Part shown: positions 1-39,120 of the stretch, piece after piece
Layout of the letters: each line of letters starts with the position of its first letter
How positions within the stretch are numbered: position 1 is the stretch's first letter
Assembly: GCA_020832465.1 (NCBI GenBank)
Contig: JAFIER010000079.1
Span: 1 to 39,120, forward strand
Direction: 5' to 3'
DNA from: Bernardetiaceae bacterium
Lineage (GTDB): Bacteria; Bacteroidota; Bacteroidia; Cytophagales; Bernardetiaceae
DNA: 39,120 nt
Translations under genes and position numbers: made by a program
The notes under the pieces: model-generated
The model's input: only the letters and a program-made list of their open reading frames with translations
Told to the model about the DNA's origin: nothing
Database searches by the model: none

Positions 1-70
1 AAGCTACGATATTTTCTTTCAAGATTTTATCGTAAGCATTTTGTTCTTTTTTAGGTTTTTCTTTTGCCAT
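1..70 (-). CDS. Truncated 5' end of an unknown gene (23 codons visible)
   Basis: An ATG at 70 reads leftwards off the window edge without a stop. The visible peptide begins MAKEKPKKEQNAYDKILKEN, a lysine-rich start followed by a YDKIxKEN motif. From memory, that motif is common at the start of Bacteroidota and cyanobacterial proteins of the Rpn/PD-(D/E)XK transposase-like nuclease group. This is only a weak inference, because just 23 residues are visible. The gene lies next to a palindromic copy of the nonamer array that also borders the defence genes at 22.9-31.3 kb, which fits an accessory gene. The start is favoured because the composition is coding-like and AT-rich DNA without an open frame lies upstream. 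Confidence 0.5.
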   Translation of the reverse strand, partial: MAKEKPKKEQNAYDKILKENIVA

Positions 71-152
71 AAAAAGGTATATTAGTGTACAGCATCACGA
101 AGATAATGCGTTTTTTTCGTAATGGCAACTATTTCGCCATCGATTTCTGTGT

Positions 153-243
153 TGTCTGAATCAGGATTAACAAGATTAAAGGATTCGCAGGATGGCAAAA
201 ATCAAGTAAATCCCAAAATTCTGTGCATCTTGATTCTGACAAG
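153..243. repeat. Palindromic copy of the dispersed AATCCTG-type repeat
   Basis: The left arm TTGTCTGAATCAGGATT (about 153-169) is matched in inverse by ATCTTGATTCTGACAA (about 226-241). The interior holds degenerate AGGATT/AATCC nonamers. The same GATTCAGACAA end with a period-9 ATCCTGAAA array recurs at 22.9, 25.7, 29.3 and 31.1-31.3 kb. Here two half-elements face each other, whereas the other copies are single-oriented. Confidence 0.6.
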
Positions 244-340
244 AGTAAGAGGGGGTAGTAATCCGTCGCCGAAACTAAGCGAGCCGTTTGCTCGGTAATT
301 ATAACGAATAGACTGCCTAAAAAATCACCTATCTCTTTCG

Positions 341-372
341 CCCTCTTTGAGGTCTTCGACCGTCAAAGAGGC
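341..372. repeat. Hairpin with a GTCTTCGAC centre
   Basis: CCTCTTTGA pairs with TCAAAGAGG, giving a 9-bp stem around an interior containing GGTCTTCGACC. That interior is the reverse complement of the GTCGAAGAC hairpin in the 121-bp dispersed repeat. It is therefore probably the distal end of a diverged, reverse-oriented copy of that repeat, and not a terminator. Confidence 0.5.
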
Positions 373-554
373 GGGGGAATTTATATAAAAAAGTAGTACG
401 CCTTCAAAAATTTAAAAAAATGATTATCAATATATTAACTCTTTAAAGTATCAAAGTCAAAACTGTGATGCGATACTTTTTCAGTTTTGAGAAACCGCAC
501 TGTCAGTGCGCAAGAACTGACAATGCGGAAACACACAGAGAAGATGAAATAAAT

Positions 555-1460
555 TTAAAAATATCCTACTTTTTTGCGCTCTTCCATAGCCGCTTCCGAT
601 TGTTGGTCGTCGATGCGTGTACCTCTTTCGGTAATTCTCGAGGCTTTGATTTCTGCAATGACCTCGTCTATATTTTGGGCTTCGGAGGCTACGGCTGCTG
701 TGCAGGTCATATCGCCAATCGTGCGGAATCGTACGCTACGACGTACTTTTTTCTCACTACCTTCGGTTCGTAAAAAAGGCGTATCGGCCATGAGTTGATT
801 TTTGACAATGACACACTCTCTCTCGTGTGCATAATAAATTGATGGAATCTGGATATTTTCACGTTGTATGTAATGCCATACATCGAGTTCAGTCCAATTG
901 CTAATCGGAAACACTCTCACATTTTCGCCTTTGTGAATACGTCCGTTATAAATATTCCAAAGTTCGGGGCGTTGCAATTTCGGATTCCACTGTCCGAAGT
1001 CGTCTCTTACGGAAAAGAAGCGTTCTTTGGCACGTGCTTTTTCCTCATCTCGGCGTGCGCCACCGATGCAAGCATCAAACTCATGCGTCTCGATAAGCTC
1101 GAGTAGTGTGTGCGTTTGTAGTGCATTACGACTGCTGTATTTGCCCTTTGGTTCTTTGACTTTGCCGGCATCTATGGCATCTTGCACACTACCTACGATG
1201 AGCTTTTCGCCAATGCGCTCGACGAGTTTATCGCGAAAGACGAGTGTTTCTTCAAAATTATGTCCTGTATCTACGTGTACTAAAGGAAAGGGAATTTTAC
1301 CGGGTCGGAATGCTTTGAGTGCGAGGTGCACCAGTGTTATAGAATCTTTCCCGCCCGAGAATAGCAATGCCGGACGCTCAAACTGCCCCGCTACTTCGCG
1401 CAAAGCGTGAATTGCTTCGGCTTCTAAATGGTCTAAATAATCTGTTTGTGAATTTGACAT
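555..1460 (-). CDS. cysD: Sulfate adenylyltransferase subunit 2 (CysD)
   Basis: This is the catalytic subunit of ATP sulfurylase. With the CysN GTPase it makes adenosine 5'-phosphosulfate (APS) from ATP and sulfate in the cytoplasm. The protein of 301 residues matches the usual length (E. coli about 302). The PP-loop SGGKDS is at residues 35-40, VDTGHNF at 63-69 and the GGARRDEEKARAKER block at 133-147. I chose the ATG at 1460 because it gives the family-like start MSNSQTDYLDHLEAE; an in-frame ATG at 1502 would add 14 residues encoded by a hairpin repeat. The gene follows cysH in the same direction with an 88-nt gap holding that hairpin. The partner cysN is not adjacent but lies at 20.1 kb. 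Confidence 0.96.
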   Translation of the reverse strand: MSNSQTDYLDHLEAEAIHALREVAGQFERPALLFSGGKDSITLVHLALKAFRPGKIPFPLVHVDTGHNFEETLVFRDKLVERIGEKLIVGSVQDAIDAGKVKEPKGKYSSRNALQTHTLLELIETHEFDACIGGARRDEEKARAKERFFSVRDDFGQWNPKLQRPELWNIYNGRIHKGENVRVFPISNWTELDVWHYIQRENIQIPSIYYAHERECVIVKNQLMADTPFLRTEGSEKKVRRSVRFRTIGDMTCTAAVASEAQNIDEVIAEIKASRITERGTRIDDQQSEAAMEERKKVGYF

Positions 1461-1481
1461 TTTAGTTTTTGTTTTTTTATC

Positions 1482-1508
1482 AATAACATTTCTGAGAGAC
1501 ATGTTATT
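1482..1508. repeat. Hairpin of the AATAACATTTCT family
   Basis: AATAACAT (1482-1489) pairs with ATGTTATT (1501-1508). It lies between cysH and cysD, so it may act on the shared transcript by attenuation or by changing RNA stability. It belongs to the window-wide hairpin family described in the findings. Confidence 0.65.
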
Positions 1509-1547
1509 TCTGAATAATTACTGTTCGGATAAATTTATGAGCAGGGG

Positions 1548-2267
1548 CTAAATTTTTACAACTTTTTGAGGTCGGTTATGCAGTCCGCATTCTTTTTTGG
1601 AAGCTTCTTCCCACCACCACCTTCCGGCACGCATATCTTCTCCGGGCTTGACCGCTCTTGTGCAGGGTTGGCAGCCGATGCTGGGGTATCCTTTATCGTG
1701 GAGTTTGTTATATGGGATTTGATTTTTTTGGATAAAATCATTGAGTTGCTCGCTTGTCCAGTGCAAAATAGGGTGATATTTTAGGATTTGATTGTCATCA
1801 TCCCATTCCAAGAGTGGCATATTTTGGCGATTGGGCGAATGCTCGGCGCGAATACCCGTAATCCATATCAAATTTCCCGCAAGGGCACGCTGCAAAGGTT
1901 CTACCTTTCGTATGTAGCAGCACTCTTTGCGATTTTCGAGCGAATCGTAAAAGCTAAAAAGTCCTTTACGAGAAACCAAATCCTCGATTTTTGTTGTATC
2001 GGGGCAATAAGTAGTAATCGCCTTACCGTATTTTTGGCGGGTTTTTTCCCATACTTCGTAAGTTTCGGCAAAAAGCCGCCCCGTATCTAAGCTAAAAATT
2101 TCGATATCGAGGTCGTTGGCAGCAATTAAATGTGTAATGGCTTGGTCTTCGAGGCTAAAGCTACTCGAAAATACAAGCTGATTTGGATAGTCTGCTACCA
2201 AATCTTTAAGGCTTTCCAAAGGATCATTGGGGCTTATCAAATGCCCTACACGGTTTAAAAAATTCAT
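1548..2267 (-). CDS. cysH: Assimilatory adenylylsulfate reductase, [4Fe-4S] CysH type
   Basis: The enzyme reduces activated sulfate to sulfite with thioredoxin or a similar donor. The 239 residues carry the PP-loop motif SSSFSLEDQA at about 34-43, DTGR at 61-64, the paired cysteines C116-C117 and C199-x-x-C202, and the catalytic KECGLH cysteine C227 near the C-terminus. The CC plus CxxC set is the known signature of the iron-sulfur enzymes that use APS directly, so APS reductase is more likely than PAPS reductase; no cysC is visible in the window. The ATG at 2267 (MNFLNRV) is preferred to one at 2294. The gene is divergent from an Rrf2 regulator, and a promoter is visible in the shared gap. 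Confidence 0.94.
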   Translation of the reverse strand: MNFLNRVGHLISPNDPLESLKDLVADYPNQLVFSSSFSLEDQAITHLIAANDLDIEIFSLDTGRLFAETYEVWEKTRQKYGKAITTYCPDTTKIEDLVSRKGLFSFYDSLENRKECCYIRKVEPLQRALAGNLIWITGIRAEHSPNRQNMPLLEWDDDNQILKYHPILHWTSEQLNDFIQKNQIPYNKLHDKGYPSIGCQPCTRAVKPGEDMRAGRWWWEEASKKECGLHNRPQKVVKI

Positions 2268-2368
2268 AATAAAGTGGTTTCTGTTTTGAATCATAACCCG
2301 AGGGCTATATTGGATATTAAAGACTATTTTTACTCTACTAATTCCATAGACTTTATATTTTATAGCTG

Positions 2369-2400
2369 CAAATGTAATATAATTTTTTATCTTTGCAAAA
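2369..2400 (-). promoter_or_regulatory. cysH promoter (Bacteroidota type)
   Basis: On the minus strand TTTG (2400-2397) is followed after 20 nt by TACATTTG (2376-2369), which fits the Bacteroidetes -33/-7 consensus TTTG-N19-21-TAnnTTTG. It overlaps the divergent promoter of the Rrf2 gene, so one bound regulator could control both. Confidence 0.65.
2388..2395 (+). promoter_or_regulatory. -7 element of the Rrf2-type regulator gene
   Basis: TATCTTTG matches TAnnTTTG and lies 20 nt before the ATG at 2416. No clear -33 TTTG is present. It lies between the -33 and -7 boxes of the cysH promoter on the other strand. Confidence 0.6.
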
Positions 2401-2415
2401 AAAAAGATAACAAAT

Positions 2416-2838
2416 ATGCTTTCAAAAAAAGTAAAATATGCGATAAAAGCCCTTCTTTATTTGGCTAATAAAGAGGCGCAAAAGCCTGTATTGATTTCTG
2501 AAATAGCAGAGAAGGAACAAATGCCTCGCAAATTCTTAGAACAAATTTTGTTAGAATTGCGCAATGCGGGTATTTTGAGTAGTAAAAAAGGTAAAGGCGG
2601 CGGCTATTATTTGCGTAAAGCAGCCGCAGAGATAAGTTTGGTGAGCATTGTGCGCTTGATAGACGGGCCTATTGCGCCTACCCCCTGCGTATCGCTCAAT
2701 TTTTATGAAAAATGCGAAGATTGCATAGACGAGACAAGCTGCCTTATGCGTCATGTAATGGTAGAAATTCGCGATGCCAACTTGAAAGTATTAGAAAACA
2801 CAACTATAGCCTCTATGCTGAATAAACAAAAAATATAA
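2416..2838 (+). CDS. Rrf2-family transcriptional regulator
   Basis: A 140-residue DNA-binding protein. The N-terminal winged helix runs from MLSKKVKYAIKALLYLA through the recognition segment PRKFLEQILLELRNAGIL (about 37-54) and the GKGGGYYL wing (59-66), typical of Rrf2 proteins such as IscR, CymR and NsrR. Four cysteines (C91, C100, C103, C109) and H113 cluster where IscR binds its cluster, so an Fe-S or thiol sensor is plausible, but the spacing differs from IscR. It is divergent from cysH-cysD with overlapping promoters, so control of sulfate assimilation is the likely role. A CymR-like regulator of cysteine metabolism without a cluster is the alternative. Confidence 0.9.
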   Translation: MLSKKVKYAIKALLYLANKEAQKPVLISEIAEKEQMPRKFLEQILLELRNAGILSSKKGKGGGYYLRKAAAEISLVSIVRLIDGPIAPTPCVSLNFYEKCEDCIDETSCLMRHVMVEIRDANLKVLENTTIASMLNKQKI

Positions 2839-2854
2839 GCACCAGTGCTTTTTT
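2837..2854 (+). terminator. Possible intrinsic terminator of the Rrf2 gene
   Basis: AAGCA and TGCTT form a short stem around CCAG directly at the stop codon, followed by a T run. The stem is short, so confidence is modest. A second hairpin, CAGCAG-TTG-CTGCTG (2862-2876), follows. Confidence 0.4.
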
Positions 2855-3187
2855 ATTATTTCAGCAGTTGCTGCTGTTTCTGAACTTATTAAATAACTAA
2901 AAAGGGCTGTTATTTTTGTACACTTACTTAAAAGCAAATAATGCTCTAATCATTTCTTTTGGTATAATGCTCAAATTTTCCCTATTTTTTCTGAATATTA
3001 CCGGGGATATAAGGCTTGGCTTAGGCATCGCTTCAATATTGATTAGCCCAACAGCAACCGTTTTCGAAAAACTATTCAGGCTGAAACGATCTAAGTCGTT
3101 TGAGTAACTTGATGTACAGCTCCCTGCTCCTATCCAGCATTTTACTTTTTTCGTATAAAATTTTACATATCATTAAGATTTTTTGAT
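2855..3187. other. Intergenic stretch without a supported gene
   Basis: Apart from the CAGCAG hairpin at 2862-2876, nothing stands out. A 63-codon open frame from 2916 has no promoter, no family-like features and poor composition, so I do not call it. Confidence 0.4.
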
Positions 3188-3216
3188 GTAAAATCACGAT
3201 GATTTTACTATTTTTA
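3188..3216 (+). promoter_or_regulatory. Palindromic operator candidate with degenerate -7 box
   Basis: GTAAAATCA (3188-3196), CGA, TGATTTTAC (3200-3208) form a perfect 9-bp palindrome directly before TATTTTTA (3209-3216), a one-mismatch TAnnTTTG. This places it where a repressor would sit, 18 nt before the ATG at 3234. Confidence 0.4.
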
Positions 3217-3233
3217 CGAAAACAAAACTCATT

Positions 3234-4175
3234 ATGCAATTAAGCAATCTAAAAGTAAAATTTTTTTGGGGGTTTCTGATTTATGCAGCATTTTCATTCC
3301 TACTCACAATATGGAGTTTTTCGCTATTTAGAAATACAGAACTTCTGGAAGAGACCGTAAGCAAGCTCTATGGTTTAGAAAATAGTAGCCTAAGTTTTTT
3401 GCGTATGCACGAGACTTTTCTTTTGCAACATACTCGCCATGTAGATTTTTTTAGTGGGGGAAAAAATGAACTCCTCGAGCAACAAAAAGTAGCATACGAA
3501 CAAATAGATGCTCAAATGAGTAAAATTCATCAAAGTTTAAAGAAGCATCAAATTCCACTTACCTACGCTTTAGACTCCTTACAACAACAACTTCACGATT
3601 ATCAACAAACCTTCGAACGCTTGCTCGAAGAGCTGCAAAAACGAGGTGCGGGTAACTTCGGATTAGAAGGAAAAATTGAAAACACAGCTAACTCTATAGA
3701 ACAAAATATTAGCGAGCCCAATGCCCTTATACTCTTTTTGGCATTGCGAAAGCAAGAAAAAGAGTATGTCATTACACAGGATAGCGCCTATATCCAAAAT
3801 TGGGAACAGCTCTTGAGTAGCTTTCAAAATATAGAAAAAGACAAACAACAACTCTTGCTATTGAAAGAATATAGCACTGCTTTTCGCAATTTAGTTCGCA
3901 CGATTAACCTATTAGGATTTCCTCATAAAAGAGGGATCAGCAAGCGACTCGTCGAACAAAGTTATGAAATAGAGCACCTACTGCATAGCTTACGCTTGCG
4001 CACAGAGTTGTATAAGCAAAACCGTGGGCTAAAACTGCGTTATATCACACTTGTTTTGATTACGCTTTCTGTCATCGTAACCCTACTACTTGGGCTATCT
4101 ATACCTTACATTATCAAAGAGGTAAAACGAGAGCAAATAGAAAAACAAGCAAGCCACAGCGATAAAAATGTGTAA
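3234..4175 (+). CDS. Two-helix membrane protein with a coiled-coil sensor-like domain
   Basis: The function is unknown. The 313 residues show a transmembrane helix at about 11-32, a long helical, glutamine-rich, coiled-coil-prone region at about 35-265 (EQQKVAYEQIDAQMSKIHQS and similar heptads), a second helix at about 271-292, and a short charged cytoplasmic tail ending HSDKNV. This matches the input half of a membrane histidine kinase or chemoreceptor (four-helix-bundle or CHASE3-like sensor), but no HAMP, kinase or signalling domain follows. It could be a stand-alone sensor or accessory protein, or the remnant of a kinase. It is monocistronic with a palindrome in its promoter. Confidence 0.75.
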   Translation: MQLSNLKVKFFWGFLIYAAFSFLLTIWSFSLFRNTELLEETVSKLYGLENSSLSFLRMHETFLLQHTRHVDFFSGGKNELLEQQKVAYEQIDAQMSKIHQSLKKHQIPLTYALDSLQQQLHDYQQTFERLLEELQKRGAGNFGLEGKIENTANSIEQNISEPNALILFLALRKQEKEYVITQDSAYIQNWEQLLSSFQNIEKDKQQLLLLKEYSTAFRNLVRTINLLGFPHKRGISKRLVEQSYEIEHLLHSLRLRTELYKQNRGLKLRYITLVLITLSVIVTLLLGLSIPYIIKEVKREQIEKQASHSDKNV

Positions 4176-4319
4176 GGCTTTAATAATGCGATTGAGGGGA
4201 GGGTGAAAAGTGTTTTATGGGAAAGCCAATAGAAATATTTTTTTTTGAAAAAATTTGATTTCTAATGCCTAACTTTTACGTCCCTCCTTTATGCCTATTC
4301 TATCTACTTATAAGGCGAC

Positions 4320-4667
4320 TTACTTCAATAAATTATCTTCATTTGGAAATACGACACTGGGTGTGTGCTTGTTTGCCTCTTCGGGAGTCATGAGTGCGTA
4401 AGCGATAATAATCAAAATATCACCGACCTGCACACGCCTAGCAGCTGCACCGTTGAGACATATCGTGCCAGAACCTCGCTCTCCTTTGATAACATAAGTC
4501 TCGAGGCGTTCACCATTGTTGTTATTGACGATTTGTACGCGCTCTCCTTCGAAAAGGTTAGCTGCGTTCATTAAATCTTCATCAATCGTAATACTACCGA
4601 CATAGTTGAGCTCCGCTTGCGTAACTCTTACTCGGTGTATTTTGGATTTCATGATTTGTAAAAACAT
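4320..4667 (-). CDS. panD: Aspartate 1-decarboxylase (PanD)
   Basis: It converts L-aspartate to beta-alanine for pantothenate and coenzyme A synthesis. The proenzyme cleaves itself between G24 and S25 in the motif YVGSITID; S25 becomes the pyruvoyl group. K9, H11, R54 and Y58 fall at the same positions as in E. coli PanD, which supports the start at 4667, and GAAAR follows later. At 115 residues the length is normal. The gene stands alone, with a promoter-like TAGCTTTG about 66 nt upstream. Confidence 0.97.
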
Positions 4668-4732
4668 CGCTTAATTTTTGGGCTAATGTTTGTGTTTTAA
4701 AAAAATACTTGTTTGAATTAACAAATTTAGCG

Positions 4733-4740
4733 CAAAGCTA
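4733..4740 (-). promoter_or_regulatory. -7 element of panD
   Basis: TAGCTTTG on the minus strand fits TAnnTTTG and predicts a leader of roughly 60 nt. I did not find a matching -33 TTTG at the usual distance. Confidence 0.45.
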
Positions 4741-4812
4741 CAAAAATTTATAGAAACTTTATCTATGCAAAGGCTTCTAAGCATTTATTTTTTGCAGGTG
4801 CGGTCATGAAAC

Positions 4813-5784
4813 TTATATTTTGTCAGAATGTTTGATTTCGCTTACAAATTTAATATTTCGCTTAAGCCCTTCGAACTTTGTGCGGCGTAGTGGTGAGCCT
4901 TCAAAAAGTTGGTTAAACACTTCTTCTGTAATTTCCTGCCAGTCTGTTTTATTCATTTTTTGTAGCGCCTCTTTGGGTAAAAAAGCGGGTTCTTGATGGG
5001 GTTTGCTACGCCTATTCCAAGGGCATACATCTTGGCAGATATCACATCCAAATATCCAGTTTTCGAATTTTCCTTTTACATTGGTGGGAATTTCGTCTTT
5101 GAGTTCTATTGTAAAATAAGAAATACATCGGCTTGCATCTACGACATATGGCTCTGTAATGGCATTCGTAGGGCAGGCCTCTAAGCATCTTGTGCAGCTC
5201 CCACAATAGTCTCGCATTGGGTTGTTGTCATACTCGAGCTCGAGGTCTGAAATAAGCTCAGCGATAAAAAAAAAGCTACCTTGCTTAGGGTTAATAGCTA
5301 AGGAGTTTTTGCCCTGCCAAGCAATTCCGCCACGCACTGCCCAGATTTTATCCATAACTGGCGCAGAATCTACAAAAGCGCGTCCTTGAAAATCGCCTAC
5401 GATATCTTTGAGCCAAAAAACAAGTTTTTTGAGTTTTTTTTTCAATACTCTATGGTAATCTTTTCCATAGGCATATTTTGAGATTTTATAGCCATCTTGC
5501 TGATGCAAAATTTCTTCTTTGGGCGGGGCATAATTATACAGCAAAGAAACTACTGATTTAGCACCCTCTACGAGTTTGCGTGGGTCTATGCGTTTATCAA
5601 AATAATTTTCCATCCACTGCATTTCGCCGTGCTTTCCTTGATTGAGCCATAGCTCAAGCTTACGCGCTTCTTCGTCAAGGGCTTGCGCTCTTGAAATACC
5701 ACAAAAATCAAAACCCAACTCATGGGCTTTTTCTTTAATCTGCTCGCTAAGGATTTGTTTGTGGATAGGATTTGCCATATTCAT
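4813..5784 (-). CDS. queG: Epoxyqueuosine reductase (QueG)
   Basis: This cobalamin- and Fe-S-dependent enzyme carries out the last step of queuosine synthesis, reducing epoxyqueuosine in tRNA. The 323 residues contain the QueG-specific block RAFVDSAPVMDK (135-146, with the conserved Asp139), and two ferredoxin-like sets: C194-x2-C197-x2-C200-x3-C204 and C220, C247-x2-C250-x3-C254. The motif CGSCTRCLEACPTNAI is characteristic. The length fits the short form without HEAT repeats. Translation may start at 5784 or at M3 (5778). A terminator hairpin separates it from the upstream 660-residue gene. Confidence 0.96.
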   Translation of the reverse strand: MNMANPIHKQILSEQIKEKAHELGFDFCGISRAQALDEEARKLELWLNQGKHGEMQWMENYFDKRIDPRKLVEGAKSVVSLLYNYAPPKEEILHQQDGYKISKYAYGKDYHRVLKKKLKKLVFWLKDIVGDFQGRAFVDSAPVMDKIWAVRGGIAWQGKNSLAINPKQGSFFFIAELISDLELEYDNNPMRDYCGSCTRCLEACPTNAITEPYVVDASRCISYFTIELKDEIPTNVKGKFENWIFGCDICQDVCPWNRRSKPHQEPAFLPKEALQKMNKTDWQEITEEVFNQLFEGSPLRRTKFEGLKRNIKFVSEIKHSDKI

Positions 5785-5810
5785 ACATATATTGTTTTTT
5801 GTAATCTTTT

Positions 5811-5855
5811 GGTTTTTAAAACCGTGCTATCGGAAAAGCCACCCTGATAGCACGG
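5811..5855 (-). terminator. Terminator of the 660-residue gene
   Basis: CCGTGCTATC (5822-5831) pairs with GATAGCACGG (5846-5855), a 10-bp stem. On the minus strand it is followed by a short T-run within GGTTTTTAAAACC (5811-5823). It lies between the stop at 5871 and queG. The GGTTTTTAAAACCGTGCT piece resembles a hairpin at 21482-21500. Confidence 0.65.
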
Positions 5856-5870
5856 CATGCCCAACTTTTT

Positions 5871-7853
5871 TTATAACCAGCGGTACTCTTTTCCCCAGCT
5901 CTCCTGTGCCATTTTTTTGATATTTGCAATCGTTTCTGTAGGAATTTCTACCTCTTCGTTATTGGCTCTTTTGTGGTAGTGATAAGCATAAAGCCGAGAT
6001 ACAAACTCGTGAAAATATACAGATGACTCGCCCTCTATTTCGCCATTTCCACTGACGGAAGGCTTAATGCCTTGCCCCCAATCTTGCCGTCCTTCGTTGT
6101 TAGGATTAAAGAAATAGGCGCGTACTTTGCCTTCGGGGTCTTTATCTATACGCTGTAGCGAAACGGCATGAAAACCTAAAAGATTAGCACTTGATGTAGT
6201 AATAAAAATACCGACGGGATTGGGATAGACTAAATTAAGCCCACCGTTATAATCAGGGTGATGCGTAGAGTAAAAATTACGTACAAACTCTTCGTAGTTT
6301 ACAATAGCTTGACTTAAGGGTTCGAAGGCATAGGCAAATCCTATGGGTATCCATTGACCGTATAGGGCTGGATTGACCCATTTGTGAGGGTCTGCTCCGC
6401 GCAGAGCGACAAGCCCCATAAGGTGGTTATAAATTCTATCTATGTGTGGCACAAGCACAAGTGAGACTGAGTCGAGCTTTAAGTCAAGATTTTTCACTAA
6501 GCCTTTTTCCAAGAAATTGGCTTGAATGAGCTTACCTTCGAAGCGCATTTCTATGTTGTCATTGAGTGCGGCAGATATGATATAATTAAGCAATTTGCCC
6601 GGTGCGTGCTGGCTCCAGAGGCTAATCCCCCTTGCAGTTTGGCACGTAGGATTAAGCCCCTGCCCTATACCGAGCGGTAAGCCTAACACTAAGATTGTAT
6701 CAGCTAAAAGTAAATTTTTAGCACTGATAACGCCCTCTCGATAAAATTTTGAAAATTTAAAACCCGCAAGCAATCGTTTTTCTACAAAAGGGTGCAACTT
6801 AATGCCTATGACTCGCTCAAGTCCACTGACTACAGGCTGGCGTGCAAGTAGCCCGCGATTCAATATCCGATTAAGCCCATAAACGCTTTGACGGGTTTCG
6901 GCATATACGACAAGTTTGATAAGCCTTCGTACAAAAGGTAAGTGTTTTTTTAGGTTTTCCCTACCAGTAGGACTTAGCTTGAGAGCTATGGGTAGTAAAT
7001 CTACCTCCCTGCGCTCTATTTCTCTGACTAAATAAGTGTGATATATAGATACGATGCCTGTATCTGCCATATTTTGAGCAAAAAGTTCGGCGTGTGCGCG
7101 CATTTGCTCTTTGCTTGCTGTGGTCAGAAACTCTTCATAGACTTCGATGGGTTTATCTCTAAACATAGGTTCATCGAGTCCGTAATGCGCTTTGACGTAC
7201 TTTTTAAGTTGCATATCTATGCGACTATTTGCAAGCTCAAAATTTTGATGTATGTGCTCTATAATTTCAATAGCCCTATCAACGACAATAGGACGTTGCG
7301 CACTGACATTTTTGAGCTCCTCGAGTAGGGGCTGCTTGAGCAAATCTTTGGATACAAAATCTGTAATAAAAGCAAAAAGGTTGTGCCCTCTTTTTATTTT
7401 TTCAGGATAAGTACGGCTAAACTCATTTTCTACGGGAAAGAGAAAATTCAAATTATGCACAAGGCAACGCTTCAGAAAATCTTTTGCTTCTTGCTGTGTA
7501 AATTTTGTATGGCTATATTTTCCTTCTGCAATAGCCAAAATGCGCAATTCGCTCAGCATTTCGATAGCTACTGAAGGCTTATCATCACTTTGAAGAGTCC
7601 CAGCAACTAAGGCTGCCGAGAGGCGTTGGGGGTGTGCCCAGGGTGTATCTTCAAAAATACCGCCTGTAATGAGTGAGCCTATTTTGTCATACAAAATAGA
7701 AAAATTGGCTTTATCTACCGCCAAAGCCAATACATTATCTAAAACTTGAACTTTATGATTGTACTTAGCAAAATCTTGTGCCGCTACGAGTTCCTCTACG
7801 TTTTTTTCAAACTGCTGAATAACTTCCGAAACAGCCGATTCTAATTGATTCAT
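5871..7853 (-). CDS. Conserved-looking unknown protein with papain-like residue order
   Basis: I do not recognise a named family. The 660 residues lack a signal peptide and clear membrane helices, so it is probably cytoplasmic. Residues 1-380 look helical. The C-terminal part has GQGLNPTCQTARG (Gln398, Cys404), then GFHAVSL (His562) and YFFNPNNEG (Asn583). A Gln six residues before Cys, then His and Asn, is the order and near-spacing of papain-fold cysteine peptidases and related transferases; I infer a thiol active site. D591 in RQDWGQG could be an alternative to Asn583. The neighbours, queG and a TerC protein, do not suggest a role. The translation start is the only ATG near the 5' end. Confidence 0.8.
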   Translation of the reverse strand: MNQLESAVSEVIQQFEKNVEELVAAQDFAKYNHKVQVLDNVLALAVDKANFSILYDKIGSLITGGIFEDTPWAHPQRLSAALVAGTLQSDDKPSVAIEMLSELRILAIAEGKYSHTKFTQQEAKDFLKRCLVHNLNFLFPVENEFSRTYPEKIKRGHNLFAFITDFVSKDLLKQPLLEELKNVSAQRPIVVDRAIEIIEHIHQNFELANSRIDMQLKKYVKAHYGLDEPMFRDKPIEVYEEFLTTASKEQMRAHAELFAQNMADTGIVSIYHTYLVREIERREVDLLPIALKLSPTGRENLKKHLPFVRRLIKLVVYAETRQSVYGLNRILNRGLLARQPVVSGLERVIGIKLHPFVEKRLLAGFKFSKFYREGVISAKNLLLADTILVLGLPLGIGQGLNPTCQTARGISLWSQHAPGKLLNYIISAALNDNIEMRFEGKLIQANFLEKGLVKNLDLKLDSVSLVLVPHIDRIYNHLMGLVALRGADPHKWVNPALYGQWIPIGFAYAFEPLSQAIVNYEEFVRNFYSTHHPDYNGGLNLVYPNPVGIFITTSSANLLGFHAVSLQRIDKDPEGKVRAYFFNPNNEGRQDWGQGIKPSVSGNGEIEGESSVYFHEFVSRLYAYHYHKRANNEEVEIPTETIANIKKMAQESWGKEYRWL

Positions 7854-8010
7854 AATATTACGATGCTTAATGATATGTTACTATAATGGTGAAATTTGTA
7901 GGCTACTATGCGATAATAACCTATGTAAATCTGAGGCGTGCGCATAAAGCTTGTTGAATAAGCCACAAAAAAGTGTAAGTTTATGCTTAGTTTTGACAAA
8001 GTAGAAGTAC

Positions 8011-8111
8011 TACATTTTTCATACTACTATACATTCGCCAGCAAGAAATAACATTGCTAAGCCCATTTTTCTATAATGCTATGGAAAAATGTATAGTAGT
8101 ATTACATTTTT
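8011..8111. mobile_element. MITE-like palindromic element with flanking direct repeats
   Basis: Perfect 15-bp inverted arms, ATACTACTATACATT (8021-8035) and its complement (8088-8102), are flanked by the 9-bp direct repeat TACATTTTT (8011-8019 and 8103-8111), which looks like a target-site duplication. The interior holds a degenerate AGAAATAACATT hairpin. Related left ends (CTACTATACATTCG) recur at 12258 and, more diverged, at 9520 and 16775. There is no transposase nearby. Confidence 0.5.
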
Positions 8112-8229
8112 TAATAAAAATGCGACTGCACCACTCTTCTGTAGATTTCAGTGCAACTATTAGGGGCTAAAATGATCTTACTACTCCACGCCTAAGTTTT
8201 TTGCCCCGTGCTTATGTAAGCTCGTCCCC

Positions 8230-8283
8230 AATATACAAAACATTAACCGATAAGCCAAAAATTGCTTGTTAATGCTGTATATT
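8230..8283. repeat. Inverted repeat downstream of the TerC-type gene
   Basis: AATATACAAAACATTAAC (8230-8247) is largely complementary to GTTAATGCTGTATATT (8268-8283), giving an interrupted stem with a 20-nt loop. It may terminate transcription of the gene ending at 8378, but no T-tract follows. Confidence 0.4.
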
Positions 8284-8377
8284 TAGGCACTGAAGCTAAA
8301 GCACTAATAACACCTAAAATGGGGCATAAGTTTGCAAAAAGTAAGGTAAAGAAGCTTAGCAGAAGGTTTTTTAAGCC

Positions 8378-9466
8378 TTAGTTATTTGATTCATCAGGAA
8401 GGATTTTGTTTTGCTCTTCGTCTTTTTTTGGAAAAACTAAGGATAATACAATGCTTACTGTCAATATGCCTAAAATTACAAAAAGCGAGTAGTGAGACTT
8501 AAAACCAATGCTAAATAGCCAACTATGGAATATCATTTTGAAGCCTATAAAAACAAGCAAAAAGGAAAGTCCGACTTTTAGAAAACGAAAAAGGTGCATC
8601 ACGCGCGCTAAGAAAAAGAACATAGACCGCAAGCCCATAATCGCAAAAATATTCGAAAAGAAAACAATATAAGGGTCAATAGTAACCGAAAAAACAGCGG
8701 GTATGGAATCTACGGCAAAAATCAAATCTGTAAATTCTATAATCAAAACAACTACAAAAAGAGGCGTAAGCATAAAGCGTCCGTTTCTCATAATAAAAAA
8801 GTTTTCGCCTACATAACGAGGGAAAACAGCAAAATAACGAGAAACTAAGCGTACTACGGGGTGTGATTCTGTATTGATACTTTCCTCATCATTATCAAAA
8901 AGCATCTTAACCCCTGAAAAAAGAAGAAATGCACCAAAAATATAAATAACCCAATCAAAACTTTGCACTAATGCCGAGCCAAGGAAAATAAAAATAAAAC
9001 GCATAACAACTGCGCCAAGAATCCCCCATAGAAGTACTGTTTTGTAATACTTCTCGGGTACGGAAAAGGAGGTAAAAATCAGAATAATGACAAAAATATT
9101 ATCTACAGAGAGCGAGTATTCTATCAAATAACCTGTAATAAATTCTAATGCCATATTTTGACGGTAGCTATGCAGGCTCTCTTCAAAATTTTTAGGATTA
9201 AAAACAACTGAATCTTTATCGTCTAAGTAGAGATTGGCAACCTCAAGTAACCTTTCATAGCTATCAATACCGTGGATATGATGCCCGTGGTATAAAATAA
9301 CAAAATACAGACAAATAGCCAAACTTACCCATACACCACTCCAAATAGCAGCTTCTTTGAAAGAAACGATATGCTTTTTTTTGCTAAACACGCCTAAATC
9401 AATGGCGAGCATTAAAAAAATAAAGCAAAGAAAACCCGTAAAAAATAGTATTTCGTTTAAGCCCAT
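8378..9466 (-). CDS. TerC/Alx-family integral membrane protein
   Basis: The 362-residue protein of about nine hydrophobic helices carries the two TerC signature acidic motifs, EYSLSVDN (116-123) and EFTDLIFAVDSIPA (244-257), whose aspartates and glutamates are thought to handle metal ions. Members include tellurite-resistance TerC and Alx, linked to manganese export. It is longer than E. coli Alx because of a 40-residue loop after the second helix that holds a histidine cluster (H60, H62, H63, H65) and acidic residues, which might bind metal. I saw no yybP-ykoY riboswitch in its leader. It stands alone, with non-coding repeats on both sides. Confidence 0.92.
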   Translation of the reverse strand: MGLNEILFFTGFLCFIFLMLAIDLGVFSKKKHIVSFKEAAIWSGVWVSLAICLYFVILYHGHHIHGIDSYERLLEVANLYLDDKDSVVFNPKNFEESLHSYRQNMALEFITGYLIEYSLSVDNIFVIILIFTSFSVPEKYYKTVLLWGILGAVVMRFIFIFLGSALVQSFDWVIYIFGAFLLFSGVKMLFDNDEESINTESHPVVRLVSRYFAVFPRYVGENFFIMRNGRFMLTPLFVVVLIIEFTDLIFAVDSIPAVFSVTIDPYIVFFSNIFAIMGLRSMFFFLARVMHLFRFLKVGLSFLLVFIGFKMIFHSWLFSIGFKSHYSLFVILGILTVSIVLSLVFPKKDEEQNKILPDESNN

Positions 9467-10029
9467 AAAAGGAGTTAGAAAATGAGTATATGTTGATTGA
9501 TTTAGTTATTTGAGACTATACTACTATGACATTCGCAAAAATAACATTTCTCAAAGAAATTCTCAAAGATGTGTTATTTCTGGAGGGAAAAACTGTATGC
9601 CTACTGCCCGTATCTATTTTTATAGAAATTTATTTATGTTGTGTACATTTCATATTGAGTCGTGTTAGCATAATCAATGTGTATAGAGCGTGCTACACTC
9701 GCCGTGTTTGCTGTCCGCACCGAACACCCAATCTGTGTTTTGACATGCACTTGTGGCATCAATAACAGACGTTATCACGTTTGATAGATAATAGCACTAA
9801 CATTTCTCTGGGGAACGTTTAGTTTTCCTATCTAATACAGTTTTGTTGTACGGAAATTGGTCTTATAAAGTTATGTTAGTACTGCAAAATAATAGTATTA
9901 CTTGCCATTATTTTTTATGGCTTTTGTAAAGCTACGTAAATATTTAATTTTTTTTCCAAAAAAACGAAATATTTCGAGATTTTATTTAATTTTTATGTTG
10001 TTTATCTCACAATAAACAGTCATTTTCAG
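9467..10029. other. Non-coding region between the TerC gene and ald
   Basis: No gene is supported. It holds a hairpin-family copy (9537-9581), a weak copy at about 9795-9822, and a GC-richer stretch at 9690-9715 whose CGCCGTGTTTG text recurs near 35550. The last 100 bases are AT-rich and lead into the ald promoter. Confidence 0.45.
9537..9581. repeat. Hairpin of the AATAACATTTCT family with a duplicated centre
   Basis: AAAATAACATTTCT is followed by two near-copies of TCTCAAAGA and then TGTTATTTCTG, so the loop appears to have been duplicated. The text CTATACTACTATGACATTCG just upstream (9516-9535) resembles the arm of the 8011-8111 element. Confidence 0.55.
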
Positions 10030-10037
10030 TATCTTTG
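10030..10037 (+). promoter_or_regulatory. -7 element of ald
   Basis: TATCTTTG fits TAnnTTTG, 36 nt before the ATG at 10073. No clear -33 TTTG lies at the usual distance. Confidence 0.55.
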
Positions 10038-10072
10038 TACATCAATAATCACACAACAAAACCATAACGACC

Positions 10073-11200
10073 ATGATCATTGGAGTTCCGATAGAAATCA
10101 AAAATAACGAAAATCGCGTAGCGATGGTACCCGCTGGTGTAGCGGAATTATCTGCTTTAGGGCATGAGGTCTATGTACAGCATAATGCGGGCGTAGGTAG
10201 CGGTTTTTCTGACGAGCAATACGAACAAGCCGGTGCAAAAATATTGCCTACTATTGAAGACGTATATGCTAAAGCAGAGATGATTGTAAAAGTAAAAGAA
10301 CCGATTGAAGCCGAGTATGACCTTATTCGTGAAAATCAGTTAGTATTTACTTATTTTCATTTTGCTTCTTCTGAGCCACTTACGCATGCCATGATTAAGA
10401 GTAAATCTATATGCTTGGCTTACGAGACGGTTGAAAAAACAGACCGTAGCCTACCGCTTTTGATACCGATGTCAGAGGTAGCAGGTCGTATGGCTATTCA
10501 GCAAGGTGCAAAGTACTTAGAAAAGCCTTCACAGGGTCGTGGCATTCTACTCGGTGGCGTACCTGGTGTAAAGCCCGCTAATGTACTTGTTTTGGGTGGC
10601 GGCATTGTCGGTATGCAATCTGCTAAAATGGCAGCGGGCTTAGGCGCTAATGTTACGATTATGGATTTGAGCCTTCCGCGCTTGCGCTACCTCGATGATA
10701 TTATGCCTGCTAATGTTACGACTATGATGTCTAATCACTACAATATTTTAGAAGCGATTAGTTATTCTGACCTCATTGTCGGTGCTGTGCTTATTCCTGG
10801 TGCAAAAGCTCCTCGTCTTATCACTCGTGAAATGTTACCACTTATGCAACCCGGTACTGTACTTGTCGATGTAGCCGTAGATCAAGGTGGCTGTTTCGAG
10901 ACTACAAAACCTACAACACACCAAGACCCTATCTATATCATTGATAATGTGGTACATTACAGCGTTGCCAATATGCCAGGGGCAGTGCCTTATACCTCTA
11001 CAGTTGCTCTTACAAATGCTACATTACCTTATGTTATTGAACTTGCCAACAACAATTGGGTAAAAGCTTGCCAAAATAGCCGTGAACTGCGCCTCGGACT
11101 CAATATTGTCAAAGGAGATGTTGTTTATAAAGGCGTAGCAGATGCTTTTGATTTGGAATATATCCCTGTAGAAAGCGTGCTTGAGAGTGCGTTAGTATAA
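10073..11200 (+). CDS. ald: Alanine dehydrogenase
   Basis: It interconverts L-alanine and pyruvate plus ammonia with NAD. The 375 residues match the family length, and residues known from characterised enzymes are in register: R15 and K75 (substrate), H96 (in FTYFHFA) and D270 (in VDVAVDQGG). The nucleotide-binding GGGIVG lies at 175-180 with D198 at the end of the second strand. It is monocistronic, with a TAnnTTTG promoter upstream and a long perfect hairpin directly downstream that it shares with the convergent TonB-C gene. Confidence 0.97.
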   Translation: MIIGVPIEIKNNENRVAMVPAGVAELSALGHEVYVQHNAGVGSGFSDEQYEQAGAKILPTIEDVYAKAEMIVKVKEPIEAEYDLIRENQLVFTYFHFASSEPLTHAMIKSKSICLAYETVEKTDRSLPLLIPMSEVAGRMAIQQGAKYLEKPSQGRGILLGGVPGVKPANVLVLGGGIVGMQSAKMAAGLGANVTIMDLSLPRLRYLDDIMPANVTTMMSNHYNILEAISYSDLIVGAVLIPGAKAPRLITREMLPLMQPGTVLVDVAVDQGGCFETTKPTTHQDPIYIIDNVVHYSVANMPGAVPYTSTVALTNATLPYVIELANNNWVKACQNSRELRLGLNIVKGDVVYKGVADAFDLEYIPVESVLESALV

Positions 11201-11220
11201 GTCAAATCATGACAATAATC

Positions 11221-11273
11221 AAAGCATAAAAAAACTAACAGTTCTTGAAGAACTGTTAGTTTTTTTATGCTTT
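11221..11273. terminator. Bidirectional terminator hairpin between ald and the TonB-C gene
   Basis: Two perfect 26-bp arms (11221-11246 and 11248-11273) meet at a single central base. The middle holds the family core ACTAACAGTTCTT/AAGAACTGTTAGT, flanked by an A-run on one side and a T-run on the other, so it can end transcripts from both convergent genes. Confidence 0.85.
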
Positions 11274-11278
11274 TTGAT

Positions 11279-11923
11279 CTACTGCTCTTCGAGCCTAAAT
11301 GTAATAGGCACACGCATACGTTGCCGTACATTTTCACCTCTATGCTTGGCGGGTTTCCAAGCAGGTGCGTTATTGATTACACGCACGGCTTCTTCATCAC
11401 AGCCTGCGCCTACGCCTTTCATGACTTCGGCATTCGTGAGTTTACCATCTTTTTCTACGACAAAGCTCAAGATTACCTTTCCTTGTATTTTATTTTGACG
11501 AGCCTGCTCGGGGTATTTTACCTCTTTGGATACATATTCATAAAAAGCTTCCATACCTCCGATAGGTGTAGCATTTTGCTCTACCAGCTCAAAAACTTCA
11601 CCTAAGTCTTCCTTAGGCTTTTCAGTTACTTTGGGCTTTTTATTGGCATCATCATTAGGTTGATTCGTTTCTATGGGCTTGGTCTCGGTGGGGGTTGCTT
11701 GAGCTGGTTTTTGATCGTCTTGAGTCTCTTCGGTGGCTACCACTTGTACCTCTTCGGGTTCGTTTGGCTCTTCCGTATTTTCAACGGCATTACTTTCGGT
11801 TACTTGTTCTTCTACCTGTTCTTCCTCTTCGAGAGGCTGTTTTTGCTCTTGCGAATCGCTACAAGCTACAAGGCATAGGCTGAAAGCCAAGCCGAGTGCG
11901 ATTTTGGTTATGTAATTACTCAT
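11279..11923 (-). CDS. Lipoprotein with a TonB C-terminal domain
   Basis: The 214-residue protein begins with a lipoprotein signal ending LCLVAC (Cys21), so it should be lipid-anchored. It continues with an acidic, proline- and threonine-rich linker (about 22-125) and ends with a TonB_C domain (about 128-214) showing GGMEAFYEYVSKEVKYPEQA, GKVILSFVVEKDG and the family ending PITFRLEE. Classical TonB is held in the inner membrane by a helix and works with ExbBD. Here the anchor is a lipid, and no exbBD is near, so it may be a periplasmic adaptor or an envelope-stress protein. It is convergent with ald. Confidence 0.88.
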   Translation of the reverse strand: MSNYITKIALGLAFSLCLVACSDSQEQKQPLEEEEQVEEQVTESNAVENTEEPNEPEEVQVVATEETQDDQKPAQATPTETKPIETNQPNDDANKKPKVTEKPKEDLGEVFELVEQNATPIGGMEAFYEYVSKEVKYPEQARQNKIQGKVILSFVVEKDGKLTNAEVMKGVGAGCDEEAVRVINNAPAWKPAKHRGENVRQRMRVPITFRLEEQ

Positions 11924-12534
11924 ATTTAAAGTCGGTTTTAATAAAAAATGAATGTACTGTTTTCAATCAATTGCAATAAACGTTCAAAATTTGTACTACA
12001 AATTGATACGATTAAATTTTTTAGGTAAAAACCTTTATTTTTTCGCTGAACGTTTATAAAAAAATGATAAACACACGGCAAATATATTACTTTTTTGAAA
12101 AAATAGCTCAAAACTAACATTTATTAGACATTAAAAATTGGCACATTTGATAACTCATGAAACTATCAAACGTGCTTAGCCCTATTTTTTAAGGGCTTTA
12201 TTTATAAAAAACTCAGGTTCTACTAAGATTGCTACGGCTTTTTAGCTCCCACTATCATACTACTATACATTCGTTAGTCAGAAATGACATTTCTTTGAGA
12301 AATGTTATTTCTGAGCTCATTTTTCCATATAAAGTTTAGAAGAACCAAAATTCATAGCGATGCAAAAAAAGTAGTGATTTAGAAATAATATTTATAGGCT
12401 CTTTGGTTTGCCCTATTTGTACATTTAGTAAGCAGAATCGCAATTTTTAGGTTATCCATACAGTAAGTTGTACAACAGATACTTAACAGATTCAAACAAA
12501 AAATTTAAACAAAAGCCTAAGTTTTTTATTTTTG
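11924..12534. other. AT-rich non-coding region
   Basis: No gene is supported. The stretch holds one composite repeat at 12258-12330. The ATG frame that opens at 12468 overlaps the promoter of the next gene and is not used. Confidence 0.45.
12258..12330. repeat. Composite repeat: MITE-like left arm plus hairpin
   Basis: The text CATACTACTATACATTCG matches the left arm of the 8011-8111 element. Next comes a 35-nt hairpin (12279-12313; CAGAAATGACATTTCT paired with AGAAATGTTATTTCTG with one G-T pair), then the CATTTTTCCATA remnant. The right arm is lost. Confidence 0.6.
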
Positions 12535-12542
12535 TATCTTTG
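12535..12542 (+). promoter_or_regulatory. -7 element of the GHMP kinase gene
   Basis: TATCTTTG lies 30 nt before the ATG at 12573. It falls inside the longer open frame that begins at 12468, which argues for the downstream start. Confidence 0.6.
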
Positions 12543-12572
12543 CTCAATTATTTTTTACAAATCAAAAAAAAA

Positions 12573-13520
12573 ATGCCTGGATGTCCATATTTCAATTCTA
12601 AAATCCTGCTTTTTGGGGAATATAGCATAATTCAAAACGCTATGGGGCTTGCCGTGCCTTATGATTTATTTCAAGGTCGTTTGGTTTTTAGACCGATTAC
12701 GCAAGTATCTTCAAAAATTATTCAATCTAATCGGGAAATAAGTGCTTTTGCTTCTTATTTGCGCAATACTTTTCCTCATGAGGGCAGTGCCTTAGATTTT
12801 GATTTTACTTCTTTGGATTTTGATCTTTCACAGGGTTTGTTTTTCGAGTCCACGATTCCTCAGGGTTTTGGTGTAGGTAGCTCAGGCGCACTTACAGCAA
12901 GTCTTTATTATCGTTATGCCAAAAACAAAGTACGCATCAACGGTACAGCGCCTTCACAGGAGGAGATTTTGGCACTCAAAAAAGATTTTGCATTGATGGA
13001 ATCTCATTTTCACGGTTCAAGCTCTGGCTTCGACCCTTTAATTTGCTACCTCAATAAGCCTTTACTTATTCGCTCAAAACACGCTATTGAAGCAAGAGAT
13101 ATTCCGCATTTCTCGGGCGATAAAGGCGCACTTTTTTTGCTTAATACGGGCAGGCCACGACGCACCGAGCCACTTGTCAATCTTTTTTTAGAAAAATGTC
13201 AAAATAAAGATTTTGATAGCCTTTGCCGAGAAAAACTTGTAGCTTGTAATGACAATTGCATTCAAGCCTTTTTAGAAAACGATATTGATGCCCTTTTTGA
13301 AAATGTTTCGGCACTCTCTCGCTTTCAATACGAACATTTCAAACCCATGATACCCTCTCTTTTTCAAGATTTATGGGCAAAAGGATTAAGAGATGAAGAC
13401 TATTTTTTAAAACTATGTGGTGCAGGCGGTGGTGGGTTTATATTGGGTTTTACACGCAATTTTGAAAAAGTAAAACCTATTTTTAATACCCATCAAGTTC
13501 GGGTTGTATATACTTGCTAA
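12573..13520 (+). CDS. GHMP kinase, mevalonate-kinase-like
   Basis: It probably phosphorylates mevalonate for isoprenoid synthesis. From the ATG at 12573 the 315 residues begin MPGCPYFNSKILLFGEYSII, as in mevalonate kinases (KxLLFGEY). The ATP loop PQGFGVGSSGA is at 96-106, the catalytic-site segment ESHFHGSSSGFD ends at D154, and GAGGGGF is at 283-289. An ATG at 12468 would add a low-complexity N-terminus that includes the promoter, so I reject it. No other mevalonate gene is in the window, so the exact substrate within the GHMP family remains inferred. The gene stands apart from its neighbours. Confidence 0.85.
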   Translation: MPGCPYFNSKILLFGEYSIIQNAMGLAVPYDLFQGRLVFRPITQVSSKIIQSNREISAFASYLRNTFPHEGSALDFDFTSLDFDLSQGLFFESTIPQGFGVGSSGALTASLYYRYAKNKVRINGTAPSQEEILALKKDFALMESHFHGSSSGFDPLICYLNKPLLIRSKHAIEARDIPHFSGDKGALFLLNTGRPRRTEPLVNLFLEKCQNKDFDSLCREKLVACNDNCIQAFLENDIDALFENVSALSRFQYEHFKPMIPSLFQDLWAKGLRDEDYFLKLCGAGGGGFILGFTRNFEKVKPIFNTHQVRVVYTC

Positions 13521-13583
13521 ATACAAAAAGCAAGATTGGATATATTTTTGAACGTGAAAGTAGGCTAAAGATTTTATTTTTAT

Positions 13584-13591
13584 TAGATTTG
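13584..13591 (+). promoter_or_regulatory. -7 element almost abutting the start codon
   Basis: TAGATTTG ends 7 nt before the ATG at 13599. If it is the true promoter, the transcript starts at or next to the start codon. Confidence 0.45.
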
Positions 13592-13598
13592 CACTAAT

Positions 13599-14240
13599 AT
13601 GAAAACATTTTACTTTAGCTGGATCAAACGCAAAGCAAGTAGAGGCTTTGCTCTATTGATGTGTATCTGTATGTTTGTATGCGCGGGCTGTCAATCTACT
13701 TCACAGACTTTGCGCATCAAACCAGGTAAACGTATGAAATCCGTTAAGCTTGGGCTATCGCCCAAGCAAATGGCAACAATTATAGGACAGCCAGTAGCTG
13801 TACGACAACCCAAAGATGTAGTTGAAAACTATCTTATGCTCGATATAAATCCTGATACGCGCCTGCTCATGCATAGCGAATTTGATAAGCAAATGGAGTA
13901 TTCACCTTTGAACAACCGCAAAGATTATCCCGTTTTTACCGTATATTACAAAAACGATAAAGCCGTTTATATTATTTTTTCAAGCTATATTTACCCTTTG
14001 CACCGCCTTGAAAATATTTATATCAAAAAACACATGGCTTTTGGCAATATAGCAACCCTATTGAACGCTATAGGAGAGAATTACGAGTACGCCCCCATCA
14101 ATAACTATGACGGCGAATATCTTTATTTGCAAAAAGGTATTTCGCTTATCTCAGAAAACGACCTCGTAAGAGCCATACATCTATACAGACCACTCAAAAA
14201 AAATGAAGCAATAGAATTTATGAAGCTAAGAAGGCAGTGA
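13599..14240 (+). CDS. Putative lipoprotein, possibly BamE/SmpA-like
   Basis: The 213 residues begin with a charged n-region and a hydrophobic core ending CAGC (Cys31), a lipoprotein signal. The mature part has segments LGLSPKQMATIIGQP (about 52-66) and MAFGNIATLLNAIGENYEYA (about 146-165), which resemble the helix-turn of BamE/SmpA-type small lipoproteins; this is inference from pattern. Tyrosine-rich strands follow. No partner genes are adjacent. The function is unknown. Confidence 0.78.
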   Translation: MKTFYFSWIKRKASRGFALLMCICMFVCAGCQSTSQTLRIKPGKRMKSVKLGLSPKQMATIIGQPVAVRQPKDVVENYLMLDINPDTRLLMHSEFDKQMEYSPLNNRKDYPVFTVYYKNDKAVYIIFSSYIYPLHRLENIYIKKHMAFGNIATLLNAIGENYEYAPINNYDGEYLYLQKGISLISENDLVRAIHLYRPLKKNEAIEFMKLRRQ

Positions 14241-14341
14241 TTTTGATGTTATTTTATTGAATTTCAGAACAAAAATTTAGCTTTTTACAAAAATTTATGT
14301 AAATTTACTTGCTAAAAAACTGCTAAAAATATATCCCTCTT

Positions 14342-15826
14342 ATGCGCACAAAAAGAAAACAGAATTATACGACATGGCTGCTGCTTAGTTTGCTTTGCCT
14401 TACTTATACCATGCAGGGTTGCATTCCTATAGAAGACCGCTTCCCCCCCAATATCGGTACGCTAAATATCAGCGATAGCTACAATTGGGGCGATACGCTC
14501 GAGCTTGCAACCGTACTTACCGATAACTCCAGCCTTGCAAGTGCATTGATTACGATCAAAGCCCAAAGCGAAGAAGGAAACAGCTGGAGAGTCAATCATC
14601 AAATTCCACTCGAAGGAAGACGATTTGATTTGAATTACAGCATTGTCATACCCATGAGAACTATTTTGGGGCAGTATGTCCTAGAGCTTGAGGTTGTTGA
14701 CGGCGGAGGAAACGTATCTCGAAAAGAAGCAAAATTTACGATAGGAAGCGATGTACGCGCACCGCGCTTCGAAAATCTTTTTATTAGCAACCTCCCTCGC
14801 CGCCCCAATGCAGATAACCAAAGCTATTTAGGCTGTCGTTTAGATGCACTAAGCATAGTAGGCGAAGTAATTGACTCGAATGGAATAGTACGCCTTACGG
14901 CAAAACTCGGCAATCTACCCGAAGTTTTACGCCTTTTTGAGCCTGCCGAGACGTTCATAAATTTAGAAGGCATTTTCGATGGTGCATTGCGCATTCCCAA
15001 TAATATTGCCAATGGTACAGACATACCGCTGATTTTACGTGCAGTGGATAGAGATGGCAATGAGGGCAGTCAAACCCTAATTATTCGTGTAGAATGTGAT
15101 GATGAAGCACCTCAAATACGCATTATACGCACCTCGCCCCCACTGAATGAAGACCGCGAAGTGCGTATAGTACAAGGTGGAAAATTTAGCCTTTTAGAAA
15201 CCGAAATTTCTGATAATCAATTTTTAGATAGGCTTTTTATTCGCTTTGGCAGAGACAATGAAGCCTTAGAGGAAATCTTAAACCTCGAGCTTAATACCTC
15301 TGAAACCGTAAACCTCGAGGAGCTACTCGGCGAGCCTTTTAGTATTACAATTCCCGAAGAGGCACGTCCTGGTGATGTATATATCCTGAGCTTAAGGGCA
15401 AGGGATAGCGCTCAAAATGTATCGAGCGCGCAGCGCATTCGCATCAATGTAATGCCAGACCTGCCCCCTGTTATTTTGATTTCTAATTTGCTAATCAATG
15501 GCCAGGAACGAACCTATGTACCAGAACAAGTAAAGCCTCTTTCGCCTAACTCGAGCGTGCGCATCGAAGGCAAAATTGAAGAAGATGTATCTTTTGAGTA
15601 CATTCGTATCGCTTGGGGGCGCAGGGGTGCACTCGCAGATGTCGTTAATCTGAATGAAGCTGATTTAGAAGGCAAAACTCCCTTTAACTTGGCCGACCCA
15701 GCAAGTCAGAATGTGTTTAGAGTACCACAAGATGCTACTGCTGGGCAAATCTATGAATTGCAAATAAAAGCTAAGGATTTGCGTAATCCCGAAGTCTCGA
15801 AAACCCTGCTTTTTAGGGTAGAATAA
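14342..15826 (+). CDS. Large lipoprotein of tandem Ig-like (DUF4625-like) domains
   Basis: The 494-residue protein has a lipoprotein signal ending TMQGC (Cys27). The rest divides into about four beta-rich repeats of 100-120 residues, each opening with a PP or AP motif followed by strand text: PPNIGTLNIS (35), RAPRFENLFIS (about 138), EAPQIRIIRTS (about 254) and LPPVILISNLL (about 374). Each carries a D-N/D-x-L/F-x-x-x-x-I strand pair. This is the layout of cell-surface Ig/cadherin-like proteins (DUF4625 group) in Bacteroidota. It is probably surface-exposed and structural or adhesive; no ligand is suggested. A 23-bp perfect hairpin follows 50 nt after the stop. Confidence 0.8.
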   Translation: MRTKRKQNYTTWLLLSLLCLTYTMQGCIPIEDRFPPNIGTLNISDSYNWGDTLELATVLTDNSSLASALITIKAQSEEGNSWRVNHQIPLEGRRFDLNYSIVIPMRTILGQYVLELEVVDGGGNVSRKEAKFTIGSDVRAPRFENLFISNLPRRPNADNQSYLGCRLDALSIVGEVIDSNGIVRLTAKLGNLPEVLRLFEPAETFINLEGIFDGALRIPNNIANGTDIPLILRAVDRDGNEGSQTLIIRVECDDEAPQIRIIRTSPPLNEDREVRIVQGGKFSLLETEISDNQFLDRLFIRFGRDNEALEEILNLELNTSETVNLEELLGEPFSITIPEEARPGDVYILSLRARDSAQNVSSAQRIRINVMPDLPPVILISNLLINGQERTYVPEQVKPLSPNSSVRIEGKIEEDVSFEYIRIAWGRRGALADVVNLNEADLEGKTPFNLADPASQNVFRVPQDATAGQIYELQIKAKDLRNPEVSKTLLFRVE

Positions 15827-15875
15827 ATAAATTTGAAACCGACCTTTGGCTGCCTTGTTGGATAAACGAATAAGT

Positions 15876-15925
15876 AATAGCAAAAAAATAACATTTCTTT
15901 TGAGAAATGTTATTTTTTTGCTATT
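15876..15925. terminator. Perfect 23-bp hairpin, terminator-like
   Basis: Arms 15876-15898 and 15903-15925 are fully complementary around TTTG. The core is ATAACATTTCT/AGAAATGTTAT and the outer part is GC-poor with A and T runs, so it can act as a terminator in both directions. It follows the 494-residue lipoprotein gene. Confidence 0.75.
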
Positions 15926-15929
15926 ATTG

Positions 15930-15937
15930 TAACTTTG
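15930..15937 (+). promoter_or_regulatory. -7 element for the 29-residue peptide gene
   Basis: TAACTTTG fits TAnnTTTG. It lies just after the hairpin and gives a leader of about 60 nt to the ATG at 16003. Confidence 0.4.
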
Positions 15938-16002
15938 ATAAAGCACAAAACTTTTCAATATTAAGATTCGATACTATCCAAAAACACTCTAAATAAATAA
16001 CG

Positions 16003-16092
16003 ATGTTAAAGAAATTCTTTCGCAAAACACTAGGCATTATAGCACTTTTAATTATGATTTGGGCTGTTATGCGTATAGCCAAATGGATTTAG
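16003..16092 (+). CDS. Small single-helix membrane peptide (29 residues)
   Basis: The peptide begins MLKKFFRKTLGIIALL and ends RIAKWI. A basic start (K3, K4, R7, K8) is followed by a hydrophobic stretch of about 14-15 residues (GIIALLIMIWAVM) and basic residues, as in small membrane proteins that bind or tune larger complexes. A TAnnTTTG box lies upstream and a hairpin downstream, so it has its own transcription unit. It has no relatives that I recognise and could also be a chance frame. Confidence 0.45.
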   Translation: MLKKFFRKTLGIIALLIMIWAVMRIAKWI

Positions 16093-16152
16093 ATAAAAAG
16101 ACAGGATCGCTTAGGTTTTAAGCACCAGACTTAATAGCTATTTCTGGGAGTA

Positions 16153-16190
16153 GTAAGGAATGACTTTTTACAAAAAAAATCATTTCTTAC
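16153..16190. terminator. Hairpin between the small peptide gene and the GerW-family gene
   Basis: GTAAGGAATGA (16153-16163) pairs with TCATTTCTTAC (16180-16190) with one G-T pair; the loop contains T and A runs. It suits a terminator for convergent genes. Confidence 0.55.
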
Positions 16191-16227
16191 TCCGACTATT
16201 ATTTCTAATGCATTAGCCTGATAATGA

Positions 16228-16611
16228 CTATTCTATCTTATATTGTTGTTCTTTTTTTTGTTGATTGCGGTAGCTTAGGTAAAGCCCCGTCAGAATACCA
16301 GTGCTCATACCGACTACAAAACCTTTTAAAAGTGTACTATAAGGGTGTATAGGTAGAAAAGTAGTGCTATCTTCTTTGATTTCCATTACGCCAATGGGTT
16401 CAACATGTACTCCGCCACCCATGCCACCGCTACCTTCGGAGTCATTCGCATCTTTTGAGTTGCCGAAACCGCCTCCAAAACCATAAGAAACCCGTGCTAC
16501 GGGAATAATAGTTTTGCTACGGGTCTCGATAGGCTCTCCATATACGCTACGAATCTGTGCCTTAGCTTGAATTTTAGATACAATATCGCGAAAAAAATCT
16601 TTGGTGCTCAT
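16228..16611 (-). CDS. GerW/YtfJ-family protein with a C-terminal membrane helix
   Basis: The 127 residues show the YtfJ pattern: GEPIETRSKTIIPVARVSYGF (25-45), a glycine-rich stretch GFGGGFG then SGGMGGGVHVEPIGVMEI (about 61-78). A membrane helix follows at about 95-113. The family name comes from a Bacillus spore-germination factor, but members occur in many non-sporulating bacteria, where the role is unknown. The ATG at 16611 (MSTKDFF) is preferred to one at 16671, which would add a hydrophobic, unlikely N-terminus. It stands alone. Confidence 0.85.
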   Translation of the reverse strand: MSTKDFFRDIVSKIQAKAQIRSVYGEPIETRSKTIIPVARVSYGFGGGFGNSKDANDSEGSGGMGGGVHVEPIGVMEIKEDSTTFLPIHPYSTLLKGFVVGMSTGILTGLYLSYRNQQKKEQQYKIE

Positions 16612-16795
16612 GAAAAATATGAATTTAGTATGCAAATAATTGAAATGTAGAAAATAGGCATATAGTGCCAAATTATAAAAAATTTCTACTTGAGTTATTA
16701 ACGTGAAAAAATCATTTTAGTTATAACAAAGCAAAAATCATAGCCTAAAGCTGCGACCTTGGTTTATATATTTGCTACTATACACAAATGAGTTT

Positions 16796-16828
16796 AGAAA
16801 TAACATCTATTTGAGAAATGTTATTTCT
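16796..16828. repeat. Hairpin of the AATAACATTTCT family
   Basis: AGAAATAACAT (16796-16806) pairs with ATGTTATTTCT (16818-16828). Outer text CTACTATAC (from 16775) and AATTTTCAAATG resemble the arms of the 8011-8111 element, so this is a degraded full copy. Confidence 0.6.
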
Positions 16829-16960
16829 GGACTTAATTTTCAAATGTTCGCTAGCACTAAGTAATATCCATTTGACTTATGCGTTAATATATCAAGAAGT
16901 GAAATAAAATAGAGGCATATAGCCTATATGGGTGTACGACAATTTTGCCAAATCATAATA

Positions 16961-16993
16961 AGCACTAACAGCTCTCAGCGAACTGTTAGTGCT
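16961..16993. repeat. Hairpin of the family, ACTAACAGYTC core
   Basis: AGCACTAACAGCTC pairs with GAACTGTTAGTGCT with one mismatch. The outer AGC/GCT pair differs from other copies but stays complementary. Confidence 0.6.
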
Positions 16994-17002
16994 GAAAACG
17001 AG

Positions 17003-17032
17003 CTAAGTTGATTGACCAACTTGACGTACCCC
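17003..17032 (-). repeat. Fragment of the long repeat in reverse orientation
   Basis: The text is nearly the reverse complement of the left end of the repeats at 19585 and 38808. It contains its own small hairpin AAGTTG/CAACTT. Confidence 0.6.
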
Positions 17033-17103
17033 ACTCCTAAGGTTACTACCTTACATCACAGTATGATTTTTTTATAGACTACAACAAACCGAAAATATAG
17101 AGT

Positions 17104-18411
17104 ATGTTCGATATACAAATTCAAATTGATCGCTACCTTCTTCTTCTAAGCATAATCCTTTTTGTGGGTATAAGTACGCCTCATACCACCTATGGACAAA
17201 AACTTGTAGATAAAGTTTTTCAAAATACAAAAGTAAGAGAGGTCGATACTTATGAGTTTGATAAAGCTTTTTATGGTCAGATTATGTTGCAAATACCTTT
17301 TGGCGAACGCAAAATTGCAAACCAATCGGATATATTACTAATTAAAAATCTGAATATCAAAAAAATAGAACTTGTCTATACCGCATACCCAGAAACAAGC
17401 TACCAAAATACGGGGCAGGTAAGCCTCAATAAAAAACGTTTGCAAAGCCTTTATCAGCAAGCCACTTTTTTGTTTGAAAATACAAACATAAAATGGGAAC
17501 TTGTAGCACAAGTAGGCATAAGAGAAACAGCAAAAGCTAAGAATTTATTTCACGGTTTTATTGTCTATTACGATGCCGAAGATATAAGGCGTGAGCAAAA
17601 TAATAAAAAACAACAAACAAGTACGGAAACCGAAAAACCACGCAAAACCCCAGAAATTGAAGAAAAAAAGTTTGACTATAACCCGCTTTCGCCAAGTGCA
17701 GTCAATATCAAACAAAAAAAAATAACCACAGAACCTATTGCACTACAAGCTTTTGATCGCAACTTTAAAACTTGGGGTGATAATGTTGTTGTCGTTTGTG
17801 ATTGGACTGCCAGCATGTATGGCTACGGAGAGCAAGTTTTGATTTGGTTCTTAACACAAAAAGCAGATGATATAGGTTTTATCAATCATTTTGTGTTTTT
17901 TAATGACGGAGATAGCACTCCTGATAATCAAAAAATTATTGGAAAAACAGGAGGTATATATGCCACAGAAGAAGGCACTATCGAAGAAGCACTCCTACTT
18001 ATGGAACAGTGTAGAGCAGGAGGGCAAGGAGGAGATTTTCCTGAAAATGACCTCGAAGCACTCTTATTTGCACAAGAAAAATATCCTGATGCCGATGCGC
18101 TTGTCCTTATTGCAGATAATATGGCAACCGTGAGGGATATAGCACTATTAGAAAAACTCAACAAAAAAGTACATATCATTCCAGCAAGGCTCAAAGGAGG
18201 AACTTTACATATTTTGATGAACTATATCGATATTGCCATTCATACAAAAGGTAGCCTACATACCAAAGAACAAGATATCTACCAATTAGAAGAACTCAAA
18301 GCCCTAAAAGCTGAAAAAGAGCAAGAAATAAATATGAGCAAAAAAGAACGAAAAAAAATAATCAAAAAACAAGAACGAAAAATCCGAAAAACAAAAAGGA
18401 GAAACAGATAA
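17104..18411 (+). CDS. Secreted vWA-like protein
   Basis: The 435-residue protein has a signal peptide (hydrophobic 11-23, cleavage likely after TTYG at 31). The middle is followed by a von Willebrand A-type fold: strand VVVVCDWTASMYG (228-240) supplies a MIDAS-like D233-x-T-x-S237 in place of DxSxS, with D268/D270 in FFNDGDS and a later strand ending LIADN (D338). The last 50 residues are very lysine- and glutamate-rich and coiled-coil-prone. The protein probably acts in the periplasm or at the surface in a metal-dependent contact role. It is convergent with gldF, 25 nt apart. Confidence 0.78.
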   Translation: MFDIQIQIDRYLLLLSIILFVGISTPHTTYGQKLVDKVFQNTKVREVDTYEFDKAFYGQIMLQIPFGERKIANQSDILLIKNLNIKKIELVYTAYPETSYQNTGQVSLNKKRLQSLYQQATFLFENTNIKWELVAQVGIRETAKAKNLFHGFIVYYDAEDIRREQNNKKQQTSTETEKPRKTPEIEEKKFDYNPLSPSAVNIKQKKITTEPIALQAFDRNFKTWGDNVVVVCDWTASMYGYGEQVLIWFLTQKADDIGFINHFVFFNDGDSTPDNQKIIGKTGGIYATEEGTIEEALLLMEQCRAGGQGGDFPENDLEALLFAQEKYPDADALVLIADNMATVRDIALLEKLNKKVHIIPARLKGGTLHILMNYIDIAIHTKGSLHTKEQDIYQLEELKALKAEKEQEINMSKKERKKIIKKQERKIRKTKRRNR

Positions 18412-18436
18412 CCCAAAAAGTAAATCATAAAGCACA

Positions 18437-19168
18437 TTAAGCCCAATGGCGTGAAGCCAAAACTGTTTTCGTACTATAAAGCATCACTAATATCAAACTC
18501 AAAAAATAGGTTATATTGCGCAAATCTATCAAACCCTTGCTCAAAGATTGATAATGAAAATCAATACCTAACTGACTCACAAAATATGCACCCTCCGACC
18601 AAACATCAAGACGGGAAAGAGAGGTAAAACCTTCATATAAAATAAAACAAAGAAAAACTGAAACAATAAAAGAAATAATTTGATTGTCAGTAAGCGAAGA
18701 AGCAAAAATGCCAATCGCTACAAATGCCGCTGCTAAAAGCAACAAACCAATATAAGAACCCCAAACCGCTGCCGAATCTATATTGCCAGAAGGATTTCCC
18801 AAATTATAAATGCTGTAATAATAAAGTAGCGTCGGCAAAAGTGCAAAAACAACAAGCAAAAAAGAAGCTAAATACTTACCCAAAATAATATCCCAATCCC
18901 GTAAAGGACGAGTAAAAAGCAGTTCCATAGTCCCAGCACGTTTTTCCTCTGCAAACATTCGCATCGTAATTGCTGGAATCAAAAAAAGCAATACATAAGG
19001 CGCTATCGAAAAAAAAGCATACATATCTGCAAAGCCACTATCCAAAATATTTGTCTGTGGAAAAACCCATACAAATAATCCCATAATAACCAAAAAAACA
19101 GAAATGACTACATAAGCAATAAGAGAACTCAGAAAACTACGCCATTCTTTTTTTAAAACTTCAAACAT
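18437..19168 (-). CDS. gldF: Gliding-motility ABC transporter permease GldF
   Basis: The 243 residues form about six membrane helices and carry the typical ABC-2 permease text PAITMRMFAEEKRAGTMELL (about 60-79) followed by LGKYLASF. Sequence and length match GldF, which with GldG and the ATPase GldA is tied to gliding in Flavobacterium. In those genomes gldG follows gldF directly; here the downstream neighbour is the convergent vWA gene, so gldF stands alone. A more general ABC-2 exporter permease is the alternative. Confidence 0.88.
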   Translation of the reverse strand: MFEVLKKEWRSFLSSLIAYVVISVFLVIMGLFVWVFPQTNILDSGFADMYAFFSIAPYVLLFLIPAITMRMFAEEKRAGTMELLFTRPLRDWDIILGKYLASFLLVVFALLPTLLYYYSIYNLGNPSGNIDSAAVWGSYIGLLLLAAAFVAIGIFASSLTDNQIISFIVSVFLCFILYEGFTSLSRLDVWSEGAYFVSQLGIDFHYQSLSKGLIDLRNITYFLSLILVMLYSTKTVLASRHWA

Positions 19169-19212
19169 AAAAATTTTTTATTTGCATTTTACTAATTAGC
19201 TATAATTTCACC

Positions 19213-19238
19213 CACTACCATAACAAACTATGGTAGTG
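19213..19238. repeat. Hairpin upstream of gldF
   Basis: CACTACCATA (19213-19222) pairs perfectly with TATGGTAGTG (19229-19238). It lies 45 nt before the gldF start codon, so it could be an operator or a 5' leader hairpin. Confidence 0.45.
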
Positions 19239-19257
19239 TATAACAAGTAATGCTTAG

Positions 19258-19286
19258 AACTAACAGTTCTTTGAGAACTGTTAGTT
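19258..19286. repeat. Hairpin of the family, ACTAACAGTTCT core
   Basis: AACTAACAGTTCT pairs perfectly with AGAACTGTTAGTT around TTG, a 13-bp stem in intergenic DNA without an adjacent gene end. Confidence 0.7.
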
Positions 19287-19584
19287 TTGAAAGACTTTGA
19301 GCATTACATCTTTAAGACTACCCAAACTATAAGAGGAAAACCATAGCATAGAAAAAAATAGCCCACAAGCTCAAAGCAAAAGCAATAAGCTTGATTACGT
19401 ACCCTCAAAAATAAGTAGAATTATTTAGATTTTGAACATAAAGCGCGCTTTATATTAAACATTATCACTTTTAAGAAAAGCAAAGCTAACCCCACTTAAA
19501 AACTCACCGTTTTCGAAAAACAGAAAACTCTAATCCGTTTTATAGTACAAAACCCTTACCCAAGCAGATAATCAATCAAATGGG

Positions 19585-19782
19585 GTGTACGTCAAGTTGG
19601 TAAATCAACTTAGATAGTTTCAGCCTTCACAGTTTTTTAAGCTGTAGCCCAAAGCTCCAGCTTCGGAAGTGGCTTATAACGAAGCTGGTGCTTCGTACTA
19701 CAGGCAGTAAAGATATTAGATGTCAAATTTTTAGAAATGACATTTCTGACAGAAAACATGTCTTTGAGACAGGTTATTTCTA
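19585..19782 (+). repeat. Long dispersed repeat, copy 1
   Basis: It starts at GTGTACGTCAAGTTGGTAAA, runs through TTTCAGCCTTCACAG and AACGAAGCTGG, and ends near TAAAGATATTAGATGT at about 19722, followed by a degenerate family hairpin (19733-19782). It aligns with 38808-38959. The complementary right arm found in the second copy is missing here. Confidence 0.7.
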
Positions 19783-19849
19783 TATGGAATCTTCAATAAA
19801 GACTAAAAAACTTTACCATAGCCGTTTTCTTTTTTACAAATATTATCGC

Positions 19850-19857
19850 TAAATTTG
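19850..19857 (+). promoter_or_regulatory. -7 element upstream of the cysN leader
   Basis: TAAATTTG fits TAnnTTTG and lies 12 nt before the short leader frame at 19869. It is the only such box I found before cysN. Confidence 0.35.
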
Positions 19858-19868
19858 TTATAACCATA

Positions 19869-19940
19869 ATGACAGGAGCTTTTCAACTCATAGAAACACT
19901 ATGTTTTCTGGCTTGCACTTACAAATGTATAGCCTCATAG
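19869..19940 (+). CDS. Possible cysteine-containing leader peptide of cysN
   Basis: A 23-codon frame encodes MTGAFQLIETLCFLACTYKC then IAS, with three cysteine codons in nine. It follows a promoter-like box and contains an inverted repeat, ACACTATG (19896-19903) with CATAGTGT (19936-19943), around the cysteine codons. Ribosome stalling at cysteine codons would alter that stem, so it could attenuate cysN. This is speculative; chance is a real alternative for a frame this short. Confidence 0.25.
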   Translation: MTGAFQLIETLCFLACTYKCIAS

Positions 19941-20125
19941 TGTAATCAAAAGAAGCACCTGCCTTTTTTTAACTTCAAAAAATTGTCTAAAAACATGAGA
20001 CATTACTATGTTTAGCAAGCAGTACTCATCGTTCTGGCAGAACTTTTAATGCTAATTGCTACAAGCAAAACTATCAAATCAAATAGTAAAGCAAACGTAA
20101 TAATGTCGGTTAAACCTCAAAAAAA

Positions 20126-21379
20126 ATGAAAGATATATTGCGATTTATCACAGCAGGTAGCGTCGACGACGGCAAAAGTACGCTCATTGGTAGGCTACTC
20201 TACGATAGCCACTCCATATTTGATGACCAATTAGAAGCCATTGAGCGAGCTTCGCGCCAAAAAAATAATGACGAAATAGATTTGGCTTTGCTTACCGATG
20301 GTTTGAAAGCCGAGCGAGAGCAGGGGATTACGATTGATGTCGCTTACAAATATTTTCATACGCCGAAGCGCAAATTTATTATCGCCGATACGCCTGGGCA
20401 CGTGCAATACACACGCAATATGTTTACTGGGGCATCAAACTGCGAACTCGCCATTATCCTTATCGATGCGCGTCATGGCGTAATTGAGCAGACTCGCAGA
20501 CATAGCTTTTTGTGTCATTTGCTGGGGATTAAGCATTTTGTAGTGGCGATAAATAAAATGGATTTGGTTGATTACTCCGAAGACCGTTTTTATGAAATTG
20601 TGCGTGAGTTTGCCAAAATTACAGAAAAAATCAATGTACCCAATATAAATTTTATTCCTATTTCGGCACTCAAAGGCGATAATGTAGTGTCAGTAGCGCA
20701 AGAAAATATGCCTTGGTACAGCGGCAGTAGCCTTTTAGAATTTTTGGAAGAGATAGATACTGATACAGCAGTAGAAATGCAAAAAGACCGTTTTCAGGTG
20801 CAATACGTAATTCGTCCACAGACCGATGAGCTACACGATTATCGCGGCTATGCGGGTACGGTTTTGAGTGGGTGCTATAGTGTAGGCGATGAAATTATGG
20901 TTCAGCCTTCCGGACTTACAAGCCGTATTCGCAGCATCGAGATTGGTGGTAAGCCTTTGTTAGAAGCGCAAGCGGGGCGTTCGATTACGATTTTATTGGA
21001 AGATGACATTGATATAAGTCGGGGGGATTGGCTCGTAAAAGCGAGTGCGCCTTCTCAGGTAACTCGTCAGATAGAAGCCGATATTTGCTGGATGGATACG
21101 CAGGCTTTGGATTTGAGCAATAAATACATCTTACAAAAGCAAAGTCGCACGGTGCGTTGTTTAATCAAGGATATTTTGCACCGCATAGATATTCAAACCT
21201 TAGGTGAAGAGTTACAAACATCTACTTTGACTTTGAACGATATTGCACGCATACGATTGCGCACAGCAGAGGATTTACTCTGGGACAGCTACGATGAAAA
21301 TCCCCAAAATGGTGCTTTTATTTTGATTGATGAGCACACCAATCAAACCGTAGCCGCAGGAATGTGTAGGGCTGTGTAG
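20126..21379 (+). CDS. cysN: Sulfate adenylyltransferase subunit 1 (CysN GTPase)
   Basis: This regulatory GTPase subunit drives APS formation by CysD. The 417 residues resemble an elongation factor: P-loop GSVDDGKS (11-18), EQGITID (65-71), DTPGH (88-92) and NKMD (143-146), followed by the beta-barrel domains. No CysC kinase is fused at the C-terminus, consistent with direct APS reduction by the cysH product. Its usual neighbour cysD is about 18 kb away and on the other strand. A hairpin-type terminator follows 17 nt after the stop. Confidence 0.96.
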   Translation: MKDILRFITAGSVDDGKSTLIGRLLYDSHSIFDDQLEAIERASRQKNNDEIDLALLTDGLKAEREQGITIDVAYKYFHTPKRKFIIADTPGHVQYTRNMFTGASNCELAIILIDARHGVIEQTRRHSFLCHLLGIKHFVVAINKMDLVDYSEDRFYEIVREFAKITEKINVPNINFIPISALKGDNVVSVAQENMPWYSGSSLLEFLEEIDTDTAVEMQKDRFQVQYVIRPQTDELHDYRGYAGTVLSGCYSVGDEIMVQPSGLTSRIRSIEIGGKPLLEAQAGRSITILLEDDIDISRGDWLVKASAPSQVTRQIEADICWMDTQALDLSNKYILQKQSRTVRCLIKDILHRIDIQTLGEELQTSTLTLNDIARIRLRTAEDLLWDSYDENPQNGAFILIDEHTNQTVAAGMCRAV

Positions 21380-21395
21380 TTTTTTTGGGAGATTA

Positions 21396-21434
21396 CAAAG
21401 CACTAACGTTTTTTTGAGAAATGTTAGTGCTTTG
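21396..21434 (+). terminator. Terminator hairpin of cysN
   Basis: CAAAGCACTAAC (21396-21407) pairs with GTTAGTGCTTTG (21423-21434), with a T-rich loop and the partial core AGAAATGTTAGT. It belongs to the hairpin family. Confidence 0.65.
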
Positions 21435-21453
21435 AGTGAAGTTGACTTACGTG

Positions 21454-21498
21454 GTGTCTGGTTCTCAAACCAGACACACACGGTTTCTTAAAACCGTG
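21454..21498. repeat. Two hairpins in tandem
   Basis: GTGTCTGGTT/AACCAGACAC (21454-21463, 21468-21477) is followed at once by CACGGTTT/AAACCGTG (21479-21486, 21491-21498). Both are perfect. They lie between convergent cysN and the next gene, so they may stop transcription from the latter. The second resembles the terminator at 5811-5828. Confidence 0.65.
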
Positions 21499-21545
21499 CT
21501 GAATGTTTTGATGCTAATAAGTCCTTTTTGATAAACCGCTCCTTA

Positions 21546-22739
21546 TTAAGGATATAATTCCATAGCTTTGAAACGCTTTTCTTTTGCATCTACATTATGA
21601 AAATTATCTATGTCAAATGGCATAGTCTCTAATTTTTTGAAAGCGTCATAGAGAGCTTCATTTTTATTTACGCCTTCTTGTTTGGCTAATATACCTACAA
21701 TTAAAATGCTTCGTTGAATATCTATATTATCTGTTTTAATTTCTTTATGCTGCCCCAGATTTAAAAGAAATATATTACGCTTATTATAAATATTAGCAAA
21801 GCAATCTGCTAATGTTTTAGCTCTTTCGTAGGCAATTTTACTATTTCGTTCAGGTCCGTAAGGCTCTTGACAAGCATTACCTACTGCAATAACACCTTCT
21901 CTCAACCAAATTCTATGCAGGAGAGAATATTTACTAAGGATAAAGCTACAAATATCTTGCTGCATGCCATTAATTTCTGCATTATAAATAGAAGTAGTAT
22001 TATGAGCTGTCCAATAATGACTTCTATCCACAATTATTATAGAAAAGCGTGCTATTCTTCCACTACTATCCTGCCCTTCTTCAATGAAATATTTAAAACG
22101 TTTCTCGATTTCTTTTAATTCATTTTCTTCTAAGTCAAGTTGAAAACTCTCTTGTTTACGACCATTATTAGGCACAACATAAGAAGTATCAACGCCAAGT
22201 ACTTTTATATTGAAGCGTAGCGTATCTAATCCTTCCTCAACTCTAAAATTATAAGTTTTGTTACTGAATTTGCCTGACTCTGTGCTACCCGCAAGATTAA
22301 CCTCCAAACCTCCTAAGGGCTTTTGCTGTTTATCTATAACTAATAATGATATTTTTTGATAATAAGTATTTGATTGTGAACAATATAATGGTGTTGTTAA
22401 TAATAAATATACTGAATATACTAAAAAAACAATACTAAGTGGTACAATTATCTTATCAAAGTAGGGTAGCGAAGGTGGTGAGTACGAATGGTTCTCTTGA
22501 CTATCAGCTTCTTCTGCTCCGTTTCTGTCATTAAAAAGACTTTTATCGACTTCTTTTGCAAATATTCTCAGTTGCTGTGCAAAGTTATGAGATTCTTTGC
22601 CAGCCATAAACCTACCTCGATGTTCCTCATGAGTTGTTTTCAAATGCTTAGGTATTTCTACCTTATCCATTTCTTCAAAATAGCCAGCATAATTAGCATT
22701 TTCAAGGCATTTCAAGGCATTTTCGATATGAGGATTCAT
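21546..22739 (-). CDS. Membrane protein with effector-associated-like and OmpA-like regions
   Basis: I do not recognise a named family. The 397 residues start with a short helical domain (about 1-68; ENALKCLENANYAGYFEEMD ... EEHRGRFMAGK ... FAQQLRIFAKEV) whose pattern resembles the effector-associated domains (EADs) that couple receptors and effectors in bacterial conflict systems. One membrane helix follows (about 97-116), then a beta-rich segment with KPLGGLEVNL (140-149), and a C-terminal domain whose VGNAC-x-EPYG-x-ERN ... ERAKTLADCF ... QRSILIVG order (about 286-349) recalls OmpA-like or peptidoglycan-binding domains. Both domain calls are inferences. It borders the defence-like gene block. 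Confidence 0.72.
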   Translation of the reverse strand: MNPHIENALKCLENANYAGYFEEMDKVEIPKHLKTTHEEHRGRFMAGKESHNFAQQLRIFAKEVDKSLFNDRNGAEEADSQENHSYSPPSLPYFDKIIVPLSIVFLVYSVYLLLTTPLYCSQSNTYYQKISLLVIDKQQKPLGGLEVNLAGSTESGKFSNKTYNFRVEEGLDTLRFNIKVLGVDTSYVVPNNGRKQESFQLDLEENELKEIEKRFKYFIEEGQDSSGRIARFSIIIVDRSHYWTAHNTTSIYNAEINGMQQDICSFILSKYSLLHRIWLREGVIAVGNACQEPYGPERNSKIAYERAKTLADCFANIYNKRNIFLLNLGQHKEIKTDNIDIQRSILIVGILAKQEGVNKNEALYDAFKKLETMPFDIDNFHNVDAKEKRFKAMELYP

Positions 22740-22817
22740 ACTATAAGTTGTTGTTTTTCTTATGGCATTTATAAAGTTTATAATAAACGCAAAAAAATCA
22801 AAAAAGATTTAGATTTT

Positions 22818-22851
22818 GAGATTTTTTTTGTATCGATACTTGCAAAATCTC
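22818..22851. promoter_or_regulatory. Nested palindromes upstream of the 397-residue gene
   Basis: GAGATTTT and AAAATCTC (22818-22825, 22844-22851) enclose the 10-bp palindrome GTATCGATAC (22830-22839). About 80 nt before the start codon, it could be a repressor site. Confidence 0.35.
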
Positions 22852-22864
22852 ATAAGTGAGGGAC

Positions 22865-23108
22865 TTAGAAAGAATCCTGAAAATCCTAAAATCCCGTGAA
22901 TCCTGATTCAGACAAATTTAGATTCAAAAAATCCACGATAGGGATTTTTAAGAAACCTGTAAGCAGTCGAAGACCCTACGAGTGGTTAGAAAGAATCCTG
23001 AAAATCCTAAAATCCCGCAAATCCTGATTCAGACAAATTTAGATTCAAAAAATCCACGATAGGGATTTTTGAGAAACCTATAAGCAGTCGAAGACCCTAC
23101 GAGTGGTT
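22865..23108 (+). repeat. Dispersed repeat, two tandem 121-bp units
   Basis: Units 22865-22985 and 22986-23108 differ at only a few positions. Each has a period-9 array (ATCCTGAAA-like), GATTCAGACAAATTTA, then CCACGATAGGG ... GTCGAAGAC ... CCCTACGAGTGG, which can fold into a stem. The right edge overlaps the TGA stop of the 72-residue gene by one base. Confidence 0.85.
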
Positions 23109-23326
23109 CACTTCCTCAATCGCTTATACAGTTCCAGCAGCGTATCGTTTTCTTTTTGGCGTGTAGCTTGCCAAAACTCGAGTCCTGTTTGGCGATTTTG
23201 GGCAATCATTTTTTTAAAATATTCGAATACAAAAGTTTCAAAATCTAAAACTAAGGCTTGGCTGCGCCAATACTTGAGCAAACTGATGTATATCCAATCG
23301 TTTTGATTTATATTTTTTTGTGTCAT
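23108..23326 (-). CDS. Small unknown protein downstream of the methyltransferase
   Basis: The 72 residues start MTQKNINQNDWIYISLLKYW, and look like a compact helical, charged protein (ending LLELYKRLRK). Codon use and start resemble the neighbouring gene. It runs in the same direction as the nuclease-methyltransferase gene, 68 nt downstream and past a strong hairpin, and its stop touches the repeat, so it seems to belong to that module. A small accessory or antitoxin-like role is possible but not shown. Confidence 0.6.
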   Translation of the reverse strand: MTQKNINQNDWIYISLLKYWRSQALVLDFETFVFEYFKKMIAQNRQTGLEFWQATRQKENDTLLELYKRLRK

Positions 23327-23343
23327 ATCGTTTTAAGTTTTGT

Positions 23344-23390
23344 ATTTTTCATAACTAACAGTTCTGGCAGAACTGTTAGTTATGAAAAAT
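23344..23390. terminator. Perfect 22-bp hairpin after the nuclease-methyltransferase gene
   Basis: Arms 23344-23365 and 23369-23390 are fully complementary around GGC. The core is ACTAACAGTTCT; the outer ATTTTTCATA is unlike other copies. It begins 5 nt after the stop codon at 23395. Confidence 0.8.
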
Positions 23391-23394
23391 CATC

Positions 23395-25617
23395 TCAAAA
23401 TATTTTACTTTGTCCTTCTTTTTTAAGCTGCCATGCCTCCTCGCTTGTACGCTCGGCGATGTCTTCCAGTACATTCAAAATCGTTTGATTTTCGGGCGTA
23501 ATGCCATTTTTGAGCAGCGGCATAATATGCAATACAATTTCATCAAAAGTAGGAGCTTTGCTTTCGCGTTCCATACGGCGCAAATAAGAAATCAAATAAT
23601 AACGCACTCGCAAATCCAAATCAATATGCGTTTTGAACTTCGTATCTTTGCGTAAGCTAAAAACTTCGGACTGCTCGTCGTAGTCAAAAGTATCTAACAA
23701 AAAAGGCGTAAGGTCTGAATATTCTTTTTTCAATAAATCTAAAAAACCGAGCTCTAAGCCTTTGATTATCAACTCATCATTGATTTGCTCGAGCGTTGCG
23801 CCATTGTTCTGTGCAATTACGCCTTCGCAAGTTTGAATGATAATATCGCCAATATCCATACCCAGAGCCGCTTTCATGATGTACTTGGGCTTGCGCACTT
23901 TTTTGAAATTGATTATCAACTGACCCGCCAAAACTGTAAAAGGATTCTGACGCTTCTTAAAACTCGTCTGCCCATTAGATTGCTTGACCGCACCCGCATA
24001 TTCGAAACCGCAACGCTCGGCAGTCTCGACAATTAAATGCCAAAATTCTGGGTCTTTGTGTGCAAATACAAAAGACATCCACCTATCGAATTTCAAAACC
24101 CGATACATCTCCTCGATAGACTGCGATATGAGCTCATTGTACTCATCTTTACTTTTATTGCGCTCACCACCCTCGATAGCCTCCGCTTCATAATCCGCAT
24201 CGCTCACTTCCAAATCCAACCAAGCATTCCACATCGTCGATAAGTCCAAATACGGTATCTTTTTGCCATAAGGCGGGTCAGTATAAATATAATCCACACT
24301 CTCATCGGCTACAAAATCCAAATTTGTGGCAGAGCCTTTGCGAACCTCCACCTCTTTAATGTGATTGTGAAGCGTTAATTCTGATAACTCTTTTTTTGCA
24401 TTGATGACTTTTTTAATTTTTGTTTCAAAAATATGCATTAGCTCCAAATCACCGGGTTTCGGAGCTATTCTATATCTGTAATATCTAAAAACAGCACTAT
24501 CCCCACCGCCTGTACTTTTGGTATAATGAAATGTTTGGTTGAATTTATTTACACTACTCGAGAACGCCAAGAGTAGCGTTTTCTGTATATTTATATCCTT
24601 TTCATTTTTGATAAGATGCTTGAGAAATGCGAGCTGTGCGAGCTGCTTATCCGAAAAGAGTTGTTCAATAGTCCCTACATCAGAGCCTTTGGGTAGTTTG
24701 AATCCTTTGGGATAGGGATATTTTTTTAGGGCATCTTGTATATCTTTATCGCTTTTTGGTGCTTTTTTTTCAAATTTTTCTTTGATATATTCAAAACTTT
24801 TTTTCAGTTCTGCAATTTTTACGGGTGCGGTTAGTGCATCGACCATAAACACGGACATAGGGTTTAGGTCGAGGTGTATGCCTTTTCTATCCGTAACCAA
24901 GGCTTCTACTGCGGTTACGCCACTTCCACCGAAAGGGTCGAGGACGACATCTCCTGCTTTTGAGAAATTGAGAATATATTCTTGTACGACGTTCCAAGCC
25001 TGTTTGGTAAAATAACCGTGTACGCCAAAATGCCTTTTGGCAGCCTGTTTTCTTACTTTTATTTCACCGAGTAGGGGTTGTTGTAAGTAGTCAAATTGCT
25101 GTTTTTGTTTTTTAGATTTTTTGGCGTGTGGGGTATAGGCAAATTGTTTTCCACTTTGAAAAGAATCAGGGGCAAGGTACTGGCTTAGGTTTTCCCAATG
25201 CTGTGCAATATCTTTGAGTGGAAAAAAAAGTAATGGTTTTTCTTGGTCTTGTCTGAAAAGGATAAATTCTCTGCCATTGCAAAGGGCAAAAAACTTAGTG
25301 CGCACTTCGGGGTGAATGGCATAGGAATATACTTGTTCGATGTGGTCGCTATGGCTAATATTTTCAGTAGGTGATTTGGCATCGAGCACCCATGCGTAAG
25401 CATCTTCGATTTTGAGCAAATAATCGGGAACGAGGTTTACTTTTCGTTTTTTTGAGCCAATTTTCAAAAAGGGGTGTTCGAGGGTTTTGCTTCTGACAAT
25501 TTGCGGCTGTGCATAACCGAGCTGCTGCAATATCGGCAAAATAAGCACTTCTCTAACGCTATCCTCTTTAAAATCGGGAGATTCTAATTGTGCAAAATCA
25601 AAGTTTTCGTATAACAT
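23395..25617 (-). CDS. Fused PD-(D/E)XK nuclease and DNA methyltransferase
   Basis: A single 740-residue polypeptide that seems to join restriction and modification. The N-terminus (about 1-160) resembles the HsdR N-terminal nuclease: RxVLILPIL at 22-30, LVPDYLL with D65, then LDAK (D79, K81). The methyltransferase core follows, with motif I VLDPFGGSGVTA (225-236) and catalytic motif IV TDPPY (446-450), separated by a helical region of about 200 residues that may read DNA. WMSFVFAHKDPEFW (513-526) is typical of N6/N4 amino-methyltransferases. About 160 helical residues end it. I see no helicase. The target sequence is not predictable. A strong hairpin and a 72-residue gene follow. It might be an unusual modification-only enzyme if the nuclease is inactive. 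Confidence 0.87.
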   Translation of the reverse strand: MLYENFDFAQLESPDFKEDSVREVLILPILQQLGYAQPQIVRSKTLEHPFLKIGSKKRKVNLVPDYLLKIEDAYAWVLDAKSPTENISHSDHIEQVYSYAIHPEVRTKFFALCNGREFILFRQDQEKPLLFFPLKDIAQHWENLSQYLAPDSFQSGKQFAYTPHAKKSKKQKQQFDYLQQPLLGEIKVRKQAAKRHFGVHGYFTKQAWNVVQEYILNFSKAGDVVLDPFGGSGVTAVEALVTDRKGIHLDLNPMSVFMVDALTAPVKIAELKKSFEYIKEKFEKKAPKSDKDIQDALKKYPYPKGFKLPKGSDVGTIEQLFSDKQLAQLAFLKHLIKNEKDINIQKTLLLAFSSSVNKFNQTFHYTKSTGGGDSAVFRYYRYRIAPKPGDLELMHIFETKIKKVINAKKELSELTLHNHIKEVEVRKGSATNLDFVADESVDYIYTDPPYGKKIPYLDLSTMWNAWLDLEVSDADYEAEAIEGGERNKSKDEYNELISQSIEEMYRVLKFDRWMSFVFAHKDPEFWHLIVETAERCGFEYAGAVKQSNGQTSFKKRQNPFTVLAGQLIINFKKVRKPKYIMKAALGMDIGDIIIQTCEGVIAQNNGATLEQINDELIIKGLELGFLDLLKKEYSDLTPFLLDTFDYDEQSEVFSLRKDTKFKTHIDLDLRVRYYLISYLRRMERESKAPTFDEIVLHIMPLLKNGITPENQTILNVLEDIAERTSEEAWQLKKEGQSKIF

Positions 25618-25681
25618 GGGTTTTTAAGTCTTAGTTTGTGAAAACAATAATAGCATTTTTTTTTATAATTTCAAAACCCAA

Positions 25682-25772
25682 CAATCCTGATTCAGACAAA
25701 TTTAAATTCAAAAAATCCACGATAGGGATTTTTGAGAAACCTATAAGCAGTCGAAGACCCTACGAGTGGTTC
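25682..25772 (+). repeat. Dispersed repeat, partial unit between defence modules
   Basis: From AATCCTGATTCAGACAAATT to CCCTACGAGTGGTT it matches the 3' three-quarters of the 121-bp unit. It lies in the gap between the divergent methyltransferase and DUF262 genes, and the DUF262 promoter follows immediately. Confidence 0.8.
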
Positions 25773-25785
25773 GCTCTCGGATTAT

Positions 25786-25815
25786 TTTGATTTTGAAGTT
25801 TTTTTTGTATCTTCG
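25786..25815 (+). promoter_or_regulatory. Promoter of the DUF262 operon
   Basis: TTTG (25786-25789), 18 nt, then TATCTTCG (25808-25815), one mismatch from TAnnTTTG. It lies 60 nt before the ATG at 25876 and just downstream of the repeat. Confidence 0.45.
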
Positions 25816-25875
25816 TACAATGCTCAATTGCATTATAAGCCTTACAACACCATATTTTGACATTTTTATAAACGT

Positions 25876-27270
25876 ATGAAAAAAGTCCATTTGATTTTGC
25901 CCGAAATTCAATCCGAATTTAGACTTACTAACGAAGAGAAAAATACTTGGATTTACCGAGATGAAGCAGGCAGCCCCCTCCTCAGTATTACTTCTGAAAC
26001 TGGTGATATTACAGATTTTAAAGTGCTTCAGAAAAGTGGAGAACTCAAATCGGTAAGCGATAAAGATATTTTAGAGTTTTTTTTAGAAAAATATATAGAA
26101 GCGGAGCGAGACTATCAAGAACAAAATGCCTCGGGTATAGAAAATACTGAAGACACCGAAGATAATCCCACAGCCAGTGAAAACCATGTATCGAAGCCCG
26201 ACTTTGACCCCGAGGATATTACGATAAGAAAGCAAGGCTTTACTGTGAGAGAGATTGTACATCATTTAATCGAAGAGCAACGTATAGACTTATCACCTGA
26301 TTTTCAGCGTTATTTTGTGTGGAAGCCCAAAGTCAAAACGGGTTTAATAGAGTCAATCCTATTGCGCATACCCTTACCTATATTTTATTTAGCCGAAAAT
26401 CATGAAGGAATATATCAGGTGGTAGATGGTGTGCAAAGATTGACTACACTTAGAGACTTTTTGAATAATAAATTCAAGCTCAAAGATTTGGAATACCTTA
26501 CGGATTGTGAAGGTAAAACCTTCGAGCAGCTTGCACCTAAATATCAAAGAAGAATTGAAGATACACAGCTCGACTTTAATATCATCTCGGCACGCACATC
26601 GGCGAGTGTAAAAACCGAGATTTTTAAGCGATTAAACTTAGGCGGGAAGCCGCTCAATAGGCAGGAAATCCGAAATAGCCTATCTACAAAAAAGATTCGC
26701 GACTTGATTAGAGGCATGGCATCTTCTGAAGCGTTCATTACGGCTACTAATGGGAGTATAAAACCCTTGCGTATGGAAGACCAAGAGTTGGTTATGCGTT
26801 TTGTGGGCTTTTATTTAGCCAAAATTGAGAAAATAGTTACTTACAAAGGCGAAATGGACTCGTTTTTAGATGATGTTTTGGAGCAGCTAAGTCTCCGAGA
26901 CAGTACAATAGATTTTGAAAAAATACGCCAAGAGTTTGCATACAGTATGCAAAATGTGCATTATTTGTTCGGTTCTTATGCTTTTCGCAAAATCTTACCT
27001 AAACATATAGAGAAGCAATACACCCCCCCTATCAATAAGTCCTTATTCACGGCATGGTCGGTGTTACTTTCGCAATATAGCCCCGAGCAGGTACAGGCTT
27101 ATCTCAAGCCTAATGCTTTTGTAAATGTTTTGGTCAATAAAATTCAAGAAGATGCGCAGTACTTAGAAGCCCTTTCAGCAGGCACAAATCAGTTAGATAA
27201 ACTCGATTATAGTTTCAAAATTGCTGACGAGCTTATTCAAACTCATCTTAAATCATTGATTCATGCTTAG
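25876..27270 (+). CDS. DUF262 (GmrSD-N/ParB-like) protein
   Basis: The first gene of a three-gene operon. The 464 residues begin with a separate acidic domain (about 1-110), then a DUF262 domain with PDFQRYFVWK (141-150) and the hallmark DGVQR (184-188). DUF262 resembles ParB and is the nucleotide-using half of GmrSD-type, modified-DNA-dependent restriction; no GmrSD DUF1524 HNH domain is seen in the remaining 270 residues, so cleavage would need another protein. The ATG of the next gene lies 8 nt inside its 3' end, so the two are translationally coupled. I infer a defence role from family and setting. Confidence 0.86.
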   Translation: MKKVHLILPEIQSEFRLTNEEKNTWIYRDEAGSPLLSITSETGDITDFKVLQKSGELKSVSDKDILEFFLEKYIEAERDYQEQNASGIENTEDTEDNPTASENHVSKPDFDPEDITIRKQGFTVREIVHHLIEEQRIDLSPDFQRYFVWKPKVKTGLIESILLRIPLPIFYLAENHEGIYQVVDGVQRLTTLRDFLNNKFKLKDLEYLTDCEGKTFEQLAPKYQRRIEDTQLDFNIISARTSASVKTEIFKRLNLGGKPLNRQEIRNSLSTKKIRDLIRGMASSEAFITATNGSIKPLRMEDQELVMRFVGFYLAKIEKIVTYKGEMDSFLDDVLEQLSLRDSTIDFEKIRQEFAYSMQNVHYLFGSYAFRKILPKHIEKQYTPPINKSLFTAWSVLLSQYSPEQVQAYLKPNAFVNVLVNKIQEDAQYLEALSAGTNQLDKLDYSFKIADELIQTHLKSLIHA

Positions 27271-28375
27271 AAAAATGCGAATAAAGCAGTTTAAATGCTT
27301 TTTAGATACAGAAATTAGTTTTGGTAAAATTACAGCCTTAGCGGGCGGAAACGGCGTAGGAAAGTCTTCTGTTGTACAAGGCTTGCTGTTACTCCGTCGC
27401 CTTTATCAAACTTATGAGACAAAAGAAGCTGAATCTATTTCTATTAACGACAAGGAAAAAACTTTTTTAGAATTAGGTTCGACTTCCGAGATTATCAATA
27501 CAAATGCCAAAGATAAAACTTTTTCTTTTGAGCTTTTTGATGATAAAGATGCTGTTGAAATTGCTCATTTTGAGAGTGAGTTAAATAAGCCTCGTAGTTT
27601 GAAAGGTTTATTGAAATCTACTAATGAAAATCGCCTTCCTTTTTATAACGATTTTCATTATCTGAATGCCGAGCGTCTTGGACCTCGTAATACGCAGCAG
27701 CTCACCACACAAAACTTTATTCACGTAGGTTTTCAAGGCGAGTACACAGGGCAAGCCATTGCTGATAGCATGACGCACCGAGTAGATGCCATAAGAAAAC
27801 GGCGTGATACAACAAAGTTTGGAGTTACTATACAAGAGCAAATCGAGGCATGGATGGACTTCATTGTTCCCGATGTGCAGTTCAATGTGCAAGATTATGA
27901 AGCCATAAATCAAGTGCGTATTGGGATAAAAAAATTAGGTGCTGATACGGATTTTTTACATCCCAATAATATTGGATTTGGTATTAGTTATGTATTGCCC
28001 ATTGTTGTTACGGGTTTGATTGCTCAAAAGGGTAGTCTAATTATTATTGAAAATCCTGAGGCACATTTGCACCCCTTTGGACAGTCTCGTATAGGTCAGT
28101 TTTTGGGACACATGGCAGGTGCGGGCTTACAAATTATAGTAGAAACGCATAGCGAACACGTCATAAACGGCATTCGCATCGCAAGTCTCAAAGACCACGT
28201 GAGTTATAAAGACGTAGTTATCAATTTTTTTAGTCAAGAAAAAAACAAACCTCTCAAGGTTATCAAAATCGAACTTAATGAGACTTCTGATTTACAAAAG
28301 TTTCCAAGCGGATTTTTCGACCAAGGGCAACGAGATTTTGCCGAAATTATGCATTACAAAAAACAACGAAAATGA
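27263..28375 (+). CDS. AAA ATPase with a DUF3696-like C-terminus
   Basis: A 370-residue SMC/OLD-like ATPase. The start MLRKMRIKQFKCF leads to Walker A GGNGVGKS (28-35). GFGISYVLPIV (238-248) sits at the signature position, Walker B LIIIENPEAHLHP (259-271) follows, then the switch ETHSEH (294-299). The end, PSGFFDQGQRD (about 348-358), is typical of DUF3696. Such ATPases drive several anti-phage systems. It overlaps the DUF262 gene by 8 nt and the next gene by 4 nt (ATGA), so all are co-translated. M5 at 27275 is a possible alternative start. Confidence 0.88.
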   Translation: MLRKMRIKQFKCFLDTEISFGKITALAGGNGVGKSSVVQGLLLLRRLYQTYETKEAESISINDKEKTFLELGSTSEIINTNAKDKTFSFELFDDKDAVEIAHFESELNKPRSLKGLLKSTNENRLPFYNDFHYLNAERLGPRNTQQLTTQNFIHVGFQGEYTGQAIADSMTHRVDAIRKRRDTTKFGVTIQEQIEAWMDFIVPDVQFNVQDYEAINQVRIGIKKLGADTDFLHPNNIGFGISYVLPIVVTGLIAQKGSLIIIENPEAHLHPFGQSRIGQFLGHMAGAGLQIIVETHSEHVINGIRIASLKDHVSYKDVVINFFSQEKNKPLKVIKIELNETSDLQKFPSGFFDQGQRDFAEIMHYKKQRK

Positions 28376-28581
28376 AAACTAACTTTTTACTTTTCAAAGA
28401 AGCCTTTGCGCTTGATGATTGGTCTTTATTTGTGGATAAGTTTGCTGCGCTCAACGAAGCTATTCTGAAAGCAAAAGATGATAATGAAGATGAGGTGCTA
28501 CTACAAGCAAGTTTATTAGAACTCGAAATATCTAATCATAAGCTGACAAAAAAACTCTACGAAATTATTTACACCGACTAG
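28372..28581 (+). CDS. First part (69 codons) of the third operon gene, ending at an in-frame TAG
   Basis: It overlaps the ATPase stop by ATGA and encodes a 69-residue acidic helical peptide, MKTNFLLFKEAFALDDWSLF to YEIIYTD. The TAG at 28579-28581 is in the same frame as the 240-codon frame that follows; without it one 314-residue protein would result. It may be a separate small protein with a coupled partner, or half of a recently broken gene. Confidence 0.6.
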   Translation: MKTNFLLFKEAFALDDWSLFVDKFAALNEAILKAKDDNEDEVLLQASLLELEISNHKLTKKLYEIIYTD

Positions 28582-28593
28582 GAAACGCTACAG

Positions 28594-29316
28594 TTGCTTA
28601 TTCCTAATATTACGCACGACATCATAGAGCCACTACGTATTATACTGGGCTATGCTCAAAAAAATATTCAGGATTTAGAGCAGTTAGAAAATGCATATCC
28701 CGATAGCTACAATGGCTTGATGGGATTGGAGTTTAAAAACCTTCCTAATATTCCGAAAGAAGTAGCCGTATCTGATGTGCATACTTGGTTTGATTTTCAT
28801 TTTCATAAATACCATCAAAATCCTCAAAACGACTATTTTATTAAATGTTTAGAAAGACTTCAAGGAAACAAATTTAATCCTTACTTTCCAAACTTAGCAT
28901 ATTCTAACGCGCTTATCAGCACTAAACTAAATGCCCAAGAAATATGGCGTTTGTTTTATAAAAGTCAAAAAACAGAGCAAGAGCGCAATCAATATGAAAA
29001 ACTATTTGGTGCGGGCACTAAAATAGCAGTTATCAGAAAAATAGCTAAAAAAATAGCAAAGGCTAACTTATACAAATACGATCCTGATTTGAGTAGGTAT
29101 AACAGCAAAAAGAACACAAACAAAAAAGATACACCGTTTCAAATTTTCAAACAAGGCTATGGAAAAAACTTGATATACCTATCTACAGATTTTGAAAAAG
29201 GAACATTCGAAGTTTGTAATGCCAAAGGTAAACATCAAGGCGAGTATCGTTTTGATGGTATGCTTAACAGTAAAGCGGATAAAAATGGTGGGCATGATAT
29301 TGTACTACAGCTTTAA
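28594..29316 (+). CDS. Second part of the third operon gene, toxin-like C-terminus
   Basis: In frame with the 69-codon part, after one TAG. No ATG or clear ribosome-binding site lies near; a TTG at 28594 is the nearest possible start, so it could be translated only by readthrough or weakly. The 240 residues are helical at first. The C-terminal 60 contain TPFQIFK, then YLSTDFEKGTFEVCNAKGKH, then QGEYRFDG and GGHDIVL, a strand pattern with GKHxGE that resembles colicin E3-like and polymorphic-toxin barrels. I infer a possible RNase or nuclease effector, unproven. The dispersed repeat starts within 10 nt of its stop. Confidence 0.6.
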   Translation: MLIPNITHDIIEPLRIILGYAQKNIQDLEQLENAYPDSYNGLMGLEFKNLPNIPKEVAVSDVHTWFDFHFHKYHQNPQNDYFIKCLERLQGNKFNPYFPNLAYSNALISTKLNAQEIWRLFYKSQKTEQERNQYEKLFGAGTKIAVIRKIAKKIAKANLYKYDPDLSRYNSKKNTNKKDTPFQIFKQGYGKNLIYLSTDFEKGTFEVCNAKGKHQGEYRFDGMLNSKADKNGGHDIVLQL

Positions 29317-29324
29317 CACCTGCA

Positions 29325-29362
29325 AATCCTGATTCAGACAAATTTAAATTCAAAAAATCCAA
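29325..29362 (+). repeat. Dispersed repeat, short fragment
   Basis: GCAAATCCTGATTCAGACAA through AAATTCAAAAAATCCA matches the middle of the 121-bp unit. It lies between the DUF262 operon and the convergent Fic gene. Confidence 0.7.
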
Positions 29363-29434
29363 GAGTTCCTTGTAAGAACCCAAGCAATGGCATAAAAACA
29401 AAACCCATTATTTTAATCGTGGGGGGCTTGAGCA

Positions 29435-30985
29435 TCATACAGTATCTACAAAGCAATCACGATATATTTTTTCTATCTGTGCTACTTCTTCGGAGGTAAG
29501 CCGTGCAAATTCTTTTTCACCTGCTCTTTTCGAGAGTTTTCCGTTATTTTGTTTCAAAAAACTAAGCAACAAACTGATTTGCTTGTCAGAGATTGTAAAA
29601 TATTCGCTTATTTTCGTTTTAAAATTGTCGTATTGCATCAAATATTCAACTTCTTGGGGTAGAATTTGCGTAAGCGTATAATCCAAACAATCATACAAAA
29701 ACTCAGCTGCCGCAGTAGCATCAAAATAACGATAAAAATCTATCGTATTATTCAAGACCTCTACATTATGCTGCGCTGTTTCTCTCCATTCAATATGCTC
29801 GAGCAAAGGGTGCGAATGGGCTTCTAAAACCCTTCTATAGGCTGTTATTTTATCCAAAATAGCCGCTGATATAGGGAAAATATTTCCCGTAGGATAAAAC
29901 TTTTTTTCAGCCATGATTTGATGTATCAAATAGCGGTGCAACCGCCCGTTGCCATCTTCAAAAGGGTGTATGAATACGAACCCAAAAGAGAGTGCAGCAG
30001 CACATAATACAGCATCTAAATCATTTTTTACCAGTAATTGATAAGTATCAAAAAAGCCTTGCATAAGCAGCTGTAAATCTTGCCATTTTGCTGAAATATG
30101 TTCGGGTATAGGCATTGCAGTTTCAGGGTCATGCTCGCCTATAAATCCTCCTTTTTGGCGGTATCCGAAGGAAACAAATCTACTTTTTCCGATGATAAGT
30201 TTTTGTAGTGCTACAAGTTCTTGTTCCGAAAGCGGTCTTATTCCCGCTTCTCCAATAGCGCGTCCCCAGCGTGCTATTCTTTGATTTTTAGCACTTTCAC
30301 CCTCGATTGTAAAAGAAGATTTTGAATCTTTGAGCAATAAAAAAGCGGCTGTGCGCGCTCTAATTTGAGGGCTTAAATTTTGAAAATATTTTTCTTTTTG
30401 TGCTTCAAAATCAGCCGCAATATAAGCCTCAAGTTTTGGCGTTCTGTAAATTATAGGACAAAAATTAACCGTTCCGATTAAGTTATTGATAATGCGATGG
30501 CGTATAGATTTTGTGCCTTCTGTGCGTGCAAACTGCTTTTTCTCATCGAGGAGGGCGACGTAGTTACCGCTTTTTAAGTTTTCAATAGGGAGTTTTTGAG
30601 CTGTAAGCCATTCGTATAAAAACCATAGCTTTCGGCTATATTGGCTTAGGGGTTGCTTCTGTATCCAAGCCTCGAGCTCTTCGTGCTGAATTTTTTGAAA
30701 TAGCTTTTTAAAAAAAAGCAAATCTATGCCTTCATATTTGAGTGCAAAAATTAAATGACTTAAAAGCTCTTCTTGAGGCGCATAACGTGGCGTAAAAACT
30801 TGCCATTTTTCGGCATTGTATTTTTTGTGTTTAGAACTAATTACAGACAAGCGTGTAGGCAAAGGCATAGATAGCTCGAGCGCATCTATAACTGCACCAT
30901 AGCCCACTAAAGTACTGTCTGTCTCGGGAGCTTCTCTTCCGTGAAAAACGTTTATTTTTTGTGAAAAACGTTTGTTTTTAGTCAT
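29435..30985 (-). CDS. Fic-domain protein with a self-inhibitory motif
   Basis: The 516 residues carry the Fic active motif HPFEDGNGR (340-348), which transfers AMP or another nucleotide group to proteins. An inhibitory SFTIEG (S224 to G229, fitting S/TxxxE/NG) lies before it within the same chain, so E228 can hold the enzyme off (class II Fic). Residues 1-180 form an extra domain and the C-terminal ~130 residues resemble a winged-helix region. It ends the defence block. The role could be a toxin-like modifier or regulator. Repeated AAACGTTT boxes lie around its start codon. Confidence 0.92.
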   Translation of the reverse strand: MTKNKRFSQKINVFHGREAPETDSTLVGYGAVIDALELSMPLPTRLSVISSKHKKYNAEKWQVFTPRYAPQEELLSHLIFALKYEGIDLLFFKKLFQKIQHEELEAWIQKQPLSQYSRKLWFLYEWLTAQKLPIENLKSGNYVALLDEKKQFARTEGTKSIRHRIINNLIGTVNFCPIIYRTPKLEAYIAADFEAQKEKYFQNLSPQIRARTAAFLLLKDSKSSFTIEGESAKNQRIARWGRAIGEAGIRPLSEQELVALQKLIIGKSRFVSFGYRQKGGFIGEHDPETAMPIPEHISAKWQDLQLLMQGFFDTYQLLVKNDLDAVLCAAALSFGFVFIHPFEDGNGRLHRYLIHQIMAEKKFYPTGNIFPISAAILDKITAYRRVLEAHSHPLLEHIEWRETAQHNVEVLNNTIDFYRYFDATAAAEFLYDCLDYTLTQILPQEVEYLMQYDNFKTKISEYFTISDKQISLLLSFLKQNNGKLSKRAGEKEFARLTSEEVAQIEKIYRDCFVDTV

Positions 30986-31003
30986 TTTTTATGAAAAACA
31001 TTT
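30941..31003. promoter_or_regulatory. Three spaced iterons over the Fic start codon
   Basis: GTGAAAAACGTTT occurs at 30941-30953 and 30961-30973, and ATGAAAAACATTT at 30991-31003. Spacings are 20 and 30 nt, so all lie on one helical face. The AAACGTTT inside is palindromic. Two copies are inside the coding region and one in the leader. Confidence 0.5.
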
Positions 31004-31042
31004 ACAATAACCTCTACTACATTTTTGTTGAAGTTAAAGTTC

Positions 31043-31050
31043 CAAATCTA
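31043..31050 (-). promoter_or_regulatory. -7 element of the Fic gene
   Basis: TAGATTTG on the minus strand, about 58 nt before the start codon; a TTTG 16 nt further upstream is closer than usual. The iterons lie downstream of it. Confidence 0.4.
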
Positions 31051-31082
31051 ATATTAGAATCCTAGTCAAAAATCTACTGTTT

Positions 31083-31320
31083 TTTTAAGAAACCTATAAG
31101 CAGTCGAAGACCCTATGAGTGGTTAGAAAGAATCCTGAAAATCCTAAAATCCCGCAAATCCTGATTCAGACAAATTTAGATTCAAAAAATCCACTCACAG
31201 GGTCGTTCCGACCACTGATAGGGATTTTTGAGAAACCTATAAGTGGTCGAAGACCCTACCAGTGGTTAGAAAGAATCCTGAAAATCCTAAAATCCCGTAA
31301 ATCCTGATTCAGACAAATTT
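31083..31320 (+). repeat. Dispersed repeat, two-unit cluster with a changed stem
   Basis: A partial unit, a complete unit and the start of a third follow each other. In the middle unit an insertion (CTCACAGGGTCGTTCCGACC) is present and the stem reads CCACTGATAGGG ... CCCTACCAGTGG, unlike the CCACGATAGGG ... CCCTACGAGTGG of other copies but again self-complementary. The cluster ends 10 nt from the stop of the T9SS gene. Confidence 0.85.
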
Positions 31321-31329
31321 TCGGTTTTA

Positions 31330-34300
31330 TTAGCGCACGACAAACTTTTTATGCCAAATCTGCGCTCCACTTTGCACCTTCAAAATATACAAACCCGACG
31401 GCACTCGAGGCATTTGCACTTCAATGGCACTGCCCAAATCCATCGCCGAGAGCGTCTGGCTGTGCAAACGCTGGCCTGCCGTACTGATAACTTCTATCGA
31501 AGCCTCCGATAAACCATTCGGCATTTCTACGCGAAAGCTACCGCTGTTCGGATTCGGATAAAGCGTAAAATCCGCTTCAGTAATCGTTTCCGTACTCAAT
31601 ACAATGGAAGGGCGAATGCTTACATAATTTGAAAATGCCCCTGGAATATAAGGATCTCTACCCGCAGGGTTATTCAAAATAGGGCGGATAATAAAATCGT
31701 ACTCTATGCCATTGAGCAGATTTTCTACGGCAAAGTGGTTTGAAGCCGTTTCACCTACTTTGGTAGAAAAGAAAGGCTCTGAAAATCCATAAATTTCGTA
31801 GTAAGCAACAAAAGGCAACAAATCAGCTGGCGTTTCCCAAACCAAAAAGGCAGTTTTATCGCCCGGCTCACCTTGCAAAGTCAAACGAAAATTGGGAAGG
31901 GCAAGCAGCGCAAAAGCTACATTCGTATAAGACTCCGGCGTATTAAAATCGCATACACGAACGCGATAAAAATACATGCGGTCATATTCGGCTTGAATAT
32001 CCGAAAAACGCGTCGCATTGGGCTCAACCGTAGAGAGCACTTCATACGGACCCTCTACCGACTCACTGCGCTCAATCACATAGCAAGTTTCGCATTCTGA
32101 GTTATCCTCCCAGCGCAAATCAATCTGCTCACGCCCAAGCTCTGTCGAGAGGTTCGTAGGGGGATTGGGAAGAGTGCTTACTTCAAGTGTGTTTGAGTAT
32201 GCCGAAGTACCTGCTACTGTATTTGCCGCACGCACACGGTAGAGATAAGTGCCACATTCTATAATTTCTGATACATCGCTATAGCTTTCGCTATTTGCGC
32301 CTAAAGTTGCAATAAGTGTAAAAGTTGCTCCTCCGTCTGCCGAACGCTCAACTTGATATTCTTCTTCCGATACTGACTCGTCGTCCCAGCTTATATCCAC
32401 TTGATTATTGCTCAAAAATGCTAAGCTCAAATTGATAGGAGGCTTAATGGGTGTAATCGCATCATCGACATTCGAGAAGGCAGAATTACCTTCGTCGTTG
32501 AAAGCGCGCACACGGTAGCAGTAGCGTTTGCCGTCATCTACACTATTATCGGTGTAAGATTCAGTATCGGCAGGCAGTGTAGCTAAATCCGTATAATTCA
32601 CGCAATCTTCGGAACGCTGGAGTCGAAACCCGTCTTCATTATCGGCTTGGTCTTCCCAAGTAACTTCGATGCTATTGAATCCTGTAGCGGTGGCTACAAG
32701 ATTTATAGGTGCATCGGGCGCATTAGAAACAGTAGCTGCAATAAAAGTTCCGAGCGTTGTAAATGCTTCTGCCGAAGTAATTGCAGCGGGGAATGCCGTA
32801 GCTGCTGTAGCAATGCCTAAGCTAATCCAATTACCAGCTTGGGATTTAGCTACAACGAGGCTTTCAGCATTATCTAATCCTTCAGTTGCAGCTACATCAA
32901 AACCTACATCTTGAATAAAAATATTGGTAGTTTGTGTAGGTATTGCAATTTGTGAGGCTTCCCAAAACTTTTTGTCAGATACGATGCTAATCCCATCAGT
33001 AAAGTTAAAAGCCGGGATTGCTGTAGGCGGATTGATAAAGGCTTCAAAAAGATATAAATTAGCAGCCGTCGTTGTCGCTGCTGCAAAATCAGTACGGGCC
33101 AGCGTAGGGCGAAACTCTGTGTATGTGCCTACTTTGCCCAAAGGCAAATTGTAAGTAAGGGCAGCCGTAAGGTTATCAATTTGTAAAATACCGAGCGGTC
33201 CGTTTACGTAGCTATTTGCACTACCTCCCGTAACAGGTGCAGGCGAATGCGCCAAAGCAATAAAGTTATCGCTGCTGCTATTGATAATGCCTTCGGTCAT
33301 GGTTAGGGTATTGCTCAATGTGAAAGGGATATTCAAATCGAGATTCACGCCTGTGCCGTTCATGGTAAGTCCGTTAATCAGGGTTTGATTGAAGGCTGTG
33401 CCATTGCCGTCGAAAGTCAGATTTTTATCTACTATTACAGGCTCAATGACATCAGAAGGGGCGGGTGTGAGTGCCGTAGGCAGTGCGTTATAGACTTCCG
33501 TAGCGGCTTTGATATGAATTGTCCAGCCGTTATCTGCTACCTTTATGGCGCGGTTTATATTCGGATAGGGGTCTGAGTGTGGAGCAGGGGTATATACTGG
33601 TAGATAGCTGTTTTCGGTAAAGTAAGCATTATCAGCTACTACAGATACAAAACCACCAAATCCAGTTATACTTGCATCTACATCAATAGCGTGAAAAATG
33701 CGGTCTTCGATTTCGAACAAATCATTCTGGTTTGTGAGGTCATAAGGTACGCCAGCCACTTCAAATTGGCAGTTTTGTGCATTGATATTGCCAAGAATAC
33801 TTTGATTGACGATAAAACTATTGACTGTCTGACCTGGCGGAACGGCTGTACTAAAAAAGGGGGCGAGGTAGGAAGCATCATTTTTCATTTCTATAATGCT
33901 ATTCCCAAGATTAACTGTAGTATGATTACCTGTTGTTGTATTGTATATAGGGCCTACATGTAATGCTGTACGCCTTTGAGAGTCATTGGTAGAACCATTT
34001 CTAAATTGGCAGTTCGTAAAAATTGGAGTAGTCGGAAACTCGGAAAAACCGGCGAGATATACGGCTGCTCCCGGTCTATCTGATGATGCTACTTGGTTAT
34101 ATGTACCATCGACTACGAGGTTTGTAATCGTAAAGTCAGGATAAGGCTGATAGTCGCCACTCGTAAGTGAGGGTATGCCACTATCCCAGCCTCTCATTTT
34201 AAAACCAACATAGGCAGTATTTAGGTTATTTGTAATCGTAACATTACTGAGGCTTCCCGTGCCATTAAATCGCCTGAGCCAGAGATCGCCACTCTCAATG

Positions 34301-35007
34301 CTTCCGTCAGCACCATTATCTGTAAAAGTACAATTATTGATATTAACATTCGTAATATTGCCTGGTCCGATAGAAGCGGTAGGAGACCCAGAAATAAGCA
34401 TACCTGTACGATTATTATTAGCGACATTTAAATTTTGTAAAAGCAAACCATCTACAGATGTATCTATTCTAATACCTATAAAACAGTTTATGATATTAGA
34501 ATTTTCAAATCTTAAGTCTTCATAGACTTGGTCATTAAACATTACACCAAAATTACAATCGTCCATAGTTACATTAAAAACTGTAATAAACCCACCGCCA
34601 CCAGCAACATTAAAATGTAATCCTGCTATTGAAGCTGCCGTAACCGTAAGGTTTTCAATCACTAAGCGTTCGGTAGCCGATGTGCCTCCTGTTTGAATAT
34701 TTATAACCGTAGTGGCGGGTCCGACTGTTGCTGGGGCGATGCTTGTAGTAGCTGTTCCACTTCCTCTCAATGTAAGATGGTGTGGTGCATCTAATGTAAT
34801 ACTTTCCGTGAAAGTGCCGTCAATTTCAATGACATCGCCTGGATTCGAGGCAGCTACTGCGTCATTGATATTGGGGTAAGTCGTAGCTCCAATTGCTACG
34901 GTTTGTGCAGAAACTTTTTCAAAGGATATCATCATGCAAATAGCAAGAATTGCTAATACCAATAGCCATTTCTGCGAGTTGTAAATTGAGTAAGTCGTTT
35001 TTTTCAT
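31330..35007 (-). CDS. Large T9SS-secreted beta-helix and fibronectin-III protein
   Basis: From the ATG at 35007 the 1225 residues begin with a signal peptide ending FEKVSAQ. Next is an Asn-rich right-handed beta-helix region (roughly 36-430), a middle section, four fibronectin-III-like domains (about 759-850, 851-945, 946-1034, 1035-1129) with the repeated WEDxxxxExxYxxxRS pattern, and a C-terminal T9SS sorting domain (about 1136-1225) with DFTLYPNPNSGSFRVEMP and PSGLYILKV. It is exported through PorSS and probably anchored at the surface or released. The ATG at 35139 would add 44 residues before a good signal peptide, so I reject it. The function is likely binding or polysaccharide handling; no catalytic site was identified. 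Confidence 0.9.
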   Translation of the reverse strand: MKKTTYSIYNSQKWLLVLAILAICMMISFEKVSAQTVAIGATTYPNINDAVAASNPGDVIEIDGTFTESITLDAPHHLTLRGSGTATTSIAPATVGPATTVINIQTGGTSATERLVIENLTVTAASIAGLHFNVAGGGGFITVFNVTMDDCNFGVMFNDQVYEDLRFENSNIINCFIGIRIDTSVDGLLLQNLNVANNNRTGMLISGSPTASIGPGNITNVNINNCTFTDNGADGSIESGDLWLRRFNGTGSLSNVTITNNLNTAYVGFKMRGWDSGIPSLTSGDYQPYPDFTITNLVVDGTYNQVASSDRPGAAVYLAGFSEFPTTPIFTNCQFRNGSTNDSQRRTALHVGPIYNTTTGNHTTVNLGNSIIEMKNDASYLAPFFSTAVPPGQTVNSFIVNQSILGNINAQNCQFEVAGVPYDLTNQNDLFEIEDRIFHAIDVDASITGFGGFVSVVADNAYFTENSYLPVYTPAPHSDPYPNINRAIKVADNGWTIHIKAATEVYNALPTALTPAPSDVIEPVIVDKNLTFDGNGTAFNQTLINGLTMNGTGVNLDLNIPFTLSNTLTMTEGIINSSSDNFIALAHSPAPVTGGSANSYVNGPLGILQIDNLTAALTYNLPLGKVGTYTEFRPTLARTDFAAATTTAANLYLFEAFINPPTAIPAFNFTDGISIVSDKKFWEASQIAIPTQTTNIFIQDVGFDVAATEGLDNAESLVVAKSQAGNWISLGIATAATAFPAAITSAEAFTTLGTFIAATVSNAPDAPINLVATATGFNSIEVTWEDQADNEDGFRLQRSEDCVNYTDLATLPADTESYTDNSVDDGKRYCYRVRAFNDEGNSAFSNVDDAITPIKPPINLSLAFLSNNQVDISWDDESVSEEEYQVERSADGGATFTLIATLGANSESYSDVSEIIECGTYLYRVRAANTVAGTSAYSNTLEVSTLPNPPTNLSTELGREQIDLRWEDNSECETCYVIERSESVEGPYEVLSTVEPNATRFSDIQAEYDRMYFYRVRVCDFNTPESYTNVAFALLALPNFRLTLQGEPGDKTAFLVWETPADLLPFVAYYEIYGFSEPFFSTKVGETASNHFAVENLLNGIEYDFIIRPILNNPAGRDPYIPGAFSNYVSIRPSIVLSTETITEADFTLYPNPNSGSFRVEMPNGLSEASIEVISTAGQRLHSQTLSAMDLGSAIEVQMPRVPSGLYILKVQSGAQIWHKKFVVR

Positions 35008-35144
35008 GACTTTAATGAATGAATTGTTAAAAATTAGGGTTAAAATTGCTTTGAATAGAGTGCATTTCAAAACTACATAATTTGTATTTGGTGATGACCC
35101 CAAAATACGACATCTTGAGAATTTATTTTGCAGTAGCAACTTAT

Positions 35145-35515
35145 GCTACTACATAAGTTTGAATTGCACTCTTTGAATAGCTTAGAAAAATGATATTTTT
35201 TTAAGCTAAAAACTACATACTTGCTGCAATAATGCGCAATAGCATTGCCAAGTTCACTAATATTTTTGTCTTTATAAAGATAAATTCGATAAGCATTAGG
35301 CTATGCTCGACAAATAGCCTCAAATGTTGTGGCATCGTTTAAGCTGCGCTCAATTTCAAAGTAGTCATTATAGACTATTGTGAATAGCTTTATAGCATCG
35401 CAAGGCTGTGATATTATGAATCTATGCAGATGTGCAAAAAATATTTTTATAGATACAAACCCCATAGGAACGAACGGGTGCATTTCATTTTTACGCAGCC
35501 ATAAGTTTGGAATTA
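35145..35515 (-). pseudogene. Possible degraded gene with an in-frame TAG
   Basis: Reading leftwards from about 35515, the frame gives MLIPNLWLRKNEMHPFVPMG and later FEIERSLNDATTFEAICRA, then TAG (at about 35301-35303), then PNAYRIYLYKDKNISELGNA and further protein-like text to about 35145. The composition on both sides of the stop resembles one protein of about 120 residues. The apparent start overlaps a hairpin repeat. I do not recognise the family; chance cannot be excluded. Confidence 0.35.
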
Positions 35516-35540
35516 ACATTTCTGACAGCAATGTTAGTTC
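35510..35540. repeat. Hairpin of the AATAACATTTCT family
   Basis: GAATTAACATT pairs with AATGTTAGTTC, one G-T pair, loop TCTGACAGC. It lies at the 5' edge of the degraded frame. The CGCCGTGTTTG text just after recurs at about 9693. Confidence 0.6.
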
Positions 35541-35598
35541 TCTGGGCACTACGCCGTGTTTGGTGTCTTTTACTCACTTTCAACTCCTAAGCAGCAGT

Positions 35599-36285
35599 TT
35601 AGTTTTGACTATCCAAAAAACGACTAAACTCCCTTACACTTGAGCTAAAACTAAATCCATCGTTAAGCAAATGTGCATTATGTGTGTCGCAGAGGCGGGT
35701 ATATACCATTTTAGCAAACTCGAGCTTTTCGGGGTCAAAAGAAAATAGTCTCATGACTTCAATCGCTTGGTCTGTATAAAGATTACTTTGGCGCAATCCC
35801 TGCCTCGCTACTGCGAGTTTGCCTTCGCTAAAAGATTGGTTTTCTATGCTTCTCACATAGCGTCTGAACTCCGAATCTGTAAATGTATTAGGGCATTCAT
35901 CAGGCATCATACCGCCTCCGCCCATGCCACCACCACCAAAGAACCCACCTTGCATGCCTTCTGGCATAAATACGATTTGTTGGTTTTCGTTGTAATCTAA
36001 TGTGTAGCTATGAGCAGTAGCTGGCTGCAAAAAAATAGCTGTTCGGAAGGAAAAAGTATTGTTGCGTGTACGCCCTTGATTTTCTAATCTCAATTCGATA
36101 TTGTGCATACCTGCTCTGAGATTGTTAAGAAAAACCTCTCTCTGTGGCGTAAAACTCTGCGCCTGCCCATTGATAACAACAACAAAAGCGTGCGTATTAG
36201 AGCGAATACGCAAATTGGCGGGCTGCGCCTCTACTGATGCCCAAAATAGGCAAAAAAGAAAAGTCAATAAAGATAGATGTTTCAT
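35599..36285 (-). CDS. Secreted DUF4476 protein
   Basis: The 228 residues have a signal peptide (likely cleaved after SVEA at 20), a beta-rich N-terminal domain in which NLRAGMHNIELR recalls PEGA-type surface domains, a glycine-methionine-rich linker (about 110-128), and a C-terminal DUF4476 domain (about 131-225) with QAIEVMRLFSFDPEKLEFAK, MVYTRLCD and FSFSSSVREFSRFL. DUF4476 is common in Bacteroidota exported proteins; its role is unknown. It stands alone, between the degraded frame and the divergent DUF177-rpmF operon. Confidence 0.88.
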   Translation of the reverse strand: MKHLSLLTFLFCLFWASVEAQPANLRIRSNTHAFVVVINGQAQSFTPQREVFLNNLRAGMHNIELRLENQGRTRNNTFSFRTAIFLQPATAHSYTLDYNENQQIVFMPEGMQGGFFGGGGMGGGGMMPDECPNTFTDSEFRRYVRSIENQSFSEGKLAVARQGLRQSNLYTDQAIEVMRLFSFDPEKLEFAKMVYTRLCDTHNAHLLNDGFSFSSSVREFSRFLDSQN

Positions 36286-36431
36286 ATAGTACGTTTGTTT
36301 TTAGTGATAGTATGCAACCTATACAGCATATAAATCTACACTATAATTGGCAAAAATAAAGCCGTTTTGAAAATAAAAAATAGCTTTAATAGGGCTAACT
36401 GTCTGTTTATGAAAAAAAACAAGTTTTTATA

Positions 36432-36463
36432 TTTGGAATTAACGATTCAAAAAATTATCTTTG
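36432..36463 (+). promoter_or_regulatory. Promoter of the DUF177-rpmF operon
   Basis: TTTG (36432-36435), 20 nt, TATCTTTG (36456-36463): an exact Bacteroidota -33/-7 pair. It predicts a leader of about 30 nt to the GTG at 36501. Confidence 0.75.
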
Positions 36464-36500
36464 CAGTCTTATTTGCTAAGTTCACCAAAAGAGGGGAATC

Positions 36501-37037
36501 GTGAAAAATTTAAGAAGGTTTCAGATAGGGATTATCAATCTAAAAAATGGACTGCATCACTACGAGTTTGAGATAGACGAGACGTTTTTATCTCATTTTC
36601 CGAATGATATACTTCAAAAAGCTAATGTCAAAGTTGCACTGCAATTAGACAAATCAGAGCGTATATTGCAAACTGATTTTACGCTCGAAGGCACAATAGA
36701 GCTAAGATGCGACCGTTCGCTTGAGCTTTTTGATAAACCTATACAAACTAAGCACAGGCTTATTTTTAAATACGGCGAAGCAGAAGACCAAATTGACGAG
36801 CAGGTATCTGTTATTACAGCAGATACACAGCACTTAGACTTGGCACAGCCCATTTTTGAATTTGTATTGCTATCTGTACCAATGAAAAGGCTTCACCCAA
36901 AATACGAAGATCAAGAAGACGATACTTCGCCTTGGGTTTATAGCTCCGAAACCGAAGAAGCCGATGAAGAGCAACCAGAAGCTGACCCACGCTGGGCAGC
37001 CCTGCAAAAACTGAAAAATAATAATTCAGAAAAGTAA
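36501..37037 (+). CDS. DUF177 (YceD) protein
   Basis: The 178-residue acidic protein has the YceD layout: a strand-rich body with GTIELRCDRSLELFD (about 64-78; the second YceD cysteine is absent) and the conserved LDLAQPIFEFVLLSVPMK (about 112-129), then an acidic tail. YceD is linked to 23S rRNA accumulation and lies upstream of rpmF in many bacteria, as here (35 nt). The start is GTG, and a purine-rich GAGGGG (36491-36496) precedes it by 4 nt, a rare clear Shine-Dalgarno for this window. Confidence 0.9.
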   Translation: MKNLRRFQIGIINLKNGLHHYEFEIDETFLSHFPNDILQKANVKVALQLDKSERILQTDFTLEGTIELRCDRSLELFDKPIQTKHRLIFKYGEAEDQIDEQVSVITADTQHLDLAQPIFEFVLLSVPMKRLHPKYEDQEDDTSPWVYSSETEEADEEQPEADPRWAALQKLKNNNSEK

Positions 37038-37072
37038 AACGTATTTATTGATTTTTAAAACCAAAGGTTGAT

Positions 37073-37291
37073 ATGGCACATCCAAAACGAAAGATATCCA
37101 AAACAAGACGCGATAAGCGCAGAACGCATCACAAACTTACGCCCAAAACGCTCTCTACAGACCAAGCTACGGGTGAGTTGCACAGAAGCCACAGAGCACA
37201 CTGGCACGAAGGCAAACTTTATTACAAGGGTTTGGTATATATTGATAAAAGTGATGAAATCGCTGATATTGATGTCGATATCGAAGACTAA
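37073..37291 (+). CDS. rpmF: Ribosomal protein bL32, zinc-free form
   Basis: The 72-residue basic protein starts [20 protein letters not shown], the usual bL32 start, and contains [11 protein letters not shown] and [11 protein letters not shown]. The four cysteines of zinc-binding bL32 are absent (TDQATGE in place of CxxC), so it is the zinc-independent form. An acidic tail ([10 protein letters not shown]) is present. It follows the DUF177 gene in one operon and is followed by a terminator. Confidence 0.96.
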
Positions 37292-37315
37292 GCAAAGTGA
37301 TGTTAAAAAAATGAT

Positions 37316-37352
37316 AAGCGAGGCAAAGAATCAATCTATGTCTCGCTTTTTT
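37316..37352 (+). terminator. Intrinsic terminator of the DUF177-rpmF operon
   Basis: AAGCGAG (37316-37322) pairs with CTCGCTT (37342-37348), followed by a T run to 37352. It lies 25 nt after the rpmF stop. Confidence 0.75.
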
Positions 37353-37389
37353 GTTATATTAAGCCACCCCATAATAATTTTTACCTATT

Positions 37390-38748
37390 ATGAACTTTAA
37401 AGACTTTCGCTGGCGGCTAATTATAAGGCTTAGCTTATTGCTACTTACCATGCTGCTATGGGCTTGGCTCGTCGTGCAAAGTGCTTATATTTTTACAGCC
37501 ATAGGACTTACAGCACTTATTATCTTTCAAATATATGCACTCATAAGACAAGTAGAGCGTACTAACAAGGAAGTTATCAAACTACTCAAGTATATTCGTT
37601 ATGATGACTTCTCTAACTCTTATCATATCAACTTGCAAGACCAATCTTTTCAAGACTTAGGCAACGCACTCAATGATGTCATTCAACATTTCCGAACCAT
37701 CAGAAACAACAAGGAAGAACGACATCAATATCTACAAACAATTATCCAACATATCGGTATCGGTATCATTACTTATAACGATAAAGGAGCAGTGCAGATT
37801 TATAATAACGCAGCCAAAAGATTGCTTGCTATACCAAGACTTACCCTTATTCAAGAACTTAATGCCTTTGCACCTAATATGTCCGAAACACTCGATGCAC
37901 TACATACAGGAAGCAGTGCATTGATATCCTCTTTTCAAAACGGAGAAAAAATTGAACTATCTGTATATGCCATAGAAATGAACCTCAGAGGGCAAGCCTA
38001 CAAACTTATTACACTACAAAATATACACAACGAACTCGCTGCCAAAGAAATGGACGCTTGGCAAAACCTAATTAAAGTCCTTACGCACGAAATCATGAAC
38101 TCCGTAGCACCTATATCCTCCCTGGCAGAAACGCTCGAAGAGGAAATTCAAGACCTTAAAATGCGTACTGAAAAAAATCAAATCCATGCCAAAGATTTTG
38201 AAGATGTAAGCATGGCTGCACAAACTATTTATAGGCGTTCAGACTCCCTTGTGCGCTTTGTCAGAGACTTCAGAAACCTAACACAGTTGCCTATGCCCGA
38301 GCTTGAGCATATTGCCATACAAGAACTTTTTAAGCACCTCACCACTTTGCTGAGAAAAGATATGGAAAAAGAAGCTATTGAGTTTGAAGCTAAAATGCCA
38401 AAAGCTACACTTTTTATCACCGCAGATAGAGCACAAGTTGAGCAAGTCTTGATTAATCTTATAAATAACGCCCAACAAGCACTCATCATACACGCACAAA
38501 GTACTAAAAAAATATCCTTAGAAGCAAAAAGAGACGAAAAAGGAAATACATTGATTATTGTCAAAGACAACGGACCAGGCATAGATAGCGAGGCTATGGA
38601 TAAAATTTTTATTCCATTTTTTACTACAAAAAAACACGGATCTGGTATCGGACTAAGCCTATCAAGACAAATTATGCACCAACATAAAGGGGGAATTAGC
38701 GTCCGCTCTTCTAATGAAGGAAGTGAGTTTATCCTCAAATTTGGATAA
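37390..38748 (+). CDS. NtrY-like sensor histidine kinase
   Basis: The 452 residues have two membrane helices (about 12-30 and 33-53) with almost no external loop, a PAS-like domain (about 115-215), the phosphoacceptor region LIKVLTHEIMNSVAP with His233, the N box LINNAQQAL (Asn360), G1 DNGPGI (393-398) and G2 GSGIGLSLS (417-425). The HEIMNSVAPISSL box is that of NtrY/AtoS-type kinases that pair with sigma-54 response regulators. No regulator gene lies in the window. The minimal external part suggests a membrane or cytoplasmic signal. Confidence 0.93.
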   Translation: MNFKDFRWRLIIRLSLLLLTMLLWAWLVVQSAYIFTAIGLTALIIFQIYALIRQVERTNKEVIKLLKYIRYDDFSNSYHINLQDQSFQDLGNALNDVIQHFRTIRNNKEERHQYLQTIIQHIGIGIITYNDKGAVQIYNNAAKRLLAIPRLTLIQELNAFAPNMSETLDALHTGSSALISSFQNGEKIELSVYAIEMNLRGQAYKLITLQNIHNELAAKEMDAWQNLIKVLTHEIMNSVAPISSLAETLEEEIQDLKMRTEKNQIHAKDFEDVSMAAQTIYRRSDSLVRFVRDFRNLTQLPMPELEHIAIQELFKHLTTLLRKDMEKEAIEFEAKMPKATLFITADRAQVEQVLINLINNAQQALIIHAQSTKKISLEAKRDEKGNTLIIVKDNGPGIDSEAMDKIFIPFFTTKKHGSGIGLSLSRQIMHQHKGGISVRSSNEGSEFILKFG

Positions 38749-38807
38749 GCAGCAAATAAGCGCAAGATTAACAACTTATCAAGAACCACACTGCTATACA
38801 TGTAACG

Positions 38808-39061
38808 GCTGTACGCCAAGTTGGTAAATCAACTTAGCTAGTTTCAGCCTTCACAGTTTTTAAGCTGTAGTAAAGCTGTAGTCCGCAGCTCCCGCGTGGG
38901 GAGTGGGTTTTAACGAAGCTGGAGCGTCGGGCGACAGGGAATTAAGATAATAGATGTGAAATTTTTTGAAATAAAATTTATGACAGAAAAGATATTTATG
39001 AAAATATCACATCTAATATCTTTACTTCCTGTAGTAATAAGCTCCATCTTCGTTATAAGCC
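38808..39061. mobile_element. Long repeat copy 2, a MITE-like palindrome
   Basis: 38808-38959 aligns with 19585-19722. In addition 39007-39061 is the near reverse complement of 38906-38959, so two arms of about 55 bp face each other around a 47-nt centre that holds a degenerate AAATAAAATTTATGACAGAAA hairpin. CTCCC-GCGT-GGGGAG (about 38889-38902) lies near the left arm. There is no coding frame, which fits a non-autonomous element. Confidence 0.55.
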
Positions 39062-39120
39062 TCTTTGGGTTGTGTATAAATTATAATTTTTTAAATATAA
39101 AGAGTAATAAGATATATATT

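Follow-up and report, generated by a model that had tools for sequence, protein, structure and literature searches.

A 660-residue protein encoded in a Bernardetiaceae bacterium, here called PAP, belongs to a family with invariant catalytic-type residues, a partner ATP-grasp ligase (GRASP) and gene linkage to ornithine (arg) genes and to acetyltransferases of the GNAT type. We put at roughly one in two the probability that PAP is a thiol acyl-transfer enzyme that helps to make, in the cytoplasm, a dipeptide-like compound derived from ornithine and acetylated, which would probably serve as a compatible solute.

The PAP gene and its predicted catalytic domain

The window analysed is the whole 39,120-nucleotide stretch that contains the PAP gene. 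The 660-residue reading frame of the original prediction was borne out at 5871..7853, on the minus strand (ATG at 7853, stop at 5871-5873), and the plus strand there is stop-rich. Named from a reading of their sequences, its neighbours are presumably a queG-like gene on one side (4813-5784, minus strand) and a TerC-like gene on the other (8378-9466, minus strand). A 10-bp G+C-rich hairpin followed by TTTT, read by eye, lies directly past the PAP stop codon (5822..5855, minus strand); since it is terminator-like, PAP is probably transcribed separately from the queG-like gene. Elsewhere in the window, what we take to be a 740-residue DNA-methylase-like ORF (minus strand) faces DUF262-like, AAA-ATPase-like and 240-residue ORFs (plus strand), and this region (23395-29316) has the appearance of an island for restriction or defence; at 29435-30985 (minus strand) lies a 516-residue protein with what is presumably a Fic-type motif (HPFEDGNGR). 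A defence role was considered for PAP and dropped.

The four residues proposed as a papain-like set stand where they had been placed, with Q398 and C404 in a Q-x5-C arrangement (QGLNPTC, 6642..6662), H562 in GFHAVSL (codon 6168..6170) and N583 in YFFNPN (codon 6105..6107), all on the minus strand. By the papain order they would act as oxyanion Gln, nucleophile Cys, general base and third catalytic residue, respectively. The conservation check that had been proposed for them gave a clear answer: the four residues, which follow one another in the order of clan CA, are identical in 95/95 aligned family ORFs. This alignment comprises P0001 and all family ORFs of the loci, omitting L001 as a duplicate of P0001, and nine of its 95 sequences come from loci that already contribute another copy. 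The family has a single conserved cysteine in the 95 sequences, C404, and H490 and H625 are likewise invariant (95/95). Shuffling the protein 2000 times produced a Q-x5-C with H and N further on in 150 cases, so that the Gln-Cys-His-Asn order alone is weak evidence and it is the conservation that carries the papain-like assignment. At residue 254 (7092-7094), the window protein has His, while 94/95 family sequences have Glu.

An AlphaFold model built with 64 aligned sequences (mean pLDDT 92.4, pTM 0.89) has about 365 helical N-terminal residues and then a separate domain, in which C404 opens a helix (404-416), H562 lies in a strand (558-571) and N583 comes right after another (577-582); this predicted placement matches papain-like folds. 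The all-helical region, drawn from the secondary structure of the model and from invariant columns in the 64 sequences, spans approximately residues 1-377 (6723..7853, minus strand) and includes the invariant positions W72, S101, R104, A123, Q186, R187, Y239 and G266. It had been said to resemble nothing known, and the helical N-terminal half is still without a convincing known relative. For residues 359-626, approximately the papain-like catalytic region (5976..6779, minus strand), the top solved matches in VIA were the protease cores of calpains (best Z 6.9, with 206 residues aligned at rmsd 4.2 and 11% identity). Such cores occupied 18 of the first 24 rows, at Z 5.8 to 6.9 over about 200-220 residues, which is below the trust level of 8, where a match may reflect a common arrangement. 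No transglutaminase, C39 or BtrH-like chain was among the VIA matches listed, and a Foldseek search of the PDB with the whole model gave mostly helical-repeat rows (best E 0.07), with no papain-like chain in 50 rows. Taken together, the residue order, the conservation, the secondary structure of the model and the calpain match make a papain-like fold likely.

PAP matched no Pfam family at E<=10 (calpain PF00648 and BtrH_N included), no NCBIfam family, no PDB sequence credibly and nothing in PHROGs and PADLOC, and its 64 family members gave stray matches only against Pfam. It is a member of an unnamed family, covered by no curated model searched. The translation is without a visible hydrophobic N-terminal stretch, in agreement with the predicted lack of a signal peptide. 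Hence, of the earlier idea of a cytoplasmic thiol peptidase, amidase or transglutaminase-like enzyme, the cytoplasmic thiol enzyme of papain order stood; the choice of enzyme, which that prediction had left open, is narrowed by the gene context, with an amino-acid ligase alongside, toward small-molecule amide chemistry.

Distribution of the family and its pairing with GRASP

Single-sequence scans of genome contigs and viral contigs found no PAP relative, nor was any found in phages; plasmids gave one, on a Halomonas replicon. In the genome search PAP was present in 2/59, the window's own genome counted. A three-row alignment scan of genome contigs gave at least 588 related stretches, which makes the operon widespread. 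Of these, the 80 best were taken for study, and locus counts are given over 86 loci. By record title, the carriers belong to Bacillota, Bacteroidota, Balneolia, Rhodothermaceae, Gemmatimonadetes, Polyangia and Planctomycetota. Among the matches listed, many carriers bear the names of halophiles or alkaliphiles, an impression formed without a control; against a link to salt, the names of several carriers (Neobacillus terrae, Peribacillus) point to soil. In a quick tree built from 80 sequences, the window's PAP forms a pair (SH-aLRT 100) with that of a Cyclobacteriaceae bin (L004), close to the base of the group outside Bacillota. Since the same tree places L012 (Chryseobacterium title) within Bacillota and L036 (Rickettsiales title) next to Marinoscillum, these two are probably mislabelled or mis-binned. 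A second, shorter PAP (about 610-630 residues) with the four catalytic residues kept lies downstream in the Bacillota-type loci L005, L012, L028, L041, L063, L068, L072, L080 and L081. In the Halomonas PAP (L003:11800-12061), similarity is lost past approximately query residue 612 while the ORF continues, which is a probable frameshift in the record or the gene.

In the relatives, the gene next upstream of PAP encodes the ATP-grasp protein GRASP, of about 408 residues, which tblastn located within the fetched DNA of 81/86 loci. The five loci without it are the window locus, two contigs that start at PAP (L006, L035) and two extra copies (L023, L027), in whose genomes the other PAP copy does have GRASP; at L070, GRASP is upstream of PAP on the opposite strand. 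The gaps between the two genes are mostly <120 bases, and six pairs overlap, by 26 or 17 bases in four cases and by 4 in the other two. PAP was found in 4/395 Bacteroidota genomes, the host included, and in 9/299 Bacilli genomes, the centre genome G444 included. Both genes were present in 12/694 genomes (4/395 Bacteroidota, 8/299 Bacilli), and no genome among the 395 Bacteroidota and 299 Bacilli had GRASP only. The ninth PAP-bearing Bacilli genome holds a decayed PAP (L103, G558:C10:22045-23409, profile positions 200-654, with an internal TAG) and no GRASP, so that loss of one gene seems to go with loss of the other. Across 3160 pairs, which are non-independent through kinship, the identities of PAP correlate with those of GRASP (r 0.87).

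In the window's genome PAP, GRASP and the alanine-racemase paralogue ALR lie on three separate contigs, with GRASP at C149:26695-27918 (82% identical to the L004 GRASP) and ALR at C246:8208-9362 (72% identity in the L004 comparison). Because the host has scattered these genes, neither the partnership with GRASP nor the pathway could be seen from the window alone.

The strictness of the pairing bears on whether PAP makes or breaks the product. Two synthetic enzymes in one operon would fit no better than a ligase with a peptidase, and the papain-type active site would suit a breakdown arm, in which PAP is a thiol peptidase or amidase that hydrolyses the GRASP product, for example after a drop in salinity, with synthesis and recycling in one operon. 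However, the PAP-GRASP tie is equally strict both ways and PAP is often doubled in Bacillota loci, which is less expected of a recycling enzyme, and we consider a breakdown role unlikely.

The best solved relatives of GRASP are L-amino-acid ligases, both by profile (4wd3, E 1e-11) and by fold (4wd3, 3vot, 3vmm); it is an ATP-grasp protein closest in fold to amino-acid ligases, and its score against Pfam ATP-grasp_4 (25.1 bits) is slightly below the cut-off of 27. Judged by sequence and model, GRASP is most like L-amino-acid (dipeptide) ligases, and a ligase activity is predicted. Ligase-peptidase pairs for protein tags are known, and this precedent, together with a weak match of 1/64 PAP members to the spore transglutaminase family TGL (E 0.012), would be in line with GRASP and PAP adding and removing, or cross-linking, an amino-acid tag on proteins, as a ligase with a deconjugase or a transglutaminase. 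We regard this as very improbable, since GRASP resembles free amino-acid ligases, genes for ornithine synthesis and small-molecule acetyltransferases are linked to the pair, and no candidate protein substrate was seen nearby.

Ornithine, acetyltransferase and racemase genes near PAP

Genes at the loci were counted by tblastn; long antisense ORFs hide genes in the G+C-rich loci. argC was present in 15/86 loci, argB in 13/86 and argJ in 8/86, the union being 17/86 (L002, L030, L031, L036, L037, L038, L040, L048, L053, L060, L062, L069, L070, L072, L074, L080 and L081); in the other 69/86, some with flanks of only 1.5 kb, tblastn did not find argC, argJ or argB. Rossellomorea-type loci also have class-III aminotransferases, several kb away from PAP, which might be argD; these were excluded from the arg counts. 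For each of the ten neighbour proteins scanned, one or more of the arg models (argC, argB, argJ or argG) gave a score above its cut-off; the argJ and argD of L072 exceeded their family cut-offs, and the cut argB of L002 was below its own. The gene order is argB-argD-argC-argJ-GRASP-PAP-ALR at L062, GRASP-PAP-argC-argJ-argB-argD-second PAP at L072, argC-argJ-GNAT-GRASP-PAP at L074 and argC-GNAT-GRASP-PAP at L040, and in the Cyclobacterium loci the arg genes are divergent. Such varied arrangements across phyla suggest a repeated functional tie of the arg genes with GRASP-PAP. In three Bacillota genomes (G446, G746, G747), argJ is doubled, with one copy in the PAP operon. The other nine genomes of the argJ search have one argJ in eight cases and none, at E<=1e-10, in Planococcus chinensis (G444). 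As the Bacteroidota tested have a single argJ, the arg linkage there may reflect shared regulation. In Marinoscillum, a protein of approximately 272 residues is encoded between the racemase and argB (L037:13143-13958, L031:6947-7771), and its L037 copy had no Pfam or NCBIfam match.

Four types of GNAT, with no matches between types at E 1e-6 within the PAP loci, occur near the PAP operon, in 20, 3, 3 and 6 loci (32/86 in total). None of the four was found by tblastn in 54/86 loci, some of which have flanks of only 1.5 kb, and the six-locus type may, in Cyclobacterium, belong to the arginine cluster. One type, found in Halobacillus, Salibacterium and Herbivorax, exceeds the AblB cut-off (TIGR03827, 262, 244 and 240 bits against 205 at L079, L049 and L052). 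The PAP-linked AblBs are 44-47% identical mutually and 26-32% identical to three AblBs of AblA-bearing genomes, a comparison from which a fourth AblB (L118) was left out, and on these sequence identities they are a separate, divergent branch. AblB was absent in 8/14 genomes searched, the window's included, and AblA was above cut-off in 4/14. No AblA above cut-off was found in G445 and G753, both of which have AblB beside GRASP-PAP, and in Herbivorax G754, AblA is present together with two AblBs, of which one lies near AblA and the other near PAP. An AblB without AblA would fit the acetylation of ornithine or lysine rather than of beta-lysine.

Planococcus citreus is among the organisms with N-delta-acetylornithine, and it is a PAP carrier (L047). 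N-delta-acetylornithine and N-epsilon-acetyllysine have both been reported from Halobacillus halophilus (PMC2412884). A GNAT alone could yield N-delta-acetylornithine, so the product of PAP and GRASP must be something more, if our reading is right.

A GNAT, an ATP-grasp enzyme and a third amide-handling enzyme thus recur in PAP loci, and in the synthesis of N-acetylglutaminylglutamine amide (NAGGN), AsnO plays the part analogous to the third. By this analogy PAP might be a papain-fold glutaminase or amidotransferase that gives ammonia to GRASP, leading to an amino-acid or dipeptide amide. We know of no glutamine amidotransferase with a papain-like fold, which weighs against this proposal, and its probability appears low to us. 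The kind of product it calls for does have a precedent, uncharged amidated peptides being a known type of solute (PMC1224877).

ALR is a neighbour in 34/86 loci, on which ORF clustering and tblastn agree, and it was not seen in the Bacillota loci listed. It reaches 291 bits with the alr model TIGR00492 (cut-off 168). Alanine racemases usually have a G-x-x-x-MD stretch near the active site, which ALR lacks: its stretch is G[LS][IV]NMN in 34/34 sequences (33 loci and the unlinked copy of the host), whereas the MurF-fused racemase of the host keeps GNVCMD. The altered motif suggests a dedicated enzyme with a changed substrate choice. The third alanine-racemase-like gene of the host (G000:C202:11670-12803, L090) has GVVNMN and is paralogous to the operon-type racemase. 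In 20 sources searched with Rfam, c-di-AMP riboswitches were present in two (L012:14274-14414 and L041:11694-11841), ahead of potassium-uptake-like genes and 2.3 and 4.8 kb beyond the first PAP stop codon; riboswitch control of the operon was rejected, as none lies ahead of GRASP in the 20 sources.

No recurring exporter or self-resistance gene was seen in the PAP neighbour list, on part of which the family models were run, and in the absence of a recurring exporter the product probably stays inside the cell. Clusters for bacilysin and butirosin contain a dipeptide ligase, a racemase and papain-type enzymes, and the likeness in enzyme kinds would be expected if the PAP gene set made a secreted, peptide-like secondary metabolite instead of a solute. 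Here, however, arg genes recur in place of an exporter or self-resistance gene, which leaves secretion with a slim chance.

The proposed pathway and its comparison with known systems

The pathway that we infer, with its substrate, its product, an osmotic role linked to salt, and transfer over hydrolysis by PAP, would follow the fullest operons, which run from argC/argJ/argB/argD through GNAT and GRASP to PAP, plus ALR in Bacteroidota-type loci. The arg enzymes would supply ornithine, whose side-chain amine GNAT would acetylate to yield N-delta-acetylornithine or something similar. GRASP would couple the acetylated product to a second amino acid, possibly one racemised by ALR. An acyl-enzyme at Cys404 of PAP would then hand the acyl group to an amine or to ammonia, by transfer, cyclisation or amidation, and the neutral, dipeptide-like product would remain intracellular and probably act as a compatible solute. 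A broader claim, that PAP builds amide bonds as an acyltransferase or amidotransferase and so leads to an undescribed acetyl-ornithine solute, possibly with a D-amino acid, across Bacillota, Bacteroidota, Myxococcota and other phyla, is tentative, and we would not presume it. If PAP does make an amide bond, a synthetic role would be added to a fold known mainly for proteases. In the literature, with subscription papers mostly outside coverage, we found neither a precedent for the PAP-GRASP gene set nor a bacterial biosynthesis gene set for N-delta-acetylornithine, and the operon offers a testable lead on ornithine-derived solutes of this kind.

Among known systems, the calpain and papain C1-C2 cores of clan CA share with PAP the Gln-Cys-His-Asn order and the Gln-Cys spacing, and they are the best solved matches for residues 359-626. 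PAP differs from them in its low similarity (11% identity, Z 6.9), its lack of a Pfam model, its helical N-terminus of approximately 365 residues and its linkage to biosynthesis genes. The gene roles of NAGGN synthesis are those of an acetyltransferase, an ATP-grasp ligase and AsnO. In its logic, this route to a capped dipeptide solute (PMC1224877), with an acetyltransferase, an ATP-grasp ligase and a third enzyme that handles amides, resembles the PAP set; the PAP loci differ in that PAP is not an AsnO, the GNAT has a gene of its own and arg genes are linked. From the AblA/AblB pathway for N-epsilon-acetyl-beta-lysine, an AblB-family acetyltransferase is found beside GRASP-PAP in three loci, but no AblA exceeds the cut-off in two of the three such genomes and the PAP-linked AblBs branch apart.

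In butirosin synthesis, BtrJ is an ATP-grasp enzyme and BtrK a fold-III PLP enzyme. With BtrH, the papain-like acyltransferase of that pathway (PMC10318531), they bring together the three enzyme folds that are also combined here; in contrast, no carrier-protein or aminoglycoside genes were seen at the PAP loci, and PAP is without a sequence match to BtrH_N. Finally, the L-amino-acid ligases RizA, BL00235 and BacD are the best solved relatives of GRASP by profile and fold, but GRASP is only 14-18% identical to them in the fold-search rows and, in the genomes sampled, occurs only alongside PAP.

Follow-up and report, generated by a model that had tools for sequence, protein, structure and literature searches.

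A 121-bp unit standing twice in tandem (22865-23108, detected with TRF) in the genome of a Bernardetiaceae bacterium (GCA_020832465.1; 4.6 Mb in 289 contigs) raises the question of what such a unit is made of, whether its fold is conserved and what could have spread it. The window analyzed here is one contig of this assembly, JAFIER010000079.1, with a length of 39,120 nt. The original prediction described the repeat as structured, and this was borne out: it is a real tandem unit that folds better than shuffled sequences, with z of about -3.5 to -3.9 for its 67-nt part and -5.4 for a hairpin doublet described below. The array alone folds no better than shuffles (z -0.3). Rfam gave no match above the gathering score in the window, and a literature search for the repeat strings found nothing relevant.

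A mosaic of two repeat families

Two dispersed repeat families make up the 121-bp unit: a 9-nt-periodic array in its 5′ part (array element A) and a hairpin in its 3′ part (hairpin B). All copies of the unit in the window are located between annotated genes. In the tandem pair (copies 1 and 2), A is found at 22873-22915 (AATCCTGAAAATCCTAAAATCCCGTGAATCCTGATTCAGACAA) and 22994-23036, both on the + strand, and B at 22952-22987 and 23073-23108, both on the - strand and identified with the hairpin model R1 (E 1.8e-10 and 2.2e-11). The partial copy 3 (25683-25771) comprises only the 3′ end of A (AATCCTGATTCAGACAA; 25683-25699, +, by alignment) and a hairpin (25736-25771, -, E 2.2e-11), and part of a further copy (29319-29364) includes the 3′ end of A only (29325-29341, +, by alignment). 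A hairpin-only fragment at 31082-31124 (copy 4; B at 31089-31124, -, E 1.7e-10, with no A preceding it) is followed by a longer, 142-nt copy 5 at 31126-31267, which contains A (31131-31173, +), a second, inverted B (31189-31226, +, E 2.9e-8, found also in the alignment and in the doublet fold) and the B hairpin with the window's top score (31232-31267, -, E 6.4e-12), retaining GGTCGAAGACC. An array-only fragment comes next (31269-31320), with A copy 6 at 31274-31316 (+). The window also holds an isolated A (152-194, -) and a B hairpin of the subfamily CGCCCTCTTTGAGGTCTTCGACCGTCAAAGAGGCGG (339-374, +, E 2.6e-11). Both parts are recovered in a single match in this stretch only, the query retrieving its first ~46 nt elsewhere in the genome; the full unit is confined to 9 kb and is therefore attributed to local duplication.

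Array element A consists of period-9 AATC units with a terminal TTCAGACAA, and the predicted period-9 AATCCTG array ending in GATTCAGACAA is present, as is the predicted GTC-GAA-GAC mini-hairpin. The 26-nt array core (AATCCTGNNAATCCTNNAATCCTGNNAATCCTGATTCAGACAA) has 89 near-matches in this genome; 10 further genomes from its family contain none. Inverted A′ A pairs often lie 38-40 nt apart in this genome, and at L272:601-711 inverted A-type ends stand about 60 bp apart directly after a PDDEXK-like ORF. Hairpin B, 36 nt long, is dispersed in about 100 copies: a loose pattern finds 93 matches in the genome against 21 for the reversed-pattern control, and the hairpin model finds 109. Weaker model matches occur in 9 of 23 related genomes (8-39 in each), and those inspected are hairpins of the same kind with different stem sequences. 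The two families are co-located far above chance, with 48 of 101 hairpins in the genome lying within 200 bp of A against an expectation of 0.9% per hairpin.

Covariation in the hairpin stem

The claim that folding matters had been drawn from a unit placed at 31197-31264, in which both stem arms appeared to have changed together. The two strings lie elsewhere, CCACTGATAGGG at 31212-31223 and CCCTACCAGTGG at 31254-31265, and alignment shows that the copy at 31126-31267 carries 22 extra nt (31195-31216, TCACAGGGTCGTTCCGACCACT) absent from copies 1-3. Therefore CCACTGATAGGG belongs to a second, inverted hairpin, of which it is the 3′ half (31189-31226, +), facing the hairpin at 31232-31267, and the two together form a REPIN-like inverted doublet. 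Judged by this alignment, copies 1-3 lack most of the left hairpin, through loss or from the outset, and for this reason the cited change is not compensatory; the copies differ by an indel and, in the other arm, by a single G/C difference. A compensatory change inside the window was thus rejected as a misread indel. The reported extension of the mini-hairpin to GGTC-GAA-GACC does exist, as a one-sided G.T to G-C difference, G-C being the state most often seen across the family.

Support for the fold comes from the genome-wide family. After a few divergent or chance-looking pattern matches had been excluded by eye, 69 distinct copies were kept and 60 of 36 nt were aligned without gaps. They have an outer stem, a bulge, a middle stem that is weak at its central position, another bulge, a GGTC-GACC stem and a 3-nt loop. 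Of the cells in these 60 copies, 87.9% are paired (76.6% in shuffles). The covariation score reaches 0.404, compared with 0.191 after shuffling and no more than 0.18 in the slid controls, none of these controls being tree-aware. The excess of doubly changed cells (124 against 37 in shuffles, each cell counting sequences and not events) argues that compensating changes keep the hairpin B stem and that its fold is conserved, as RNA or as single-stranded DNA. RNAalifold alone kept 8 pairs, 6 of them with double changes. The number of pairs changed on both sides (10 of 15) does not discriminate by itself, as shuffles reach 9.0.

Copies of a dispersed repeat share descent, and a few ancient changes in subfamilies that were later multiplied would inflate the count of compensated cells; the copies do group into few subfamilies, and cells tally sequences. 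We consider this artefact highly improbable, since columns 8-29 and 9-28 each show three pair types arising by double change (GC/AU/UA), the slid controls stay far below the observed score, and further stem variants are found in related genomes. Selection on the fold, as originally proposed, is thus upheld by the genome-wide covariation and not by the pair of changes first cited.

A conserved stem between annotated genes would also be expected if the repeat acted as RNA, the hairpin being amplified as a transcription terminator or mRNA stabilizer and the array serving as a regulatory binding site. This seems quite improbable: besides the lack of an Rfam match, the hairpin copies face either direction and form mosaics with A, the doublets and local direct duplication resemble mobile DNA, and the array has no fold.

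Arrays at GxxExxY genes

Exact matches to the array pattern, among the matches listed, come from Bacteroidota, Poribacteria, Chloroflexota, Cyanobacteria, Thiotrichaceae, Desulfobacterales and others, and the unit spacing 9-8-9 is repeated across phyla. Four inverted array pairs from other genomes, with 513-570 bp between the members of a pair, each enclose an ORF of 126-128 aa. Three of these four ORFs were scanned and match PF13366/TIGR04256 (GxxExxY); the fourth aligns with the other three and is 78% identical to the first. Of 296 genomes sampled from the phylum, 149 carry GxxExxY genes, as do 23 of 27 array-bearing genomes from several phyla. We found no literature on arrays flanking GxxExxY genes; one paper mentions the family briefly, as the annotation that a pipeline gave instead of a cas4 gene.

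The immediate flanks of 69 GxxExxY genes mirror each other as inverted copies far more strongly than do control windows placed 600 bp out (median 21 against 10, p = 3e-12, with no control above 15). Arrays were found within 220 bp of 108 of 129 GxxExxY genes (84%) and of 14 of 124 control windows (11%), and array type follows protein subtype, proteins with a GPG motif having CACAGAG-like arrays (53 against 1) and those with a GNG motif AATC arrays (30 against 1; p = 1.1e-20); the array classifier behind these counts is a third version, tuned on the same loci and control windows, so that the figures do not come from an untouched test set. Its first version missed many genes (79 found), and its second, built on an incorrect motif pattern, was not strict enough and scored 53 of 130 control windows as AATC-positive; both were replaced. 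The array thus forms inverted ends around the GxxExxY gene in many phyla, and subtype and array type are linked. Between phyla, array-flanked GNG proteins share 58-75% identity, a level close to that seen inside Bacteroidota and one that horizontal transfer would lead one to expect; one from Pontibacter is 74% identical to its counterpart in Anabaena and 61% to that in Mucilaginibacter (L353).

Genes of the PF05635 (S23) family failed as a plain negative control, having inverted arrays of their own with period 7. In the same genomes the CACAGAG class was present at 0 of 20 PF05635 genes, and at these four-helix-bundle loci (L463-L492) lag-7 matches reached 19.7 of 28, the figure for control windows being 12.0. 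The kind of array thus varies with the gene family, and arrays are not a general intergenic feature; those of period 7 may bear on the heptanucleotide repeats of cyanobacteria and Beggiatoaceae.

The predicted fold of the GxxExxY protein is nearest to Cas4 (SSO0001), lambda exonuclease, LHK-Exo and MGME1, in a structure model built from four input sequences (pLDDT 78.6, with low scores for the other four models). D66, E76, K78 and a Q-x-x-x-Y stretch are invariant in four aligned proteins, a set that fits PD-(D/E)XK exonucleases of the RecB/Cas4 type. The 126-aa GxxExxY protein is accordingly predicted, from this model, to be a Cas4/RecB-like PD-(D/E)XK nuclease.

In the Bernardetiaceae genome itself, the single full-length GxxExxY gene (L270) is of the GAGF type, and the matching subtype is absent. 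Variant AATCCTG arrays are visible on both sides of this gene, which the flank classifier scored as 'none'. The array copies in the window bracket no GxxExxY gene and therefore could only be gene-less relatives.

Proposed spread among defense modules and relation to known repeats

Copies of the unit separate three anti-phage defense modules in the window: a PglX-like DNA methyltransferase (23395-25617, -), NsnA, NsnB and NsnC (25876-29316, +), which we take to be the Menshen system, and a Fic protein assigned by PADLOC to PDC-S24 (29435-30985, -). NsnC (28372-29316) has one in-frame TAG at codon 70 in an otherwise open frame. Other repeats are also present in the window. Palindromes of a second family, perfect or nearly so (AACTAACAGTTCT..AGAACTGTTAGTT and AAATAACATTTCT..AGAAATGTTATTT), are found between genes at 11221-11273, 12280-12325, 15875-15926, 16796-16841, 19256-19301, 23342-23387 and other positions, and a dispersed repeat of ~185 nt starting with GGGTGTACGTCAAGTTGGTAAATCAACTTAG occurs at 19583-19767 and 38807-39001 with 79-95% identity.

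At two Pontibacter loci, relatives carry the whole array-flanked element, one end only, or neither. A clean empty site with target duplication was found at neither of them, and the intergenic DNA also differs among relatives. Since presence varies and no exact empty site was seen, the mechanism for both parts is proposed by inference. The GxxExxY nuclease would recognize the array as the end of its element; this enzyme may cut or resect DNA at arrays or at structures formed by array pairs and so let the ends spread, array copies without a gene being non-autonomous remnants. A Y1 (RAYT-type) transposase would recognize hairpin B in its single-stranded DNA form during replication. Adjacent array and hairpin copies could then have fused into one composite. 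Recombination would have duplicated it, so that direct repeats now separate the methyltransferase, NsnABC and Fic modules and offer potential exchange points. We regard it as probable that the unit is a two-family mosaic amplified among defense genes, its array recognized by a GxxExxY nuclease and its hairpin by a Y1 transposase; mobilization by either enzyme, like module exchange by recombination between unit copies, is put forward on this basis.

This proposal has a competitor, in which the unit is a plain BIME/REPIN-type mosaic, both parts being passive substrates of one Y1 (RAYT) transposase, and the link of the array to GxxExxY genes reflects an insertion-site preference. The genome does contain three Y1_Tnp genes (L051, L052 and L053), hairpin B lies ~50 bp downstream of one of them (L051), and the hairpins form doublets. 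We hold this account to be unlikely, because 0 of 30 Y1 loci in related genomes have a B hairpin, the Y1 genes are flanked by other repeats, and a site preference does not predict the pairing of protein subtype with array type. Over all 33 Y1 loci searched, B stands beside the transposase at one, and a RAYT as cognate of hairpin B was not supported. Each of the three Y1 genes is adjoined by its own palindromic repeats (CCTAACGGCG..GCCGTTAG, CACCCCTTTGGGGTTGG and CACCCTTTAGGGTG), which are candidates for three further REP-like families.

Earlier work described short direct repeats scattered in unrelated bacteria but knew of no agent that spreads them (PMC4679880), and a repeat type tied to a small nuclease family offers a testable protein for that question. 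The array-nuclease link suggests an unrecognized kind of mobile DNA. A broader reading, which we offer tentatively and hold to be possible rather than probable, is that small genes from two families or more, those for GxxExxY nucleases (period 9-10) and for S23-like four-helix-bundle proteins (period 7), travel on unrecognized minimal mobile elements with inverted short-repeat arrays as ends, which the encoded protein would read; the short direct repeats scattered in many bacteria, the window array among them, would be their gene-less offspring. Hairpin B adds a structurally conserved REP-like family that lacks the usual tag, and the mosaic stands at the borders of three anti-phage defense modules, whose exchange the repeats could drive.

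Among known systems, hairpin B most resembles REP/REPIN (BIME) sequences (PMC3733652, PMC6006769), being a short, imperfect, bulged hairpin of high copy number that is intergenic in the window and also occurs in inverted doublets and in mosaics with other repeats. Eleven inverted hairpin neighbors lie within 60 bp of each other in the genome, 9 of them in +- arrangement with gaps of at most 4 bp. Unlike the GTAG superfamily of REPs, hairpin B has GTAG at its foot in 0 of 88 copies; CGTC, which marks the other superfamily, is found at columns 4-7 in 23 of 88 copies, where the columns are mostly paired in the model, and is confined to some subfamilies. The family is therefore REP-like in build and falls outside both described superfamilies (PMC3733652); its anatomy is that of a REP/REPIN, structurally conserved and without the usual tag.

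The window array is of the kind that brackets GxxExxY/PDDEXK_3 genes (TIGR04256, PF13366) in many phyla. It recalls heptanucleotide direct repeats (TAACTGA, PMC4679880) and cyanobacterial STRRs in being a short-period direct repeat shared by unrelated phyla, and the authors of the former suggested a repeat-binding protein as a possible mobile element. TAACTGA has period 7 whereas array A has period 9, and the period-7 arrays found here bracket four-helix-bundle (PF05635) genes, not GxxExxY. Inverted ends around one small gene, gene-less copies and A′ A pairs at a fixed spacing of 38-40 nt are likewise reminiscent of MITEs and TIR-flanked TIRYTs (PMC3733652). The array-flanked elements differ from these in that target duplication is not seen, the enclosed gene is a predicted PD-(D/E)XK nuclease instead of a transposase, and the ends are tandem arrays.
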